Shown here in pieces: positions 1 to 64,000 of a stretch of DNA of 64,000 bases. Origin of the DNA: Emcibacter nanhaiensis (GTDB lineage: Bacteria; Pseudomonadota; Alphaproteobacteria; Sphingomonadales; Emcibacteraceae); NCBI RefSeq assembly GCF_006385175.1, contig NZ_VFIY01000015.1, positions 188,501 through 252,500 of the forward strand, read 5' to 3'. The translations under genes were made by a program, and so were the position numbers. Every line of letters starts with the position of its first letter. Position 1 is the first letter of the stretch. Below the pieces are notes generated by a model. It saw only the letters and a list, made by a program, of their open reading frames with translations. It searched no databases and had not been told where the DNA came from.

Positions 1-1
1 A

Positions 2-667
2 GCCGCTCGAGGGTTTCAGGAAAAACAGGGTGGCGTCGGCGATGTCATCCACATTGCCGAGGCGCTGCACCGGAATGCTGGCGGCCAGGGCGCGCGCCTG
101 GTCGCTGTCTTCCGCCATCACGTCGGTGAACATGTCGGTCACGATCGGGCCGGGGGCGATGGCGTTCACGGTGATGCCGTGCCTGCCGAGCTCCATGGCC
201 CAGGTGCGGGTCATGCTGATGATGGCGGCTTTGGTGCCGGCATAGCTGGTGCGGGTCGGCAGGCCGACCACGGCCCGGGACGACATATTGACGATGCGGC
301 CGAAGCCGGCGTCCTTCATGGCCGGCAGGAAGGCCTGGGTCAGGGTAATGGCGGCGCCGAGATGCAGGTTGGTGAGATAGTCCAGGTCCTCCAGCTTCAC
401 CTCCTCGATCAGCGACGGGCGGATCACGCCGGCGTTATTGACCAGTGACGTGACCTGATAGTCTTTGGCCAGTTCTTCGGCCACTTCGCGGGTGGCGTCC
501 GGGTCGGCCAGGTCCACTTCGCGGAAGCTGAGATTGTCGTGGCTATAGTCGGGCTTGCCACGGGCCAGGCTGACGACATCATAGCCGGCGTCGAGCAGGT
601 GGCGGCAGATGGCGGCGCCGATGCCGGCGCTGCCGCCGGTGACAACGGCTGCGGGACGTTCACTCAT
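2..667 (-). CDS. SDR-family NAD(P)-dependent oxidoreductase (3' end cut by window edge)
   Basis: About 222 codons are visible and the frame is open to the window edge, so roughly the last 25-30 residues are missing. It is a classical short-chain dehydrogenase: the N-terminus carries the TGGSAGIG dinucleotide-binding glycine motif, NNAG follows in the middle, and the active site reads SYAGTK (YxxxK) preceded by the catalytic Ser of the MSSRA stretch. The start ATG overlaps the stop of the upstream DUF35 gene by 8 bases, which argues for translational coupling. As the last visible gene of the ligase/thiolase-like/DUF35 operon, it probably oxidises or reduces a hydroxyacyl/ketoacyl-CoA intermediate or the carbonyl product of its neighbours. 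The substrate is inferred from context only; the family assignment is firm. Confidence 0.9.
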   Translation of the reverse strand, partial: MSERPAAVVTGGSAGIGAAICRHLLDAGYDVVSLARGKPDYSHDNLSFREVDLADPDATREVAEELAKDYQVTSLVNNAGVIRPSLIEEVKLEDLDYLTNLHLGAAITLTQAFLPAMKDAGFGRIVNMSSRAVVGLPTRTSYAGTKAAIISMTRTWAMELGRHGITVNAIAPGPIVTDMFTDVMAEDSDQARALAASIPVQRLGNVDDIADATLFFLKPSSG

Positions 668-1001
668 TTGTTTCTTCCTTCCTGTGGGCCCAGTAAACAG
701 TGCGGCCCTTGTAATCCTGTTCGGCCGAAAGGCTGACTTCCGTGCCGGGTTGCGTATGTTCCTCGCCGAGGTTGACCATCATGACGGTGCCGTCCTCGAG
801 CCGGACCGAGCCGATCGGCCAGGGCAGGCGCTCCTGAAAGAATTCCTCGAGGCTGTGATAGAGCGGTACGCTGGCGAGCAGTTCGCCTTCGGCCCGGATC
901 TCCAGCCATTCCAGCTGGTCGGACAGGCATTCGCCGCAGATTTCGCGGACCGGATACTGGGTCTTGCCGCAACTGGTGCAGACGGGAAGCTTGATGGTCA
1001 T
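660..1001 (-). CDS. Zn-ribbon / OB-fold (DUF35) protein, partner of the thiolase-like protein
   Basis: A 113-residue protein with an N-terminal rubredoxin-like zinc ribbon (CTSCG at residues 9-13 and CGECL about 15 residues later) followed by a small OB-fold domain with the VRLEDG strand. I chose the ATG at 1001 because the protein then begins just before the zinc ribbon, as in the family, and because it overlaps the stop of the thiolase-like gene (ATGA). DUF35 proteins form complexes with thiolase-like enzymes such as the Ltp2 aldolases of steroid side-chain breakdown and help bind the CoA substrate. The overlaps on both sides indicate a stoichiometric complex with the product of 998-2194. 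It is unlikely to have its own catalytic activity. Confidence 0.88.
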   Translation of the reverse strand: MTIKLPVCTSCGKTQYPVREICGECLSDQLEWLEIRAEGELLASVPLYHSLEEFFQERLPWPIGSVRLEDGTVMMVNLGEEHTQPGTEVSLSAEQDYKGRTVYWAHRKEETNE

Positions 1002-2194
1002 TGGACGCCTCCCGTTTCCAGCACGGCGGCGGTGGCGCACAGCCCGCGGTCGTAGTTGATCATGCCATAACCGCTGACAGTGGCGCGTCGCGCGTTCGCG
1101 ACCTGTTGGCCGAGGGCGCTGCCGGTCAGTTGGCGCAGCGCCTCGACCACGCCCATGTAGCCGGCGGCGGAGCCGGCCTGGCCGCAGGACAGCTGACCGC
1201 CGGAACTGTTATGCACCAGCCCGCCGCCGTCCCAGGTCAGCGGGTTGACCCGGGTGAATTCGGCGGCCTTGCCCTTGGCGCAGAATCCCAAGTCCTCCAT
1301 CTGCATCATGGAGATGACCGGATAGTCGTCATAGGTATACAAGAGGTCCATATCTTTTGGCCCCACTCCGGCGCGCTCATACATGGCGGGGGCGAACGTC
1401 TTCCAGCCGGCGCGGTATTGCACGGCATCCTCGTCGCTATAGGCGTTGTGCAGTTCGTCGGCGGCGCGGATTTCCACATACGGCAGCTTCAGGCTTTTCG
1501 CCCGATCCACCGACATGACCAGAAAGGCCTCGGCCCCGGCACAGGGCATGACGCAGTCGAACATATGCAGCGGCCCGGCAATTGGCCGGGCGTCAAGATA
1601 ATCGTCGAGGCTCAGCGGCTTTTTGATCAGGGCATGCTCATAGGCCTGCGCATTATGGCGCTGGGCCAGCGCGATACGGGCGAAATCCTCGCGCCTGGCG
1701 CCAAACTTGTCCATATAGTGTTGGGTGATCAGCGAGAAGGCGCCGTTGGGACCGGGCGCCCCGTAGGGATAGGCCGCGGCGGCAGAAAAAGTGCTGAAGT
1801 TTTCCACCAGTTCCCTGAAGCCTTCTTTTTTGTTGGTGTCGGCGCCGATGCAGGCGATCACCTCCGCGTCTCCGCTTTGCACCGCCCGGGCGGCCCGGCG
1901 CAGCGCCACCACACCGGAGGCGCCGCCGAGCGGGATCTGTTCGATCCAGCGCGGGGTCAGGCTGAAATACTGGGTCAGGGTAATGACGCTATCCGGGGCT
2001 AGGGTAAAGCTGGAGACGGCGAGACCGTCGATGTCCGCCTTTTCGATCCCGGCGCTGTTGACCAGTTCCGCCAGCGCCCGCCCCACATACCATTGCGCGC
2101 CATGCTCGCTGAAGCGGCTGTAAGGCACCGTGACCGGCACCACAAGGGCGACGCTGTCATAGGAGGCCGGTATGTTCCGCGGTTTGCTGGTCAT
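998..2194 (-). CDS. thiolase-like protein (SCP-x/Ltp2-type; probable lyase or aldolase rather than thiolase)
   Basis: A 398-residue thiolase-superfamily protein. Where degradative thiolases have their nucleophilic Cys (CxSG), this protein reads GGASG, so the acyl-accepting Cys seems absent. The C-terminal CxG motif is replaced by GYGMINYDRG. The middle retains HNSSGGQLSCGQAG in place of the GHP histidine loop. Such Cys-less proteins paired with a DUF35 subunit include the Ltp2/ChsH2 retro-aldolases that release acetyl- or propionyl-CoA from steroid side chains. The gene is 9 bases downstream of an acyl-CoA ligase and overlaps the DUF35 gene. Inference: it cleaves a hydroxyacyl-CoA by a retro-aldol reaction. 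An ordinary SCP-x thiolase role cannot be excluded without a structure-based alignment. Confidence 0.82.
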   Translation of the reverse strand: MTSKPRNIPASYDSVALVVPVTVPYSRFSEHGAQWYVGRALAELVNSAGIEKADIDGLAVSSFTLAPDSVITLTQYFSLTPRWIEQIPLGGASGVVALRRAARAVQSGDAEVIACIGADTNKKEGFRELVENFSTFSAAAAYPYGAPGPNGAFSLITQHYMDKFGARREDFARIALAQRHNAQAYEHALIKKPLSLDDYLDARPIAGPLHMFDCVMPCAGAEAFLVMSVDRAKSLKLPYVEIRAADELHNAYSDEDAVQYRAGWKTFAPAMYERAGVGPKDMDLLYTYDDYPVISMMQMEDLGFCAKGKAAEFTRVNPLTWDGGGLVHNSSGGQLSCGQAGSAAGYMGVVEALRQLTGSALGQQVANARRATVSGYGMINYDRGLCATAAVLETGGVQ

Positions 2195-2203
2195 ATCCGT
2201 CCC

Positions 2204-3826
2204 CTAGTCCTTTTTTGGTCGTTTCTTCAGGTGACGAAGGTCAATGGCCTGGCCTTCTTCCACCAGTTTAGCACAAATTGACTTCACATCGCCGCGTTTG
2301 AGTTTTTTTGAGGCGGTCAGCGGCAACTCGTCGACAAAGGCGATATAGCCGGGGGTCTTGTAATAGGTGAGCTGCTCCATGGACCGGTCAAAAATGTCCC
2401 GGGCCAGTGCCTCGCCGGCGGTTTTGCCGGCTTTGGCCACGATCAGCGCCATCACTTCGTCGCCGCGCAGTTCGTCCGGGACCGGGGCCACGGCAACCGT
2501 GTCCACGGCCGGGTCCAGCAGCAGCACATTTTCCACCTCGAGGGCGGAAATATTCTCGCCGCTGCGGCGCACCACATTCTTCTTGCGGTCGACGAAGTAG
2601 AGCGACTTGTCGGCGCCTTCGCGGACGATATCGCCGGTGTGCAGCCAATTGTCTTCCCAGGCTTCTTCGGTGGCTTCGCTGTTCTGGTAGTAATGGTCGA
2701 AAAAACCGTAGCGCGGGTTATCCCCGGTGGCCCGGACCAGAAGCTCGCCGGGCAGGCCCGGGTCCACGTCGTTGCCTTCGTCGTCCACCAGCCGGTATTC
2801 CACCTCGTCGGTGGCGCGGCCGAAACAGCATTCGCCCACATGGCGCGGTTCATGGCTGGCGATGACGCAGCCGCCGCAACCGGATTCGGTCATGGCCCAG
2901 GCCTCGATCAGCGGGAAGCCGAACCGTTCCTCGAAGGCGGCATGGTGTTTGGGGTTGACGCCGGCGCCAAAGCCGAACCGCACCTTGTGGGCCTTGTCCT
3001 TGTCGCCCGGCTCCATATTGAGCAGGATCGCCGGCAATACGCCCAGGTAATGGATGATGGTGGCGCCACTGTCGCGCACGCTGTCCCACCAGCTTTTGGG
3101 ATGGAAGCGGTCGAGCTGGATGATACAGCCGCCGACGCCCATCATGCCCATGGTGGAGCAGGCCAACGCATTCATATGCACCAGCGGCAAGGGGGTCAAC
3201 AGCCGGTCCTCTCCCGGGTGCAGCTCGCAGTAACCGCCCACATTGCGGTACCAGTCGCCAAAGGCGATGAAATATTCATTGCTGAGCACGCAGCCCTTGG
3301 GATTGCCGGTGCTGCCGGAGGTGAACAGCATGGCGCATTCGGTGGCGGTATCAGGAATATGATCGAGCGCCGGACGCGTTGCCGGGGGCAACCCTTCCAG
3401 GGTGGCGGAACAAAGCGGTGGGTGTTCGGATTCTTGCTCAAGGGCGATGGCTTCCTCGACCAGCGTCATTTTTTCCGGCAGGCTGACCACCAGGTCGGCA
3501 TCACCGTGGTAGATAATATAGTGCAGGTCCTGGGGACTGGCTTCCGCATTCAGGGGAATGATGCCGACGCCGAGCGCATTGAGGGCGAGCCAGTGGAAGA
3601 AAAAGTCGGCCCGATTCTCCAGCAGGATGGCGACCCGGTGCCCCACGCCATAGCCGGCCGCGCCATAGGCGGCCCGGCGCTGTTCCACTTCGCGGGAGGC
3701 CTCGGCGTAGGTGTAGTCTATCGCGCTGTCGCTATAGCTTTTCGCCGCCGACAGGGGGATATGGACGAAGGGGCGGTCGCCATAGGCCTCAACCGCTTTG
3801 GAAAAAACGTCAAAAACTGTTTTCAT
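2204..3826 (-). CDS. AMP-forming acyl-CoA synthetase (ANL superfamily)
   Basis: This 540-residue ligase activates a carboxylic acid as the acyl-adenylate and then the CoA thioester. The P-loop FTSGSTGNPKG lies at residues 168-178, an A5-type AMTESG motif in the middle, the A7 LHTGDI motif near residue 400, and the A10 lysine in TASKKLK (Lys508). The Lys-rich C-terminal tail is typical of crotonobetaine/carnitine- or steroid-acid-type ligases. It is the promoter-proximal gene of a four-gene operon with the thiolase-like, DUF35 and SDR genes and is divergent from a MarR regulator 95 bases away. It probably supplies the CoA thioester used by the rest of the operon. The true substrate (branched or cyclic acid, fatty acid) cannot be read from the sequence. 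Confidence 0.92.
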   Translation of the reverse strand: MKTVFDVFSKAVEAYGDRPFVHIPLSAAKSYSDSAIDYTYAEASREVEQRRAAYGAAGYGVGHRVAILLENRADFFFHWLALNALGVGIIPLNAEASPQDLHYIIYHGDADLVVSLPEKMTLVEEAIALEQESEHPPLCSATLEGLPPATRPALDHIPDTATECAMLFTSGSTGNPKGCVLSNEYFIAFGDWYRNVGGYCELHPGEDRLLTPLPLVHMNALACSTMGMMGVGGCIIQLDRFHPKSWWDSVRDSGATIIHYLGVLPAILLNMEPGDKDKAHKVRFGFGAGVNPKHHAAFEERFGFPLIEAWAMTESGCGGCVIASHEPRHVGECCFGRATDEVEYRLVDDEGNDVDPGLPGELLVRATGDNPRYGFFDHYYQNSEATEEAWEDNWLHTGDIVREGADKSLYFVDRKKNVVRRSGENISALEVENVLLLDPAVDTVAVAPVPDELRGDEVMALIVAKAGKTAGEALARDIFDRSMEQLTYYKTPGYIAFVDELPLTASKKLKRGDVKSICAKLVEEGQAIDLRHLKKRPKKD

Positions 3827-3894
3827 TTATTTTTATTTCCCTGAATCGATAGACATGAAGCGTAACACAGGCTATTATATATGAAAAGTAAAAT

Positions 3895-3908
3895 TATGAA
3901 AATTCATA
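3895..3908. promoter_or_regulatory. candidate MarR operator (inverted repeat)
   Basis: TATGAA and TTCATA form a perfect 6-bp inverted repeat with a 2-base spacer in the AT-rich 95-bp gap between the divergent ligase and MarR genes, 14 bases before the MarR start codon. Position and symmetry suit a MarR dimer repressing both transcripts. There is no experimental match; it is a position-based inference. Confidence 0.35.
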
Positions 3909-3921
3909 CAAAGGTACATGC

Positions 3922-4362
3922 GTGACAAAAAGCGCCGACAACAGTTTCCTGGATAATTACCTGTCCCACCTGCTGGCCCGGGCGAGTCACCTGGTTTCGG
4001 AGGATTTTACACCAGTTCTCAAAAAAGCGGGAATCGACCGTGGCCGCTGGCGTATTCTGGCGGCGCTCAGTGACGTGGGGGAGATGACCATCGGCACACT
4101 GGCCAAGGCGGTCCTGATGAAGCAGCCGACCCTGACCAAGATCCTCGACCGCATGGAGGGGGAGGACCTGGTCAAGCGCCATAATGCGCCCAATGACCGC
4201 CGTTCCATCCTGGTCCGCATCACCGACCGCGGGCGCGACATGATCTCCGACCTGCTGGTCAAGTCCAAGGAGCATGAGGTACAAATTCTGCGAAGCTACA
4301 GCACAGAGGAGGAAGAGGTCCTCAAGCGTGTGCTGCGCACCCTGATTGAGCGGATGGAATAG
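3922..4362 (+). CDS. MarR-family transcriptional regulator
   Basis: A 146-residue winged-helix protein with the usual MarR layout: a dimerisation helix (FLDNYLSHLLARASHLV), a recognition helix in the MKQPTLTKILDRME stretch, and the wing with NDRRSILVRITDRG near residues 92-105. The start is a GTG at 3922 with a weak AAGG ribosome site about 9 bases upstream. It is divergent from the acyl-CoA ligase operon. MarR proteins next to CoA ligases, such as those controlling aromatic acid and fatty-acid operons, often respond to the acyl-CoA product, so autoregulation plus control of the 3826-to-1 operon is the likely role. The ligand is unknown. Confidence 0.9.
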   Translation: MTKSADNSFLDNYLSHLLARASHLVSEDFTPVLKKAGIDRGRWRILAALSDVGEMTIGTLAKAVLMKQPTLTKILDRMEGEDLVKRHNAPNDRRSILVRITDRGRDMISDLLVKSKEHEVQILRSYSTEEEEVLKRVLRTLIERME

Positions 4363-4395
4363 GGATCGAGCGGATGGTGTGGGTCAGCACCTTAA

Positions 4396-4878
4396 TCAAT
4401 GCTGGCGCTGCTTTTCCCGGACCAGCTTTTCCAGAATTTCCAGAAAGCGTGAACGGTCGGCCTTGGTGAAGGTTGGGTTATAGCCTTTGCTTTCGCCGGT
4501 TTCCCGCCTATGCGCCTTGAGGTCGCGCATGGCCACGGCCATGCCGATATTCTCTTCCGAAAACGGCCGGCCGGTCGGGCCGAGCGCCACGGCGCCTTTG
4601 TCCAGGCAGCGTTTGGCGAGCGGAATATCGGCAGTGACGGCAATGTCCCGCGCCGTGATCTGCTCGGCGATCCAGTTGTCCGCCTCATCCGGGCCTTCGG
4701 ACACGACAATCTTCTTGACGTTGGGGCCCACTTCCATGCGCAGCCACTGGTTGCTGACCAGGAAGGTCGGTAGCTTGTGGCGATAGGCCACCTTCAGGGC
4801 CTCGTCCTTGACCGGGCAGGCGTCGGCATCAATGTACAGGGCGGGTAACTTATGTTCACTCATCTGCGTCACTTCCAC
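4396..4878 (-). CDS. YaiI/YqxD family (DUF188) protein
   Basis: A 160-residue protein of the conserved YaiI/YqxD family, which has a PIN/NYN-like fold with the diagnostic YIDADACPVK motif near the N-terminus, then VSEGPDEADNWI and TADIPLAKRCLDKGA. These acidic clusters suggest metal-dependent nuclease chemistry, but no function has been established for the family. The GTG at 4878 has a strong GGGGGCGG ribosome site about 8 bases upstream. An ATG at 4863 (MSEHKL) is the alternative and fits the family's usual N-terminus better. It is convergent with the MarR gene and stands alone. Confidence 0.88.
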   Translation of the reverse strand: MEVTQMSEHKLPALYIDADACPVKDEALKVAYRHKLPTFLVSNQWLRMEVGPNVKKIVVSEGPDEADNWIAEQITARDIAVTADIPLAKRCLDKGAVALGPTGRPFSEENIGMAVAMRDLKAHRRETGESKGYNPTFTKADRSRFLEILEKLVREKQRQH

Positions 4879-5018
4879 TTTTCCGCCCCCTTATAGCGCC
4901 TGTGCATGGTAAAATGATACTAAAGAATGATGATTTTGCCCGGGCGATACTACGCCTTGGTCCAATGGACCGGTGCGGCCCGGCGCGGTAAAATTTCAGC
5001 ATATAGTGGAGGTATAAT

Positions 5019-6713
5019 ATGCAAAAGCTTGCAAAGAGCTATGTGAACGGGATTTCCGACAGGCCCCTGCGGTACCAGACCATCGGCGAGGCCTTTGACG
5101 AGGCAGTTGATCTGTACGGTGACCGCGAAGCCCTGGTGGTGCGCCATCAGGACATCCGCTGGACCTACAGCGAGTTCGCCAAACAGGTGGATGAGTTTGC
5201 CGCCGGACTGGTGGCGCTGGGCCTCAGGCCGGGTGACCGGGTCGGGGTGTGGGCGCCCAACTGCGCCGAATGGGTCATCACCCAGTTTGCCACGGCCAAG
5301 GCCGGAATCATCCAGGTCAATATCAACCCGGCCTATAGGCGTGCGGAACTGGAATATGTACTCAACAAGGTGGGCTGCAAGGCGCTGGTCACGGCCGCCA
5401 GCTTCAAGTCCAGCGACTATATTACCATGATTAATGACCTGGCGCCGGAGCTGGCCGATTGTACGCCGGGGGAACTGAAAGCAAAGCGGCTGCCGGAACT
5501 GAAGACGGTAATCCGACTCGGTGAGGACAAAACCCCAGGCTATTTCAATTTCTCCGACATCCCGGACCTTGCCAACGACAGTCATTATCAGCGGCTGGAG
5601 GCGCTGAAGGGGGTTCTCACTCCCGATGACGCCATCAACATCCAGTTCACCAGCGGCACCACCGGCTCGCCCAAGGGGGCGACACTGAGCCATTTCAATA
5701 TCCTCAACAACGGCTATTTCGTCGGCGAGGCGATGAATTTCACTGAGCAGGACCGGCTCTGCATCCCGGTGCCGCTCTATCATTGCTTTGGCATGGTCAT
5801 GAGTAACCTGACCTGTGTGACCCACGGGTCCTGCATGGTCTATCCCAATGACGGTTTTGACCCGCTGCTGACGCTGAAGGCGGTGGCCGAGGAAAGATGC
5901 ACCGCCCTGCACGGGGTGCCGACCATGTTCATCGCTGAACTGGATCATCCGGAGTTGAAAAGCTTTGACCTGTCAAGCCTGCGCACCGGTATTATGGCCG
6001 GGGCGTCCTGCCCGATCGAGGTGATGAAGCGGGTGGTCTCCGACCTGCATATGAGCGAGGTGACCATCGCCTACGGCATGACCGAAACCAGCCCGGTCAG
6101 TTTCCAGTCGAGCCGCGACGACAGCCTGGAAAAACGGGTCTCCACCGTCGGCCGCATCCATCCCCATGTGGAAGTGAAAATCGTTGACGAAAACGGCCAG
6201 GTGACGCCGGCCGGGGTCCAGGGCGAGCTGCTGACGCGGGGCTACAGCGTGATGAAAGGCTATTGGGCCGATCCGGAACGCACCGACGAAGCCATCGACG
6301 AGGCGGGCTGGATGCATACCGGTGACCTCGCCACCCTGGACGAGGACGGCTATTGCAACATCGTCGGCCGGGTCAAGGATATGGTGATCCGCGGCGGCGA
6401 AAATATCTATCCCCGGGAGATTGAGGAGTTCCTCTATCGTCATGACAAAATCCAGGACGTGCAGGTGTTCGGGGTGCCGGACGCTAAATATGGCGAGGAA
6501 CTGTGTGCCTGGATCTGTCTCAAGGAGGGGCAGGAGGCGGCGGCGGAAGAGATCAAGGAGTTCTGTTCCGGCCAGATCGCCCATTACAAGATCCCGCGCT
6601 ATATCCGCTTTGTCGACGAATTCCCCATGACGGTGACCGGCAAAATCCAGAAATTCATCATGCGCGACAGCATGATCGAGGAACTGGGAATCGTTGAACA
6701 GAAAACCGCCTGA
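5019..6713 (+). CDS. fatty-acyl-CoA synthetase (FadD/ACSF2-like)
   Basis: A 564-residue AMP-forming ligase. The P-loop [11 protein letters not shown] is at residues 210-220, followed by AYGMTETSP, the MHTGDL A7 motif, the hinge [16 protein letters not shown] and the catalytic Lys in TVTGKIQKF near the C-terminus. The overall pattern, with the Y-P-x-E-I-E hinge and a long insert before the P-loop, matches medium/long-chain acyl-CoA synthetases of the ACSF2 kind. A GGAGG ribosome site lies about 7 bases upstream. It is followed 23 bases later by a second synthetase, so the two are probably co-transcribed. Chain-length preference is unknown. Confidence 0.92.
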
Positions 6714-6736
6714 GGGCTGAGTAGAGGAGCCGCACA

Positions 6737-8368
6737 ATGACCATTCCTGGCCTGATGCAGCAAAATGAATTGATGATTTCCTCCCTGATCCGCTATGCAG
6801 CGGAATATCACGGCACGACCGAAATCGTCACCCGCACCGTCGAGGGTCCGGTCCATCGCTATACCTATGCCGAGGCGGAACAGCGGGCCAGGAAGCTGGC
6901 CAATGCGCTGACCAACAAGCTAGGCATCAAATCCGGCGACCGCATCACCACCCTGGCCTGGTCCACTTACCGGCATTTCGAATTGTTCTACGGTGTGTCC
7001 GGCATCGGCTGCGTGCTGCATACGGCCAATCCGCGCCTGTTTGACGAACAGATCAGCTATATCGTCAACCACGGCCAGGGCCGTTATTTGTTCATCGACC
7101 TGGATTTTGTACCGCTGGCGGAGAAGCTGGCCTCCAGCTTCCGGGATGTGGAAGGTTATGTGGTCCTGACCGACCGGGATCATATGCCGGAGACCACGCT
7201 GGAAAACGTCCATTGCTATGAAGAGCTGCTGGCGGAGCAGAGCGGGGAACTGGAGTGGGCGGAGTTTGACGAGCGCAGCGCCTCGTCATTGTGCTATACC
7301 TCCGGCACGACCGGCAATCCCAAGGGCGTGCTTTATTCCCACCGCTCCACCATCATTCACGCCTTGGGCGCGGCGCAGAACAGCGCCTTCGGCCTGTCGG
7401 TCTATGACGTCATCATGCCCATTGCGCCCATGTATCACGGCAGCGCCTGGGGCCTGCCCTATATAGCCGCCATGCTGGGGGCGAAGCTGGTGTTCCCGGG
7501 GCCGAAAATGGACGGCGAGAGCATCCAGCAGCTGATCGAGAGCGAGGGGGTCACCTTCTCCTGCGCCGTGCCGACTGTCTTCACCATGCTGTTCCAGTAT
7601 CTGGAAAGCAGCGGCAAGCGGGTCGACAGCCTCAGCCGCACCATGATCGGCGGTTCGGCCGTGCCCAAGGCAATGACCGAGAAATTCCTCAACGATTATG
7701 GCGTCAAGGTGTTGCAGCTGTGGGGCATGACCGAGACCAGTCCGCTCGGCACCATCGCCTCCTCGACGCCCGAAGTGGACAGGCTGCCCCCTGAAGAACG
7801 GGAAGAAATTCTCAGCAAGCAGGGCCGGGTGCAGTACGGCCTCGAGATCAAGGTGGTGGACGAGCAGGGCAATCCGGTGCCCCGGGACGGGCAGACTTAC
7901 GGCGACCTGTGGGTGCGCGGTCCCTGGGTGGTAGCGGAATATTTCCGCGGCGACGGCGGCGCGCTGCTGGACGAGGACGGCTGGTTCCCGACCGGCGATG
8001 TGGTGACCTTGGACCAGTACGGCTATATCAAGATCACCGACCGGGCCAAGGATGTGATCAAGTCCGGCGGCGAATGGATCAGCTCCATCGACATTGAAAA
8101 CCTGGCGGTGGGCCATCCCAAGGTGCTGCAGGCCGGGGTGGTGGGCGTTTACCATCCCAAGTGGGAGGAACGGCCGATCCTGATCATCCGCGCCGCACCC
8201 GGGGCGGAACCGACCGAACAGGAAATCCTCTCTTTCCTCGACGGCAAGATCGCCAAATGGTGGATGCCGGACCGGGTCTTTTTCGTCGATGAAATGCCCT
8301 TGACCGCGACCGGCAAAATCAAGAAAATCACCCTGCGCGAGACCTATAAAGATTGTTTGCGCGACTAG
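6737..8368 (+). CDS. long/medium-chain fatty acid-CoA ligase (AlkK-like)
   Basis: A 543-residue AMP-forming ligase with P-loop [11 protein letters not shown] (187-197), the [11 protein letters not shown] core, [14 protein letters not shown] as the A7 region, the hinge [16 protein letters not shown] and the catalytic Lys in TATGKIKK. The [13 protein letters not shown] hinge and the [10 protein letters not shown] stretch are typical of the AlkK/LcfB medium-chain group. It has a GAGGAG ribosome site and lies directly downstream of the ACSF2-like gene. A LuxR-type response regulator starts 48 bases after its stop on the same strand and may belong to the same transcript. Confidence 0.92.
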
Positions 8369-8416
8369 AATGACGTAAGCTCTGGCCGGTGAGGTTCTAG
8401 GAAGCAGGAAGCAGGT

Positions 8417-9088
8417 ATGGCATTAAACAGGGTACTGATCGCGGACGATCACCCTCTGTTCAGGGAAGCGTTGAGCGATATTGTAAGCTCTGTCTATGAA
8501 GAAGACGTGGACTGTCTTGAAGTCTGCAACGTTGCGGAAACGCTGGCGGCGACCGACAGCGGCGAAAACTTCGACATGATTTTGCTTGATCTGTTGCTGC
8601 CCGGCGCCGAGGGATTTTCCTGCCTGATCAGCCTGCGCAACAAGCTGCCCTCGACTCCGATTGTCATTGTCTCTTCCACCGATCATGATGAAACGGTGCG
8701 CGAAAGCTTTTCCTATGGCGCCATGGGCTATCTGCCCAAATCCTCCTCGCGCGAGGTGATGCGCAATGCGCTCCGGCTGGTGCGCAGCGGCAACAGCTAT
8801 ATCCCGTCCCAGGCCCTGGGCGGTGGCGGGGAGCGCTCGCCCGAACAGATGCCGGTGACCGGTGGCGGTGCCGCGGCCATCGATGCGGAAAAGGCCAGCC
8901 TGACCCCGCGCCAGATGGCGGTGCTGGAGCTGTTGGCCGAAGGCAAGCCCAACAAGGTCATCGCCTACGAACTGGATATCTCGGAAATTACCGTCAAGGC
9001 CCATGTCTCGGCGATCCTGCGCAAGCTGCAGGTCAATAACCGCCTGCAGGCGGTTATTGCCGCCAAGAACCTTATCGCCCAGTCCTGA
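8417..9088 (+). CDS. LuxR/NarL-family response regulator (CrbR/ErdR/ErbR-like)
   Basis: A 223-residue regulator: receiver domain at residues 4-125 with the acidic pair DD (10-11), phospho-acceptor Asp58 in ILLDLL and Lys in GYLPKSS. After a Gly-rich linker comes a LuxR-type HTH (SLTPRQMAVLELLAEGKPNK...EITVKAHVSAILRK) at about 155-220. The length, DDHPLFREAL opening and domain order match regulators of the acetate/ethanol-responsive group (CrbR, ErdR, ErbR). The gene follows two acyl-CoA synthetases on the same strand and converges on a hybrid histidine kinase whose stop is 8 bases away. The pairing with that kinase is by proximity. Its paralogue at 61658-62329 has the same length and the same Asp position. 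Confidence 0.9.
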   Translation: MALNRVLIADDHPLFREALSDIVSSVYEEDVDCLEVCNVAETLAATDSGENFDMILLDLLLPGAEGFSCLISLRNKLPSTPIVIVSSTDHDETVRESFSYGAMGYLPKSSSREVMRNALRLVRSGNSYIPSQALGGGGERSPEQMPVTGGGAAAIDAEKASLTPRQMAVLELLAEGKPNKVIAYELDISEITVKAHVSAILRKLQVNNRLQAVIAAKNLIAQS

Positions 9089-9096
9089 GTTTAAGA

Positions 9097-10506
9097 TCAG
9101 TCCTGCAGTCCGGCCAGATTCTCACTCAGGGAATGATGGATCAGGCTCGACAGCCGGGCCGGCTTGACCGGTTTATAGAGCAGGGGAATGTCTTTACCGG
9201 CGATCCGGTCCGCCAGTTCCTTGTCCCGGTCACTGGTGATGATCAGTACCGGCAGCAGGGCTTCAAATTCCGCCTGTATCTCGGCGGCAGCATCCAGGCC
9301 GTTTACGCCGCCGTCCAGATGGTAGTCGGCGATGATCATGGCCGGTTCCAGATCGTTGCTGATCAGGTTGACGAGGCAGGCCTCGGCAGAGGCTCCGGCC
9401 ACGGTGCGGCAGCCCCAGCTTCTGAGCAGCGCTTCCATCCCTTCCAGCACCTGGGGATCATTGTCGGTGACCACGATTACCCGCTCGCCCATCAGGTCCG
9501 GCAGGGTCGAGACGGCCGGTCGGCTGGTCTGGCCGGTTGCGACCTCTGCGGGTTCTCCCTTGTGCACGGTAACGGCAAACCTTGACCCTTTGCCCTCCAC
9601 CGAGGCCACATGAACCGGCAGGCCCAGCAGCCGGGTGATCCGGTCGACGATGGACAGGCCGAGGCCGATGCCGCGGGTGCCGATGCTGCGGTCTTCATGG
9701 ACCTGGGTGAATTCCTCGAAGATCGCTTCCAGCTTGTCCTCGCGAATGCCGATGCCGGTGTCGTGCACGCAGATCATGATGCCGTCATCGCTGTGTCGGC
9801 AACCGACCAGTATCCGTCCCCGCTTGGTGTAGCGGACCGCATTGCTGAGGAAGTTGCGGATGATGGTTTCCAGCAATCGTTCGTCGGAATAGATGACGGC
9901 GGAACAGGGCACCATGCGCACATCCAGGCCCCGGGTCTCCCCGGTCTTGATATATTCCGGCACAATCCGGTCCAAAAGGTCCTGGACCCGGAAATGGGTG
10001 AAGTTGGGTTTGATGCCGCCCGCGTCGAGCTGGGAAATATTCAGCAGGACACTGAGCAGATCATCCAGCGCGTCCAGCGAGGTGCTGATGCGCTGGACGG
10101 TCTCCTCGTTTCCATCGTCTGTTTCAGCCTCCAGCGTTTCCAGGAACAGCCGGGCTGCATTGAGCGGCTGGCGCAAATCATGGCTGGCGGTGGCCAGGAA
10201 TTTGGTTTTACTGAGGTTGGCGTCTTCCGCCTGCTGCTTGGCGATGCGCAGGGCGTCCTCCACCTTTTCCCTGACGTCCAGTTCCTCCCGCAGCCGGGCA
10301 TTAAGGATTTTCAGTTCCCGGGTCCTGAGCTCGACGGTTTTTTCCAGGTTGATGGCGGTCTGGAACAGGGAGAAACTGTCCCGTTGCTGGTCCATGTCCC
10401 GTTCCACGCGCTCCATCAGCACCTGGACGGTCTTGTTGAGCCGGGCGTTTTCCATCACCAAGCGTTTGATTTCCTCGTCACTCAAGCGGCTTGAACGTTC
10501 AGTCAC
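9097..10506 (-). CDS. hybrid histidine kinase with receiver domain (NahK-like)
   Basis: A 469-residue cytoplasmic kinase with no membrane segment. An N-terminal coiled coil (about 8-100) leads into HisKA with phospho-acceptor His109 in ASHDLRQPLNA. HATPase_c boxes follow: N box NFLSNAVRYT, G1 HDTGIGI, G2 GIGLGLSIV. A C-terminal receiver has Asp394 (IIADYHLD) and Lys in LLYKPVKP. There is no sensor domain of its own, so sensing is expected from the partner FIST protein, whose gene overlaps this start by 8 bases. The architecture and neighbour match the NosP-NahK pair of pseudomonads, where NosP controls phosphotransfer. The receiver suggests a phosphorelay or a reversible sink. Confidence 0.9.
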   Translation of the reverse strand: MTERSSRLSDEEIKRLVMENARLNKTVQVLMERVERDMDQQRDSFSLFQTAINLEKTVELRTRELKILNARLREELDVREKVEDALRIAKQQAEDANLSKTKFLATASHDLRQPLNAARLFLETLEAETDDGNEETVQRISTSLDALDDLLSVLLNISQLDAGGIKPNFTHFRVQDLLDRIVPEYIKTGETRGLDVRMVPCSAVIYSDERLLETIIRNFLSNAVRYTKRGRILVGCRHSDDGIMICVHDTGIGIREDKLEAIFEEFTQVHEDRSIGTRGIGLGLSIVDRITRLLGLPVHVASVEGKGSRFAVTVHKGEPAEVATGQTSRPAVSTLPDLMGERVIVVTDNDPQVLEGMEALLRSWGCRTVAGASAEACLVNLISNDLEPAMIIADYHLDGGVNGLDAAAEIQAEFEALLPVLIITSDRDKELADRIAGKDIPLLYKPVKPARLSSLIHHSLSENLAGLQD

Positions 10507-11668
10507 GGACTTGCGCCTTTCTGCCGATAGCGATGCAGGAGAAGGAGTTGTTCATATGCAGCGTGTTGAACTGTTCACCAAAGGAGGCGAAACCGATCAC
10601 ATTGTTGGCCGCATAAATTTGCGACATTTCGTCCAGGATGCCCTGGATCTGGAAATTCATTTTCCGGGCTGCACAGTCGCAGCCGATCACCAGGGACAGG
10701 GGGCCGATTTCCGACGAGATATCACTGAAAAGTGTTTCGAGGTTTAACTGCGGGTCGTCGGGGCGGGCGATGCTGCAGACTACACCCTTGTCGATGGCGC
10801 AGGCAAACCTGATGCTGTGTTTTTCATGGTCGATTCCCATCACGCCGCGGGAAAAATAGGTGCCGCCGACCTTGACCATCACGGGATGTTTGCTGGCGAT
10901 GACGATATCCAGATCCTGTTCTTCGACTCCGCACAGCCGGGCATATTCCTGGGACGCGGGCAGCCCGTTGATTTCCAGCACCTCACGGGTGATTGGATCG
11001 GCCTCGGTGATAACCGCCTTGGCGTCACTGGCCACATAATGATGGGTGTAGGACACCTGGAACGGCAGGTCGGTGTGAACCAGCATTACCACGGCACTGT
11101 CTGTGCGGAACTTTCCTTCATGGAAAATCTGTGTTTGTTTCAGCTTGAAGTCATCGGCGGTGGACCCACCGATCATACTGATTTCCCCAAGTTCACTGCC
11201 CAGCGAAGCGGTGACGCGCTCTTCGGCGTTGCTCAGGCCGTCGATCAGCATAAAGGCAAAGCTGTTGGAGCCGCTGACATTGTCTACCGCCCGGCGAAGC
11301 TCATGTTTCAGGCTGCGGCCGAATTCGATGCCGTCCTGGATGTTGAATTTGCTGATCCTGTCGTAGCGTTTGCTGACGCAGGTGAAATGGGTGCGGCTGA
11401 GCGCGGCCCCGGTGATGGAACCCGCATGATAGCCTTCGGGAGTGATTTCGCCGGCAGTGGTGCAGCCGATCAGCGGGATATCCCCGAACTGCCGGTTGAG
11501 CTCTTTTTCCAGCACGGCAGTGTCATATTCCGGGGAGCAGAAAAAGATCACGGCTTCGGGCCGTTCCTCAGCAATGCACAGGCCATCATAAAATTCCCTG
11601 ACCGCTGTCCGCTCATCAGCGGACAGGGAAAAGGCCCTTTTAATTTCTGCGTCACAGGGATCAGTCAT
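10499..11668 (-). CDS. FIST-domain ligand sensor (NosP-like)
   Basis: A 389-residue cytoplasmic protein made of FIST_N (about 33-225; landmarks IFFCSPEYD, IGCTTAGEITPEGY, SMIGGSTADDF) and FIST_C (about 230-370; landmarks GVMGIDHEKHSIRFAC, GCDCAARK, GFASFGEQFNTLHMNNSF). FIST domains bind small ligands. In NosP proteins they bind haem and nitric oxide and modulate a partner kinase encoded next door. The 8-base overlap with the downstream kinase supports such a partnership. Whether this protein binds haem cannot be judged from sequence alone; amino acids or other small molecules are alternatives. Confidence 0.9.
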   Translation of the reverse strand: MTDPCDAEIKRAFSLSADERTAVREFYDGLCIAEERPEAVIFFCSPEYDTAVLEKELNRQFGDIPLIGCTTAGEITPEGYHAGSITGAALSRTHFTCVSKRYDRISKFNIQDGIEFGRSLKHELRRAVDNVSGSNSFAFMLIDGLSNAEERVTASLGSELGEISMIGGSTADDFKLKQTQIFHEGKFRTDSAVVMLVHTDLPFQVSYTHHYVASDAKAVITEADPITREVLEINGLPASQEYARLCGVEEQDLDIVIASKHPVMVKVGGTYFSRGVMGIDHEKHSIRFACAIDKGVVCSIARPDDPQLNLETLFSDISSEIGPLSLVIGCDCAARKMNFQIQGILDEMSQIYAANNVIGFASFGEQFNTLHMNNSFSCIAIGRKAQVRD

Positions 11669-11724
11669 CTTGGTTCCATATCATCGTGTCTGATGCTGAT
11701 TTTATCCGGTTCTGAAGCGATCAC

Positions 11725-11760
11725 CAGAAAAAAGAGGTCCTTTCGCCGGGAAAGGACCTC
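11725..11760 (-). terminator. Rho-independent terminator of the ALDH gene
   Basis: An 11-bp perfect stem (GAGGTCCTTTC at 11734-11744 with GAAAGGACCTC at 11750-11760) is followed on the minus strand by a run of six T. It lies about 50 bases past the ALDH stop and separates that gene from the FIST/kinase operon downstream. Confidence 0.85.
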
Positions 11761-11810
11761 CAGTCGTTTAAGGTCGTGAGGTAGTGGGAGAAAGTCTGCA
11801 CTGCCGGCCG

Positions 11811-13319
11811 TCAGGCCATGATGCAGACTGACTTTGTCTGGGTATAGAGTTCGAGAACATCCTTGCCCAGCTCGCGTCCGTAACCGGACTGTTTGAAGCC
11901 GCCAAATGGCATGGCGACATCAAGAATATTGTGGCAGTTAACCCAGACGGTGCCGGCCTTGATCTTGGGGACGAAGCGCATGATATTGCCCACATCCCGG
12001 GTCCACAGGCTGGCGCCGAGGCCGTAAATGCTGTCATTGGCCAGTCTGGTAATTTCGCTCATGTCGGAATAGCGCTGAACACAGAGCACCGGGCCGAAAA
12101 TTTCTTCCTGGACCACTTTCATGTCCTGGGTGGTATTGCCGAGAATGGTCGGTTCCACGAAATATCCGCTGTCGCCGCGGCGTTTGCCGCCGGTGATCAC
12201 TTCGGCGCCTTCCTCGCGGCCGATATCGATATAGCCCATCACCCGCTGGAACTGGGTTTCAGAGACCAGCGGATTGACCATATTGTTGGCATCGAGGCCC
12301 GGTCCGATGGACATGGAGGAGACGGCTTCCGCCACGCCGTTGATGACCTCATCATAGAGGTTGTCCGGCACATAAAGGCGCGAACCGGCGCAGCAGACCT
12401 GGCCCTGGTTGAACATGATGGCGCTGGCAGCGCCGGGGATGGCGACGCTCAGGTCTGCATCGGGCAGGATGATGGCCGGGGATTTGCCGCCCAGTTCCAT
12501 GGAGACTTTTTTCATGCTGTCGGCGGCTTCGCGGGCAATGATCTTGCCCACTTCGGTGGAGCCGGTGAAGGCGATTTTATCCACTTCCGGATGGGCGGTC
12601 AGCGCCGCGCCGGCAGTATGGCCGTATCCCGGAACGATGTTCACAACCCCGTCCGGGAAGCCGGCTTCGCAGATCAGTTCACCCAGACGCAGGGCGGTCA
12701 GCGGCGTTTCCTCGGCCGGTTTCAGGACGATGGTGTTGCCGCAGGCCAGCGCCGGGGCCATTTTCCAGGCGCACATCAGCAGCGGGAAGTTCCAGGGAAT
12801 GATCTGGCCGACTACGCCGACCGGCTCGCGCAGGGTATAGCCGAAAAATTGGGCTTCGGGCGTTTTCGGGGTGCTCAGCGGCAGCACGTCACCGGCAATT
12901 TTGCTGGGCCAGCCGGCCATATAGCGGAAGGTTTCGATGGCCACATTGATATCGACCATGCGGGCGATGGCCTTGTTCTTGCCGTTGTCGATCGATTCCA
13001 GTTCCGCCAGTTCGTCGGCATTTTCCTCAATCAGGTCGGCCAGGCGATGGATCAGGCGTTCCCGGGCGCTGGGAGTCATATCCCGCCAGGCGTCGTCTTC
13101 AAAGGCGCGGCGGGCGGCGAGCACGGCCTGGTTGATATCTTCCTTGTCGCCTTCGCAGATGTCGGTAATGACCTTGCCGGTGGCAGGGTCGATGGTGGTG
13201 AAAGTCTTGCCGGAAACGGCGGATACCCATTTGCCGTCAATCAGCATCTGCTTTGTGCCGGAGATGAATTTTCCGGCTTTTTCTCCCAGTGCAGATTTGC
13301 TGTCGGTTACTGCGTCCAT
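11811..13319 (-). CDS. aldehyde dehydrogenase, phenylacetaldehyde dehydrogenase (FeaB)-like
   Basis: A 502-residue NAD(P)-dependent aldehyde dehydrogenase with WNFPL (176-180), general base Glu275 in MELGGKS and catalytic Cys309 in GQVCCAGS. RYMAGWPSKIAG, NPLVS and the C-terminal TKSVC resemble E. coli FeaB as I recall it. I chose the ATG at 13319 because GGAGAG lies 4-9 bases upstream and the length is then standard; an upstream frame extension to 13385 has no ribosome site. It is divergent from the TonB receptor and about 4 kb from the aromatic amine dehydrogenase operon. Oxidation of the arylacetaldehyde released by that enzyme is the natural role, inferred from similarity and location. 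It has its own terminator. Confidence 0.9.
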   Translation of the reverse strand: MDAVTDSKSALGEKAGKFISGTKQMLIDGKWVSAVSGKTFTTIDPATGKVITDICEGDKEDINQAVLAARRAFEDDAWRDMTPSARERLIHRLADLIEENADELAELESIDNGKNKAIARMVDINVAIETFRYMAGWPSKIAGDVLPLSTPKTPEAQFFGYTLREPVGVVGQIIPWNFPLLMCAWKMAPALACGNTIVLKPAEETPLTALRLGELICEAGFPDGVVNIVPGYGHTAGAALTAHPEVDKIAFTGSTEVGKIIAREAADSMKKVSMELGGKSPAIILPDADLSVAIPGAASAIMFNQGQVCCAGSRLYVPDNLYDEVINGVAEAVSSMSIGPGLDANNMVNPLVSETQFQRVMGYIDIGREEGAEVITGGKRRGDSGYFVEPTILGNTTQDMKVVQEEIFGPVLCVQRYSDMSEITRLANDSIYGLGASLWTRDVGNIMRFVPKIKAGTVWVNCHNILDVAMPFGGFKQSGYGRELGKDVLELYTQTKSVCIMA

Positions 13320-13761
13320 TTGTCTCTCCATTCCATATTTTGTGGCCATTTTTCTGGATTTTACATCCTGCAGTCCGCCAGTCATTGAACAGGCATCGCG
13401 CTTTCGGGCCGCCGGGTAAAATTGTCAGCCAGGATTATCCCATGTCCGGGGAAGTCAGAAAACTAGACCTTGGGATCACGGCCTGACTTGCATGAGCTAT
13501 TGAAGTTGTTCCTAACATCTTGTAATATAGGGAAAACTTTATAAGCGACGGCGGCAGGAACAGGGTCTGATACTATAGTATTAATCCCTGTCTTTTTTTT
13601 GATCCCTTTGTCTACTGGTGAAAAACGGCCTGCAGTCGCTATAATCGGGACGTGAGACTATGGTCTCCGTATATAAGTCCATTGATGGACGGGATGAAGA
13701 AATACCTTGAGGGAGGATATTTCTTTATTATCCATCCCACAACGACCAAGGGAAGAGACAA
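13320..13761. promoter_or_regulatory. 442-bp divergent regulatory gap with two inverted repeats
   Basis: No plausible gene lies between the ALDH and TonB receptor starts. Two close inverted repeats stand out: GAGAC/GTCTC with a 4-base spacer at 13654-13667, and GTCCAT/ATGGAC with a 2-base spacer at 13677-13690. A short TACTATAGTA palindrome lies near 13570-13580. The clustering about 75-105 bases before the receptor start suggests operator sites, perhaps for the TetR protein encoded at 16268. A GGGAAGAG ribosome site precedes the receptor ATG. Confidence 0.45.
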
Positions 13762-16149
13762 ATGCTGTTTAACAAATCCGACACCGCAAGACATGCCTTT
13801 AAAGCCGCCCTGGCCGCTTCTACGGCTTTTGCCGCGCTGGCCACATCAGGCGCATACGCCCAGGAAGAAGAGAAAAAATCTTCTTCAATCTTCATGGAAG
13901 AGGTGGTGATTACCGCCCAGAAACGTGAGCAGTCCGCGCAGGATGTGGGTATCGCGATTACCGCCCTGTCCGGTTCACAGCTCAAGGCGCTGGGTTATAC
14001 CAACGCCCAGGAAGTAACCGCTCTGGCCCCCGGGGTTGCCACCCTGCAGCCCAACGGCGAAGCCAACTATGCCATCGGTATCCGCGGTGTCGCCAATAAT
14101 GATTTTACCACCAACGTGGAAAGCCCGGTCGCCGTCTATGTGGACGAGGTGTATATCAGCCAGATGTCCGGCGCCGGCTTCCTGCTGTTTGACGTGGACC
14201 GCGTCGAGCTGCTGCGCGGCCCGCAGGGCACCCTGTTCGGCCGTAACGCCACCGGCGGCCTGGTTCACTATATCACCGTCAAGCCGAACCTGGATGAATT
14301 TAACGGCTACGGCAGTGTCTCCTACGGCAGCTTCGAGCGCATGAAGTTCCAGGGCGCCGTCGGCATTCCGGTCAATGACAAGTTCGCGCTGCGCGCCTCC
14401 TTTGCCACGCACCAGGGTGACGGTTATGTGACCAACCGGTTGAAACCGGATTCAAAACTGAACAACGCCAACGAAAGCGCCGGTCGTCTGCAGGCGCTGT
14501 TCCAGCCGACTGACGAACTGGAAATCCTGCTCAACGCCCGCTTTGGTCAACAGGATATTCGTACCGGTTTCTTCGAATATGAATCCGCTGTCCTGCCCAC
14601 CGGAGACGCTACACCGGGCGTTCCCAACGTGGATCTTGATGGTTATGTGGATCTGGATGGTGACAACTTTGCCGGTGATTATAACCGTCAGGGCCATAAC
14701 ATCCTGGATACCGAAGGCTATACCGCCACTATCAAGTGGGACCAGGATTGGGGCACCCTGACCAGCATCACCGACTACCAGACGGTAAAGCGTGACTATA
14801 TTGAGGATTCCGATGCTTCGCCGTTTGACTATTTCAACTTCTTCCTGACCACGGATTCAGAACAGTTCTCCCAGGAACTGCGTCTCAACGGCGAAACCGA
14901 TAACCTGAAATGGGTGACCGGCTTTTACTATATGGATCTGAAAGTCCGCGACTCCAACGGCGGTATTATGCCGGGACTGTTCCAGGCTCTGATCGATGTG
15001 GGGGCGTTCGAGCCTGATATTCCCGCTGGATTGCCGCTAGCGGACGTTGGCTTCAATGGTATTTACAACCCCTATGAAACCGATACGGAAACCTGGTCCC
15101 TGTTTGCCCAGCTGGAATATCAGCTTTCTGATGAGCTGGCTTTGATCGGCGGTTTCCGCTGGATCGAAGAGGACAAGAGCCATCATTATGACAACCTGCT
15201 GATGTGGTATCCGGATACGTCCGACAGCGGGCAGGATCCGAATGCCGCGGTTATTGCGCCGGCATTGCCGAATGTGCCTTATGATGGCAGCCGCAGTGAC
15301 AGCAACTGGTCAGCCCGGGCCCAGATCAACTATACACCTACAGAAGACCTGCTGGTCTATGCCAGCTGGAACCGGGGTGTGAAATCCGGCGGCTATAACG
15401 CACCGCTGCTGCCCAGTTCGTTTGCCGTGACCGAGCCCTTCATGACCTATGACCCGGAAAAACTCGATGCTTATGAAGTCGGTTTCAAGTGGGACACCAT
15501 GGACGGTCGTCTGCGCATCAATGCGGCAGCCTACTACTATGATTATAACAACTATCAGGCCTTCTCCATCATCGGACTGGATACTTCAACCCTGAACGCC
15601 CAGGCGGAAAACAAGGGCTTCGAGGTGGAAATCCAGGCTAACCCGGTTGACGGCCTCGATCTGAACTTCGGCATCGCCTATACCGATGTGACGGTCTCCG
15701 AGGTAACTGGTCTCACTACTAATGTGGACACGGACGGTGACGGTGTTGACGATGTGGACAGCCTGTTCCCGGTTGGCACCGAGGTGAAACCGGTGCAGAC
15801 CCCGAAATGGAACCTGAACGGTTTGATCCGCTATGAATTTGATGCCGGTGAAGGTCGTGTGGCCCTGCAGGCGGATGGCCAGTATCGCGCCAAGCATTAC
15901 TTTGCCCTGACCAACCTTCCGGCGTCGACCCAGGACGGTTATTTCATCGGCAACGCGTCTGTGACCTACTATTCACCGGATGAAAACTGGAGCGTCCGCG
16001 CTTTTGTGAAAAACTTCACGGATGAAAATTATCTGGTGCAGACCTTCGACCTGTCCGGGAACGTCACCAATGGCGGCCTGTTCGGTCTGATCGAGAAATA
16101 TTATGGCATGCCGCGCACCTGGGGTGTCAACCTGACCTATAATTTCTGA
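13762..16149 (+). CDS. TonB-dependent outer-membrane receptor
   Basis: A 795-residue receptor. It has a signal peptide ending near Ala-Tyr-Ala-Gln (about residue 33), a TonB box (EEVVITAQK), a plug domain with VAVYVDEVYI and RVELLRGPQGTLFGRNATGG, and a long beta-barrel ending in aromatic YNF, the usual C-terminal BAM signal. Two extracellular-loop-like insertions rich in Asp and Gly (about 290-301 and 654-667, the latter DTDGDGVDD) resemble calcium-binding loops. It lies between the ALDH and the aromatic amine dehydrogenase operon, so it may import a substrate or cofactor for that pathway, but the sequence does not reveal its ligand. A strong terminator follows. Confidence 0.9.
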   Translation: MLFNKSDTARHAFKAALAASTAFAALATSGAYAQEEEKKSSSIFMEEVVITAQKREQSAQDVGIAITALSGSQLKALGYTNAQEVTALAPGVATLQPNGEANYAIGIRGVANNDFTTNVESPVAVYVDEVYISQMSGAGFLLFDVDRVELLRGPQGTLFGRNATGGLVHYITVKPNLDEFNGYGSVSYGSFERMKFQGAVGIPVNDKFALRASFATHQGDGYVTNRLKPDSKLNNANESAGRLQALFQPTDELEILLNARFGQQDIRTGFFEYESAVLPTGDATPGVPNVDLDGYVDLDGDNFAGDYNRQGHNILDTEGYTATIKWDQDWGTLTSITDYQTVKRDYIEDSDASPFDYFNFFLTTDSEQFSQELRLNGETDNLKWVTGFYYMDLKVRDSNGGIMPGLFQALIDVGAFEPDIPAGLPLADVGFNGIYNPYETDTETWSLFAQLEYQLSDELALIGGFRWIEEDKSHHYDNLLMWYPDTSDSGQDPNAAVIAPALPNVPYDGSRSDSNWSARAQINYTPTEDLLVYASWNRGVKSGGYNAPLLPSSFAVTEPFMTYDPEKLDAYEVGFKWDTMDGRLRINAAAYYYDYNNYQAFSIIGLDTSTLNAQAENKGFEVEIQANPVDGLDLNFGIAYTDVTVSEVTGLTTNVDTDGDGVDDVDSLFPVGTEVKPVQTPKWNLNGLIRYEFDAGEGRVALQADGQYRAKHYFALTNLPASTQDGYFIGNASVTYYSPDENWSVRAFVKNFTDENYLVQTFDLSGNVTNGGLFGLIEKYYGMPRTWGVNLTYNF

Positions 16150-16173
16150 TCCTGACGGAAATTGTGTGAAGCG

Positions 16174-16201
16174 AAAGCGCGGCCTTCGGGTCGCGCTTTT
16201 T
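16174..16201 (+). terminator. Rho-independent terminator after TonB receptor
   Basis: An 8-bp perfect stem AAAGCGCG / CGCGCTTT, extended by three more pairs around a TTCG tetraloop, runs into a T-rich tail 24 bases past the receptor stop. It isolates the receptor gene from the TetR gene. Confidence 0.88.
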
Positions 16202-16267
16202 ACTTGTCTGCGCGTTAAAGGACGGACACAATAACACAACCGGCGCAACAGCCGGACAGAGGGGCCT

Positions 16268-16906
16268 ATGCGAAAACTGAAACTGACCCACCCTGATTTC
16301 CAGGACCTGACCGAACAAAAGGCCGCCAAGGTGCTGGAGATCCTTGAAGCAACCCAGTCCCTGCTGATCGAGGAAGGCTATGCCGGTCTGTCCATGCGCA
16401 AGGTCGCGGCCCGCTGCAACATGACGGTGGGCAACCTGACCTATTATTTCGCCACCAAGCAGGACTTGGTTCATGTGCTGCTGGATGTGGCGCTCGAGGG
16501 CTATACGGACGATATCCGGGAGATTATGGCCGACAGCAGCCTGACCGGGGAGCAGCAGCTCGCGCAGGGTCTGGAATTCATCATGCAGGACCTGCTGACC
16601 CGGGAAACCACCCGGTTCTTTCCCGAACTCTGGGCCATGGCTAATCATGATCCGGTGGTCAATGGCGAGGTGCAGGGCCTTTACGACCGGGAACAGGGGT
16701 TGATCAATCAGCTGATCGCCAAGGTCAGGCCGGACCTCGGGGCCGATGACCGGAAAAAACTGGCGCTCTATATTTCCGCGGCAATCGAGGGACACACCAT
16801 ATTTATCGGCCATGACAAGGGCTGGAACAGCAAAAGCCGCGAGGTGATTGACCTGGCGGTACAGAATTTCCTGGACCTGGTCCGGAACTGGGGGAAAAGC
16901 GCCTGA
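16268..16906 (+). CDS. TetR-family transcriptional regulator
   Basis: A 212-residue regulator with an N-terminal TetR helix-turn-helix (KVLEILEATQSLLIEEGYAGLSMRKVAARCNMTVGNLTYYFATKQDLV, roughly residues 20-66) and an all-helical ligand-binding domain. The ligand domain has no diagnostic signature. It is flanked by the TonB receptor upstream and by the amine dehydrogenase operon 112 bases downstream on the same strand. That makes it the best local candidate for controlling amine utilisation, probably in response to an amine, aldehyde or aryl acid; the target is inferred from position. Confidence 0.9.
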   Translation: MRKLKLTHPDFQDLTEQKAAKVLEILEATQSLLIEEGYAGLSMRKVAARCNMTVGNLTYYFATKQDLVHVLLDVALEGYTDDIREIMADSSLTGEQQLAQGLEFIMQDLLTRETTRFFPELWAMANHDPVVNGEVQGLYDREQGLINQLIAKVRPDLGADDRKKLALYISAAIEGHTIFIGHDKGWNSKSREVIDLAVQNFLDLVRNWGKSA

Positions 16907-16944
16907 GGCAAGACGGCGCCTTGCCGGGTGACGCTTTAGTATTA

Positions 16945-16973
16945 TTGACTAAATTTGTGGATTTTGGTATTTA
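16945..16973 (+). promoter_or_regulatory. candidate promoter of the aromatic amine dehydrogenase operon
   Basis: TTGACT (16945-16950) and TATTTA (16968-16973) are separated by 17 bases in an AT-rich stretch 45 bases before the aauB start. The -35 element matches five of six sigma-70 consensus positions; the -10 element is weak, which would suit an activated or repressible promoter. Confidence 0.4.
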
Positions 16974-17018
16974 GGACGAGTGTACTAATTTATCTTGATA
17001 AATATTCGGGAGTCGGAA

Positions 17019-18179
17019 ATGAAGAGGAAAGCCCTGATTGGTGCCCTGTGTGCAGCTTGTGTGTGGCCTGCCGTGGGTCAAGCGGAACTGGAAATCGAGG
17101 AGATTCCCAATGTGGCGACGCTCCCGTCTGACTATCCATCGGACTGGATCTTTGTGGCGGACGGCAATTTCAATGCCATGATCGACGGCAAGATCGTCCT
17201 GATGGACATCGGGTCTGAAAACCGACACTACAAAGGCTCTTTCGGCGCAGCCATGTTCGGCGCTTTCCTGCAGTCAAAGGACGGTAAGGAACTTTATTCC
17301 GCGCAGACCTTCTACAGCCGCGGCACTTATGGCGAGCGCACCGATGTTCTGACCATTTATGACAAGGAAAACCTGGCGCCGGTCGACGAAGTCATCCTGC
17401 CGAACGGTCGCGGCCAGTTCATGCCGCAGAAGGGGACCCTGCAACAGACCGGAAACGGCAAATTTGTGCTGGCCTTCAACTTCACGCCGGCCGCGTCCGT
17501 CTATGTGATCGACATTGCCGCGCGCAAAATTGTCAATGAAATCCCGATCCCGGGTTGCAGCCTGGTCTATCCCACCGGCAAGCAGGGTTTTGCCACCATG
17601 TGCGGTAACGGCACCTTTATGAGCCTGGCGCTTGGCGATGACGGCCAGATCTCTGAAAAGGAGGTGACGGAAAGCTTTAACGACATCGACAATAACGCCA
17701 TGTTCATGAAAATGGGCCAGATCGATGGAGTGGCCTATTTCCCCACCCTCAAAGGGGATGTGATGCCGATCGACCTGAACGGCAAGACCGCCAGGAAACT
17801 GCCGTCCTGGTCCCTGATTCCCGAAGAGGATAAAGCCCAAAACTGGCGTCCCGGCGGCTGGTATCTGGTGGCCGATGACAAGCAGGGCCATCTCTATGTG
17901 CTGGTGCATGAGGGCGGCGTCGAGGGCAGCCATAAAAACGGCGGCTCCGAGGTCTGGGTCTATGACGTCAAGAAAAAGAAACGCATTGACCGGATCAAGC
18001 TGAAGACCTGGGGTGTCTCCATCGAGGTGACCAATACCAAGAAGCCGCTGCTGGCGGTGGTCAACGCCGAATTCACCCTGGACGTCTATGATGCCGGGTC
18101 CGGCAAGCATATCCGCAACATTGCCGTGAATGATACGGCGACGCCGTTCATCATGTATGCGGTCGAGGAAAATCAGTAA
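17019..18179 (+). CDS. aauB: aromatic amine dehydrogenase heavy (alpha) subunit, AauB/MauB-like
   Basis: A 386-residue periplasmic beta-propeller subunit of a tryptophan-tryptophylquinone amine dehydrogenase. A classical signal peptide ends near GQA (about residue 22), and the mature part shows propeller repeats such as GGSEVWVYDVKKKKRIDRI and DVYDAGSGKHIRNI. I chose the ATG at 17019 because GGGAG sits 7 bases upstream; an upstream TTG at 16995 lacks a site. Gene order B-E-D-A followed by a small c-type cytochrome is that of the aau cluster of Alcaligenes faecalis rather than the mau cluster, which includes mauF between B and E. This favours aromatic amines over methylamine. The stop and the aauE start overlap (TAATG). 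Confidence 0.9.
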   Translation: MKRKALIGALCAACVWPAVGQAELEIEEIPNVATLPSDYPSDWIFVADGNFNAMIDGKIVLMDIGSENRHYKGSFGAAMFGAFLQSKDGKELYSAQTFYSRGTYGERTDVLTIYDKENLAPVDEVILPNGRGQFMPQKGTLQQTGNGKFVLAFNFTPAASVYVIDIAARKIVNEIPIPGCSLVYPTGKQGFATMCGNGTFMSLALGDDGQISEKEVTESFNDIDNNAMFMKMGQIDGVAYFPTLKGDVMPIDLNGKTARKLPSWSLIPEEDKAQNWRPGGWYLVADDKQGHLYVLVHEGGVEGSHKNGGSEVWVYDVKKKKRIDRIKLKTWGVSIEVTNTKKPLLAVVNAEFTLDVYDAGSGKHIRNIAVNDTATPFIMYAVEENQ

Positions 18180-18733
18180 TGATCGATCCGGTCTTCATCT
18201 CCACCGGAAGCCTTTTTGTCGGGCTGCTGCTGATTGTTTCAGCCCTGCATAAAGTGCGTCACCTGGATGACTTCCGGCGGGCCGTTCGGGGATATGAACT
18301 TGTGCCGCCGGCGCTTGAAGTTATCCCGGTCCTGCTGCTGCCGCTGGTGGAAGCGGTTGCCGGGCTCGGATTGCTTGTGCCGGCGACGGCCGCCATGGCG
18401 GGATTTCTGGCGGCGGGGATGTTTGTCCTTTATGGGCTGTTGATCGCCGTCTCCCTGTTCCGGGGCAAGCTGGAAATCGACTGCGGCTGTCATTTCGGAC
18501 AACGGGAAAGCCGGCTCAGTTTCTGGATGTTGCCGCGCAATGCGGTTCTGGCCCTGCTGGCCCTGTTGCCGGTTGTTCCGGTGGCGGAGCGGTCATTTGT
18601 ACCGGCTGACTTCATCAATATTGCCGGCGGGGTTCTGTTCCTGGGGCTCATCTATATGTGCCTGGAGGAATTGCTCTCCAACAGGTCCCACTATCTAAAC
18701 TATATTCTAAAGAAGGAGCAGCTGCATGGTTGA
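18179..18733 (+). CDS. aauE: amine dehydrogenase accessory membrane protein MauE/AauE
   Basis: A 184-residue integral membrane protein with four to five hydrophobic segments (about 5-23, 48-68, 74-92, 115-137, 145-163), related to the DoxX/MauE group. It carries the Cys pair of DCGCHFG near residue 100, expected to face the periplasm and to serve in disulphide chemistry. MauE and MauD are needed for export-coupled folding of the light subunit, which has six disulphides. It overlaps aauB by one base and aauD by 8 bases, so production is coupled to the catalytic subunits. Confidence 0.9.
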   Translation: MIDPVFISTGSLFVGLLLIVSALHKVRHLDDFRRAVRGYELVPPALEVIPVLLLPLVEAVAGLGLLVPATAAMAGFLAAGMFVLYGLLIAVSLFRGKLEIDCGCHFGQRESRLSFWMLPRNAVLALLALLPVVPVAERSFVPADFINIAGGVLFLGLIYMCLEELLSNRSHYLNYILKKEQLHG

Positions 18734-19328
18734 GGCTCTGATTGTTTCCCAGGTCTTTTTGTGGATTGCCGTGATCGGTCTCGGGGTGCTGTGTTTCGCC
18801 CTGACCCGCCAGATCGGTGTGTTATATGAGCGCATTGCCCCGGCGGGCGCCCTGTCCATGAACGAAGTTCTGAAGCCGGGCGAGGACGCCCCGTCCATGA
18901 GCCTGCCGACCCTGACCGGGGTGATGCAGGAAATCGGCGGAACGCGGGACGGTAAACGCAGCCAGCTGCTGTTTTTCCTGTCACCGGATTGTCCGGTCTG
19001 CAAAAGTCTGCTGCCGGCGGTGAAATCCATCGCTAGGGCGGAAGGTGACTGGCTGGATGTGATCCTGGCCAGTGACGGCAGCGACCAGGCGCACAAGGAA
19101 TATGTCAAGGCCCAGGGGCTTGAAGCATTCCCCTATGTAAGTTCTGAAATTCTCGGCCGCCAGTTCGGTGTAGCCAAGCTGCCCTACAGCGTCCTGATCG
19201 ATGAGAAGGGAAAAATCGCCTCCATGGGGCTGGTCAACAGCCGGGAGCATCTGGACAGCCTGTTTGTGGCCAAACAGGAAGGCGTCCATTCCATTCAGGA
19301 CTATCTCAACAAACGTGAACCGGCCTAA
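18726..19328 (+). CDS. aauD: amine dehydrogenase accessory thioredoxin-like protein MauD/AauD
   Basis: A 200-residue thioredoxin-fold protein anchored by an N-terminal membrane helix (about 5-27). Its active site is CPVC in FFLSPDCPVCKSLL (near residue 90), followed by the cis-Pro loop KLPYSVLID and GLVNSREHL. MauD proteins act with MauE in forming or isomerising the many disulphides of the light subunit in the periplasm. The start overlaps the end of aauE by 8 bases, and the light-chain gene begins 17 bases after its stop. The operon setting leaves little doubt about the role. Confidence 0.92.
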   Translation: MVEALIVSQVFLWIAVIGLGVLCFALTRQIGVLYERIAPAGALSMNEVLKPGEDAPSMSLPTLTGVMQEIGGTRDGKRSQLLFFLSPDCPVCKSLLPAVKSIARAEGDWLDVILASDGSDQAHKEYVKAQGLEAFPYVSSEILGRQFGVAKLPYSVLIDEKGKIASMGLVNSREHLDSLFVAKQEGVHSIQDYLNKREPA

Positions 19329-19345
19329 AGAGTTGGAGAGGAACC

Positions 19346-19894
19346 ATGAGTATTCTAGACAAACTGACTGAAAAAATGGCCCGCAAAGTGGCGCAGAAAA
19401 GTTCCCGTCGCGGCTTTCTGGCCGGGTTTGGGACGGCTCTCGTCGGCGCGACCGCGTTTCCGGTGTTGCCGGTCGCCCGCGCCTCCACCGGCGCCACGGG
19501 CGGTTATCCCGGCGTGGCCCCGCAGAGCACCGGCAATCCGGAGGATCCGGGTGATCCCACCAGCTGCGATTACTGGCGCTATTGCGCCATCGACGGCTTC
19601 CTCTGCAGTTGCTGCGGCGGCAGCCAGAGCGCCTGTCCGCCGGGAACGGAAATGAGCCCGATTACCTGGATCGGCACCTGCCAGAATCCGGCCGACGGCA
19701 AGAATTATATCATTTCCTACAACGACTGCTGCGGCAAGACCAGCTGCGGGCGCTGCATGTGCAACCGCAATGAAGGCGACCGTCCGATGGTTCGTCCCCA
19801 GGCCAACAATGACACCAACTGGTGCCTGGGCACCGAAAGCAGCATTTACACCTGTTCCACAGCTGTGGTCATCGGTCTGGCGCTGGAGCAATAG
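19346..19894 (+). CDS. aauA: aromatic amine dehydrogenase light (beta) subunit, TTQ-bearing
   Basis: A 182-residue precursor with a long twin-arginine signal (SSRRGFLAGF at 19-28), so it is exported folded or with a partner. The mature part has about a dozen Cys in the family pattern (CDYWRYCAIDGFLCSCCGG, YNDCCGKTSCGRCMC). The two tryptophans that form tryptophan tryptophylquinone are Trp108 (SPITWIGTC) and Trp159 (NDTNWCLG). Their spacing of 51 is identical to Trp57/Trp108 of Paracoccus methylamine dehydrogenase. The catalytic Asp is expected at Asp117 or nearby. The enzyme oxidises primary amines to aldehydes and ammonia in the periplasm. TTQ formation normally needs a MauG-type dihaem enzyme, which is not encoded in the window. 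Confidence 0.93.
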   Translation: MSILDKLTEKMARKVAQKSSRRGFLAGFGTALVGATAFPVLPVARASTGATGGYPGVAPQSTGNPEDPGDPTSCDYWRYCAIDGFLCSCCGGSQSACPPGTEMSPITWIGTCQNPADGKNYIISYNDCCGKTSCGRCMCNRNEGDRPMVRPQANNDTNWCLGTESSIYTCSTAVVIGLALEQ

Positions 19895-19895
19895 G

Positions 19896-20372
19896 ATGAA
19901 GAAACTGATTGCAGGCCTGGTCTGCCTCGGGCTGGGGGTGGCTGCGTCCGCCTCTGCCGCACCGGCCAAGACCGGCGCCCAGCTGTATAAACGTTGTTCC
20001 GCCTGCCACCTGGCCACCGGACAGGGTGTTCCCGGGGCCTATCCGGCCCTTGCCGGGCGGCTGCAGCCGCTGGCCGCCAGCGAGGCGGGCCGGGAATATC
20101 TGGTGCTGGTGCTCAAGGCCGGCCTGATGGGCCCGCTGACCGTTGACGGCGTCGCCTACAGCAGCATGATGCCGGGACAGGCCGCGGCCCTCAAGACTGA
20201 CGGCATGGCCAAAGTGCTCAACTATGTGATGGAAGAGCTGAACGGCCTGAAAGACCAGGACGACTGGACCCCTTTCACTGAAGAGGAAGTGAAAGCCATC
20301 CTCGACAATAATCCCAAAGTCCGGGCCCGTGATGTGATGAACAAACGGGCCGGCGTGTTCGGAACCGACTAG
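19896..20372 (+). CDS. small periplasmic monohaem c-type cytochrome (probable amine dehydrogenase electron acceptor)
   Basis: A 158-residue protein with a signal peptide (cleavage near SASAA, residue 22), the haem-binding CSACH at residues 34-38 and a probable Met axial ligand in SSMMPGQ (about 90-95). The ATG at 19896 lies 1 base after the aauA stop, in a TAGG-ATG arrangement. In the A. faecalis aau cluster the gene after aauA (orf-2) also encodes a small monohaem cytochrome c. No azurin or amicyanin gene is nearby, so this cytochrome is the likely electron acceptor. That role is inferred from synteny. Confidence 0.88.
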   Translation: MKKLIAGLVCLGLGVAASASAAPAKTGAQLYKRCSACHLATGQGVPGAYPALAGRLQPLAASEAGREYLVLVLKAGLMGPLTVDGVAYSSMMPGQAAALKTDGMAKVLNYVMEELNGLKDQDDWTPFTEEEVKAILDNNPKVRARDVMNKRAGVFGTD

Positions 20373-20382
20373 GAGACTGCGG

Positions 20383-20823
20383 ATGGGACGCCCGCTGTAC
20401 AGGATAGTGATGCTGCTGGGCCTTGGCTGTTATCTGGCCGGGGCCGGGGCCCTGTCCGCCATGGCGGGCAATTTGCCGCCCAAGGTCAACTGGATGCTGA
20501 ATTGCCAGGGCTGCCACAAGCCCGATGCCAGTGGTGTGGTCGGTGAAGTGCCGTCCATGAACGGCTATGTCGCCAAATTCCTGTCTGTGGAGGGCGGCCG
20601 GGACTATCTGGCCCGGGTGCCGGGCGTCGCCTTTTCCCCGCTTTCCGACCAGCAGACCGCCGAGCTTTTGAACTGGATGCTGGCCACTTACGACCCCGAC
20701 AATCTGCCGCAAGATTTCAAGCCCTACAGCGGCGAGGAAGTGCATCGCCTGCGCCAGTCTCCGCTGATGACTGAAGCGGCGGAATATCGCGCGCAGCTGA
20801 TGGAAAAACTGGACCTGCAATAG
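20383..20823 (+). CDS. second small c-type cytochrome of the amine dehydrogenase operon
   Basis: A 146-residue exported protein with signal sequence or membrane anchor at about 6-28 and one CQGCH haem site at residues 41-45. The rest resembles the preceding cytochrome only loosely: both have a G-R-(D/E)-Y-L stretch followed by a short helical tail, so the two may be distant paralogues. It starts 10 bases after the preceding gene and ends the operon. A candidate Met axial ligand is in VPSMNGY. It may relay electrons from the first cytochrome to a terminal oxidase, or form a heterodimer with it. Confidence 0.82.
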   Translation: MGRPLYRIVMLLGLGCYLAGAGALSAMAGNLPPKVNWMLNCQGCHKPDASGVVGEVPSMNGYVAKFLSVEGGRDYLARVPGVAFSPLSDQQTAELLNWMLATYDPDNLPQDFKPYSGEEVHRLRQSPLMTEAAEYRAQLMEKLDLQ

Positions 20824-20918
20824 TCCGGCCGTATTCCACAGCATGCAATGAGGCCCGGATCCTCGAAAAATATGCTATACTCTGGCTCTGCGTGTCTGCG
20901 ACAGAGAATGACGTCAAA

Positions 20919-20965
20919 CAGTCTAAATTATATGCACTAAAATTAGGCAGTCTAAATATTAGGCA
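20919..20965. repeat. short direct repeats upstream of the ATP-grasp operon
   Basis: CAGTCTAAAT occurs at 20919-20928 and 20948-20957, and TTAGGCA at 20943-20949 and 20959-20965, in an AT-rich 257-bp gap that holds no gene. The 29-base period is close to three helical turns, so this could be a tandem operator for the downstream operon. Confidence 0.4.
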
Positions 20966-21080
20966 TTTTTCCATCTTTATTGCGGCGGAGAGTCGTAGAA
21001 ATATATGGATTTCTGCGGTTTTTTGAATTGGCACAGGCTTTGCAGTACAATTCCTTATATGAGGAGGGACAGGCCGGACC

Positions 21081-22538
21081 ATGACTTCTGACGATTTTGC
21101 CCTGGTTGAATTTTTCGATGAGCTGCAGTTGCCCGACGGCAGCCCGCGGGACGGTATGGAAAAATTCGTAACCTGGATGAAGGAAGTTCCTTCGGAAATG
21201 TTGCGGGTGCGCCAGACCGAGGCCGAGGCCCTGTTCCGCCGCATCGGGATTACTTTCGCCGTGTATGGCGAAGGTGGAGATCCCGAACGGCTGATCCCCT
21301 TCGATATCCTGCCCCGTATCCTGCAGGCAAAGGAATGGGCATTTCTGTCAAAGGGGCTGACCCAGCGGGTCACGGCATTGAATAAATTCCTTGCGGATGT
21401 CTACGGCAAGCGGGAAATTATCGCCGCCGGCATTGTTCCGGAGCGCCTTGTCATGCTGAACAAGGCCTATCTGCCGGAAATGTGCGGGGTCCGGGTGCCG
21501 GGCGGGATTTACACCCATATTGCCGGCATTGACCTGGTGCGGACGGGCCCGGACGAATTTTACGTGCTGGAGGATAATACCCGCACCCCGTCCGGCGTGT
21601 CCTATATGCTGCAGAACCGCGAAGTGATGATGCGGCTGTTCCCCAACCTGTTTAACAGCCATGCGGTGGCGCCGGTGGAACGCTATCCGGACGATCTCCG
21701 CGACAGTCTCAAAACGGTTGCCCCTATCCGCTGCGACGGTGATCCCAAAGTGGTGGTGTTGTCGCCCGGGATCTATAATTCCGCCTATTACGAGCATAGT
21801 TTTCTGGCCGATAACATGGGCGTGGAACTGGTCGAGGGCCAGGACCTGTTCGTCCAGGACAATAATGTTTTCATGCGCACCACTCGCGGTCCGGAGAAGG
21901 TGGATGTAATTTATCGCCGGATTGATGACGGTTTTCTCGACCCGCTGACGTTCCGGCCGGACAGCGCCCTCGGCGTGCCGGGCCTGATGAACGTCTATCG
22001 CTCCGGCGGGGTGACGCTGGCCAATGCCGTCGGCGGCGGCATCGCCGATGACAAGGCGATCTACATGTATGTGCCCGACATGATCCGCTTTTACCTCGGC
22101 GAGGAGCCGATTCTGAAGAATGTCCCCACATACTGGTGCGCCCGGGACGACGACTATAAATATGTAATGGACCATCTGCCGGAACTGGTGGTCAAGGAGG
22201 TGGACGGCTCCGGCGGCTACGGCATGCTGGTGGGGCCGCGCTCCACCAAAGAGGAATGCGCCGCCTATGCGGAGCGGATCAAGGCCAACCCGGGCGAATT
22301 CATCGCCCAGCCCACCCTGGCCCTGTCCACCTGCCCGACCTTTGTCGAGGACGGCATTGCCCCGCGCCATGTGGACCTCCGGCCCTTTGTCCTGGTTGGC
22401 GCCGACAAGGTCCGGCTGGTGCCCGGCGGCCTTACCCGGGTGGCCATGAAGCAGGGCTCCCTGGTGGTCAACAGCTCCCAGGGAGGGGGCACCAAGGATA
22501 CCTGGATTCTGGAAGAGGGGAGGAATGGCAATGCTTAG
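21081..22538 (+). CDS. circularly permuted ATP-grasp protein (type 2; DUF404/DUF407)
   Basis: A 485-residue protein of the permuted ATP-grasp family. Visible landmarks are LNKFLADVYGKREI, VRVPGGIYTHIAGIDLVRTGPDEFYVLEDNTRTPSGVSYML, the VIYRRIDDGFLDP segment and the nucleotide/metal-binding VKEVDGSGGYGMLVGP. Members are predicted carboxylate-amine ligases that would make amide or peptide bonds with ATP. It is the first gene of a tight operon and overlaps the alpha-E gene by 14 bases. The same set (ATP-grasp, alpha-E, transglutaminase, Anbu peptidase) recurs in many proteobacteria, but its substrate has not been settled. Confidence 0.9.
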   Translation: MTSDDFALVEFFDELQLPDGSPRDGMEKFVTWMKEVPSEMLRVRQTEAEALFRRIGITFAVYGEGGDPERLIPFDILPRILQAKEWAFLSKGLTQRVTALNKFLADVYGKREIIAAGIVPERLVMLNKAYLPEMCGVRVPGGIYTHIAGIDLVRTGPDEFYVLEDNTRTPSGVSYMLQNREVMMRLFPNLFNSHAVAPVERYPDDLRDSLKTVAPIRCDGDPKVVVLSPGIYNSAYYEHSFLADNMGVELVEGQDLFVQDNNVFMRTTRGPEKVDVIYRRIDDGFLDPLTFRPDSALGVPGLMNVYRSGGVTLANAVGGGIADDKAIYMYVPDMIRFYLGEEPILKNVPTYWCARDDDYKYVMDHLPELVVKEVDGSGGYGMLVGPRSTKEECAAYAERIKANPGEFIAQPTLALSTCPTFVEDGIAPRHVDLRPFVLVGADKVRLVPGGLTRVAMKQGSLVVNSSQGGGTKDTWILEEGRNGNA

Positions 22539-23478
22539 CCGTACTGCCGCCAGCCTCTACTGGATGGGCCGCTATATGGAGCGGGCGGAGAATCTCGCCC
22601 GTATCCTCGAGGTCGGCTACCGGATGAACCAGATGCCGGAGTGGGAAAGCGGCGGACCGCGCAATGAATGGCGCTCCACTGTCATTGCCGCCTCGGCGGA
22701 AGCCGGCCTGATCGAAAAACATGGCGAGGCCAGCCTGGACAGCGCCATTTCCTATATCTGCCTGGATGAGGAAAACCCCTCCTCGATCATGAGTTGCCTG
22801 AAAAGTGCCCGCACCAACGGCCGGGCGGTGCGTACCGCCCTGACGGTGGATGCCTGGGACTTTCTCAATCACACCTGGCTGGAATTCAACGGCCACTGGC
22901 GCAAGAGCCTGAACCGGGACAATCTTCTCAATTTCCTGGACTGGGTCAAGATCCGGGCGACGCTGTTCCACGGCGCCATTCGCGGCGGCATGCTCAGGGA
23001 CGAAGCCTTTGCCTTTGTCAATCTTGGCCTGCATGTGGAGCGGGCGGATAATACGGCCCGCATCCTGGATGTGAAATATCACGTCCTGCTGCCGCAGGGG
23101 GAAAGCCTCGGTGGATCGGTGGATTATTACCAGTGGGCGACGATCCTGCGCTCGGTGTCGGCGCTGGGGTCCTATCACTGGCTCTATCGGGACAGCATCA
23201 AACCCTGGCTGGTGGCCGAACTCCTGATCCTGCGCGAGGAAATGCCCCGTTCTCTGGTTTACACTCTGGGCCGGGTGGTGCGCTATCTGGACATGATCGC
23301 CGAATCTCATGGCAAACGACATAACTGCCACCGGCTGGCCGGCAGCCTTTATTCGCAGCTGGGGTATGCCCAGATAGAGGAGGTCTTCCAAGGCGGCCTG
23401 CACGAGTATCTCACCGAATTCCTGGCCCGCACCAATGCGCTTGGTGATGAAATCGCCCGCAATTATCATTTTGTCTAG
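22525..23478 (+). CDS. alpha-E domain (DUF403) protein
   Basis: A 317-residue all-helical protein of the alpha-E family: LSRTAASLYWMGRYMERAENLARILEV at the N-terminus and NLGLHVERADNTARILDVKYHVLLP in the middle, two related helical E-R-A-(E/D)-N repeats. Function is unknown, but it is nearly always next to or fused to the permuted ATP-grasp protein, so it is presumed to be a subunit or substrate adaptor. The start ATG (22525) sits inside the end of the ATP-grasp gene with GAGGGGAGGA immediately upstream. The next gene follows after 10 bases. Confidence 0.9.
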   Translation: MAMLSRTAASLYWMGRYMERAENLARILEVGYRMNQMPEWESGGPRNEWRSTVIAASAEAGLIEKHGEASLDSAISYICLDEENPSSIMSCLKSARTNGRAVRTALTVDAWDFLNHTWLEFNGHWRKSLNRDNLLNFLDWVKIRATLFHGAIRGGMLRDEAFAFVNLGLHVERADNTARILDVKYHVLLPQGESLGGSVDYYQWATILRSVSALGSYHWLYRDSIKPWLVAELLILREEMPRSLVYTLGRVVRYLDMIAESHGKRHNCHRLAGSLYSQLGYAQIEEVFQGGLHEYLTEFLARTNALGDEIARNYHFV

Positions 23479-23488
23479 GAGGGAGGTC

Positions 23489-24316
23489 ATGCGGATCAAT
23501 GTCGAACATGAAACCAGATACACCTATGAAACGCCGGTCAGCTATACCATCCAGAGCCTGCGCCTGACCCCGCAGCCATTTGACGGCCAGGTGGTGCGTT
23601 CCTGGGAAATCGAGGCGCCGGGCGCGGGCTTCCTGCATGCCTTTACCGACAGCTTCGGCAACCTGACCCACACGCTGGTGATCGACCGGCCCCATGAAGA
23701 AGTGGTGATCCGGGTCAGGGGCAAGGTGGATACCATTGATACCAACGGGCTGGTGGCCGGGGCGCTGGAACCCTTTCCACCGCTGTTTTACCTGCGCGAG
23801 ACGGCCCAGTCGAAGCCGGACGGCGCCATCCGGGCCCTGGCCGGGGCGGCCCGCACGGCGGCGGAAGGCGATCACCTCAAGGGTCTGCATATTCTGATGA
23901 ATTCCATTCGCGACGCCATCGAGTACCAGACCGGGGAAACCCATGTCCATACCACGGCGGTGGAGGCGCTGGCCAACGGCGCCGGGGTGTGCCAGGACCA
24001 TGCCCATGTCTTCATTGCCGGGGCGCGCTCCATCGGCATTCCCGCCCGTTATGTCTCGGGCTACCTGCTGCATACCGATACCGGCGAGGAAAGCGAAGCG
24101 GCCCACGCCTGGGCCGAAGCGCTGGTCCCCGATCTCGGCTGGGTCGGATTTGACGTTGCAAACCGGGTCTGCGCCCACGATAATTACGTGCGAGTCGGCG
24201 TCGGGCTGGACTATTGGGAGGCCTCTCCGGTGCGCGGCATGCGCCGCGGCGGCGGAGAAGAGGAGTTGGCGGTTTCCGTCAGGGTGGCCCAAAGTGGCGG
24301 CGCGGCTCAACAGTAA
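23489..24316 (+). CDS. transglutaminase-like cysteine peptidase of the Anbu cluster
   Basis: A 275-residue protein with an N-terminal beta-domain (MRINVEHETRYTYETPVSYTIQSLRLTPQ) and a transglutaminase core. The catalytic Cys is in GAGVCQDHAHVF, His in EAAHAWAEALVP, and Asp in GWVGFDVAN. I start it at the ATG at 23489 because a strong GGAGGGAGG lies 3-11 bases upstream; the upstream extension overlaps the alpha-E gene without support. Such proteins are predicted to cleave or form isopeptide or gamma-glutamyl bonds. In this operon it probably acts on the product of the ATP-grasp ligase. Confidence 0.9.
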   Translation: MRINVEHETRYTYETPVSYTIQSLRLTPQPFDGQVVRSWEIEAPGAGFLHAFTDSFGNLTHTLVIDRPHEEVVIRVRGKVDTIDTNGLVAGALEPFPPLFYLRETAQSKPDGAIRALAGAARTAAEGDHLKGLHILMNSIRDAIEYQTGETHVHTTAVEALANGAGVCQDHAHVFIAGARSIGIPARYVSGYLLHTDTGEESEAAHAWAEALVPDLGWVGFDVANRVCAHDNYVRVGVGLDYWEASPVRGMRRGGGEEELAVSVRVAQSGGAAQQ

Positions 24317-24364
24317 TATTACCGGCCGATCCATGAGGGCGCCGGACAGGGTGAGAAGACCGAG

Positions 24365-25111
24365 ATGACATATTGCGTGGGACTTTTTCTGGAAGAAGGT
24401 CTTGTGATGCTGGCCGATACCCGGACCAACGCCGGGGTTGACCATATTTCCACTTATTCCAAAACATTCGTCTGGGAAAAACCGGGTGAGCGGGCGATCA
24501 TCGCCATGGCCGCCGGCAACCTGGCGGTGACCCAGGCGGTGATCAACCTGATCGAGGAAGGCATTGAGCTGGAAGACGATCCGCACGGCGCTCCCCACAC
24601 CATGTATACGGTGCCGAGCCTGTTTCAGGCGGCGCGGCTGATCGGTCATGCGGTCCGCCAGGTCTATGTGGAGGACGCCGAGGCCATGAAGGCCCAGGAC
24701 ACGCCCTTCTCCGTGTCTTTCCTGCTCGGCGGCCAGATCAAGGGCCGCACCATGCGCCTGTTCCAGATCTATGCTGCCGGCAATTTCATCAATGCCAGCG
24801 AAGATACGCCGTTCCTGCAGATCGGCGAGCATAAATACGGCAAGCCCATCCTCGACCGGGCGCTCGACTACAAGGATACCTCGGTGACCGAGGGCGCCAA
24901 GCTGGCGCTGCTGTCCATGGACAGCACCCTGCGCTCCAACCTGTCGGTCGGCTTCCCGCTTGACCTGGTGATTTACCGCAAGGATGCCCTGAAAGTGGCC
25001 GTGAAGGTGCGCCTTAATGAGGATGACCCCTATATCAAGGACCTGTCCGCCCGCTGGTCGGAAGCCCTGCGCGCCGCCTACCAGGCTTTCCCGGCGCCGG
25101 ACTGGGCGTAA
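24365..25111 (+). CDS. Anbu, 20S-proteasome-like peptidase
   Basis: A 248-residue Ntn-hydrolase of the Anbu (ancestral beta subunit) family. Met-Thr at the N-terminus gives Thr as nucleophile after Met removal. Family landmarks include LVMLADTRTNAGVDHISTYSKTFVWEKPGERAIIAMAAGNLAVTQ, split here as LADTRTNAG and AAGNLAVTQ, and GAKLALLSMDSTLRSNLSVG. Anbu forms open helical or dodecameric assemblies and, unlike the true proteasome, has no known ATPase partner. Its activity on natural substrates is unknown. It is the fourth gene of the operon, 48 bases after the transglutaminase gene and 9 bases before the NUDIX gene. Confidence 0.92.
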   Translation: MTYCVGLFLEEGLVMLADTRTNAGVDHISTYSKTFVWEKPGERAIIAMAAGNLAVTQAVINLIEEGIELEDDPHGAPHTMYTVPSLFQAARLIGHAVRQVYVEDAEAMKAQDTPFSVSFLLGGQIKGRTMRLFQIYAAGNFINASEDTPFLQIGEHKYGKPILDRALDYKDTSVTEGAKLALLSMDSTLRSNLSVGFPLDLVIYRKDALKVAVKVRLNEDDPYIKDLSARWSEALRAAYQAFPAPDWA

Positions 25112-25120
25112 GAGGACGCT

Positions 25121-25561
25121 TTGCCTTACACCTATGATTATCCCCATCCGGCGGTGACGGTGGATATTGTCGTGCTCCGAGATTGTGACGGTGAGCTGCA
25201 GGTGCTGCTGGTTCGCCGGGCGCAGGAGCCTTTCAAGGACACATGGGCCCTGCCGGGCGGCTTTGTCGATATTGACGAGGATCTTGAGCAGGCGGCCCGG
25301 CGCGAGCTCGAGGAAGAAACCGGCCTCAGGGATATTCCGCTTGAGCAGCTGCATGCCTTCGGCGCCGTCGAGCGTGATCCCCGGGAGCGGGTGATCTCCG
25401 TCGCCTATCTGGCGCGGCTGCCGGAAAATGCTCCCCAGCCCAGGGCCGGGTCAGATGCCGCGGCGGCGGCCTGGTTCCCGCTCACGGCCCTGCCGGACCT
25501 GGCCTTTGATCATAGGGCTATTCTGGGCCTGGCCCGGCAGCGACTGCAGGCCAGTTTGTAA
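25121..25561 (+). CDS. NUDIX hydrolase
   Basis: A 146-residue hydrolase with a complete Nudix box, GGFVDIDEDLEQAARRELEE followed by ETGL (about 45-69), which binds Mg2+ and hydrolyses a nucleoside diphosphate linked to another moiety. The N-terminal PHPAVTVDIV is usual in ADP-ribose/ADP-sugar-type Nudix enzymes. The start is a TTG with AGAGGA 5 bases upstream, 9 bases after Anbu, so it is probably co-transcribed. Whether it serves the Anbu module or is a housekeeping enzyme is not known. It converges on the Lrp gene with 1 base between the stops. Confidence 0.88.
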   Translation: MPYTYDYPHPAVTVDIVVLRDCDGELQVLLVRRAQEPFKDTWALPGGFVDIDEDLEQAARRELEEETGLRDIPLEQLHAFGAVERDPRERVISVAYLARLPENAPQPRAGSDAAAAAWFPLTALPDLAFDHRAILGLARQRLQASL

Positions 25562-25562
25562 T

Positions 25563-25988
25563 TTACCTATCTATCTTGGTGCTCAGCACCAGCGAGGTGG
25601 TGGTTTTTTCCACTCCGTCGATGGCGTTGATGTCGTCGAGGGTTTCGTCGATCTCGGCCATGGTCGGCGCCTTGATCACGGCGATCATGTCATAGGAGCC
25701 GCTGACCACGTACAGGGCCCGGATCCGGGCCATTTTTTTCATCTGCGCGATGGCGCCTGTGGCATGGCGCTGGTTGATGCAGACCATCACATGGGCGGTA
25801 ATCTGCTGCTGGCGGTATTCATCATGGTAGCGGATGGTGAAGCCGGAAATGATTTTCTTTTCCACCAGCCGGTTGATGCGGTCCTGCACCGTCGAGCGGG
25901 ACAGGCCGAGTTTGCGCGCCAGCGAGGCGGTCGGTTCCCGGCTGTCCAGGCGCAGCAGTTCCAGCAGTTTTTCATCCGTCTTGTCCAT
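25563..25988 (-). CDS. Lrp/AsnC-family transcriptional regulator
   Basis: A 141-residue protein with an N-terminal HTH (DKTDEKLLELLRLDSREPTASLARKLGLSRSTVQDRI, about 2-40, shown here as the region carrying LGLSRSTVQDRINRL) and a C-terminal RAM ligand domain (HVMVCINQRH, YVVSGSYDMIAVIKA). Lrp-type regulators usually sense amino acids. It is divergent from the MBL/monooxygenase/DUF2783 operon, and two related 15-base boxes flank the shared 182-bp gap, making that operon the likely target. Confidence 0.9.
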   Translation of the reverse strand: MDKTDEKLLELLRLDSREPTASLARKLGLSRSTVQDRINRLVEKKIISGFTIRYHDEYRQQQITAHVMVCINQRHATGAIAQMKKMARIRALYVVSGSYDMIAVIKAPTMAEIDETLDDINAIDGVEKTTTSLVLSTKIDR

Positions 25989-26026
25989 TGCGTCATATTA
26001 ACGGGGCTGCCGGCAATTTGTATAGA

Positions 26027-26156
26027 AATAATGTGCAAATCGTATGTTTTTGCCCCGCGGGCATCTATGGTGTAACTGTCCCCCCGTATGGGGACAGACA
26101 GGGGCGGCTGTGCTATAGTATAACTTCCCCATACTGGAACAAATTATGCACAAATC
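26027..26156. promoter_or_regulatory. divergent regulatory region with paired boxes and an inverted repeat
   Basis: Two similar 15-base boxes (26027-26041 and 26142-26156; 12 of 15 identical, both ending CAAATC) flank the region. Between them is a perfect 8-bp inverted repeat, CTGTCCCC / GGGGACAG at 26076-26097 with a 6-base loop and no T run, so it is not a terminator. A -10-like TATAGT (26114-26119) lies 17 bases after GGGACA. This arrangement fits an Lrp-type regulator wrapping or bending the promoter. Confidence 0.4.
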
Positions 26157-26170
26157 AGGGAAGATTACTC

Positions 26171-27130
26171 ATGGCAAAAGCTTTTGCATCCTCCGCCGAT
26201 CTCGGCGAAAAAGTAGAGAAACTGGAAATCCTCGCCGACGGCGTTTATGCGCTGACCGCCGAAGGCGATCCCAATGTGGGCGCCATCGAAGGCGAAGACT
26301 TCATCGTCGCCTTTGAAGCCCGGGCGACCCCGGTGGCGGCCCAGGGCTGGCTCGACCAGCTGCGCCAGCATACCGACAAGCCGATCAAATATCTGGTGCT
26401 GTCCCATTATCACGCCGTGCGCGTGCTCGGTGCCGCCGCTTTCGAGGCGGAAAGCATCATCGCCCACGAAAAAACCAAATTCCTGGTCGAGGAGCGCGGC
26501 AAGCAGGACTGGGACAGCGAGTATGGCCGTATGCCGCGCCTGTTCAAGGAGCCGGACACCATTCCCGGCCTGACTCATCCCGACATTACCTTCAACGACC
26601 GCCTGGAAATTGACCTCGGCGGCGACCGCGGCCAGCTGGTGCTGGAATATTGCGGCCGCGGCCATACCGCCGGCGACATCGTCGCCTGGCTGCCGAAACA
26701 CAAGATCCTGTTTGCCGGCGACCTGATTGAGGCCGAAGCCGCGCTCTACACCGGCGACGCTTTCCACATGGACTGGGCCAGCGGCACCCTGGACAAGATC
26801 AAGTCCTTCGGCGCCGAAGCCATCATCGGCGGCCGCGGCACCATCCCGAGAGGCCGTGAAGCCTGTGATGCGGCGGTGGAACAGACCCGCGAGTTCCTCA
26901 ACACCATGATCGATAAGGTTGGTGAAGTGCACAAGCGCGGCGGTACCCTGAAGGAAGCCTTCCTTGCCACCCACGAGGCGCTGGCGCCCAAATTCGGCCA
27001 TTGGCCCATTTTCGAACACTGCCTGCCGTTTGACGTGCAGCGTCTGTGGGACGAGTTCGACGGCATTGACTGGCCGCGGATCTGGACCGCCGAACGCGAC
27101 CGGGAGGTCTGGGACCAGCTGCAGGATTAA
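26171..27130 (+). CDS. MBL-fold metallohydrolase-like protein with degenerate metal site
   Basis: A 319-residue metallo-beta-lactamase-fold protein. The normal HxHxDH motif reads SHYHAVRVLG: the first two His are kept but Asp and His of metal site 2 are replaced by Val and Arg. The later ligands remain (GRGHTAGD and FAGDLIE). I start it at the ATG at 26171 because the protein aligns with MBL proteins from there. It is the first gene of the operon divergent from Lrp and precedes the flavin monooxygenase by 43 bases. Such proteins can be mono-metal hydrolases, esterases or ring-opening lactonases; the function here is unknown. Confidence 0.85.
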   Translation: MAKAFASSADLGEKVEKLEILADGVYALTAEGDPNVGAIEGEDFIVAFEARATPVAAQGWLDQLRQHTDKPIKYLVLSHYHAVRVLGAAAFEAESIIAHEKTKFLVEERGKQDWDSEYGRMPRLFKEPDTIPGLTHPDITFNDRLEIDLGGDRGQLVLEYCGRGHTAGDIVAWLPKHKILFAGDLIEAEAALYTGDAFHMDWASGTLDKIKSFGAEAIIGGRGTIPRGREACDAAVEQTREFLNTMIDKVGEVHKRGGTLKEAFLATHEALAPKFGHWPIFEHCLPFDVQRLWDEFDGIDWPRIWTAERDREVWDQLQD

Positions 27131-27173
27131 TAATCATCTACATTGAGCCAAATCCGCATTGAGGGAGACAATG

Positions 27174-28829
27174 ATGAGTGAACAGATTCAGCCTGTATCA
27201 AAGTCCGGCGTGCCGGTTCGCAAACACTACGGCTACCGGCGTCCCGCCGTCCTCGATCAGGGCGGCCGGGAAGAGCTGGAGGTGCTGGTGGTGGGCGGCG
27301 GGCCGATCGGCCTGACCGCCGGGCTGGATCTGGCCCGCAAGGGTTACAAGGTTGTCATCCTCAACCAGATGGACATTCTGGCGGATGGCTCCAAGGCCAT
27401 CTGCTTCGCCAAGCAGGTGCTGGATGTTTATGACCGGCTCGGCATCAACCAGCGGGTCATGGACAAGAGCGTGGTCTGGAATGTGGGCAAGGTGTTCTGG
27501 GGCGACCGGCCTGACCCGATCTATGAATTCGACATGCTGCCGGTGAAAAACCAGAAAAACCCCGGTTTCGTCAACCTGCAGCAATATTACCTGGAGGAGT
27601 TCCTGATTGACGAGCTGGAAAGCCTCGACAATGTGGAAATCCGCTGGAAGAACAAGCTGGTCTCGCTCGAGCAGGATGACGAAAAAGTTACCGCCCAGGT
27701 GGAAACCCCGGACGGCAATTACGAGGTCGAGTGCAAATACCTGATCGCCTGTGACGGCAACAAGTCACCGATCCGCACCATGCTGGGCCTCGATTTTGAA
27801 GGCCGGGTGTTCGAGGACAACTTCCTGATCGCCGATATCAAATTCCCCATGGAACGGCCGTCTGAACGCTGGTTCTGGTTCGAGCCCGCCTTCAAAGGGC
27901 AGAGCGCGCTGCTGCACAAGCAGCCGGACGATGTCTGGCGGCTCGATTTCCAGGTCGGCTGGGATGTGGACAAAGCCGAGGCCATCAAGGAAGAAAACGT
28001 CAAGCCCTTCATCCACGGCATGCTCGGCGATGATGTGGAGTTCGAGTGGGAATGGCGCAGCATTTATACCTTCCAGTGCCGGCGAATGGCGCGGTTCCTG
28101 CACGGCCGGGTGATCTTTGCCGGTGACGCGGCCCATCTGGTCTCCCCGTTCGGCGCCCGCGGCGCCAACAGCGGCGTGGCCGATGTCAACAACCTGGTCT
28201 GGAAACTGGACATGGTGCTGAAGGGCAAGGCCCCGGCCTGCCTGCTGGAAAGCTATAACTATGAGCAGACCATCACCGCCGACGAGAATATCCTCAATTC
28301 CACCCGGTCTACCGACTTCATCACCCCCAAGTCGGCGGTCAGCAAATATTTCCGCAACGCGGTGCTGAGCCTGGCGGAAAAATTCGATTTTGCCCGGCCG
28401 CTGGTCAACTCCGGCCGCCTGTCGGTTCCGGTCAGTTTCCCGGACAGCCCGCTCAATACCAAGGATGAAGACCTGTGGGCCGGCGGCATCGCCCCCGGCT
28501 CGCCGGTGCTGGACGCGCCGGTCAATCACGGCAAAGACTGGCTGCAGATCCAGCTCGGCAATGAATTCCTCGGTCTTTATTTCGCCGGCGACGACGGTTG
28601 CAGCGACGTGGTGCGCGCCTCGCTGCCGGTCAGGACCCTGGTGGTTGGCCCCGACGGCGCGCCCGGTGTCGATCTGGTGGACGATACCGGGCTGGTGCGG
28701 GAGCGCTATGACGCCGCGATAGGCACCTTATACCTGATCCGGCCCGACCAGTATGTGGCCGGGCGCTGGAAGCAGGCCGATCCGGAAAAAATTCAAGCGG
28801 CCCTCGCGCGGGCCACAGGCGAGGAGTAA
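27174..28829 (+). CDS. FAD-dependent class A aromatic monooxygenase (MhpA-like family)
   Basis: A 551-residue flavoprotein hydroxylase with GxGxxG in VVGGGPIGLTAGLDLARKG (about 35-54), the bifunctional DG motif in LIACDGNKSPIR, the GD motif GDAAHLVSPFGARGANSG, and a C-terminal thioredoxin-like domain, the order seen in phenol and 3-(3-hydroxyphenyl)propionate hydroxylases. The ATG at 27174 is preferred, 6 bases after GAGGGAG; an adjacent ATG at 27171 is possible. Such enzymes use NAD(P)H and O2 to hydroxylate phenolic rings. With an Lrp regulator upstream, an aromatic compound derived from an amino acid is a reasonable but unproven substrate. Confidence 0.88.
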   Translation: MSEQIQPVSKSGVPVRKHYGYRRPAVLDQGGREELEVLVVGGGPIGLTAGLDLARKGYKVVILNQMDILADGSKAICFAKQVLDVYDRLGINQRVMDKSVVWNVGKVFWGDRPDPIYEFDMLPVKNQKNPGFVNLQQYYLEEFLIDELESLDNVEIRWKNKLVSLEQDDEKVTAQVETPDGNYEVECKYLIACDGNKSPIRTMLGLDFEGRVFEDNFLIADIKFPMERPSERWFWFEPAFKGQSALLHKQPDDVWRLDFQVGWDVDKAEAIKEENVKPFIHGMLGDDVEFEWEWRSIYTFQCRRMARFLHGRVIFAGDAAHLVSPFGARGANSGVADVNNLVWKLDMVLKGKAPACLLESYNYEQTITADENILNSTRSTDFITPKSAVSKYFRNAVLSLAEKFDFARPLVNSGRLSVPVSFPDSPLNTKDEDLWAGGIAPGSPVLDAPVNHGKDWLQIQLGNEFLGLYFAGDDGCSDVVRASLPVRTLVVGPDGAPGVDLVDDTGLVRERYDAAIGTLYLIRPDQYVAGRWKQADPEKIQAALARATGEE

Positions 28830-28833
28830 TCTC

Positions 28834-29040
28834 ATGCCCCTGAACATGGACGCCAATATCAAAGATCCCGATGCCTTTTACCAGGCCCTGATCCAGGCCC
28901 ATGAAGGTCTCAGCGACGAGGAAAGCCAGGCGCTCAACGCCCGGCTGATCATCGTGCTCGCCAACCAGGTCGGCGACAAGGAGACCCTGGCCCAGGCGCT
29001 TGAGCTGGCCAAAACCATGGAAGCACCGGCCGGTCTGTAA
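28834..29040 (+). CDS. DUF2783 domain small protein
   Basis: A 68-residue acidic helical protein (IKDPDAFYQALIQAHEGL, then SDEESQALNARLIIVLANQVGD and TLAQALELAK) recognised as DUF2783. It starts 4 bases after the monooxygenase stop with GAGGAG in the overlap. Members typically sit directly downstream of FAD monooxygenases of this type, which suggests a small subunit, chaperone or effector for the flavoenzyme. No catalytic residues are evident and no function is known. Confidence 0.85.
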   Translation: MPLNMDANIKDPDAFYQALIQAHEGLSDEESQALNARLIIVLANQVGDKETLAQALELAKTMEAPAGL

Positions 29041-29055
29041 TCAAGCTCTTTAATT

Positions 29056-30279
29056 TCAGTTCCAGTGGACGGGGACTTCCCGCCCGTCCTTGACCATCCG
29101 GCGGCATTGCAGCATGCCGAATTCGCAGGCGAAGGCCGCCGGGTGATCAATTTCCCACAGGGCGAAATCCGCCTTTGCTCCGACAGACAGCGTGCCGCGA
29201 TCCTTAAGGCCCAGCGCCGCCGCTGCATTGACGGTCACCCCCTTGAGACAGTCTTCCGGCGTCAGGTCGAACAGGATCGCCGCCATATTCATCATCAGCG
29301 GCAGTGACAGGGCTGGCGATGTGCCGGGGTTATGGTCGGTGGCGATGGCGATCGGCACGTTATATTTATGGAACAGATGGACCGGCGGTTTCTTTTCCTC
29401 GCGCAGGAAATAAAAGGCACCGGGCAACAGCACGGCGGTCATGTCGCTGGCCGCCATGGCTTTCACCGCCTCTTCTGTGACATATTCCAGATGATCCGCC
29501 GACAGCGCCTTGTAGCGGGCCGCCAGCGCGGTGCCGTGACAATCGGACAGTTGTTCGGCATGCAGTTTCAGCTCAAAACCGAAGTTTTTGGCGGCGTCGA
29601 AAATCTGTTCCATTTCCCGGGCGCTGAAGCCGATGATTTCGCAGAAGCCATCGACCGCATCGGCCAGATTCTCCCGGGCAATGCGCGGCAGCATGTCGGT
29701 GCAGATCAGGTCCACATAACCTTGGCGGTCGTCGGCAAATTCCGGCGGCAGGGCATGGGCGCCAAGGAAGGTGGCCCGGATATCCTGGGGGAATTTCCTG
29801 TCCAGCTCCCGGATCACCCGCAGCGTCTTCAGCTCATTTTCCACATCCAGGCCGTAACCGGACTTGATTTCCAGGGTGGTGACCCCGCCGCGCACGAGGC
29901 GGTCGAGTCGTTTTACTGCCTGCTCGAACAGCTGCTGTTCCGTCGCCTCGCGGGTGGCGCGTACGGTGGACAGGATGCCGCCGCCGGCGTGGGCGATTTC
30001 CGTGTAGGAGATGCCCTGCTGACGTTTTTCGAATTCATCAATGCGGTCGCCGCCATAAACCAGGTGGGTGTGACAGTCGATAAAGCCGGGGGTCAGGTAC
30101 AGGCCCTCGCCGTCCCGGCAGGGGGCACCCTCGGGATTTTCCAGATCCGAGCGGCGGCCGATCCAGGCGATTTTACCGTCGCGCACGGCAATGGCGCCGT
30201 CAGCGATCAGGCCATAGGGAGTCGGCTGCATAGGGTCCAGGGTGACCAGGGTGCAATTTTCCCAGATTTCGTCCCACAT
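29056..30279 (-). CDS. hutI: imidazolonepropionase
   Basis: A 407-residue amidohydrolase-fold enzyme that opens 4-imidazolone-5-propionate to N-formimino-L-glutamate, step three of histidine degradation. The metal-binding HTHLVYGGDR follows FIDC near residues 63-75, with ATFLGAHALPPEF, KLHAEQ and the active-site ATDHNPGTSP later. Length and motifs are standard for HutI. It is transcribed away from hutF and shares a 77-bp regulatory gap containing a HutC-like operator. It converges with the DUF2783 gene, with 15 bases between. Confidence 0.95.
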   Translation of the reverse strand: MWDEIWENCTLVTLDPMQPTPYGLIADGAIAVRDGKIAWIGRRSDLENPEGAPCRDGEGLYLTPGFIDCHTHLVYGGDRIDEFEKRQQGISYTEIAHAGGGILSTVRATREATEQQLFEQAVKRLDRLVRGGVTTLEIKSGYGLDVENELKTLRVIRELDRKFPQDIRATFLGAHALPPEFADDRQGYVDLICTDMLPRIARENLADAVDGFCEIIGFSAREMEQIFDAAKNFGFELKLHAEQLSDCHGTALAARYKALSADHLEYVTEEAVKAMAASDMTAVLLPGAFYFLREEKKPPVHLFHKYNVPIAIATDHNPGTSPALSLPLMMNMAAILFDLTPEDCLKGVTVNAAAALGLKDRGTLSVGAKADFALWEIDHPAAFACEFGMLQCRRMVKDGREVPVHWN

Positions 30280-30333
30280 TTCTCAGATCCAATGGTTTGC
30301 TGTTGACTTTTACATTATAACACATAGACTTAA

Positions 30334-30349
30334 CTTGTCTATACAGGTA
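30334..30349. promoter_or_regulatory. HutC-type operator between hutI and hutF
   Basis: The site CTTGTCTATACAGGTA contains GTCTATAC, which fits the GTnTAnAC core of HutC-subfamily GntR regulators. It ends 7 bases before the hutF start and covers the divergent promoters. A near-copy precedes hutU (32491-32506). Assignment is by consensus, position and the presence of hutC in the same locus. Confidence 0.65.
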
Positions 30350-30356
30350 ATGATAA

Positions 30357-31739
30357 ATGAATAAATCGTCCAGGTATCTGATTGAAAAGGCCTATGTGGA
30401 AGGCCGTTGGCAGGAGAACCTGCTGATGGAAGTGGATCCGGCCGGCCTGATTCTGCGCCTTGAGGAGCAGGGCGACGCAGCGGGGGCGGAAATTATCGAC
30501 GGCTATGCGCTGCCGTCTCTGGTCAATGTTCATTCCCATGCCTTCCAGCGCGCCATGGCTGGCCGGGCGGAATATGGCTCGGGCCGGGAGGACAGTTTCT
30601 GGACCTGGCGCGACGTCATGTATCGTTGTGCCGCCCATATTACCGCAGAGGGCCTCTATCACATTGCCCGCCGGCTCTACCTGGAACTGCTGCAGGGCGG
30701 TTACGGCGTGGTTTGCGAATTCCACTACCTGCACCATCATCCGGACGGCCATTCCTACGGCGAATCGGCGGAAATGTCGCTGGCCATCATTCGCGCGGCG
30801 CGGGATGTGGGCATTGCCCTCTGTCATCTGCCGGTGCTCTATATGACCGGCGGGTTTGACCGGCGGGCGCTCAGCGGCAGCCAGTCGCGCTTCGGCCATA
30901 GTCCGGAAAGCTACCGCGAGCTGTGGCAAACCCTGGAAAAGGAATGTGGGCCGGACATGACCCTGGGGTTGGCGTTCCACAGCCTGCGTGCCGTGCCGGT
31001 GGAGGTGATCCGGGAGTTTGATGATTTTGCCCCCAATGCCCCCCGCCATATCCATATCGCCGAGCAGCCGGCGGAGGTGGCGGACTGCCTGGCCCATTCC
31101 GGACAGCGGCCGGTGGCCTACCTGATGGACCATGTGACGGTCGACGACAAATGGTGCCTGGTCCATGCTACCCATCTGGATGAGAGGGAGATCGGGATGT
31201 TGGCGGCCAGCGGGGCGGTGGCCGGACTATGCCCGACCACCGAGGCCAACCTGGGCGACGGGCTGTTTCCGCTGGAAGATTTCCTTGCCGCCGGGGGGCG
31301 GATTGCCGTCGGTTCGGACAGCCATGTCTGCCGCGAGGTGCGCGAAGAATTGCGCTGGCTGGAATATGGCCGCAGGCTCGATACCGGCAGGCGGGCGGTG
31401 ACGGCTTCGGACCGCCAGCCTCATTGCGGTACCCGGCTCTATGACGAGTGTCTCGACGGCGGCGCCCCGGCCAGCGGCTTTAAAACCGGGCGTCTTGCAC
31501 CTGGGTATCGGGCCGACCTGGTGGTCCTGAAGCAGGACAGCATCGGTCTCGTCTGCCTGCCGGACGAACAGATCCTGGACGGTTATATTTTCAACGGCAA
31601 TGAGGCGACAATTGACCGGATGATGGTCGGCGGCCGGTGGGTGCTGAGGGAGGGACGGCACGCGAAAGAAGAAGAGATCAACACGGGCTTCCGCCAGGTG
31701 ATGGAAGGCCTTTTGGCAAACGGGAATAATCATGCATAA
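30357..31739 (+). CDS. hutF: formimidoylglutamate deiminase
   Basis: A 460-residue amidohydrolase that removes ammonia from N-formimino-L-glutamate to give N-formyl-L-glutamate. Landmarks are the metal-binding VHSHAFQRAMAGRAE, the CEFHYLHH stretch, the HIHIAEQPAEV segment and LVHATHLDEREI, with GSDSHVCREVREELRWLEYGQ-like sequence near residue 320. Having HutF together with HutG rather than HutE/formiminoglutamase defines the five-step pathway that produces formate. It overlaps hutC by 8 bases (ATGCATAA). Confidence 0.94.
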   Translation: MNKSSRYLIEKAYVEGRWQENLLMEVDPAGLILRLEEQGDAAGAEIIDGYALPSLVNVHSHAFQRAMAGRAEYGSGREDSFWTWRDVMYRCAAHITAEGLYHIARRLYLELLQGGYGVVCEFHYLHHHPDGHSYGESAEMSLAIIRAARDVGIALCHLPVLYMTGGFDRRALSGSQSRFGHSPESYRELWQTLEKECGPDMTLGLAFHSLRAVPVEVIREFDDFAPNAPRHIHIAEQPAEVADCLAHSGQRPVAYLMDHVTVDDKWCLVHATHLDEREIGMLAASGAVAGLCPTTEANLGDGLFPLEDFLAAGGRIAVGSDSHVCREVREELRWLEYGRRLDTGRRAVTASDRQPHCGTRLYDECLDGGAPASGFKTGRLAPGYRADLVVLKQDSIGLVCLPDEQILDGYIFNGNEATIDRMMVGGRWVLREGRHAKEEEINTGFRQVMEGLLANGNNHA

Positions 31740-32451
31740 GATGGTGGACAACGTGGGACCTCTGTATCAGAAAATAAAGGACCATATTCTGCAGCGGATC
31801 GCCGACGGCGACTGGCCGGCGGGCAGCCGGGTGCCGTCGGAAAATGAGCTGGTCAAGCTGTTCAAAGTCTCGCGTATGACCACCAACCGGGCGCTTAGGG
31901 AGCTGACCGATGAGGGGGTGCTGATGCGGGTTGCCGGCGTGGGCACCTTTGTCGCCGAGGTCAAGGCGCACAGCCACCCGCTGGAAATCCATAATATTGC
32001 CGATGAAATCCACGGCCGCGGCCATGACTACAGTGCGAAGGTGCTGATCCTCGAGGAGGTACGCGCCGGGGCGGAAACCGCGAGCTGGATGGAAATCAAC
32101 AAGGGGGAGTCGGTGTTTCACTCGCGAATCGTCCATTTCGAACAGGGTCGGCCGATCCAGCTCGAGGACCGCTTCGTTAATCCGGAGGTGGCGCCGGGCT
32201 ATATGGCCCAGGATTTCAGCCGCACCACGCCCTATGAATATCTCATGTCCATGGCGCCGCTCCTCAAGGCGGAACATGTGGTCAAGGCGGTGATGCCGGA
32301 CGGGGCGACGCGCCAGCACCTGGACATGGACGAGAATGAGCCCTGTCTTCTGGTCGAGCGCCGCACCTGGTCAGGCGACCGGGTGGTTACCATTGCCCGG
32401 CTCTGGCATCCGGGCTCGCGATACGAACTGTCGGGGAAATTCAGGCCTTAA
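31732..32451 (+). CDS. hutC: histidine utilization repressor (GntR family, HutC subfamily)
   Basis: A 239-residue regulator: N-terminal GntR winged helix (PLYQKIKDHILQRIADGDW, then PSENELVKLFKVSRMTTNRALRELTDEG, about 8-68) and a C-terminal UTRA ligand domain (about 95-235, with FHSRIVHFEQGRPIQLEDRFVNP). HutC proteins repress hut genes until urocanate binds. The gene overlaps hutF, so the repressor sits inside its own regulon. Two candidate operators in the locus match its recognition class. Confidence 0.94.
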   Translation: MHKMVDNVGPLYQKIKDHILQRIADGDWPAGSRVPSENELVKLFKVSRMTTNRALRELTDEGVLMRVAGVGTFVAEVKAHSHPLEIHNIADEIHGRGHDYSAKVLILEEVRAGAETASWMEINKGESVFHSRIVHFEQGRPIQLEDRFVNPEVAPGYMAQDFSRTTPYEYLMSMAPLLKAEHVVKAVMPDGATRQHLDMDENEPCLLVERRTWSGDRVVTIARLWHPGSRYELSGKFRP

Positions 32452-32490
32452 ATTGGTCTGCAAGATCCCTGGGGATATATAACAAACCAA

Positions 32491-32506
32491 CTTGCATAGA
32501 CAGGTA
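32491..32506. promoter_or_regulatory. HutC-type operator upstream of hutU
   Basis: CTTGCATAGACAGGTA matches the operator at 30334-30349 at 12 of 16 positions and lies 7 bases before the hutU start, the same spacing as in front of hutF. The core GCATAGAC differs from the ideal GTnTAnAC by one base, so it may be a weaker site. Confidence 0.6.
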
Positions 32507-32512
32507 TAGAAA

Positions 32513-34180
32513 ATGAAAAATGCACGCACAGTCAAGGCCCCGACGGGCACCACATTGAACGCCAAAAGCTGGGCCACGGAAGCACCGCTCAGGATGCTGA
32601 TGAACAACCTGGACCCGGAAGTGGCCGAGCATCCGGAGGAACTGGTGGTCTACGGCGGCATCGGCAAGGCGGCCCGCAACTGGGACTGTTTTGACGGCAT
32701 TGTCGAGAGCCTCAAGTCGCTGGAGGCGGATGAAACCCTGCTGGTGCAGTCGGGCAAACCGGTTGGTATCTTTCGCACCCACGAAGGGGCGCCGCGGGTG
32801 TTGATCGCCAACTCAAACCTGGTGCCGCACTGGGCGACCTGGGATCATTTCAACGAACTGGATAAAAAGGGCCTGATGATGTACGGCCAGATGACTGCCG
32901 GCAGCTGGATCTATATCGGCAGCCAGGGCATCGTCCAGGGTACCTATGAGACCTTCGCCGAAATGGGTCGCCAGTCCTATGGTGGCGACCTCGCCGGCAA
33001 ATGGATCCTGACCGCCGGTCTCGGCGGCATGGGCGGGGCCCAGCCGCTGGCGGCGACTATGGCCGGGGCCAGCATGCTGGCCATCGAATGCCAGTCGGAC
33101 CGCATAGATTTCCGTCTGCGCACCGGTTACCTGGATGAGCGCGCTGAAAGTCTCGACGAGGCGATGGAGAAAATCACCCGCGCCTGTGCCGAGGGCCGCG
33201 CCCTGTCCGTTGGCCTGCTGGGCAATGCGGCGGAGATTATCCCGGAGATGGTGAAAAGGGGTATAAAGCCCGATGCGGTGACCGACCAGACCTCGGCCCA
33301 TGACCCGGTCAACGGCTATTTGCCGCTGGGCTGGACCGTGGAGCAGTGGGAGCGGATGCGCCTGAGCGATCCCAAAACCACCGCGCGCGAGGCCCGCAAG
33401 TCCATGGCCATTCATGTGCAGGCTATGCTGGCCTATCACGAGATGGGCATCCCCACCTTTGACTATGGCAATAACATCCGGCAGATGGCGCTCGATGAAG
33501 GGGTGGAAAATGCCTTCGCCTTTCCGGGCTTTGTTCCGGCTTATGTGCGGCCGCTGTTCTGCAAAGGCATCGGCCCGTTCCGCTGGGCGGCGCTGAGCGG
33601 CGATCCGGAGGATATCTACAAGACCGACCAGAAGGTCAAGGAGCTGATCCCGGACAATCCGCAGCTCCACAACTGGCTCGACATGGCCCGGGAGCGGATC
33701 AAGTTCCAGGGCCTGCCGGCGCGGATCTGCTGGGTCGGGCTTGGCGAGCGGCACCGGCTCGGACTCGCCTTCAATGAAATGGTCAAAAACGGCGAATTGT
33801 CCGCCCCGGTGGTGATCGGCCGCGACCATCTGGATAGTGGTTCGGTGGCGAGCCCCAACCGGGAAACCGAAGCCATGAAGGACGGCTCCGACGCGGTGTC
33901 CGACTGGCCGCTGCTTAATGCGCTGCTCAATACCGCCAGCGGCGCAACCTGGGTCAGCCTGCATCACGGCGGCGGGGTTGGCATGGGCTTTTCCCAGCAC
34001 GCCGGCGTGGTGGTGCTGTGTGACGGCACCGACCAGGCGGCGGAAAAAGTCGGCCAGGTGCTGTGGAACGATCCGGCCAGCGGCGTTATGCGTCATGCCG
34101 ACGCGGGGTATGAGATCGCCATCGGCTGCGCCAAAGAGAAAGGGTTGAAGCTGCCGATGATCACCGGGTTGGGAGCCTGA
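32513..34180 (+). CDS. hutU: urocanate hydratase
   Basis: A 555-residue enzyme that adds water to urocanate using tightly bound NAD+ as electrophile, giving imidazolonepropionate. It shows family landmarks throughout: [15 protein letters not shown], the [12 protein letters not shown] segment, [14 protein letters not shown] (NAD site), the [14 protein letters not shown] motif and [15 protein letters not shown] near the C-terminus. Length is standard. It begins the hutUHG part of the locus and has its own candidate HutC operator; hutH follows after 4 bases. Confidence 0.96.
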
Positions 34181-34184
34181 GACC

Positions 34185-35720
34185 ATGACGTCAAAATTTG
34201 TGCTTCATCCCGGCAACCTGACCTTTGCCGATCTTCGCCGGGTGGCCGCCGGTTTCTGCCCGATCGAGCTGGCCGACAGCGCCTGGAAAAATATCGAACG
34301 GTCCCGCGCCACCGTGGAGCGGATCGTCGAGGAGCAGGATACCGCTTACGGCATCAACACCGGCTTCGGCCTGCTGGCCAATACCAGCATCCCGCCAAGC
34401 CAGCTCGATGACCTGCAAAGGAATCTGGTCCTGTCCCACAGCTGCGGGGTCGGCGACGACCTGCCGGACGAAGTGGTGCGCCTGATCACGGTGCTGAAAA
34501 TCTCCAGCCTGTCCCAGGGTTATTCCGGGGTGCGGCCGGAGCTGGTGCAGCATCTGATCGATTTCCATAACGCCGGGCTGCTGGCCTCGATCCCGGAAAA
34601 AGGCTCGGTCGGGGCGTCGGGCGATCTGGCGCCGCTGGCCCATTTCGCCGGGGCGCTGATGGGCGAAGGCTTCATCCGTTTTGACGGTGAAAAACTTCCG
34701 GCCCCGGTGGCGCTGGACAAGGCGGGGCTCAAGCCGTTGCGGCTCAAGGCCAAGGAAGGACTTGCCATTCTCAACGGCACCCAGGTGTCGACGGCGCTGG
34801 CGCTGCGGGCGCTGTTTGACATTGAAAAAGTGTTCGGCGCGGCGGTGGTGGCGGGGGCCATGTCACTGGATGCGCTCAAGGGCAGCATCGCCCCGTTTGA
34901 CGACCGCATTCACCGGATCCGGCGCCAGCCGGGCCAGCGCGATGTGGCGCCGCTTTATCCGGCGCTGCTGGAAGACAGCGGCATTCTCGCCTCCCATGAA
35001 AAATGCTCCAAGGTGCAGGATCCCTACAGCCTGCGCTGCCAGCCGCAGGTGATGGGCGCCTGCCTCGACCTGATGCGCCAGGCCGGGGAAACATTGATCC
35101 GGGAAGCCGATGCAGTGACCGACAACCCGCTGATCTTTTCCTGTGAAGGCGATGTGATTTCCGGCGGCAACTTCCATGCCGAACCGGTGGCCTTTGCCGC
35201 CGACATGCTGGCCATGGCGGTCTCGGAAATCGCCGCCCTGTCGGAACGCAGGCTCGCGATCCTGATCGATCCCTATATGAGCGGCCTGCCGGCCTTCCTG
35301 GTTCATGACAGCGGCCTTAATTCCGGCTTCATGATCGCCCAGGTGACGGCGGCGGCGCTGGTCTCGGAAAACAAAACCATGGCTCATCCCTCCAGCGTCG
35401 ACAGCCTGCCCACTTCCGCCAACCAGGAAGACCATGTCAGCATGGCCACTTACGGTGCCCGGCGCACCGGCGAGATGGCCCGCAACGCGGCCACGGTGGT
35501 GGGGATCGAGCTTTTGGCGGCAGCCCAGGGGATAGATTTCCACGCCCCGCTCAGGACCTCGCCGGCGCTGCAGGTCTATCACGACCGGATCCGCAGGGAA
35601 GTGGATTTTTATGACCGCGACCGTAATTTCGCCCCGGACCTGGAAAAAATCACCGCCATGGTGCTGGCCGGCGACTTTGCTGCGGTGGCCGAACGACTGT
35701 TGCCCGGGGCGGAGGAGTGA
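34185..35720 (+). CDS. hutH: histidine ammonia-lyase
   Basis: A 511-residue enzyme that removes ammonia from L-histidine to give trans-urocanate. The autocatalytic 4-methylideneimidazole-5-one cofactor forms from Ala144-Ser145-Gly146 in GSVGASGDLAP, and the Tyr loop (AYGINTGFG) at about 54-62 and the SLPTSANQEDHVSM stretch complete the active site. Phenylalanine/tyrosine lyases share the fold, but the hut context settles the substrate. It ends with a GGAGGAG ribosome site that serves hutG. Confidence 0.96.
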   Translation: MTSKFVLHPGNLTFADLRRVAAGFCPIELADSAWKNIERSRATVERIVEEQDTAYGINTGFGLLANTSIPPSQLDDLQRNLVLSHSCGVGDDLPDEVVRLITVLKISSLSQGYSGVRPELVQHLIDFHNAGLLASIPEKGSVGASGDLAPLAHFAGALMGEGFIRFDGEKLPAPVALDKAGLKPLRLKAKEGLAILNGTQVSTALALRALFDIEKVFGAAVVAGAMSLDALKGSIAPFDDRIHRIRRQPGQRDVAPLYPALLEDSGILASHEKCSKVQDPYSLRCQPQVMGACLDLMRQAGETLIREADAVTDNPLIFSCEGDVISGGNFHAEPVAFAADMLAMAVSEIAALSERRLAILIDPYMSGLPAFLVHDSGLNSGFMIAQVTAAALVSENKTMAHPSSVDSLPTSANQEDHVSMATYGARRTGEMARNAATVVGIELLAAAQGIDFHAPLRTSPALQVYHDRIRREVDFYDRDRNFAPDLEKITAMVLAGDFAAVAERLLPGAEE

Positions 35721-35722
35721 TG

Positions 35723-36523
35723 ATGGACGAAGCCTTCTATCATTTCACTCCGGGGTCCGCGCCGTTGCTGGTCAGCATGCCCCATGTGGGCACCGAAATC
35801 CCGCCGGCAATTGCCGACAGCATGACTGATGACGCGCGCGCCGTGCCGGACACGGACTGGCATGTGGACCGGCTCTATGACTTCCTCGGCGACATGGACC
35901 TGCCGGTGATCCGGGCCCGCTACAGCCGCTATGTGGTGGACCTGAACCGGGATGCGGAAGGGGCGGCGCTCTATCCGGGCCAGAGTGAGACGGAAGTTTG
36001 CCCCGGCAGCAGCTTCGACCATAAACCGCTTTATACCAGCGGCCAGGGGGTGGACCCGGCCGAGGCGGCAAGGAGGATCGGCCTCTACTGGCGGCCCTAT
36101 CATGATCGTCTGCGCCAGGAACTGGACAGGATCAGGGGCGACTATGGCTATGCCCTGTTGTGGGATGCCCATTCGATCAGGAGTGTGGTGCCGCGCTTTT
36201 TCGCCGGGCAACTGCCGGACCTCAATATCGGCACCGGCGGGGGCTCGGCCTGTGCCGCCGGGACGGCGGAAGCCATCCTCGCCGTGGGGCAGGCGAGCAG
36301 CTATTCGACCGTGCTGAACGGCCGCTTCAAGGGCGGTTATATCACCCGCCACTATGGTGAGCCGGCGCACAACATCCAGGCGGTACAGATGGAAATTTCC
36401 CAGACCACTTACATGGAGGAAGACCCGCCCTATGCGTTTGACGAGGCAAAAGCCGAAATCCTGCGGCCGGTGCTGAGAAACATGATGCAACAGTTTATGG
36501 CGTCAGCGGGCCGTCGCCAGTAA
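35723..36523 (+). CDS. hutG: N-formylglutamate deformylase
   Basis: A 266-residue zinc hydrolase that splits N-formyl-L-glutamate into L-glutamate and formate, the last step of the HutF/HutG route. Landmarks are [20 protein letters not shown], the [10 protein letters not shown] motif, LLWDAHSI and [13 protein letters not shown]. The ATG at 35723 is preferred, 5 bases after GGAGGAG; the ATG at 35720 overlaps the hutH stop and is possible. The 3' end overlaps the converging cobQ by 21 bases. Confidence 0.94.
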
Positions 36524-37981
36524 GCCCTCGATATCGAGATGTTTCTGCATATGTTCGGCAAGGCCGTCAAGCAGGCGATCGACCTGGCCCTGATAGTTTG
36601 TCCCTGCAGCCCGTTCCGGCTGCAGTTGCCGGAGCCAGGCGGTGCGGAAGGCGTCATCGGCAAACAGGCCGTGCAGGTAGCAGCCTTCTGCCAAGCCGTC
36701 CTCCGAGCAGGCCCCGTCCCGGTGGCTTCCCAGGTCAAGCAGCGGACGATCGCAATCGGGACCGCCGGTCCGGCCCATATGCATTTCATAGCCATGCACT
36801 GGTTTACCTGTCGGAAGATGTGTCCCGGTGACCTCCACCAGGCGTTTGTCAGTTGTAAAGATCGTCTCAATATCAAGTAAGCCAAGACCACGGGCGGTAG
36901 GGGCCTGGCCTTCGATCCCATCGGGGTCTGACAGTTCCTGCCCCAGCATCTGATAGCCGCCGCAGATGCCGAGTACTCGGCCGCCGTGGCGCAGATGTAC
37001 CTCGATATCCCGGTCCCAGCCCTGGCTGCGCAGGAATTCCAGATCGGCGATGGTGGATTTGGTTCCGGGCAGGATGATGACGTCGGTGGTGCGCGGCAGG
37101 GGGCGGCCTGGCGGAATAAACTCCAGCAGGACATCAACTTCCGCCTTCAGGGGATCAAAGTCGTCAAAATTGGAAATCCGGCTCAGCATCGGCACCGCGA
37201 TATGAATCTGTTTCCGGTTCCGGCCTGTTTGTTGTTCCAGCACGACCGCGTCCTCGGCCGGAAGCTTTGCCGCATCGAGCCAGAAGGGCAGGGTGCCGAA
37301 GCCGCGCCAGCCGGTGCGTTCCTCGATGATCCGGTAGCCGTCGTCAAACAGGCTGAGATCGCCGCGGAATTTGTTGATCAGGAAACCGGAGACCAGTTCC
37401 CGGTCCTCCGGCTCCAAGAGTTCAGAGGTGCCGACCAGGCTGGCGATAACGCCGCCGCGGTCAATGTCGCCGATCAGGATCACCGGGCAGTTCGCTTCCC
37501 GGGCGAAGCCCATATTGGCGATATCGCCCGCCCGCAGGTTGACTTCGGCGGGACTGCCGGCTCCTTCGACCAGCACCAGGTCACACTCTGCCTGCAGGTG
37601 CCGATAGCTGTCCATCACCGCCGCCAGCAGGTCCCGTTTCAGGGTCTGGTAATCCGTTGCCCCGGCGGTGCCATATACCCTGCCCTGCACCACGATCTGG
37701 GCGCCGATGTCGCTTTGTGGTTTGAGCAGCACCGGGTTCATATGCACCGTCGGCTCCACTCGGGCAGCCCGGGCCTGCAGCCACTGGGCCCGGCCGATTT
37801 CACCGCCGTCTTTTGTTACCGCCGCATTATTGGACATGTTCTGCGGTTTGAACGGGCGGACCATGAGCCCCCGGTTGCTGAACAGGCGGCACAGGCCGGC
37901 GACCAGCAGGGATTTGCCGACATCCGAGCCGGTGCCCTGCAGCATCAATGATTTGGAAACAGCGTTATTCCTCGATTTCAA
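36503..37981 (-). CDS. cobQ: cobyric acid synthase
   Basis: An up to 492-residue amidotransferase that amidates four side chains of adenosylcobyrinic acid a,c-diamide with glutamine and ATP. The N-terminal dethiobiotin-synthase-like domain has [11 protein letters not shown] (P-loop), [12 protein letters not shown] and GDIDRGGV; the C-terminal type 1 glutaminase has the nucleophile in [12 protein letters not shown] and His in [11 protein letters not shown]. The TTG at 37981 is the most upstream start; a TTG-ATG pair at 37948-37943 would remove about 12 residues. No other cob gene is nearby and no cobalamin riboswitch is visible upstream, so it is an isolated late-pathway gene. Confidence 0.92.
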
Positions 37982-38120
37982 TGGTAAATCCGGTCAATTG
38001 TTATAATCTTGCTTCTAAGAAGCTTTATTATTTTAGAACAAGCATACATACTGGTGTCATTAACTATAAATATCGTCTTTGTAACCGTTCGCGAAGAGAC
38101 TGAATACAGGAGATCTGCAC

Positions 38121-38714
38121 ATGAGAAAATTACTACTGTCCCTGATCGGGGTATTTTTCGTCACTTTTCCGGCTGCCGCTCTGGCTGACGGCGCCCCGTC
38201 CGGCACCTATATCCTGGAAAAGAAGCACGCCTATCTGCAGTTCTCCTATAATCATATGGGGGCGTCCCATCCGATTGTCCTGTTCCGCAAGTTTGATGCG
38301 ACCCTGCACTATAAAGCCGATGATCCTGAAAAAAGTAAAGTCAAGGTGACCATCGATCCGAACAGCATTGATACCGGCATGGACATGTTTGACAAGGAAC
38401 TGGCTGAAAAGCCTGATTTCCTGGATGCCGGCAATTACCCGGAGATTACTTTTGTCGCCACCAATCTGGAGCAGACCGGCGACGGCAAAGGCAGGATGAC
38501 CGGCGACCTGACCATTAAGGGCGTGACCAAGCCGGTAACCCTGGATGTCACCCTGAACAAGTCCGGCACCCATCCCATGTCCGGTCAGGCCCAGCTGGGC
38601 TTTTCCGCTACCGGTACTTTTAAAAGGTCCGATTTCGGCATCGGCTATGCGGTGCCGATGGTTAGTGACGAGCTTACCGTGACCATTGAAGTGGAATTCA
38701 TGCCGTCAGCCTGA
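38121..38714 (+). CDS. YceI-family periplasmic lipocalin-like protein
   Basis: A 197-residue protein with a clear signal peptide (to about residue 22, ALA-DG) and the YceI beta-barrel: GTYILEKKHAYLQFSYNHMG, DKELAEKPDFLDAGNYPEITFVATN, TGDLTIKGVTKPVTLDVTLN and FGIGYAVPMVSDELTVTIEVEF. YceI proteins bind polyisoprenoids such as ubiquinone in the periplasm. It starts a three-gene operon with a cytochrome b561 and a second YceI gene. The 139-bp gap upstream is AT-rich and probably holds the promoter. Confidence 0.92.
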   Translation: MRKLLLSLIGVFFVTFPAAALADGAPSGTYILEKKHAYLQFSYNHMGASHPIVLFRKFDATLHYKADDPEKSKVKVTIDPNSIDTGMDMFDKELAEKPDFLDAGNYPEITFVATNLEQTGDGKGRMTGDLTIKGVTKPVTLDVTLNKSGTHPMSGQAQLGFSATGTFKRSDFGIGYAVPMVSDELTVTIEVEFMPSA

Positions 38715-38719
38715 GGGTA

Positions 38720-39304
38720 ATGCCTAAAATGAGGGAGCGCTACAGCACCGTCGCCATTCTGCTGCACTGGCTGATTGCCGTGATGATCATCGGCATGGTC
38801 GTTATGGGGATCTATATGACCGGCCTGCCGGATGCGCGGATGAGCGAGAAGTTCGAACTCTACCAGCTGCACAAATCCTTCGGCATTACGGTGCTGCTGC
38901 TGTCCCTGATCCGGCTTGGCTGGCGCCTCACCCACAGGGCGCCGCCCCTGCCGGCGGAGATGCCCGGATGGGAGCAATGGGCCGCCCGCCTGACCCATGT
39001 GGCGTTCTACCTGCTGATGATCGGTATTCCCTTGAGCGGCTGGGCCATGGTCTCGGCCTCGCCCTGGAACCTGCCGACGGTGTTGTTCGGCACCATTGAC
39101 TGGCCGCACCTGCCGTATTTTTCCACGGTAGCCGACAAGCCGGCGACGGAAGGGATGCTCAAGGACCTGCATGAAGCGCTGGCGTTCGGCACCGTGGCGT
39201 TGCTGCTGTTGCATGTGGCGGCGGCACTGAAACATCATTTCATAGAGGGCGATGATGTGCTCGCCCGTATGCTGCCGCTGATCGGAAAAAGGGAAAAAGA
39301 ATGA
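38720..39304 (+). CDS. cytochrome b561 (YodB/CybB family)
   Basis: A 194-residue di-haem membrane protein with four membrane helices (about 12-32, 52-70, 92-112, 152-172). The haem-ligand His candidates are in LLHWLIAVM, LYQLHKSFG, RLTHVAFYLL and LKDLHEALAFG/LLHVAAALKHH. This family passes electrons between ubiquinol and periplasmic partners, and some members act as superoxide:quinone oxidoreductases. It starts 5 bases after the first YceI stop and overlaps the second YceI start by 4 bases, so the three proteins probably work together. Confidence 0.92.
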   Translation: MPKMRERYSTVAILLHWLIAVMIIGMVVMGIYMTGLPDARMSEKFELYQLHKSFGITVLLLSLIRLGWRLTHRAPPLPAEMPGWEQWAARLTHVAFYLLMIGIPLSGWAMVSASPWNLPTVLFGTIDWPHLPYFSTVADKPATEGMLKDLHEALAFGTVALLLLHVAAALKHHFIEGDDVLARMLPLIGKREKE

Positions 39305-39858
39305 CACGGATTTTTGCTTTACTTGGTCTTTTGCTGCTGTTCCCCCAGGCAGGCCTGTCTGCAGACTGGGCGGTGGATCCGGCAAAAAGCCGGCTTGGTT
39401 TTTCCAGCATTCAGACCGGCCAGCCGTTCGAGGGGGTTTTCAAAAACTGGTCTGCGAAAATATCTCTCGACCCTGACGATCTGTCCGCGGCGTCGATCCG
39501 GGTGGAGATTGACATGGCCTCGGTGGATACTTCCGACATGCAGCGCGACAGTGTCCTGCCAGAGGTCGAATGGTTTGATGTGGCCCACTTTCCAAAAGCG
39601 GTATTTGAATCAAAAAATGTGAGGCTCATCGAAGGGAACAAGTATGAGGCCGAGGGCACCCTGACCATCCGCGGCATCGGCAAGAAGGTCCTTCTGCCCT
39701 TTACCCTGGAGATTGACGGCGCTGTGGCACAGGCTGCCGGTGGCCTTACCCTGGTGCGCACCGACTTTGGCGTCGGCCAGAACATGTGGGCCAGCGGCCA
39801 GTGGATCGGGCTGGAGGTCAAGGTCACCTTTGAAATCCGGGCAAGCACCGGAGAATAA
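39301..39858 (+). CDS. second YceI-family periplasmic protein
   Basis: A 185-residue YceI protein with a signal peptide ending near LSA-DW (about residue 21). Core motifs are DPAKSRLGFSSIQTG, FKNWSAKISLDPDDLSAASIRVEIDMASVDT, SVLPEVEWFDVAHFPKAVFESKN, LTIRGIGKKVLLPFTLEI and RTDFGVGQNMWASGQWIG. It is clearly divergent from the YceI at 38121, so it is not a recent duplication. The start overlaps the b561 stop (ATGA). A role with quinone exchange or oxidative damage is inferred from the operon. Confidence 0.92.
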   Translation: MTRIFALLGLLLLFPQAGLSADWAVDPAKSRLGFSSIQTGQPFEGVFKNWSAKISLDPDDLSAASIRVEIDMASVDTSDMQRDSVLPEVEWFDVAHFPKAVFESKNVRLIEGNKYEAEGTLTIRGIGKKVLLPFTLEIDGAVAQAAGGLTLVRTDFGVGQNMWASGQWIGLEVKVTFEIRASTGE

Positions 39859-39935
39859 TGATTTTGACCTTGTCCTGAGGCGGGCTCAGGGGCTAGTCTC
39901 TGGCCAGACTGCGAATTTCAGGAGGTCCCAGCCAC

Positions 39936-41453
39936 ATGTCCGCCAATCTTTATGACATCATGCAAGATCATTTTCGGGACAAGCTGGATCGTCCGGCCAT
40001 CGTGACGCCGGAGGGCGGGCTCTGGACCTATGGCGACCTGGATAACCTGAGTGCGCGCTTTGCCGGATTGCTGCGCCGCTATGGCGTCACCCCCGGGGCC
40101 CGCGTGGTGGTGCAGGTGGATAAGTCGGTGGGGGCGGTGGCGCTTTACCTGGGCGCGCTCCGGGCCGGGGCGATCTTTATCCCGCTCAACACCGCCTATA
40201 CTGAAGACGAAGTGGATTATTTTTTACGTGACGCCCGACCGCAGATCTTTGTCTGCCGTCCGGAAGGGGAAGAACAGGGTGAACGTTTGGCCGCCGGGGC
40301 CGGGGTGCCGTTCCTGAAACTGATGGATACCTCGCCGGATGAGTGTTTCTGGGCTGAGGCGCTGGAGAGTGACCCCGATCCGGAGGTTGAGGATTATGAA
40401 GCGGATGACCTGGCGGCGATCCTCTATACCTCAGGTACCACCGGCAAGCCCAAGGGCGCCATGCTGAGCCATGGCAATCTGTCCAGCAATGCCCTTACTC
40501 TTTTGAAGTATTGGGCGTTCGAAGATGGCGATGTGTTGCTGCACGCCCTGCCGGTGTTCCATGTGCATGGCCTGTTCGTTGCGCTGAACACCGCCTTTCT
40601 CAATGCCTCAAAAGTAATCTTTTTGGAAAAATACGACGTCGCGCTGATCCGTAAATATCTGCCGGACAGCACAGTGATGATGGGAGTGCCTACCTTCTAT
40701 ACCCGGCTGCTGGCACAGGAAGATTTCGGCAAGGAGGACTGCGTCAACATGCGCTTGTTCATTTCCGGCTCGGCGCCGATGACCGCCCAAGTGCACCGGG
40801 AGTTCGAGGCCCGCACCGGCATGAGGATTCTGGAACGCTACGGCATGACCGAAGCCGGCATGATTACCTCCAACCCCTATCACGGCGAGCGCATTGCGGG
40901 CACTGTCGGCTTTGCCCTGCCCGGGGTCGAGGTGCGGATCGCCGATCCCGACGGGAACATCCTGGCGGCCGGGGAGACCGGTGTTGTCGAAGCCCGGGGC
41001 CCGAATATTTTTGAAGGCTACTGGCAGATGCCGGAAAAAACCGCTGAGGAATTCCGCGACGACGGCTTCTTCATCACCGGCGATGTGGGCAGCCTGGATG
41101 AAGAAGGGCGTCTGACCCTGGAAGGCCGGGCCAAGGACCTGATCATTTCCGGCGGCCTCAATATTTATCCGAAGGAGATCGAGGCCTGTCTCGATGCCAT
41201 TGACGGGGTGAAGGAAACAGCGGTGATTGCCATTCCCGATGCGGATTTCGGCGAGGCGGTGGCGGCCGTGGTGGTGCCGGAACGCCAGGGCAGTATCAAT
41301 GAGGAAAAACTGCGCGCGGTGGTCGGGGAGAAGCTGGCCCGGTTCAAGCATCCGAAGATTTATCACTTCGTCGACGAACTGCCGCGCAACACCATGGGCA
41401 AGGTGCAGAAAAACCTGCTCAGGCAGTTTTATGCCCCGGATGACCAGGCCTAG
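39936..41453 (+). CDS. matB: malonyl-CoA synthetase (MatB-like)
   Basis: A 505-residue AMP-forming ligase that resembles malonate-CoA ligases: P-loop YTSGTTGKPKG (164-174), the VFHVHGLFVALN segment, ERYGMTEAGMITSNPY, FITGDVGSLDEEG, the hinge GRAKDLIISGGLNIYPKEIE and catalytic Lys in TMGKVQKN. VHGLF and LNIYPKEIE are MatB-like features. No malonyl-CoA decarboxylase (MatA) or malonate transporter is in the window, so the product may feed fatty-acid synthesis or methylmalonyl-CoA metabolism. It overlaps the converging LysR gene by 4 bases. Confidence 0.85.
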   Translation: MSANLYDIMQDHFRDKLDRPAIVTPEGGLWTYGDLDNLSARFAGLLRRYGVTPGARVVVQVDKSVGAVALYLGALRAGAIFIPLNTAYTEDEVDYFLRDARPQIFVCRPEGEEQGERLAAGAGVPFLKLMDTSPDECFWAEALESDPDPEVEDYEADDLAAILYTSGTTGKPKGAMLSHGNLSSNALTLLKYWAFEDGDVLLHALPVFHVHGLFVALNTAFLNASKVIFLEKYDVALIRKYLPDSTVMMGVPTFYTRLLAQEDFGKEDCVNMRLFISGSAPMTAQVHREFEARTGMRILERYGMTEAGMITSNPYHGERIAGTVGFALPGVEVRIADPDGNILAAGETGVVEARGPNIFEGYWQMPEKTAEEFRDDGFFITGDVGSLDEEGRLTLEGRAKDLIISGGLNIYPKEIEACLDAIDGVKETAVIAIPDADFGEAVAAVVVPERQGSINEEKLRAVVGEKLARFKHPKIYHFVDELPRNTMGKVQKNLLRQFYAPDDQA

Positions 41454-42337
41454 GCAGTTTTGGGGCTGTCCCTGAGTGACTGCTTGAGGAATTCCATCAG
41501 CAGGGAGACCCGGCGCGGCACATATTGCTGGGACGGATACATGGCCCACATGGTGACATTGTCCAGGGAATAATCCTCGAGCAACGGCACCAGAGTATCC
41601 GTGGTGGCATAATCCAGGTAAAATTCCGGGACCTGCAAAATACCGAGGCCGGCTTCGGCGGCCTTGATCAGGGCCCGGCCGTTATTTGATTTCCAGTTAC
41701 CGCGCACCACCACTTCGCGGATGTCCTCGCCGGAGCGGAACCGCCAGTAAGGCAGGGTGCCGACCAGGCAGTTGTGATTCTCCAGTTCGTCCGGCAATTG
41801 CGGTACACCGTGCCGGTCCAGATAGGAGCGGCTTGCGGCGGTCACCAGGCGATAGCTGTAAAGCTTGTCGGCGGAAAAATGCTCGCGGTCCGGCAGACCG
41901 GTGCGAATGGCCAGATCAAAATGTTCTTCCTGGATGTCCACCAGCCGGTTGGTGAAGCTCACTTCCATGGTGACTTCCGGATAGAGGGTCAGGAAGTCGG
42001 CCAGCACCGGGGCCAGGAACTCCTCGCCGAAGGCGCCGGCGGCGGTGAGCCGGATCTGACCGCGCGGGGTGGTCAGTTCCTCGCCCAGGACATTGCGGGC
42101 TTCCTCCAGATTTTGCAGGATTTTCTGGCAGCGCATGAAGAAATCCACGCCCTGGTTGGTCAGGGTTTGCTTGCGGGTGGTGCGGTGCAGGAGTTGCACC
42201 CCAAGACTTTTTTCCAGTGCCCTGACCTGCTTGGACACATGGGATTTGGACACATCAAGCGCTTTGGCGGCGGCGGAAAAGGAGCCCTTCTCCACCACAT
42301 TGACAAACTCGATAATGCCGGTCCAGCGATAGTCCAT
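41450..42337 (-). CDS. LysR-family transcriptional regulator
   Basis: A 295-residue LysR regulator. The N-terminal HTH (FVNVVEKGSFSAAAKALDVSKSHVSKQVRALEKSLG, roughly 9-44, key residues SAAAKALDVSKSHVSK) is followed by a substrate-binding domain. I start it at the ATG at 42337 because LysR proteins begin just before this helix; the frame extends 10 codons further without a ribosome site. It is divergent from frmA across a 125-bp gap, so it probably controls the frmAB formaldehyde genes. That is unusual, since frm operons are more often under FrmR. Its inducer is unknown. Confidence 0.9.
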   Translation of the reverse strand: MDYRWTGIIEFVNVVEKGSFSAAAKALDVSKSHVSKQVRALEKSLGVQLLHRTTRKQTLTNQGVDFFMRCQKILQNLEEARNVLGEELTTPRGQIRLTAAGAFGEEFLAPVLADFLTLYPEVTMEVSFTNRLVDIQEEHFDLAIRTGLPDREHFSADKLYSYRLVTAASRSYLDRHGVPQLPDELENHNCLVGTLPYWRFRSGEDIREVVVRGNWKSNNGRALIKAAEAGLGILQVPEFYLDYATTDTLVPLLEDYSLDNVTMWAMYPSQQYVPRRVSLLMEFLKQSLRDSPKTA

Positions 42338-42450
42338 GATTTTCCAATTGTTTCTGAATAGAAACACTTTGTTGATTTATAAATAAATTGTGAGCCCTAT
42401 GAAATCAATGTAATTTGTCGGCGATAGCAATAAACGTAATTCATTTCTAG

Positions 42451-43569
<1,119 letters not shown>

Positions 43570-43581
43570 AGGGGACGCACT

Positions 43582-44427
43582 ATGTCTGATCTGATTGTCG
43601 GAGAACATCGCTGTTTCGACGGCCGTTTGCTGTACTGCGAGCACCAATCGGCCGTCACCAATTGCCGCATGCGCTTTTCCCTGTACCTGCCGCCGGCAGC
43701 GGCACAGGGGCCGGTGCCGCTGGTCACCTGGCTCAGCGGCCTGACCTGCACCGAGGAGAATTTCACCGCCAAGGCCGGCGCCTATAAGAAGGCGTCGGAA
43801 CTTGGGCTGGCCATCCTGGCCCCCGACACCTCGCCGCGCGGCGAGGGCGTGGCCGATGATGAAGGCTATGACATGGGCCAGGGGGCCGGCTTCTATGTGG
43901 ACAGCACCGAGGCGCCCTGGAAGCCCCATTTCCAGATGTACAGCTATATCACCCGGGAACTCCGTGAACTGGTGTTGCAGGAATTTCCGGTTGATTCCCA
44001 TAAATTGGGAATTTTTGGCCACAGTATGGGCGGTCACGGGGCGCTGACCATCTACCTGAAAAATCAGGACATTTATAAATCCGTCTCTGCCTTTGCGCCG
44101 ATCGTGTCCCCCATGAATTGCCCGTGGGGACACAAGGCGCTCGGCGGTTATATCGGCGAAGATCGGGAAGGCTGGCGACAATATGATTCCTGTGAACTCA
44201 TACAGGCGCTTGGAGAGGGTTTACATCGATCTAAAATTCTAGTAGATCAGGGGTTGGCGGATGCGTTCCTGGAGGAGCAATTGAAGCCGGAATTGTTTGA
44301 GAAGGCTTGTGCAAAGGTGGGGCAGAAGTTGACCTTGCGTCGTCATGAGGGGTATGATCATGGATATTTCTTTATCCAGACCTTTATGGATGATCATCTG
44401 GCGCATCATGCAGCATTGCTCGGGTAA
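43582..44427 (+). CDS. frmB: S-formylglutathione hydrolase
   Basis: A 281-residue alpha/beta-hydrolase of the esterase D type that hydrolyses S-formylglutathione to formate and glutathione. The nucleophile is Ser in GHSMGGHGAL (near residue 150), with Asp in the KILVDQGLADAFL region and His in EGYDHGYFFIQTF. The full sequence spans the usual family length. Codon usage in the last 80 residues looks less GC-rich than the rest, but the protein features are intact. A strong terminator follows, ending the frmAB unit. Confidence 0.94.
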   Translation: MSDLIVGEHRCFDGRLLYCEHQSAVTNCRMRFSLYLPPAAAQGPVPLVTWLSGLTCTEENFTAKAGAYKKASELGLAILAPDTSPRGEGVADDEGYDMGQGAGFYVDSTEAPWKPHFQMYSYITRELRELVLQEFPVDSHKLGIFGHSMGGHGALTIYLKNQDIYKSVSAFAPIVSPMNCPWGHKALGGYIGEDREGWRQYDSCELIQALGEGLHRSKILVDQGLADAFLEEQLKPELFEKACAKVGQKLTLRRHEGYDHGYFFIQTFMDDHLAHHAALLG

Positions 44428-44439
44428 CCATGTAAATGA

Positions 44440-44478
44440 AAAATGCCCCGGGTCTTCTGAGCGGGGCATTTTGTTTTT
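44440..44478 (+). terminator. Rho-independent terminator after frmB
   Basis: An 11-bp perfect stem AAAATGCCCCG / CGGGGCATTTT (44440-44450 and 44462-44472) with an 11-base loop leads into TTGTTTTTAT. It separates frmAB from fdsGBA. Confidence 0.9.
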
Positions 44479-44529
44479 ATTGCAGATTTGGCGCTTAAAA
44501 CCATTTTCATAATGATATTTTGTGCTATG

Positions 44530-44640
44530 TTGCATGCAATTATTGGGCGTTCAGGTCTTAAAAACTGCGCCAAGTTACGGTATTATAGACATAATTTATA
44601 TCAATTATAAATAGCGTTTATACCATATTGCATGCAATTA
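44530..44640. promoter_or_regulatory. paired palindromic operators upstream of fdsG
   Basis: TTGCATGCAATTA occurs twice (44530-44542 and 44628-44640) with a 98-base repeat distance. Each contains the palindrome TTGCATGCAA, and the second extends to ATTGCATGCAAT. The second ends 16 bases before the fdsG start. The symmetry and size resemble sites of FCD-type GntR regulators, but no such regulator is encoded nearby. Looping between the two sites is possible. Confidence 0.55.
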
Positions 44641-44656
44641 CGGGAGTGGATGGGTA

Positions 44657-45124
44657 ATGCAAAAAATATGGGATCCGCAGAGAGCGGGCCAAATTATTGA
44701 AGACTATGCCGAGGTGAAAGGCGGCCTGATTGAGGCATTGCATGCACTCCAGGCTGAGTTCGGCTATATCGACGAAGCTGTTTACGCGTCTCTGGCCAGG
44801 GGATTCAACATTTCCCGCGCCGAGGTTTACGGAGTCGTCAGCTTTTACCATGACTTCCATAACCATCCGACCGGCAAGCGGGTCCTGAAAATCTGCCAGG
44901 CGGAAGCCTGCCAGGCCAGAGGCTCCCGCCAGCTCACCAAGGAAATCCGCGAGCTGCTCGGGATTGATTTCGGAGAAACCACCAGGGACGGCGAAGTGAC
45001 CCTGGAACCGGTCTATTGCCTTGGTAATTGTGCGGTCAGCCCCAATGCCATGCTGGATAACCGGGTTTACGGGCGGGTGACAAGCGAACGTCTGAAAACA
45101 CTGCTGAAGGAGACTCAGCTGTGA
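44657..45124 (+). CDS. fdsG: NAD-dependent formate dehydrogenase gamma subunit (NuoE-like)
   Basis: A 155-residue thioredoxin-fold [2Fe-2S] protein. The four cluster Cys are in CQAEACQARGS and YCLGNCAVSPNAM (two each), as in NuoE and FdsG. It belongs to the soluble, oxygen-tolerant FdsGBA complex that links formate oxidation to NAD+ reduction. The start ATG is at 44657; a GGGAGTGGATGGG stretch lies just upstream. Its stop overlaps the fdsB GTG start. Confidence 0.94.
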   Translation: MQKIWDPQRAGQIIEDYAEVKGGLIEALHALQAEFGYIDEAVYASLARGFNISRAEVYGVVSFYHDFHNHPTGKRVLKICQAEACQARGSRQLTKEIRELLGIDFGETTRDGEVTLEPVYCLGNCAVSPNAMLDNRVYGRVTSERLKTLLKETQL

Positions 45125-46677
45125 GTGACGTGACAAAGATTTATATCCCCCTCGAAACAACCGCCCTGTCCCTCGGCGCCGACGAGGTGGCCAAGGCCGT
45201 CTTTGATGAATCCACCGACCGGGACATCGAACTTGAAATGATTCGTAACGGCAGCCGGGGCCTGAGCTGGCTCGAGCCGCTGATCGAAGTGGAAACCGAC
45301 AAGGGGCGCGTGGCCTATGGGCCGGTGACGCCGGAACAGGTCAAAGGCCTGTTCGAGGCCGGCTTCCTCGACGGTGGCGATCACGCCCTGCGCCTGGGCT
45401 TGACCGAGGAAATCCCCTATCTCAAGAAGCAGGAGCGGCTGACCTTCGCCCGGGTGGGACTGATCGATCCCCTCAATCTGGAGGATTACCGGGCCAACGG
45501 CGGCCTCGCCGGTCTGGAAAAGGCGCTTGCCATGGCACCCGCGGATATCGTCAGGGAAGTGACCGACTCCGGCCTGCGCGGCCGTGGCGGCGCGGCCTTC
45601 CCGGCGGGGATTAAATGGAACACGGTGCTGGGCGCGGAAGCGGACCAGAAATATATCACCTGTAACGCCGATGAAGGCGACAGCGGCACCTTTGCCGACC
45701 GCCTGCTGATGGAAGGCGACCCCTTCTGCCTGCTGGAAGGTATGGCCATCGCCGGGCTCGCCGTTGGCGCGACCAAAGGTTACATCTACCTGCGCAGCGA
45801 ATATCCCCTGTGCCACGAAATCCTCAACGAGGCCCTCCAGGTGATGCGCGACGCCGGCTATCTGGGCGATAATATTAACGGATCCGGCAAGGCCTTTGAC
45901 GTGGAAGTGCGCAAGGGCGCCGGCGCCTATATCTGCGGCGAGGAAACCAGCATGCTGGAAAGCCTTGAGGGCAAAAAGGGCATGGTCCGGGCCAAGCCGC
46001 CGCTGCCGGCGCTGGAAGGACTGTTCGGTAAACCGACTGTGGTCAACAATGTGATCACCCTGGCCTCCGTGCCGTGGATCCTGGCCAACGGCGGCAAGGC
46101 CTATGCGGATTTTGGAATGGGGCGTTCCCGTGGTACAATGACATTCCAGCTGGCGGGGAATATCCGCCAGGGCGGCCTGGTGGAAAAGGCCTTTGGCGTG
46201 ACGCTGCGGGACCTGATGGAAGAGTTCGGCGGCGGCACCATCAGCGGCAGGCCCGCCCGCGCCGTTCAGGTGGGCGGACCGCTCGGCGCCTATCTGCCGG
46301 AACATCAGTTCGATCTGCCGATGGATTATGAATCCTTCAGTGCCGAAGGCGCCATGGTCGGCCACGGCGGCATTGTGGTGTTTGACGACACAGTGGATAT
46401 GGCGCAACAGGCGCGCTTTGCCTTTGAATTCTGCGTGGCGGAATCCTGCGGCAAATGCACCCCCTGCCGGATCGGCTCGGTCCGCGGCATGGAAACCATG
46501 GACAAGGTCATCCGCGGTGAGCATGCGGAACAGAACCTGCAGCTGATTGAAGATTTATGTGAAGTGATGGAAGACGGGTCGCTGTGCGCGATGGGCGGTA
46601 TGACGCCCTATCCGGTGAAATCAGCAATAAAATATTTCCCGGATGACTTCCGGTCACCCAAGACACAAGCCCAATAG
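45121..46677 (+). CDS. fdsB: NAD-dependent formate dehydrogenase beta subunit (NuoF-like)
   Basis: A 518-residue flavoprotein carrying FMN, the NAD-binding site and a [4Fe-4S] cluster. It has the NuoF core: SGLRGRGGAAFPAGIKWN, CNADEGDSGTFADRLLM, GAGAYICGEETSMLESLEG and the cluster motif ESCGKCTPCRIGSVRG. The N-terminal 110 residues form a separate thioredoxin-like extension, normal for FdsB. It starts with GTG at 45121, overlapping fdsG, and precedes fdsA by 20 bases. Confidence 0.95.
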   Translation: MSDVTKIYIPLETTALSLGADEVAKAVFDESTDRDIELEMIRNGSRGLSWLEPLIEVETDKGRVAYGPVTPEQVKGLFEAGFLDGGDHALRLGLTEEIPYLKKQERLTFARVGLIDPLNLEDYRANGGLAGLEKALAMAPADIVREVTDSGLRGRGGAAFPAGIKWNTVLGAEADQKYITCNADEGDSGTFADRLLMEGDPFCLLEGMAIAGLAVGATKGYIYLRSEYPLCHEILNEALQVMRDAGYLGDNINGSGKAFDVEVRKGAGAYICGEETSMLESLEGKKGMVRAKPPLPALEGLFGKPTVVNNVITLASVPWILANGGKAYADFGMGRSRGTMTFQLAGNIRQGGLVEKAFGVTLRDLMEEFGGGTISGRPARAVQVGGPLGAYLPEHQFDLPMDYESFSAEGAMVGHGGIVVFDDTVDMAQQARFAFEFCVAESCGKCTPCRIGSVRGMETMDKVIRGEHAEQNLQLIEDLCEVMEDGSLCAMGGMTPYPVKSAIKYFPDDFRSPKTQAQ

Positions 46678-46697
46678 ATTAAACGGAGTGAGATAAG

Positions 46698-49556
46698 ATG
46701 ACTCTGATCAGGGACAAAGATTTCGGAACCCCGGCGCGCACCAGCGACAAGCAGGTGACGCTGGAAATTGACGGCCGCAGCGTGACCGTGCCGGAGGGCA
46801 CCTCGGTCATTCGTGCGGCGGCGGAAGTGGGCATCAATATCCCCAAGCTTTGCGCCACCGACAAGCTGGAATCCTTCGGTTCCTGCCGCCTGTGTGTGGT
46901 CGAGGTGGAAGGCCGTCGCGGCCTGCCGTCAAGCTGTACCCTGCCGGCAGAAGACGGCATGAAGGTCACCACCGAAAATGACAAGCTGGCCCGGGTGCGC
47001 CGCGGGGTGATGGAGCTTTATATCTCCGACCACCCGCTGGACTGCCTGACCTGTTCCGCCAACGGCAACTGTGAACTGCAGGATATGGCCGGCCAGGTCG
47101 GCCTGCGGAATGTGCGCTATGGCTATGACGGGGAAAACCATCTCGAGGCTGAGAAGGACGAGAGCAACCCCTATTTCACCTTCGATCCCAGCAAATGTAT
47201 CGTCTGTTCCCGTTGCGTGCGCGCCTGCGAGGAAGTGCAGGGCACCTTTGCCCTGACCATCGGAGGGCGCGGCTTTGACAGCCATGTTTCCGCCGGCGCC
47301 GACCAGCCGTTCCTGGAAAGCGACTGCGTGTCCTGCGGCGCCTGTGTGGACGCCTGTCCGACCGCGACCCTGATGGAAGACAGCGTCATCGAAATGGGCC
47401 AGCCGGAACATTCCGTCATCACCACCTGCGCCTATTGCGGTGTCGGCTGCGGTTTCAAGGCGGAAATGAAAGGCAGCGAGGTTGTTCGCATGGTGCCGTG
47501 GAAGGACGGCAAGGCCAACCATGGCCACAGCTGTGTTAAAGGCCGCTTCGCCTGGGGTTATGCCACCCACCAGGACCGGGTCATCAGCCCGATGATCCGT
47601 GAAAAGATCACCGATCCCTGGCGGGAGGTGAGCTGGGACGAGGCTATCGAATACAGCGCCAAACGCCTCAAGGAAGTGCAGGAAAAATACGGCCGTAAAT
47701 CCATCGGCGGCATCACCTCTTCCCGTTGCACCAACGAGGAAGTCTATGTGGTGCAGAAACTGATCCGCGCCGCCTTCGGCAACAACAATGTGGATACCTG
47801 CGCCCGTGTCTGCCACAGCCCGACCGGCTACGGCCTCAAGGAAACCCTTGGCACCAGCGCCGGCACCCAGGCGTTCGACAGCGTGCTCGAAGCGGATGTG
47901 ATCATGATCATCGGCTCCAACCCGTCCGATGCCCACCCGGTGTTTGCCTCCCAGATGAAGCGGCGGCTGCGCCAGGGCGCCAAGCTGATCATCATTGACC
48001 CGCGCGCCATCGAACTGGTGCAGACTCCGCATATCAGGGCGGACTATCATCTGCCGCTCAAGCCCGGCACCAATGTGGCCATGGTCAATGCCCTGGCCCA
48101 TGTGATTGTCAGCGAAGGGCTGGAGCAGAAAGACTATATCAACGAGCGCTGCGACCTCGAGGCCTATGAGGCCTGGCGGGAATTTGTCCTGCGCGAGGAA
48201 AACAGCCCGGAGAATGTGGCGGAAATCACCGGCGTACCGGCCGAGGATATTCGCGCCGCCGCCCGGCTTTATGCCTCCGCCCATGACGGCAAGGAAGGTC
48301 GCGCCGCGATCTACTACGGCCTCGGCGTGACCGAACACAGCCAGGGCTCCACCATGGTGATGGGCATGGCCAACCTGGCCATGGCGACCGGCAATATCGG
48401 TTTTGAAGGCGCCGGGGTCAACCCCATGCGCGGCCAGAATAACGTGCAGGGCTCCTGCGACATGGGCTCCTTCCCGCACGAGTTCCCGGGCTACCGCCAT
48501 GTGTCTGACGACGCGACCCGCAGCCTGTTTGAACAGGACTGGGGCGTCAAGCTGGATAATGAACCTGGCCTGCGCATTCCCGGGATGTTCGATGCTGCGG
48601 TGGACGGCAGTTACAAGGCCATGTATATCCAGGGTGAAGACGTCGCCCAGAGCGATCCCAACACCCACCATGTGGAAGCGGCGCTCGGCAACCTGGACTG
48701 CCTGATCGTGCAGGACCTGTTTCTCAACGAAACCGCCCGCTTTGCCCATATCTTCCTGCCCGGCACCAGCTTCCTGGAAAAAGACGGCACCTTTATCAAT
48801 GCCGAACGCCGTACCAGCCGGGTGCGCAAGGCCATGTCGCCGAAAAACGGGCCCGACGGCCAGGGCATGGATGAATGGGAAATCACCTGCCGCATCGCCC
48901 GGGCCATGGGCTATGACATGCAGTATAACGAGGCGTCCGAGATCATGGACGAAATCGCCCGCCTGACGCCGTCCTTTGCCGGGATCAGTTTTGACAAGCT
49001 GGACCAGAAGGGCAGCATTCAGTGGCCCTGCAATGATGAAGCCCCGGAAGGCACCGTGACCATGCATGTGGGCGGCTTCGTGCGCGGCAAGGGCAACTTT
49101 GTGGTGACCGAATTTGTCCCGACCAAGGAGAAGGTCACCCGTCGCTTCCCGCTGCTGCTGACCACCGGGCGGATTCTCAGCCAGTATAATGTGGGCGCCC
49201 AGACCCGCCGCACCGAGAATAATGTCTGGCATGAAGAGGATGTGCTGGAAATCCATCCCCATGATGCCGAAGAACGCAATATTGCCGACGGCGATCTGGT
49301 CAGTCTGGAAAGCCGGATGGGGGAGACCAGCCTGCGGGCTCATATTTCCGAACGCATGCAGCCGGGCGTGGTCTACACCACCTTCCATATGCCGGAAACC
49401 GGCGCCAATGTGGTGACCACGGAGCTCAGCGACTGGGCCACCAACTGTCCGGAATATAAAGTGACCGCCGTGCAGGTGCGCCACACCAACAAGCGGTCCG
49501 ACTGGCAGGAACATTACGACGAGTTCACCGAACAGACGCGGCATATCGCCGAATAA
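46698..49556 (+). CDS. fdsA: NAD-dependent formate dehydrogenase alpha subunit (molybdopterin)
   Basis: A 952-residue catalytic subunit. It has an N-terminal [2Fe-2S] domain (CATDKLESFGSCRLC), a His-Cys [4Fe-4S] site (DHPLDCLTCSANGNCELQD), two ferredoxin-type clusters (CIVCSRCVRACEE and CVSCGACVDACP) and the bis-MGD domain. The molybdenum or tungsten ligand is Cys372 in CARVCHSP, encoded by TGC, so this is a Cys enzyme and not a selenoprotein. It converts formate to CO2 and passes electrons through FdsB to NAD+. The usual fdsC and fdsD maturation genes do not follow; a terminator does. Confidence 0.96.
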   Translation: MTLIRDKDFGTPARTSDKQVTLEIDGRSVTVPEGTSVIRAAAEVGINIPKLCATDKLESFGSCRLCVVEVEGRRGLPSSCTLPAEDGMKVTTENDKLARVRRGVMELYISDHPLDCLTCSANGNCELQDMAGQVGLRNVRYGYDGENHLEAEKDESNPYFTFDPSKCIVCSRCVRACEEVQGTFALTIGGRGFDSHVSAGADQPFLESDCVSCGACVDACPTATLMEDSVIEMGQPEHSVITTCAYCGVGCGFKAEMKGSEVVRMVPWKDGKANHGHSCVKGRFAWGYATHQDRVISPMIREKITDPWREVSWDEAIEYSAKRLKEVQEKYGRKSIGGITSSRCTNEEVYVVQKLIRAAFGNNNVDTCARVCHSPTGYGLKETLGTSAGTQAFDSVLEADVIMIIGSNPSDAHPVFASQMKRRLRQGAKLIIIDPRAIELVQTPHIRADYHLPLKPGTNVAMVNALAHVIVSEGLEQKDYINERCDLEAYEAWREFVLREENSPENVAEITGVPAEDIRAAARLYASAHDGKEGRAAIYYGLGVTEHSQGSTMVMGMANLAMATGNIGFEGAGVNPMRGQNNVQGSCDMGSFPHEFPGYRHVSDDATRSLFEQDWGVKLDNEPGLRIPGMFDAAVDGSYKAMYIQGEDVAQSDPNTHHVEAALGNLDCLIVQDLFLNETARFAHIFLPGTSFLEKDGTFINAERRTSRVRKAMSPKNGPDGQGMDEWEITCRIARAMGYDMQYNEASEIMDEIARLTPSFAGISFDKLDQKGSIQWPCNDEAPEGTVTMHVGGFVRGKGNFVVTEFVPTKEKVTRRFPLLLTTGRILSQYNVGAQTRRTENNVWHEEDVLEIHPHDAEERNIADGDLVSLESRMGETSLRAHISERMQPGVVYTTFHMPETGANVVTTELSDWATNCPEYKVTAVQVRHTNKRSDWQEHYDEFTEQTRHIAE

Positions 49557-49565
49557 ACGGGATCG

Positions 49566-49592
49566 AAGGGCCGGGAAATTCCCGGCCTTTCT
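49566..49592 (+). terminator. Rho-independent terminator after fdsA
   Basis: A GGCCGGG / CCCGGCC stem (49569-49575 and 49581-49587), with outer A-T and G-T pairs and a 5-base loop, runs into TTTCTTCC ten bases after the fdsA stop. Confidence 0.85.
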
Positions 49593-49853
49593 TCCGGATA
49601 TTTGTTAAAAAAACATGTTTCTTTTGTGAAAATCGTTTGGTTTCGGCAGGATAGCCCATCAAGAGCGGTTGCCAAAGCCGTATAAAGAAAGTACAAATAG
49701 TATGAAAATGCAGTGAAGATAAGCCAAAATTCGGTTTCTGAAGATACGCTAACTTCCTGATTTTTATGTCTCTTTCCGGGTTGTCCGGGGAGAATCATAC
49801 ACGGGGGTTCCGTGTTGAGAAGTTAATTGAATATCAAGATGAAGGACGAATAA

Positions 49854-50060
49854 ATGGCAACTGGTACTGTCAAATGGTTTAACCCCACCAAAGGTTTTGG
49901 TTTCATTCAGCCCGACGAAGGCGGATCCGATGTGTTCGTGCATATCACCGCGGTTCACCAGGCCGGAATGGATTCCCTGGATGAGGGTCAGAAAATTTCT
50001 TACGAGCTGGAAGAAGGCCGCAACGGCCGGATGGCGGCATCCAAGCTTTCTGCAGGTTAA
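49854..50060 (+). CDS. cold-shock protein (CspA family)
   Basis: A 68-residue single cold-shock domain with RNP1 (KGFGFI, residues 13-18) and RNP2 (DVFVHI, about 26-31), a single-stranded nucleic acid binding OB fold. The start follows a long AT-rich leader (49600-49853) that contains no gene; a structured leader is common in cold-shock mRNAs. Two consecutive hairpins follow the stop. The gene stands alone between the formate dehydrogenase operon and gpx-ohrR. Confidence 0.95.
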   Translation: MATGTVKWFNPTKGFGFIQPDEGGSDVFVHITAVHQAGMDSLDEGQKISYELEEGRNGRMAASKLSAG

Positions 50061-50113
50061 GAAACAGTCTGGTTTCTTAGACAATGCGGCAGGACTTCCT
50101 GCCGCATTTTTTA
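50058..50113 (+). terminator. tandem hairpins and Rho-independent terminator after the cold-shock gene
   Basis: The first hairpin, TAAGAAAC / GTTTCTTA (50058-50079), begins at the stop codon. The second has a perfect 12-bp stem AATGCGGCAGGA / TCCTGCCGCATT with a 2-base loop (50083-50108) followed by a T run, a very strong terminator. The first hairpin may protect the mRNA 3' end. Confidence 0.88.
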
Positions 50114-50115
50114 TT

Positions 50116-50586
50116 TCAGACCGTTGCCGCCTGGTCGCTTCCGGTCAGGAACTCGAGCAACTGGTCCAGCCGTTCGTTGACTTGCTGGACCGGTAGCTGT
50201 GCTTCCAGCACGCGGCAGAGCAGCAGTTCAGGAATTTGCCGGGCCTTCTCTTTCAGGGCCGTTCCTTTCTCCGTCAGGCTCACATAAACTTCCCGCTCAT
50301 CTTGCTTCCCCCGTGTTTTCAGCAACAGCCCTTTGGCGGCAAGCCGTTTCAGGAGCGGACTCAGGGTGCCGGAATCAAGCATCAGCCGTTGCCCCAGTGT
50401 TCTGACCGTTACAGCTTCGCAATTTTCCCACAGGACCAGCATCGCCAGATACTGGGGATAGGTCAGGTCAATTTCCGCCAGCAGCGGCTGGTAGATTTTT
50501 GTGATCGCCCGCGAGGCGGCATAGAGCCGGAAACAGGTCTGGTTCTCCAGTTTGAGCAGGTCGTCAGCGGGAGGAAGATCTGGCAT
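50116..50586 (-). CDS. ohrR: organic-peroxide sensor/repressor (MarR family)
   Basis: A 156-residue MarR-type protein matching OhrR. The reactive Cys is Cys18 in ENQTCFRLYAASR, with the conserved Tyr pair and the LTYPQYLAMLVLWE helix, the SGTLSPLLKRL recognition helix and the DEREVYVSLTEKG wing. Cys124 lies 106 residues from Cys18, close to the Cys22/Cys127 spacing of the Xanthomonas two-Cys OhrR, so a disulphide mechanism is likely. It starts directly after the gpx stop with no gap. The expected Ohr gene is not here; glutathione peroxidase takes its place. Confidence 0.9.
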   Translation of the reverse strand: MPDLPPADDLLKLENQTCFRLYAASRAITKIYQPLLAEIDLTYPQYLAMLVLWENCEAVTVRTLGQRLMLDSGTLSPLLKRLAAKGLLLKTRGKQDEREVYVSLTEKGTALKEKARQIPELLLCRVLEAQLPVQQVNERLDQLLEFLTGSDQAATV

Positions 50587-51075
<489 letters not shown>

Positions 51076-51099
51076 AGCAAGTGCCTCATTATATTATGA

Positions 51100-51112
51100 A
51101 CAATTAAATTGT
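51100..51112. promoter_or_regulatory. OhrR-type operator upstream of gpx
   Basis: ACAATT and AATTGT form a perfect inverted repeat around a single A, very like the published OhrR box (TACAATT-AATTGTA). It lies 25 bases upstream of the gpx ATG, in the 151-bp AT-rich gap shared with the divergent SDR. A weaker, similar ACAAT...ATTTGT arrangement follows at about 51116-51132. Confidence 0.65.
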
Positions 51113-51226
51113 GCACAATATATATAATTTGTCAACCGACAGCCGAATAGTTGCTCCTGCCGGGGAGACAGTTCCGCCGGGAAATGATATCTGTTATGCA
51201 GGTCAGATCAGATAAGGAGAATTACG

Positions 51227-52006
51227 ATGGATTTGGGACTGAAGGGCCGCAAGGCCATTGTCTGCGCCTCGAGCAAGGGGCTGGGCCGGGCCTGTGCCGA
51301 ACATCTGGCGGAGGCCGGCGTCGACCTGGTGCTCAATGCCCGGAGCGCGGGGCCGCTCAGGGAAACGGCCGAACAAATTCGCGCCGCCTTTGGCGTCAAA
51401 GTCACCCCGGTGGCGGCCGATGTCACGACCGAAGCCGGGCAGGAGGAGATTTTTGCCGCCTGTCCGGCACCGGATATCCTGGTCAATAATGCAGCCGGGC
51501 CGCCGGCCGGGGATTTTCGCGACTGGAGCCGGGCGGACTGGCACATGGCGCTGGACGGCAACATGCTCGCGCCGATCGAAATGATCCGGCGCTGCTTGGA
51601 CGGCATGATCGCCCGCAAGTTCGGCCGCATTGTCAATATCACCAGCGCCGGGGTGAAATCGCCCTTCAAGCCGCTCGGCCTGTCCAACGGGGCGCGCACC
51701 GGCCTGACCGGGTTTATTGCCGGCATTGCCCGGGACGGGGTGGCCCATAATGTGACCATCAACAATTTGCTGCCGGGGCTGTTTGCCACCGACCGCATGA
51801 CGTCACTGCTGAATATGATCACCACCCGGGACGGCATTTCCGAAGAAGAGGCCATTGCCATCTTCGCCAAAAACTTTCCGGCCGGGCGGCTCGGTAATCC
51901 CGATGAATTCGGCGCCTATTGCGCTTTCCTGTGCAGCGCCCGCGCCGGCTATATCACCGGCCAGAACCTGTTGATTGACGGCGGCGACTATCCGGGGACG
52001 TTTTAG
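51227..52006 (+). CDS. atypical SDR-family protein (3-oxoacyl-ACP reductase-like, without Tyr/Lys)
   Basis: A 259-residue Rossmann-fold SDR. The cofactor loop reads CASSKGLG instead of TGxxxGIG. Catalytic Ser140 is kept (NITSAG), NNAAG is present, but the YxxxK position reads Ser153-Asn-Gly-Ala-Arg157, so both Tyr and Lys are replaced. This matches a known SDR group annotated as 3-oxoacyl-ACP-reductase-like with an imperfect catalytic tetrad. The rest of the fold is well conserved (GQNLLIDGG at the end), so the gene is intact. It may bind an acyl or hydroxyacyl substrate with different chemistry. It is divergent from gpx. Confidence 0.88.
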   Translation: MDLGLKGRKAIVCASSKGLGRACAEHLAEAGVDLVLNARSAGPLRETAEQIRAAFGVKVTPVAADVTTEAGQEEIFAACPAPDILVNNAAGPPAGDFRDWSRADWHMALDGNMLAPIEMIRRCLDGMIARKFGRIVNITSAGVKSPFKPLGLSNGARTGLTGFIAGIARDGVAHNVTINNLLPGLFATDRMTSLLNMITTRDGISEEEAIAIFAKNFPAGRLGNPDEFGAYCAFLCSARAGYITGQNLLIDGGDYPGTF

Positions 52007-52039
52007 ACAAAAAACGGGGCGACAGGCGCTCCCCTTAAA

Positions 52040-52064
52040 TAAAAAAATGGGGCGCAAGCGCCCC
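52040..52064 (-). terminator. Rho-independent terminator of the TonB receptor gene
   Basis: A GGGGCG / CGCCCC stem with a CAAG loop (52049-52064) is followed on the minus strand by ATTTTTTTATTT. It lies about 65 bases past the receptor stop and just beyond the converging SDR. Confidence 0.85.
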
Positions 52065-52130
52065 GGGGAGATCGGTGAGTTGGTGTCCGGGAAGGTCAGG
52101 CCTTCCCGGAAAGTCTAGGGAGGAGACTTT

Positions 52131-54464
52131 TTAGAAACGGTAGTCCACTGTCAGGGTGAAGGTCCGCGGGTTGCCGTAGAAGGCGGTCAATGTTCCCTCG
52201 GTGCCCAGTGTCGGGGTGACGGTTCCGTCGTCGCCGATGGCAACAAAATTATAGCCCGCTACGATATATTTCTTGTCGGTAATGTTCTTGACATGCGCAC
52301 CGATGGAAAGTTTGTCGTCTTCCGCATTCCAGACCAGACTTGCATCCCAGAGGGCAAAGCCCGGCTGATCCAGATAGGGATTGGGGGTCTCAAACTGGCT
52401 GGCATCGCTGCGGTAGGCCACGGAGGTAATCACGGACAATGCACCATCGTAGGAGCCGAGGGACAGCGGCCGGGTATACTGCAGTGAGCCGCTCGCCGTC
52501 CAGTCCGGGGTGTTCTGGAACACGCGCTCGTCCGCGACATCTTCGCCGAAGGCGTCGATAAATTCGTTGAACTTGGCGTCCAGATATCCAACTGAGAAGT
52601 TCATATTCAGCGTGTCGCCCTGTCCGGTCAGGTCGCCCGCCAGAAGGGCCCGGCCCTCGATTTCGATCCCGTTGACGTCCGCATCCCCGGCGTTGGAGGT
52701 TACGCCGATAAAGGTGCCGTCAGGGGTGCCGACAGAGCCCGGAATCTGGATGTTTGTGTAATTGGACAGGAAGCCGGCAACACTGATGTCCATCCGGTTA
52801 TCGAACAGCGAGGCTTTCCAGCCGAGTTCAACGGTTTTGACGGTTTCCGGCTCGAAAGACATGAAGTTGAAAATATCTTCGTAATCGATGTCGCCGTCAC
52901 CGTCCAGATCCGGCGCCGCGGTTGTCTGGCTGCGGGGGTCAAAACCACCGCCCTTGAATCCCTCGCTATAGCTCAGGTAGATGTTGTGGTTATCGTTGGG
53001 CTTGAAGCTCAAAGATGCCCGGGGCGTGAATTTTTCGTATGTTTCGCTGCCGTTAAAGTCGGAGGTCGTGGCGATCACAACTGCATCGCCGCCAAAACGT
53101 TCGGAAGTACCGCCGATGAAGGTGCGGCGCAGAACCTGTGACGTGCGTTTGTCGCTGGTATAGCGACCGCCGACGGACAGGCTGAACTGTTCGGTGAGGT
53201 CATAGGTGAAGTCGCCGAATACAGACCAGGTGCTGGTGTCAACATCGCCGAGCGTGTTGGCGTTGAGGCCCGGCAAGCCGATCAGGTCGCCGGTGGTGCC
53301 AAGGATTACATCGAAATCATTGAAAGCGTTGGCGTCCAGGTAGTAAAAACCGGCAACGCCGCTCAGTCGCTCACCTTCATAAATCAACTGGAATTCTTCA
53401 GAGAACTGATCATTTTTATACAGTACGGGAACATCGAGGTCCGCTGCCGGCAGACTGTCAAAATCGATCGGGCTCCATGACTCATCCTTGCGGTAGGCCG
53501 CGATATTCTTCACCGTCAGGGTATCGCTCAGCTGCCATTCCAGCACACCGGAAAAACCGTAGGCTTCCACACTCTGTTTCGGATTGTTGAGACCTGCCCG
53601 GGTATCAAATACGTTGTCCAGGACCGGATCACCGGAGGTGCTCGGGATCAGGCGGTGGCCCTGGCGCGGATCGGAGTCATCTTTGATATAGTCGGCGGCC
53701 AAGCGGATGAAAACAGTATCTGAAGGCGTGAACTCAACGGATCCCCGTCCGGCCACCACCTGCTTGTGGTAGTTGTCCAAGCCGCTGATGTTGAGGTTTT
53801 CACCAAATCCGCCACGGTTCAGTGTCGCCAGGGCGGCGCCGACGCGAACCGTATCTGAAACCGGGGTACTGCCGCTGACCACCAGGTCCAGCTGTTCATA
53901 GGTGCCGATAGAACCGCGGACATTGAGTTCAGGGTCGTCCGCCAGCCGTTTGGTGACATATTTCACGGCGCCCCCGATGGTGTTGCGGCCGTACAGGGTA
54001 CCCTGCGGACCGCGCAGGACCTCGATCCGTTCCACGTCATAGATGTCAACCACGGCAGCCTGCGGCCGGTTGAGGTAAACGTCATCAATATAGAGACCAA
54101 CACCGGCCTCAAAACCGGCGACCGGATCCTGCTGGCCGATACCGCGAATAAAGGCGGTCAGGGTGGTGTTGGTGCCGCGGGAAACCTCCAGGGTCAGGTT
54201 CGGGGTGAATTTCGCCACCTCGACAATGTCCTGCACGCCCTGGTTCTCGAGCATGTCTGCGCCAAAGGCGGAAACCGCAACCGGAACATCCTGCAGGCTT
54301 TCTGACCGGCGACGGGCGGTGACGGTGATTTCCTCAAGCACATAGCCGTCGTCGGCTTCCTGGGCGTTGGCCCAGCCGGGCACACTGACGATGGTGGCGC
54401 CGGCCAGAATCCCCGCCAGGGAGACGGAATGTAAGAATTTTGATTTAAACGGTGTTCTGTTCAT
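52131..54464 (-). CDS. TonB-dependent outer-membrane receptor (candidate 3-hydroxybutyrate-oligomer uptake)
   Basis: A 777-residue receptor with a signal peptide ending near ANAQ (about residue 35), a TonB box-like LEEITVTARRR, plug motifs VGLYIDDVYLNRP and RIEVLRGPQGTLYGRNTIGG, and a barrel ending in aromatic DYRF. An extracellular-loop segment at about 518-531 reads DLDGDGDIDYED, an EF-hand-like calcium loop. The gene is divergent from the GntP permease and 3-hydroxybutyrate oligomer hydrolase genes. A joint role in taking up polyester-derived oligomers is plausible, but it rests on position; the barrel gives no substrate signature. Confidence 0.88.
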   Translation of the reverse strand: MNRTPFKSKFLHSVSLAGILAGATIVSVPGWANAQEADDGYVLEEITVTARRRSESLQDVPVAVSAFGADMLENQGVQDIVEVAKFTPNLTLEVSRGTNTTLTAFIRGIGQQDPVAGFEAGVGLYIDDVYLNRPQAAVVDIYDVERIEVLRGPQGTLYGRNTIGGAVKYVTKRLADDPELNVRGSIGTYEQLDLVVSGSTPVSDTVRVGAALATLNRGGFGENLNISGLDNYHKQVVAGRGSVEFTPSDTVFIRLAADYIKDDSDPRQGHRLIPSTSGDPVLDNVFDTRAGLNNPKQSVEAYGFSGVLEWQLSDTLTVKNIAAYRKDESWSPIDFDSLPAADLDVPVLYKNDQFSEEFQLIYEGERLSGVAGFYYLDANAFNDFDVILGTTGDLIGLPGLNANTLGDVDTSTWSVFGDFTYDLTEQFSLSVGGRYTSDKRTSQVLRRTFIGGTSERFGGDAVVIATTSDFNGSETYEKFTPRASLSFKPNDNHNIYLSYSEGFKGGGFDPRSQTTAAPDLDGDGDIDYEDIFNFMSFEPETVKTVELGWKASLFDNRMDISVAGFLSNYTNIQIPGSVGTPDGTFIGVTSNAGDADVNGIEIEGRALLAGDLTGQGDTLNMNFSVGYLDAKFNEFIDAFGEDVADERVFQNTPDWTASGSLQYTRPLSLGSYDGALSVITSVAYRSDASQFETPNPYLDQPGFALWDASLVWNAEDDKLSIGAHVKNITDKKYIVAGYNFVAIGDDGTVTPTLGTEGTLTAFYGNPRTFTLTVDYRF

Positions 54465-54613
54465 CAGAAGGACCTCCCAGATGTGTTTTGGTTTCCCGAT
54501 TGATGCCTTATGCGGTCGTCCCGGACCGGCATCAACCCAATTTCCATGGACGGGATTTTTATCTTTTCCCGTTTGACCCGAGAAAACCTATCACAGCTTT
54601 TACGGGTGCGCCC

Positions 54614-54633
54614 TATAGACCTAGGTCCATATA
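54614..54633. promoter_or_regulatory. 18-bp palindrome between TonB receptor and permease
   Basis: GACCTAGGTC at 54618-54627 is a perfect 10-bp palindrome and extends to TATnGACCTAGGTCnATA, with one symmetric mismatch, at 54614-54631. It lies in the 272-bp divergent gap, 106 bases before the permease start and 151 bases before the receptor start. It is a good candidate for a dimeric regulator's site; no matching regulator is known. Confidence 0.5.
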
Positions 54634-54736
54634 CCCTTGCGAGCCGATTCTCCCATAGAATGCGAGTCAAATTTCATAATAAACCTATAAAAAACAATAT
54701 GTTAAATATATAGCCCCGGGAGGCTGCGCTAATATA

Positions 54737-56047
54737 ATGTTAAGCTTAATTGGTCTGATAGGCGGTTTGCTGCTGCTGATTTACCTCACCATCCGGGGGG
54801 TCAGCATTATGATTGCCGCTCCGTTCTGCGCCCTGATTGTGGCGCTCACCGGCGACCTCACCCTGATGCCGCAGTGGGCCGGCGAGGGCGAGGCCAATTT
54901 CGTCAGCAATTATATGGCGGGCTTCACTAAATTTATCTTCAGCTGGTTTTTCATGTTCCTGCTCGGCGCCATTTTCGGCAAGGTGATGGAGGACTCCGGC
55001 GCCGCCTACAGTTTCTCCGACTGGGTGATCGGCAAACTGGGCAAACGCAATGCGGTGCTGGCCGTGGTCGGCGCCTGTGCGATCCTGACCTACGGCGGGG
55101 TCAGTGTCTTTGTCGTGGCTTTCTCCGTCTATCCCATTGCGCTCAGCCTGTTCAGGGAAGCGAACCTGCCGCGCCGCTTCATTCCCGCGACCCTGGCTTT
55201 CGGCTCGGTGACTTTCACCATGACCTCCGCCGGATCGCCGGAAATCCAGAACTGGATCCCGATCAAATATCTCGGCACCACCCATTTTGCCGGCTGGCAG
55301 GTGAGCCTGGTGGTGGCCCTGTTCATGATGCTGTTCGGCTACTGGTGGCTCAGCTTCATGATCCGCCGCGCGGTGCGCAACGGGGAAAGTTTCGAGGTCC
55401 GCTCCGACGATGTGTTCGAGCGTAATTTTTCGTCCAAGCCGCATCCGCTGCTCAGCCTGCTGCCGCTGCTGACGGTGCTTGTGGTCGCTTTCATGTTTCA
55501 TGACTCGTTGAAGGAGTCGGCATTGATCCTGGCGCTGCTGAGCGGGGTTCTGATGGGGATATTTCTGAACCTGCACCGCTTTGACAATCTGCAGAAAACC
55601 TGCGCCATCGGCGCCACCGGAGCGGTGATCGCCATCGCCAATACGGCGGCAGTGGTGGGCTTCGGCACCGTCGCCCAGGCCACGCCCGCCTTCGCTGCGG
55701 CGGTGGATTTCATGACCAACCTGCCGGGCAACGAACTGGTCGGCGCAGCGGTCGCGGTCACGGTGATCGCCGGCCTGACCGGCTCGGCCTCGGGCGGGCA
55801 GTCCATTGCCCTGCCGTTGCTGGCCCCTCATTACCTGGATGCCGGCGTCAACCCGGAAGCCTTGCACAGGGTGGTGGCGATCGCCTCGGGGGCGCTCGAC
55901 AGCCTGCCGCACAATGGCTATGTGGTGACCACCATTCATGCCATCTGCAAGGAAACCCATAAAAATGCCTATGCGCCGCTGGGCGCGCTGACCGTCATCG
56001 TGCCCACAATCGGGCTGGCGATGGCCATCGCCCTGTTTATACTATAG
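54737..56047 (+). CDS. GntP-family permease, probable 3-hydroxybutyrate transporter
   Basis: A 436-residue inner-membrane carrier with about twelve hydrophobic segments. It shows the GntP pattern: FMFLLGAIFGKVMEDSGAAYSFSDWVIGKLG, LTYGGVSVFVVAFSVYPIA, and GLTGSASGGQSIALPLLAPHYL near the end. GntP members move gluconate, lactate-like and hydroxybutyrate acids with protons or Na+. The next gene, 5 bases later, encodes a 3-hydroxybutyrate-oligomer hydrolase, so 3-hydroxybutyrate is the likely substrate. GGGAGG about 14 bases upstream is a slightly distant ribosome site. Confidence 0.85.
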   Translation: MLSLIGLIGGLLLLIYLTIRGVSIMIAAPFCALIVALTGDLTLMPQWAGEGEANFVSNYMAGFTKFIFSWFFMFLLGAIFGKVMEDSGAAYSFSDWVIGKLGKRNAVLAVVGACAILTYGGVSVFVVAFSVYPIALSLFREANLPRRFIPATLAFGSVTFTMTSAGSPEIQNWIPIKYLGTTHFAGWQVSLVVALFMMLFGYWWLSFMIRRAVRNGESFEVRSDDVFERNFSSKPHPLLSLLPLLTVLVVAFMFHDSLKESALILALLSGVLMGIFLNLHRFDNLQKTCAIGATGAVIAIANTAAVVGFGTVAQATPAFAAAVDFMTNLPGNELVGAAVAVTVIAGLTGSASGGQSIALPLLAPHYLDAGVNPEALHRVVAIASGALDSLPHNGYVVTTIHAICKETHKNAYAPLGALTVIVPTIGLAMAIALFIL

Positions 56048-56052
56048 AGAGA

Positions 56053-58098
56053 ATGATCATGACTCTGACCCGACTGAAACTGATGTCCGTAACCCTCGCC
56101 TCGCTGGCCGCCCTGTCGGCCTGCGGCACGGAGAAGGCCGAGGTGCAAAAGCCGGCTTCCCTGATCGGGACCGAGACACATGCCTATTATGACGGCTCGG
56201 ACAATGATCTGCTGACCGCCGGGCTGGGTACGGCCGGGCTGCAGGGGCCGGAGCCGCAGCTGGCGGATCCGCTCAATCCGACGGTGGAGGAAATCCGCCG
56301 GCTGACCATCTATTTCAATTTCCGCGCTCTGGTGGATGTGACCGATGCAGGGGGCTATGGCCGGCTCTATGGCCCGAAAGGGGAAGGCAAGGTCGCGGGG
56401 CATGAATATCTGGTCATGGGGACGATCGACGGCCTCAAGCAGCCGGTCACCTATATGATCCAGGTGCCGGATAATTTTGACAAGAATGATCCCTGCCTGG
56501 TGACGGCGCCGTCATCCGGCGGGCGCTCTGTATTTGGGGCGGTGGGCACGGTCGGCAGTTGGGCTCTGCCCAAGGGCTGCGCCGTGGCCTACACCGACAA
56601 GGCAACCGGCATCGGCATGCAGTTCCTGGGCGAGGGGCTGGTCTATGACATGCATGGCCGGTTGGTGAAGAAGAGTGACGCCCCGGTACCCTTTCAGCTG
56701 GACGAAACCGAGGCACTCAAAGCCTATGCGGCGGAAAACCCCCTGCACATCGCTCTCAAGCATGCCCATTCCCGGGACAACAGTATGAAGGACTGGGGCC
56801 GGATCGTACTCGAATCCATTCGGGTCGGTTTTTATATCCTCAACAAATACCACCAGCCCGAACAGGGCGGTAAAGTCTATGACAAAGATACGGTGACAGT
56901 GATTGCCTCCAGTATCTCCAACGGAGGGTACAGCAGCCTCAAGGCGGCGGAACAGGACGGGGACGGGCTGATCGACGCCATTGTAGTGTCCGAGCCCAAT
57001 GTGTCCCCGGACATGGCCAGTGTGGGGCCGGTGTCTGTCGCCTGGGGCGCGAATGAGCTTGCCCTGAACGGGGCCCAGTTCCTGGAATACAGCAGCAAGG
57101 TCAATGTCCTGCTGGCCTGCGCCATGCTCTCTGAACCCAGGGACCTGCCGCTGCGCGCCTATATCCCGCTCGGCGACGCGGGCCTTGCCAATCGCTGCCA
57201 GACCTTGGCGGAAAAAGGCCTGGTCAAGGGAGATACAGCTGAGGATCGCTCCCGGGATGCGCGGGCGCAACTGCGTGCCTACGGTGTGCTCGAGGACAGC
57301 AGTTTGATGGACGGATTCTCCGTCTTCTCGGAAATCTGGCCGGCGGTGGTCGGCGATTACGCCATGGCCTTCGGCCGTTACGGGGTCGAAGACCAGTTGT
57401 GCGGCGTGGCCATCGGCGCCACCAGCAAAACCGGTCAGTTGGAGGACTATCCGGCCGAACGCAAACAGGTGAATTTCGCCAAAAGCACCGGCATGATCCC
57501 GAGCAACGACATCAACTGGGTCAAGAAGTCCGATGCCGGCTGGCAGCGGGCCCAGTTCACCCCCAACCCGGAAAACGGCCTGTTTGACCATGACGCCACC
57601 AGCGCCTTGTGCTTTGACGGACTGGTGCAACAGGATCCGGCGGTGGCCACCGGGATGGAAGAAGTACGCAACTCCGCCGACCTCGGTGGGCGTCCGGCGA
57701 TCATTGTGCATGGCCGCAGGGACAGCCTGATCCATGTAAACTTCGCTTCCCGCTCCTACTATGCGCTGAACAAGGCGAAAAAGGGCGACGCATCAGACCT
57801 GCATTATTACGAGGTGCGCAACGGCCAGCATTTCGACGCGCTCAGCATGCTGCCGGCCTTTGCCGCCAAACTAGCGCCGATGCATTATTATTTCGAGCAA
57901 TCGCTGGATCTGATGTGGGATCACCTGAAAAAGGGTGCGCCGCTGCCGCCGAGCCAGCTGCTCGACACCAAGGAGCGGGGCATGGATCCGGCCGGCACCG
58001 TACCGCCGCTGGCTGCGGACCATATGCCGGCGATCGCGGCCGCGCCCGGCAAAATGGAAATTACATTTGACGGCGATCGCCTGACGGTACCAGAATAG
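56053..58098 (+). CDS. D-(-)-3-hydroxybutyrate oligomer hydrolase, lipoprotein
   Basis: A 681-residue lipoprotein: LAALSACG puts the lipidated Cys at residue 24, so it is anchored in the envelope, probably periplasmic or surface-exposed. The body matches the 3HB-oligomer hydrolase family, with VTAPSSGGRS, the nucleophile Ser289 in SSISNGGYSS, RPAIIVHGRRDSLIHVNF (Asp/His region) and GQHFDAL. It cleaves soluble 3-hydroxybutyrate oligomers from extracellular polyhydroxybutyrate degradation into monomers for the adjacent permease. An internal ATG at 56059 is an alternative start. Confidence 0.9.
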   Translation: MIMTLTRLKLMSVTLASLAALSACGTEKAEVQKPASLIGTETHAYYDGSDNDLLTAGLGTAGLQGPEPQLADPLNPTVEEIRRLTIYFNFRALVDVTDAGGYGRLYGPKGEGKVAGHEYLVMGTIDGLKQPVTYMIQVPDNFDKNDPCLVTAPSSGGRSVFGAVGTVGSWALPKGCAVAYTDKATGIGMQFLGEGLVYDMHGRLVKKSDAPVPFQLDETEALKAYAAENPLHIALKHAHSRDNSMKDWGRIVLESIRVGFYILNKYHQPEQGGKVYDKDTVTVIASSISNGGYSSLKAAEQDGDGLIDAIVVSEPNVSPDMASVGPVSVAWGANELALNGAQFLEYSSKVNVLLACAMLSEPRDLPLRAYIPLGDAGLANRCQTLAEKGLVKGDTAEDRSRDARAQLRAYGVLEDSSLMDGFSVFSEIWPAVVGDYAMAFGRYGVEDQLCGVAIGATSKTGQLEDYPAERKQVNFAKSTGMIPSNDINWVKKSDAGWQRAQFTPNPENGLFDHDATSALCFDGLVQQDPAVATGMEEVRNSADLGGRPAIIVHGRRDSLIHVNFASRSYYALNKAKKGDASDLHYYEVRNGQHFDALSMLPAFAAKLAPMHYYFEQSLDLMWDHLKKGAPLPPSQLLDTKERGMDPAGTVPPLAADHMPAIAAAPGKMEITFDGDRLTVPE

Positions 58099-58147
58099 AC
58101 GGGTCAATAGGGGCAACAATAAAGGCTGACGGGAGGACGCATCCGAG

Positions 58148-61100
58148 TTGGCAGACCTGCTGAGTAACTGGACTATTATTCTGATTTCCCTCGCGTTCAT
58201 GGGGGGACTGTTTTTCATGGCCTGGCTCGGGGACCGGCGGGCGGACGTGCTCAACCGGTCCCGCTGGCGTCCGGTCATTTACGGCCTCGGCTTTGCCGTG
58301 CACAGCACTACCTGGGCCATGTATGGCACCATTGGCCAGTCGGCCCAGAACGGCTGGGTGTTCGGCCCCACTTATGTGGGCGGGATCCTGGTGATGCTGT
58401 TTGCGGTGGGCCTGGTGGAAAAGATGCTCACCATCGGCCATCGCCAGAATATTACCTCCATCGCTGACTTCGTTTCCGCCCGCTACGGAAAGTCCCAATC
58501 ATTGGCCATCCTGGTGACCCTGGTCGCCATCATCGGCGTTACGCCCTATATCGCTCTGCAGCTTAAAGCCCTGGCCAGCAGCTTCAACGTGCTGACCGGC
58601 GGCTTTATGGAACAGAGCTGGCCGTCTTCCCCGCTGCCCTTTGGCCGCGATACCGCCTTGTTCGTGGCAGTGTTGATGATGCTGTTTTCCATCCTGTTCG
58701 GGGCGCGCCGTGTGGTCTCGTCGGAACGGCACGAAGGACTGATGCTGGTGGTGGCCTTCCTGTCCCTGTTCAAGCTGCTGGTCTTTATCGGCGCCGGCCT
58801 GTTTGTCACCTACGGGCTGTTCGGCGGCCTTGGCGACCTGATTGACCGGGCGGCAGTGGAAGGGATCTATGATCATGTGCAGGAGCAGGCCTCTTCCGAA
58901 TACAGCTTCCTGTCGTCCATTGTCCTCGGCGGCCTGGCCATTTTCTGTCTGCCGCGGTCTTTCCATGTGATCGTGGTGGAAAACACCCGGGTGTCGGACC
59001 TCAAGGTGGCGCGCTGGATATTTGCCGCCTTCCTGTTCCTGATCGGCCTGTTTATCTGGCCCATCACCAGCGCCGGTCTGCTGTTGATGCCAGCGGACGC
59101 CAACCCGGACATGTATATTCTCAGCCTGCCGCTCTCCACCGGCCATCCCGCATTTGCGGTTTTGATTTATCTGGGCGGTCTCGCCGCAGCGGTCAGTATG
59201 GTGATCATTTCCACGGTGACGCTCAGCATTATGGTCTGTAACGACGTGGTCATTCCCTTGTTGCTGCGTTCGGCCTTTTTCACCCGGGACACGACCCGGG
59301 ATTTTTCCGCCATTGTGCCGCTGGTGCGCCGCATTGCCATCGTGCTGATCATCAGCTTGGCCTATCTCTATTATCGTATTCTCACCAGCTATTCGGAACT
59401 GGCCAGTTTCGGCCTGTTGTCCATGGCGCTCCTGAGCCAGTTTGCCCCGCCGCTGATTGGCGGCATGTACTGGAAGCAGGGGCACCGGCGTGGCGTGATG
59501 GCCGGGTTACTGGCTGGCCTGGTCGTCTGTTTCTATACCCTGATGATTCCCGAACTTGCCCGCTCCGGCCTGTGGAGCGGGGATCTGGTGGAGCAGGGAC
59601 TGTTCGGGCAAAGCTGGCTCCGGCCGACGGCGCTGTTCGGCACCGACTTCATGGATACGGTGGGGCACGGCCTGTTCTGGAGCCTGCTGTTCAACAGCGG
59701 CCTCTATGTCTTCGTTTCACTCCGCTCAAAGGCCAACCTGGTGGAACATATCCAGGCGGCGACTTTCACCGATCAGGACCAGGGGGAAAGCGGCGAGGAC
59801 CTGAGCCAGTTCCGGGAAGTGGTCAATAACGCAGACCTGCAGTCGCTCGCCGAACGCTTCATTGGCGAGGAGGCGGCCCGGGAAGCGTTCCGCAAATTTG
59901 CCGATGACAAGGGCTTAAGCCTGCAGCCCTCGGACAAGGCGGTTGGCGCCACCATCCTGTTTACCGAACGCCTGCTGGCCGGGGCGATCGGCTCGGCCTC
60001 GGCCCGGGTGGTGCTGAAAATGGCGCTCGAGGGCCGCAACATCAAGCTGGATGACTTCGTCAGCATCGTTGACGAGGCCTCGACCGTCTTCAAATATAAC
60101 CGCGACCTGCTGCAGTCCTCCATGGACAATGTCAGCCAGGGCATCAGCGTGGTTGACCATAACCTGCGCATGGTGGCCTGGAACAAAAGCTATGAGGAGA
60201 TTCTCGGCTACCCCGACGGTTTCCTCTATGAGGGACGCCATGTCTCGGAACTGATCCGTTTCTGTGCCGACCGGGGCGATTTCGGCGCTGCCGAGCCGGA
60301 AGAGGAAATCAGGAAACGGATCGACTATATGGAGGCGGGGTCGGCCTATACCTTCCAGCGCTTTCGTAAGGACGGCACGGTGGTCGAGATGCGCGGCAAG
60401 CCCATGCCGGGCGGCGGCTTTGTCACCAGCTACACCGACATTACCGAATTCAAAAACGCCGAGGCCGCACTCAAGGAGGCCAACGAAACCCTGGAGCAGC
60501 GGGTGGCTGAACGAACCCGGGAACTGGCGACGGCCAAGGCGGAAGCGGAAGATGCCAACCGCAGCAAAACCCGGTTTCTTGCTGCGGTCAGCCATGACGT
60601 TCTGCAGCCGCTCAATGCGGCGCGGATTTTCACCTCGGCGCTGGACCAGAAGTCCTTTGATGGAAAGACCGATGATCTTGTCGACCATCTGGACAGCTCC
60701 CTCAACTCGGTAGAGGAAATCCTCAAGGAAGTGCTGGATATTTCCAAACTGGAAGCGGGTGCCATCCGGCCCGAGATTACCGACTTTGCCCTGGAAGACG
60801 TGGTGGCGGGGCTGGGCACTGAATTCCGGCCGCTGTTTGAGGACAAGGGGCTCGAACTGACCCTGAAATGCGGCGGCTATATTGTGCGCAGTGACCGGCA
60901 GTTCCTGCGCCGGATCCTGCAGAATTTCCTGTCCAATGCCCTGAAATATACGCGGCAGGGCCGGGTTCTGCTGGGCTGCCGCCGGGCCGGGCCGGACCAG
61001 GTGCGGATTGAGGTCTGGGATACCGGCAGCGGCATTCCCGAGGAATATCAGGAACAGATTTTCGGCGAGTTCCAGCGCCTCGATTTTCTTGACCAGGCCA

Positions 61101-61654
61101 CCGAAAAGGGGCTCGGCCTCGGCCTTGCCATTGTCCGGCGTATGTCCGGCATGCTCGGTCATGACGTCAGGGTGCATTCGGAACATGGCAGGGGCAGCTG
61201 CTTTTCCGTAACGGTTCCCCTTGGCGAGAGGACTGCTCAGTCTGCCTCATCCCAAAAGGATAGCCAGGCGCAGTGGGACAGCTTCGCCGGGCGCCGGGTG
61301 GTCTGCCTCGATAATGATTCCTCCATTTTGCTTGGCATGGAAGCGCTGCTTGGCAACTGGCAGTGTGAGGTTACAGGCTGCCGTAGCGAAGAAGAGTTTT
61401 TGTCGGCATTGGCCCAAACCCGGCCAGATGTGATCCTGGCTGATTATCATCTGGACGGTGTCCGCACCGGCATCGATATAGTCTCGGCCTTTAATAAGGC
61501 GCAGGCCGGGGAAATTCCCTGTATTGTCATTTCCGCCGACCAGACCGAACAGGTCAAAAAGGAAGCGCGGGAAAAGGGCTACTATTACCTGCCCAAGCCG
61601 CTCCGGGCGGCGTCGCTCCGAACGGTTCTCGCGAAAATCTGGTCTGAAGGCTAA
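58148..61654 (+). CDS. CrbS-like sensor: Na+/solute symporter domain fused to hybrid histidine kinase
   Basis: A 1168-residue fusion. Residues about 5-520 form an SSS/PutP-type transporter domain with about twelve or thirteen membrane helices; 540-645 a STAC-like linker; 655-770 a PAS domain; then a coiled coil. HisKA follows with phospho-acceptor His816 in AAVSHDVLQPLNA, HATPase_c (NFLSNALKYT, WDTGSGI, GLGLGLAIV), and a receiver with Asp1099 (ILADYHLD). This is the layout of CrbS/MxtR, which controls acetate metabolism through a LuxR-type regulator. The TTG start has GGGAGG about 10 bases upstream. It converges with the CrbR-like gene and follows the 3HB hydrolase. Confidence 0.9.
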   Translation: MADLLSNWTIILISLAFMGGLFFMAWLGDRRADVLNRSRWRPVIYGLGFAVHSTTWAMYGTIGQSAQNGWVFGPTYVGGILVMLFAVGLVEKMLTIGHRQNITSIADFVSARYGKSQSLAILVTLVAIIGVTPYIALQLKALASSFNVLTGGFMEQSWPSSPLPFGRDTALFVAVLMMLFSILFGARRVVSSERHEGLMLVVAFLSLFKLLVFIGAGLFVTYGLFGGLGDLIDRAAVEGIYDHVQEQASSEYSFLSSIVLGGLAIFCLPRSFHVIVVENTRVSDLKVARWIFAAFLFLIGLFIWPITSAGLLLMPADANPDMYILSLPLSTGHPAFAVLIYLGGLAAAVSMVIISTVTLSIMVCNDVVIPLLLRSAFFTRDTTRDFSAIVPLVRRIAIVLIISLAYLYYRILTSYSELASFGLLSMALLSQFAPPLIGGMYWKQGHRRGVMAGLLAGLVVCFYTLMIPELARSGLWSGDLVEQGLFGQSWLRPTALFGTDFMDTVGHGLFWSLLFNSGLYVFVSLRSKANLVEHIQAATFTDQDQGESGEDLSQFREVVNNADLQSLAERFIGEEAAREAFRKFADDKGLSLQPSDKAVGATILFTERLLAGAIGSASARVVLKMALEGRNIKLDDFVSIVDEASTVFKYNRDLLQSSMDNVSQGISVVDHNLRMVAWNKSYEEILGYPDGFLYEGRHVSELIRFCADRGDFGAAEPEEEIRKRIDYMEAGSAYTFQRFRKDGTVVEMRGKPMPGGGFVTSYTDITEFKNAEAALKEANETLEQRVAERTRELATAKAEAEDANRSKTRFLAAVSHDVLQPLNAARIFTSALDQKSFDGKTDDLVDHLDSSLNSVEEILKEVLDISKLEAGAIRPEITDFALEDVVAGLGTEFRPLFEDKGLELTLKCGGYIVRSDRQFLRRILQNFLSNALKYTRQGRVLLGCRRAGPDQVRIEVWDTGSGIPEEYQEQIFGEFQRLDFLDQATEKGLGLGLAIVRRMSGMLGHDVRVHSEHGRGSCFSVTVPLGERTAQSASSQKDSQAQWDSFAGRRVVCLDNDSSILLGMEALLGNWQCEVTGCRSEEEFLSALAQTRPDVILADYHLDGVRTGIDIVSAFNKAQAGEIPCIVISADQTEQVKKEAREKGYYYLPKPLRAASLRTVLAKIWSEG

Positions 61655-61657
61655 GCG

Positions 61658-62329
61658 TCAGACGCTGTTCTGGGGCTGGTCCAGTTCTTCAAGGTCCAGC
61701 TGCTTCATGGCCGCCACGATCTGAGTGCGGCGGAACATGCCGAATTTTTTCAGGATCGATGTCATATGCGCCTTCACCGTGGAGATGGACAGGTCCATCT
61801 CATAGGCGATCTGCTTGTTCAAAAGGCCTTGGGCCATGTAGCTCAGCACGCGATATTGCTGTGGGGTCAGGCTGCCGAGTATGCGGGCCACATCCTGTTT
61901 GTCCGGGTCGGGTGCGGGCCGGCTTGATCGCGCGGCTTCCGGAATCCAGGGTTGTCCCTGATCGACGGCCTGCAGAGCTTCAGCCATCTCCGGCAGGCTC
62001 TGGGATTTGGCGATGAACCCGGCGGCGCCGTAATTCAGGCACTGGTGAATGGTGGCCGGGGCTTCGTTGCCGGACACAATAATGATAGGCAGTTCGGGGA
62101 ACTGTTCACGAATAAAAATCAGGCCGGAATAGCCGAAGGTGCCGGGCATCTGCAAATCCAGCAGCAGGAAGTCGGCATGCGGCACTTCCTCCAGCTTCTG
62201 CTGCAGGTCGTCGAGGGTGCCGGCTTCATGAATATGGCAGTCGCCGAACGCCTGCCCGATGGCCTGTTGCAGGGCCGTGCGGAACAGCGGATGGTCGTCG
62301 GCGATGATGATGGTTCTTTTGTCGTCCAT
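61658..62329 (-). CDS. CrbR-like LuxR-family response regulator
   Basis: A 223-residue regulator: receiver with DD (11-12), Asp58 in FLLLDLQMPG and Lys in GFIAKSQS; a C-terminal LuxR HTH at about 150-215 (GSLTPQQYRVLSYMAQGLLNKQIAYEMDLSISTVKAHM, key part QIAYEMDLSISTVKAH). It matches CrbR/ErdR in size and opening. It converges with the CrbS-like kinase, stop to stop 3 bases apart, which makes the pair clear. CrbR homologues activate acetyl-CoA synthetase genes; here 3-hydroxybutyrate breakdown to acetyl-CoA would fit such control. Confidence 0.9.
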   Translation of the reverse strand: MDDKRTIIIADDHPLFRTALQQAIGQAFGDCHIHEAGTLDDLQQKLEEVPHADFLLLDLQMPGTFGYSGLIFIREQFPELPIIIVSGNEAPATIHQCLNYGAAGFIAKSQSLPEMAEALQAVDQGQPWIPEAARSSRPAPDPDKQDVARILGSLTPQQYRVLSYMAQGLLNKQIAYEMDLSISTVKAHMTSILKKFGMFRRTQIVAAMKQLDLEELDQPQNSV

Positions 62330-62425
62330 GGACCCGGTTATTTTATTCTCTCCCTATGGCGGCCATGCTAGCGCCTTTGGCGGCAGAGGTACAGGAAATA
62401 TCGCGGCAGGACGGGGTGCAAAACA

Positions 62426-62453
62426 GAAAAAAGCCGCTCACAAGTGAGACGGC
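62426..62453 (-). terminator. terminator downstream of tRNA-Gly
   Basis: A GCCG-t-CTCAC / GTGAG-CGGC hairpin with one bulged base is followed on the minus strand by TTTTTTCTG. It lies about 28 bases past the tRNA 3' end and ends that transcript before the CrbR-like gene. Confidence 0.75.
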
Positions 62454-62480
62454 CCAGTAAATGCTTTTCTCTTAAGAAAT

Positions 62481-62555
62481 TGGAGCGGGCGATGAGATTC
62501 GAACTCACGACCCTAACCTTGGCAAGGTTATGCTCTACCCCTGAGCTACGCCCGC
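62481..62555 (-). tRNA. tRNA-Gly (GCC anticodon)
   Basis: A 75-nt tRNA. The acceptor stem GCGGGCG pairs with CGCCCGC, D-arm is GCTC...GAGC, anticodon stem-loop CCTTGCCAAGG with anticodon GCC, T-arm GTGAGTTCGAATCTCAT, and CCA is encoded. All arms pair. No integrase or attachment duplication is visible beside it. Confidence 0.95.
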
Positions 62556-62725
62556 ATTCCAATTTGGGGCAAGCCGCATCAACGCGACTTGTGGGCGGGA
62601 TAATACGCAGATGTTTTCCAAATGCAAGTACAAAATCCAAATAAATTTCATTTGATTGTCATCAAGGCCCGCCGCTATAAAAAAGCCGGTTTTTGCAGGT
62701 TAAAAACAGGACTATTGGCTGGAAA

Positions 62726-63250
62726 ATGAGCAATCAGGCGGAAGAAAAACTCTTTAAGTGTTTTGAGGAACTGGGAATCGAAACCCGGACCGTCCGGCAT
62801 GCACCGGTTTTTTCGGTCGAAGACAGCCAGGCCCTGTGCAGCAACATTGAAGGCGGCCACTGCAAGAGTCTTTTCCTGAAAGACAAAAAAGGCCGCCTGC
62901 TGCTGGTGGTGCTGCTTGAGGACCGGCGTCTCGACATCAAGGCGCTGCAGAAAAGCGATAAGCTGTCGGTCGGCCGGCTGAGCTTCGGTTCCGCCGAGCT
63001 GATGCAGGAAGTGCTCGGGGTCACGCCGGGCTCAGTCACGCCTTTCAGCCTGGTCAATCTGCCGGACCGCTACCGGGAAGACGGCTTCACCCTGATTCTC
63101 GACAAGGCAATGATGGACCATGAGTTGCTCAACTATCACCCGCTTCATAACGAGGCGACCACCACAATCCGCCGTGCTGACCTGCTCAAATTCGTCCGTC
63201 ATTTCGGAATCGAACCGATAATTATGGATTTTGACGCCGCCGTTCTTTAA
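62726..63250 (+). CDS. YbaK/ProX-type aminoacyl-tRNA deacylase
   Basis: A 174-residue protein of the YbaK/EbsC/ProX superfamily, which removes wrongly attached amino acids from tRNA. Landmarks are the Lys-rich CKSLFLKDKKGRLLLVVL motif, VGRLSFGSAELMQEVLGVTPGSVTPFSLVN and HPLHNEATTTI, all typical of ProX (Ala-tRNAPro deacylase). The ATG at 62726 is chosen, giving the MSNQAEEKLF start; an upstream TTG at 62693 has no ribosome site. It is not part of an obvious operon; the tRNA gene alongside is coincidental as far as can be seen. Confidence 0.9.
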   Translation: MSNQAEEKLFKCFEELGIETRTVRHAPVFSVEDSQALCSNIEGGHCKSLFLKDKKGRLLLVVLLEDRRLDIKALQKSDKLSVGRLSFGSAELMQEVLGVTPGSVTPFSLVNLPDRYREDGFTLILDKAMMDHELLNYHPLHNEATTTIRRADLLKFVRHFGIEPIIMDFDAAVL

Positions 63251-63337
63251 CCGGGGCCTGTTTCACTCTATATTAAAGACCAGAGAAAAAACAATGATGG
63301 GCAGTGACAAGAGGCGCCCGAAAATAAAGGATACAAG

Positions 63338-64000
63338 ATGCAGACGATTGATGGCGCGGACCAGGGACCGGCGGGACTGATCAAGGATGTGGACACCTCC
63401 ACCTTCATGGCGGATGTGATTGAGGCCTCCCAGGACGTGCCCGTGCTGGTTGATTTCTGGGCGCCCTGGTGCGAACCCTGCAAGGCGCTGACGCCGGTGC
63501 TGGAAAGAGTGGTCAACGAAGCCGGGGGCGCGGTGCGCCTGGCCAAGATCAATATTGACGAAAACCAGCAGATCGCCAGCCAGATGCAGATCCGGTCCGT
63601 CCCGACAGTGGTGGCCTTCAAGGATGGCCGTCCGGTCGATGCCTTCGCCGGGGCTTTGCCGGCGGACAAGATCAAGGAATTTATCGCCCGCTTTGCCGGG
63701 GAGATCGGCCCGTCCCCGCTGGAACAGATGCTGGAGCAGGCCGCCATGCTGATCGAAGGCCGGGATTTCGAGAGCGCCGGCGGGATTTATTCCCAGATCC
63801 TGCAGGTGGAACCGCAGAATGTGATCGCCATTGCCGGCCTGACCCGGGTGCTGGTCGAACTGGGCGATCTGGAAAATGCCGAAAATGTTCTCAACAGCGC
63901 CCAGGCCAACCTGGAAAACACGCCGGAAATTTCTTCGGCCCGGGCGGCGCTGGAGATGGCCAAACAGGCGGGCGAGCTTGGCGATGTGCAGGAACTGGAA
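63338..64000 (+). CDS. thioredoxin-TPR protein (CnoX/YbbN-like), 3' end cut off
   Basis: 221 codons are visible to the window edge. An N-terminal thioredoxin domain (about 15-120) carries WAPWCEPCK with an intact CEPC pair, then VPTVVAFKDG; a TPR region follows (PLEQMLEQAAMLIEGRDFESAGGIYSQILQVEPQN, LVELGDLENAENVLN). The layout is that of CnoX, a chaperedoxin that holds and passes misfolding proteins to GroEL and DnaK under oxidative stress. E. coli CnoX lacks the CxxC pair, whereas this protein has it. The C-terminal TPR is missing only because of the window. Confidence 0.9.
   Translation, partial: MQTIDGADQGPAGLIKDVDTSTFMADVIEASQDVPVLVDFWAPWCEPCKALTPVLERVVNEAGGAVRLAKINIDENQQIASQMQIRSVPTVVAFKDGRPVDAFAGALPADKIKEFIARFAGEIGPSPLEQMLEQAAMLIEGRDFESAGGIYSQILQVEPQNVIAIAGLTRVLVELGDLENAENVLNSAQANLENTPEISSARAALEMAKQAGELGDVQELE

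Follow-up and report, generated by a model that had tools for sequence, protein, structure and literature searches.

Aldolases of the thiolase fold that work together with a DUF35 protein include the bile-acid aldolase Sal-Shy (PDB 9MYR, PMC12329534) and the steroid aldolase Ltp2-ChsH2 (PDB 6OK1). In both, the role of a tyrosine as catalytic base has been proven by mutagenesis (PMC12329534). This tyrosine belongs to the motif YDCY in Sal, which also holds the catalytic Cys304, replaceable by neither His nor Ser, and to the motif YDHF in Ltp2, which uses Tyr344 as a second catalytic tyrosine. The Sal partner Shy contains a Cys3His1 zinc finger and is fused to a hydratase, and the substrate is a steroid. 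Pairs of a Cys-less thiolase-like protein and a DUF35-type protein are already known outside steroid degradation, namely IpfD/IpfE of Rhizorhabdus wittichii MPO218 (plasmid pIBU218, PMC9195938). Here a Rieske oxygenase, a CoA ligase and this pair remove the acyl chain of ibuprofen from the ring, the products being propionyl-CoA and a catechol. The same plasmid also encodes a second, Ltp2-like lipid-transfer protein with the motif YDHF and its own OB-fold gene (L131:938-2502).

To our knowledge, no enzyme has been assigned to the removal of the acetyl side chain of auxin en route to isatin since work on Bradyrhizobium in 1995. The iad locus for the catabolism of auxin (indole-3-acetic acid, IAA) is described for Variovorax paradoxus CL14, Bradyrhizobium and Ruegeria pomeroyi (PMC9613470, PMC12633357), and cultures of R. 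pomeroyi break down IAA (PMC9613470). In the accessible text of a 2025 preprint (PMC12633357), IadG is assigned by annotation as a ketothiolase that removes the acetyl group thiolytically after the action of IadF, with IadH as dehydrogenase (reductive removal) and C8H7NO2 as product. The same text reports the formula of dioxindole-3-acetic acid (DOAA, C10H9NO4) as accumulating without iadF, iadG, iadH or iadI, that of dioxindole (C8H7NO2) and not that of isatin as accumulating without iadI, and those of isatinate (C8H7NO3) and aminobenzaldehyde (C7H7NO) downstream.

The window analysed here is a stretch of 64,000 nucleotides from Emcibacter nanhaiensis (GCF_006385175.1, contig NZ_VFIY01000015.1, positions 188,501 to 252,500 of the forward strand; G000:C15:188501-252500). 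Its left end holds an operon with the gene order iadF (ligase), iadG (thiolase-like), DUF35, iadJ (SDR), iadD (alpha subunit) and iadE (beta subunit), which extends beyond the left end of the window as far as position -1900 or so in window numbering. The features are the following:

1 to 667, minus strand: iadJ homologue, SDR dehydrogenase truncated at the end of the window, the whole gene being L006:4939-5667
660 to 1001, minus strand: stand-alone DUF35 protein of 113 aa, equivalent to the N-terminal half of IadH and predicted partner of IadG, with the Pfam domains zf-ChsH2 and OB_ChsH2_C
927 to 980, minus strand: C4 zinc finger of the DUF35 protein, Cys-x2-Cys-x10-Cys-x2-Cys, assigned from sequence with the motif definitions of PMC12329534
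998 to 2194, minus strand: iadG homologue (P0001), Cys-less thiolase-fold protein of 398 aa with the Pfam domain Thiolase_C_1, predicted DOAA-CoA retro-aldolase
1178 to 1180, minus strand: Gln339, at the site of the GHP-loop histidine
1322 to 1333, minus strand: YDDY motif (residues 288-291), with Tyr288 as predicted general base and Asp290 as predicted proton donor
1922 to 1927, minus strand: Gly90-Gly91, at the site of the nucleophilic cysteine of thiolases
2204 to 3826, minus strand: iadF homologue, AMP-forming acyl-CoA ligase, predicted DOAA-CoA ligase
3922 to 4362, plus strand: iadR-like MarR regulator gene, divergent from the operon, assigned from matches to solved structures
L006:3611-4924, left of the window: iadD homologue, Rieske oxygenase alpha subunit
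L006:3127-3636, left of the window: iadE homologue, Rieske oxygenase beta subunit, start not fixed

The initial annotation had described a thiolase with altered nucleophile, histidine and C-terminal Cys motifs, overlapping DUF35 and SDR genes and a neighbouring acyl-CoA ligase gene, all of which are present. The iadG stop and the DUF35 start share an ATGA at 998-1001, and the end of the DUF35 gene overlaps the beginning of the SDR gene by 8 nt (660-667). Its advice to look further left was fruitful as well: the SDR gene is completed there and followed by the genes for the alpha and beta subunits of a Rieske oxygenase. The YDDY motif and the divergent MarR gene are, like this left part of the operon, additions to that description. 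A search with 6-base seeds between iadF and the MarR gene detected no palindromic operator. Further to the right, the window encodes the nitric-oxide sensor NosP, a NahK-like hybrid kinase and a LuxR-type response regulator (8417-11668), as well as an aldehyde dehydrogenase closest to the phenylacetaldehyde dehydrogenase StyD, though below the curated cut-off (11811-13385).

The Rieske oxygenase genes left of the window identify the operon as one of the iad type. The best solved structures for the alpha subunit are two IadD entries, 7yls and 9o71, with E values of about 1e-144 (best match Variovorax IadD, 2e-144), the next family in this search being biphenyl dioxygenase (1e-54). All 14 IadD residues published as metal ligands (7) or as non-metal residues of the IAA pocket (7; PMC10374108) are identical in the aligned alpha subunit. 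Compared with the R. pomeroyi cassette, identities amount to 51% for IadF, 52% for IadG, 51% for IadJ, 45% for IadD and 35% for IadE; IadE and the DUF35 protein thus share only 34-35% with their Ruegeria counterparts (34% for the DUF35 half of IadH, which reaches 41% in Sulfitobacter). The iadJ product is the best IadJ match in the whole genome, and TGxxxGIG and YxxxK are intact in 68 of 68 aligned IadJs. For the MarR protein, the best solved structures are those of the Variovorax iad MarR (7kki/7kfo) and of a Ruegeria protein (3cdh). It keeps four of seven published IAA contacts (Tyr, Ser, Trp and Arg) and two of the three carboxylate contacts. A homologue of iadI (60%) lies 14 kb left of the operon on the same contig. 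Taken together, the matches of IadD and MarR, the six-gene match to R. pomeroyi and the IadI homologue argue strongly, at sequence level, for an iad-type operon with a rearranged gene order, so that E. nanhaiensis itself may degrade IAA.

The locus shares iadD, iadE, iadF, iadG, iadJ, the DUF35 half of iadH and the iadR-like MarR gene with the described iad loci. It differs from them in the order F-G-DUF35-J-D-E, in its unfused and short DUF35 protein, in the detached iadI and in the absence of iadC from the locus. The SDR half of IadH was not found at the Emcibacter locus either. The best match to the iadC reductase in the genome is weak (37%, within a 790-aa frame on another contig). Genes for a rubredoxin and a rubredoxin reductase accompany iad operons without iadC in other species (L060, L038-L040, L096) and are fused in one of them (L060:5866-7230); this pair might supply IadDE with electrons in place of IadC in such loci. 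For the reductase of these relatives, the Emcibacter genome gave weak matches only and no close copy. A Variovorax plasmid (L013) carries an iadC-D-E-like set without iadG.

A steroid side chain as substrate was rejected because the Rieske oxygenase encoded in the operon belongs to the IadD family. The set of genes had at first pointed to an ibuprofen (ipf) operon, which was rejected on the motif of IpfD (YDAF) and its place in the tree. It might still be that IadG is a retro-aldolase and the operon of this lineage acts on another indole- or aryl-acetate or an arylpropionate instead of IAA. The identity of only 44-48% between this IadD and other IadDs, the missing iadC and the analogous set IpfABDEF degrading ibuprofen would fit this idea. 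We nevertheless regard it as unlikely in view of the fully kept IAA-pocket residues, the MarR protein nearest to IAA-binding MarRs, the isatin hydrolase homologue in the genome, which is expected for an oxindole product, and the YDAF motif of IpfD, which lies far from IadG.

In P0001, the nucleophile loop reads PLGGASG (88-94), the GHP loop SCGQAGSA and the C-terminal CxG motif VSGYGM. Ordinary thiolases in the same alignment, including the paralogues L002 and L004 of this genome, show AC[AT][SG]G, GHP and HDAF-type motifs. IadG lacks the three hallmarks of a functional thiolase or SCP2-thiolase (nucleophilic Cys, GHP histidine and HD[AC]F), having GG, GQA and YDDY in their place. All 101 IadG homologues, which come from alpha-, beta- and gammaproteobacteria, have Gly90-Gly91 and YDDY, and 100 of them have Gln339, so the missing cysteine is no sequencing accident. 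Judging by the alignment, no other cysteine is likely to serve as nucleophile: proven aldolases have cysteines equivalent to Cys214 and Cys305, and a cysteine equivalent to Cys218 occurs in an ordinary thiolase beside the nucleophile of that enzyme. The IadGs compared, excluding that of V. paradoxus CL14, share 51-60% identity with the Emcibacter protein apart from the Ruegeria value given above.

The tyrosine of YDDY occupies the alignment position of the catalytic base in both Ltp2 and Sal. With Sal, IadG has in common the closest solved fold, the GGAS loop without the thiolase cysteine, the tyrosine base, the glutamine at the GHP position and a DUF35 partner; with Ltp2 it shares the fold, the DUF35 partner, the tyrosine base and the type of substrate, a tertiary beta-hydroxyacyl-CoA. 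However, Asp290 stands at the position of the catalytic cysteine of Sal, no tyrosine aligns with Tyr344 of Ltp2, and the zinc finger of the Emcibacter DUF35 protein is of the C4 type as in ChsH2, in contrast to that of Shy. IpfD has a tyrosine near the GHP position and is distant in the tree. The initial annotation had asked for a catalytic Tyr and His; the tyrosine is there, whereas the histidine is replaced by aspartate. As judged from the tyrosine in YDX[YF], the lack of a nucleophilic cysteine and the adjacent DUF35 gene, IadG would work like the DUF35-dependent aldolases of the thiolase fold.

The predicted structure of IadG (pLDDT 85, pTM 0.88) agrees with this. Foldseek placed Sal and Ltp2 on top, the best solved folds were Sal (9myr), 4u4e and Ltp2 (6ok1), and VIA-align ranked Sal first (Z 47.2, rmsd 3.0 over 372 residues). 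Ordinary thiolases have this fold as well, with somewhat lower VIA-align scores, and the fold alone therefore does not decide between a retro-aldolase and a thiolase. In the tree, the IadGs including the Emcibacter protein form one clade with a support of 100/100, separate from the Ltp2 branch. Its nearest neighbour is a YDDY protein from an Ochrobactrum plasmid (L012), followed by a YDDF group and next by Sal; more remote are Ltp2 and IpfD, the latter on a long branch. The YDDF group comprises further Cys-less thiolase-like proteins with GQ[AP]G (L125, L126 and L128). The Ochrobactrum protein is encoded with an OB-fold protein (L012:8920-10499) near AtuA-family, CoA-transferase and ABC transporter genes; a Rieske oxygenase gene is absent, and the protein is probably an aldolase for another substrate.

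We therefore consider it likely that DOAA-CoA is split by IadG and the DUF35 protein via retro-aldol cleavage into isatin and acetyl-CoA within this iad-type operon. IadF would form the CoA thioester of DOAA. In the complex of IadG with the bound DUF35 protein, Tyr288 would take the proton of the tertiary C3 hydroxyl group and the C3-CH2 bond would break; Asp290, perhaps with help of Gln339, would then return a proton to the acetyl-CoA enolate, yielding isatin and acetyl-CoA. IadI would hydrolyse isatin to isatinate. For Asp as proton donor there is no precedent among characterised relatives, and this role, like the substrate, is a prediction. If the next enzyme acts on isatin, the preceding step should release isatin. 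DOAA-CoA is a beta-hydroxyacyl-CoA with a tertiary alcohol and its retro-aldol cleavage needs no redox chemistry; the published metabolite formulas are compatible with such a route without an added redox step. The weakest joint of the model is the accumulation of C8H7NO2 instead of isatin without iadI, as other enzymes would then have to reduce isatin in a side reaction.

Fold, motif, partner gene and context thus lend good support to a retro-aldolase complex comparable to Ltp2-ChsH2 outside steroid clusters, as proposed initially, the activity itself being predicted. The suggested shortening of a branched or cyclic acyl side chain holds in kind, as the predicted reaction shortens an acyl chain attached to a ring. 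A new substrate is the less likely reading: the operon matches iad operons for auxin, and the predicted substrate is the CoA thioester of a known intermediate. In the parts of the literature accessible to us, we found neither a report on IadG activity nor a retro-aldol reading of this step.

The published role of IadG as a ketothiolase has the thiolase fold in its favour, besides the annotation and the C8H7NO2 product of the preprint. We consider it quite improbable, for the nucleophilic cysteine and the GHP histidine are absent from the homologues, and C3 of DOAA bears a hydroxyl group and three carbons, so no beta-ketone can form there and thiolysis is chemically unlikely. The dehydrogenase belonging to this scheme is in doubt, too. 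In most species IadH, annotated as alcohol dehydrogenase, is a DUF35 protein fused to an SDR-like domain. None of 58 aligned rows (one of them gapped at these positions) has both the tyrosine and the lysine required for catalysis by this domain, and the TGxxxGxG motif is broken. DUF35 directly follows iadG in 98 of 100 loci, the contig ending there in the two exceptions, and the fused SDR half was not found in 41 of these 98 loci, a few of which are cut at the contig or locus end. Loci without it belong to the Emcibacter lineage, to Halieaceae and relatives, and to Alcaligenes. In the tree, the Alcaligenes protein falls within a group of fused relatives; the locus still carries the remaining genes, and its DUF35 and iadJ genes lie too close together for an SDR piece to fit between them. 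Alcaligenes has thus lost the domain but retained the operon. On the simplest view, DUF35 does the work of IadH; judging by its motifs, the SDR domain is presumably inactive.

Such a probable pseudo-enzyme domain within the same cassette might suggest that IadG, too, is an inactive scaffold and that another enzyme carries out the cleavage. The strict conservation of YDDY and Gln339 across diverse proteobacteria makes this highly improbable, as does the need for iadG in anthranilate formation in Variovorax, stated in the accessible text of the preprint (PMC12633357).

Isatin as the product of IadG is supported by the neighbouring gene iadI. The gene following iadG-iadH in Roseibium aggregatum encodes IadI, called a "cyclase", and its product matches isatin hydrolase A (5nna/5nnb) over the full length with few changes. 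Labrenzia aggregata is an older name of this species. Isatin hydrolase A of L. aggregata was crystallised with isatinate and assayed (PMC6117287). The Emcibacter IadI likewise has isatin hydrolase A as best match (E 6e-103). Its gene is accompanied left of the window (L005:5511-16382, C15) by genes for a MarR protein, an enoyl-CoA hydratase, two acyl-CoA dehydrogenases, an iorA/iorB-like oxidoreductase, another MarR protein and an old-yellow-enzyme protein. IorAB homologues occur near many iad loci and could convert isatinate to 2-aminobenzoyl-CoA.

On the whole, it appears reasonably likely that IadG forms a clade of its own among thiolase-fold retro-aldolases and applies a Tyr-Asp pair (YDDY) to the non-steroid substrate DOAA-CoA, releasing isatin, that IadH is a DUF35 partner with a dead SDR domain and no dehydrogenase, and that IadI is an isatin hydrolase. 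The Emcibacter locus is real and mostly explained as a diverged member of a known operon, the central enzyme of which is probably misassigned in the literature. The current assignment of a ketothiolase and a dehydrogenase, made by annotation, conflicts with the sequences. The interest of the locus lies in a testable correction and not in a new system, with a model that names the enzyme, its partner, the substrate, the products and the residues. An accurate account of its steps is also important for work in which root bacteria are being equipped with the iad pathway. If our reading is true, the published step of side-chain removal in bacterial auxin degradation would be corrected and the crystallised Labrenzia isatin hydrolase A would be tied to its operon. 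YDDY would then be a third catalytic signature beside YDHF and YDCY, extending the DUF35-dependent aldolases beyond steroids and ibuprofen.
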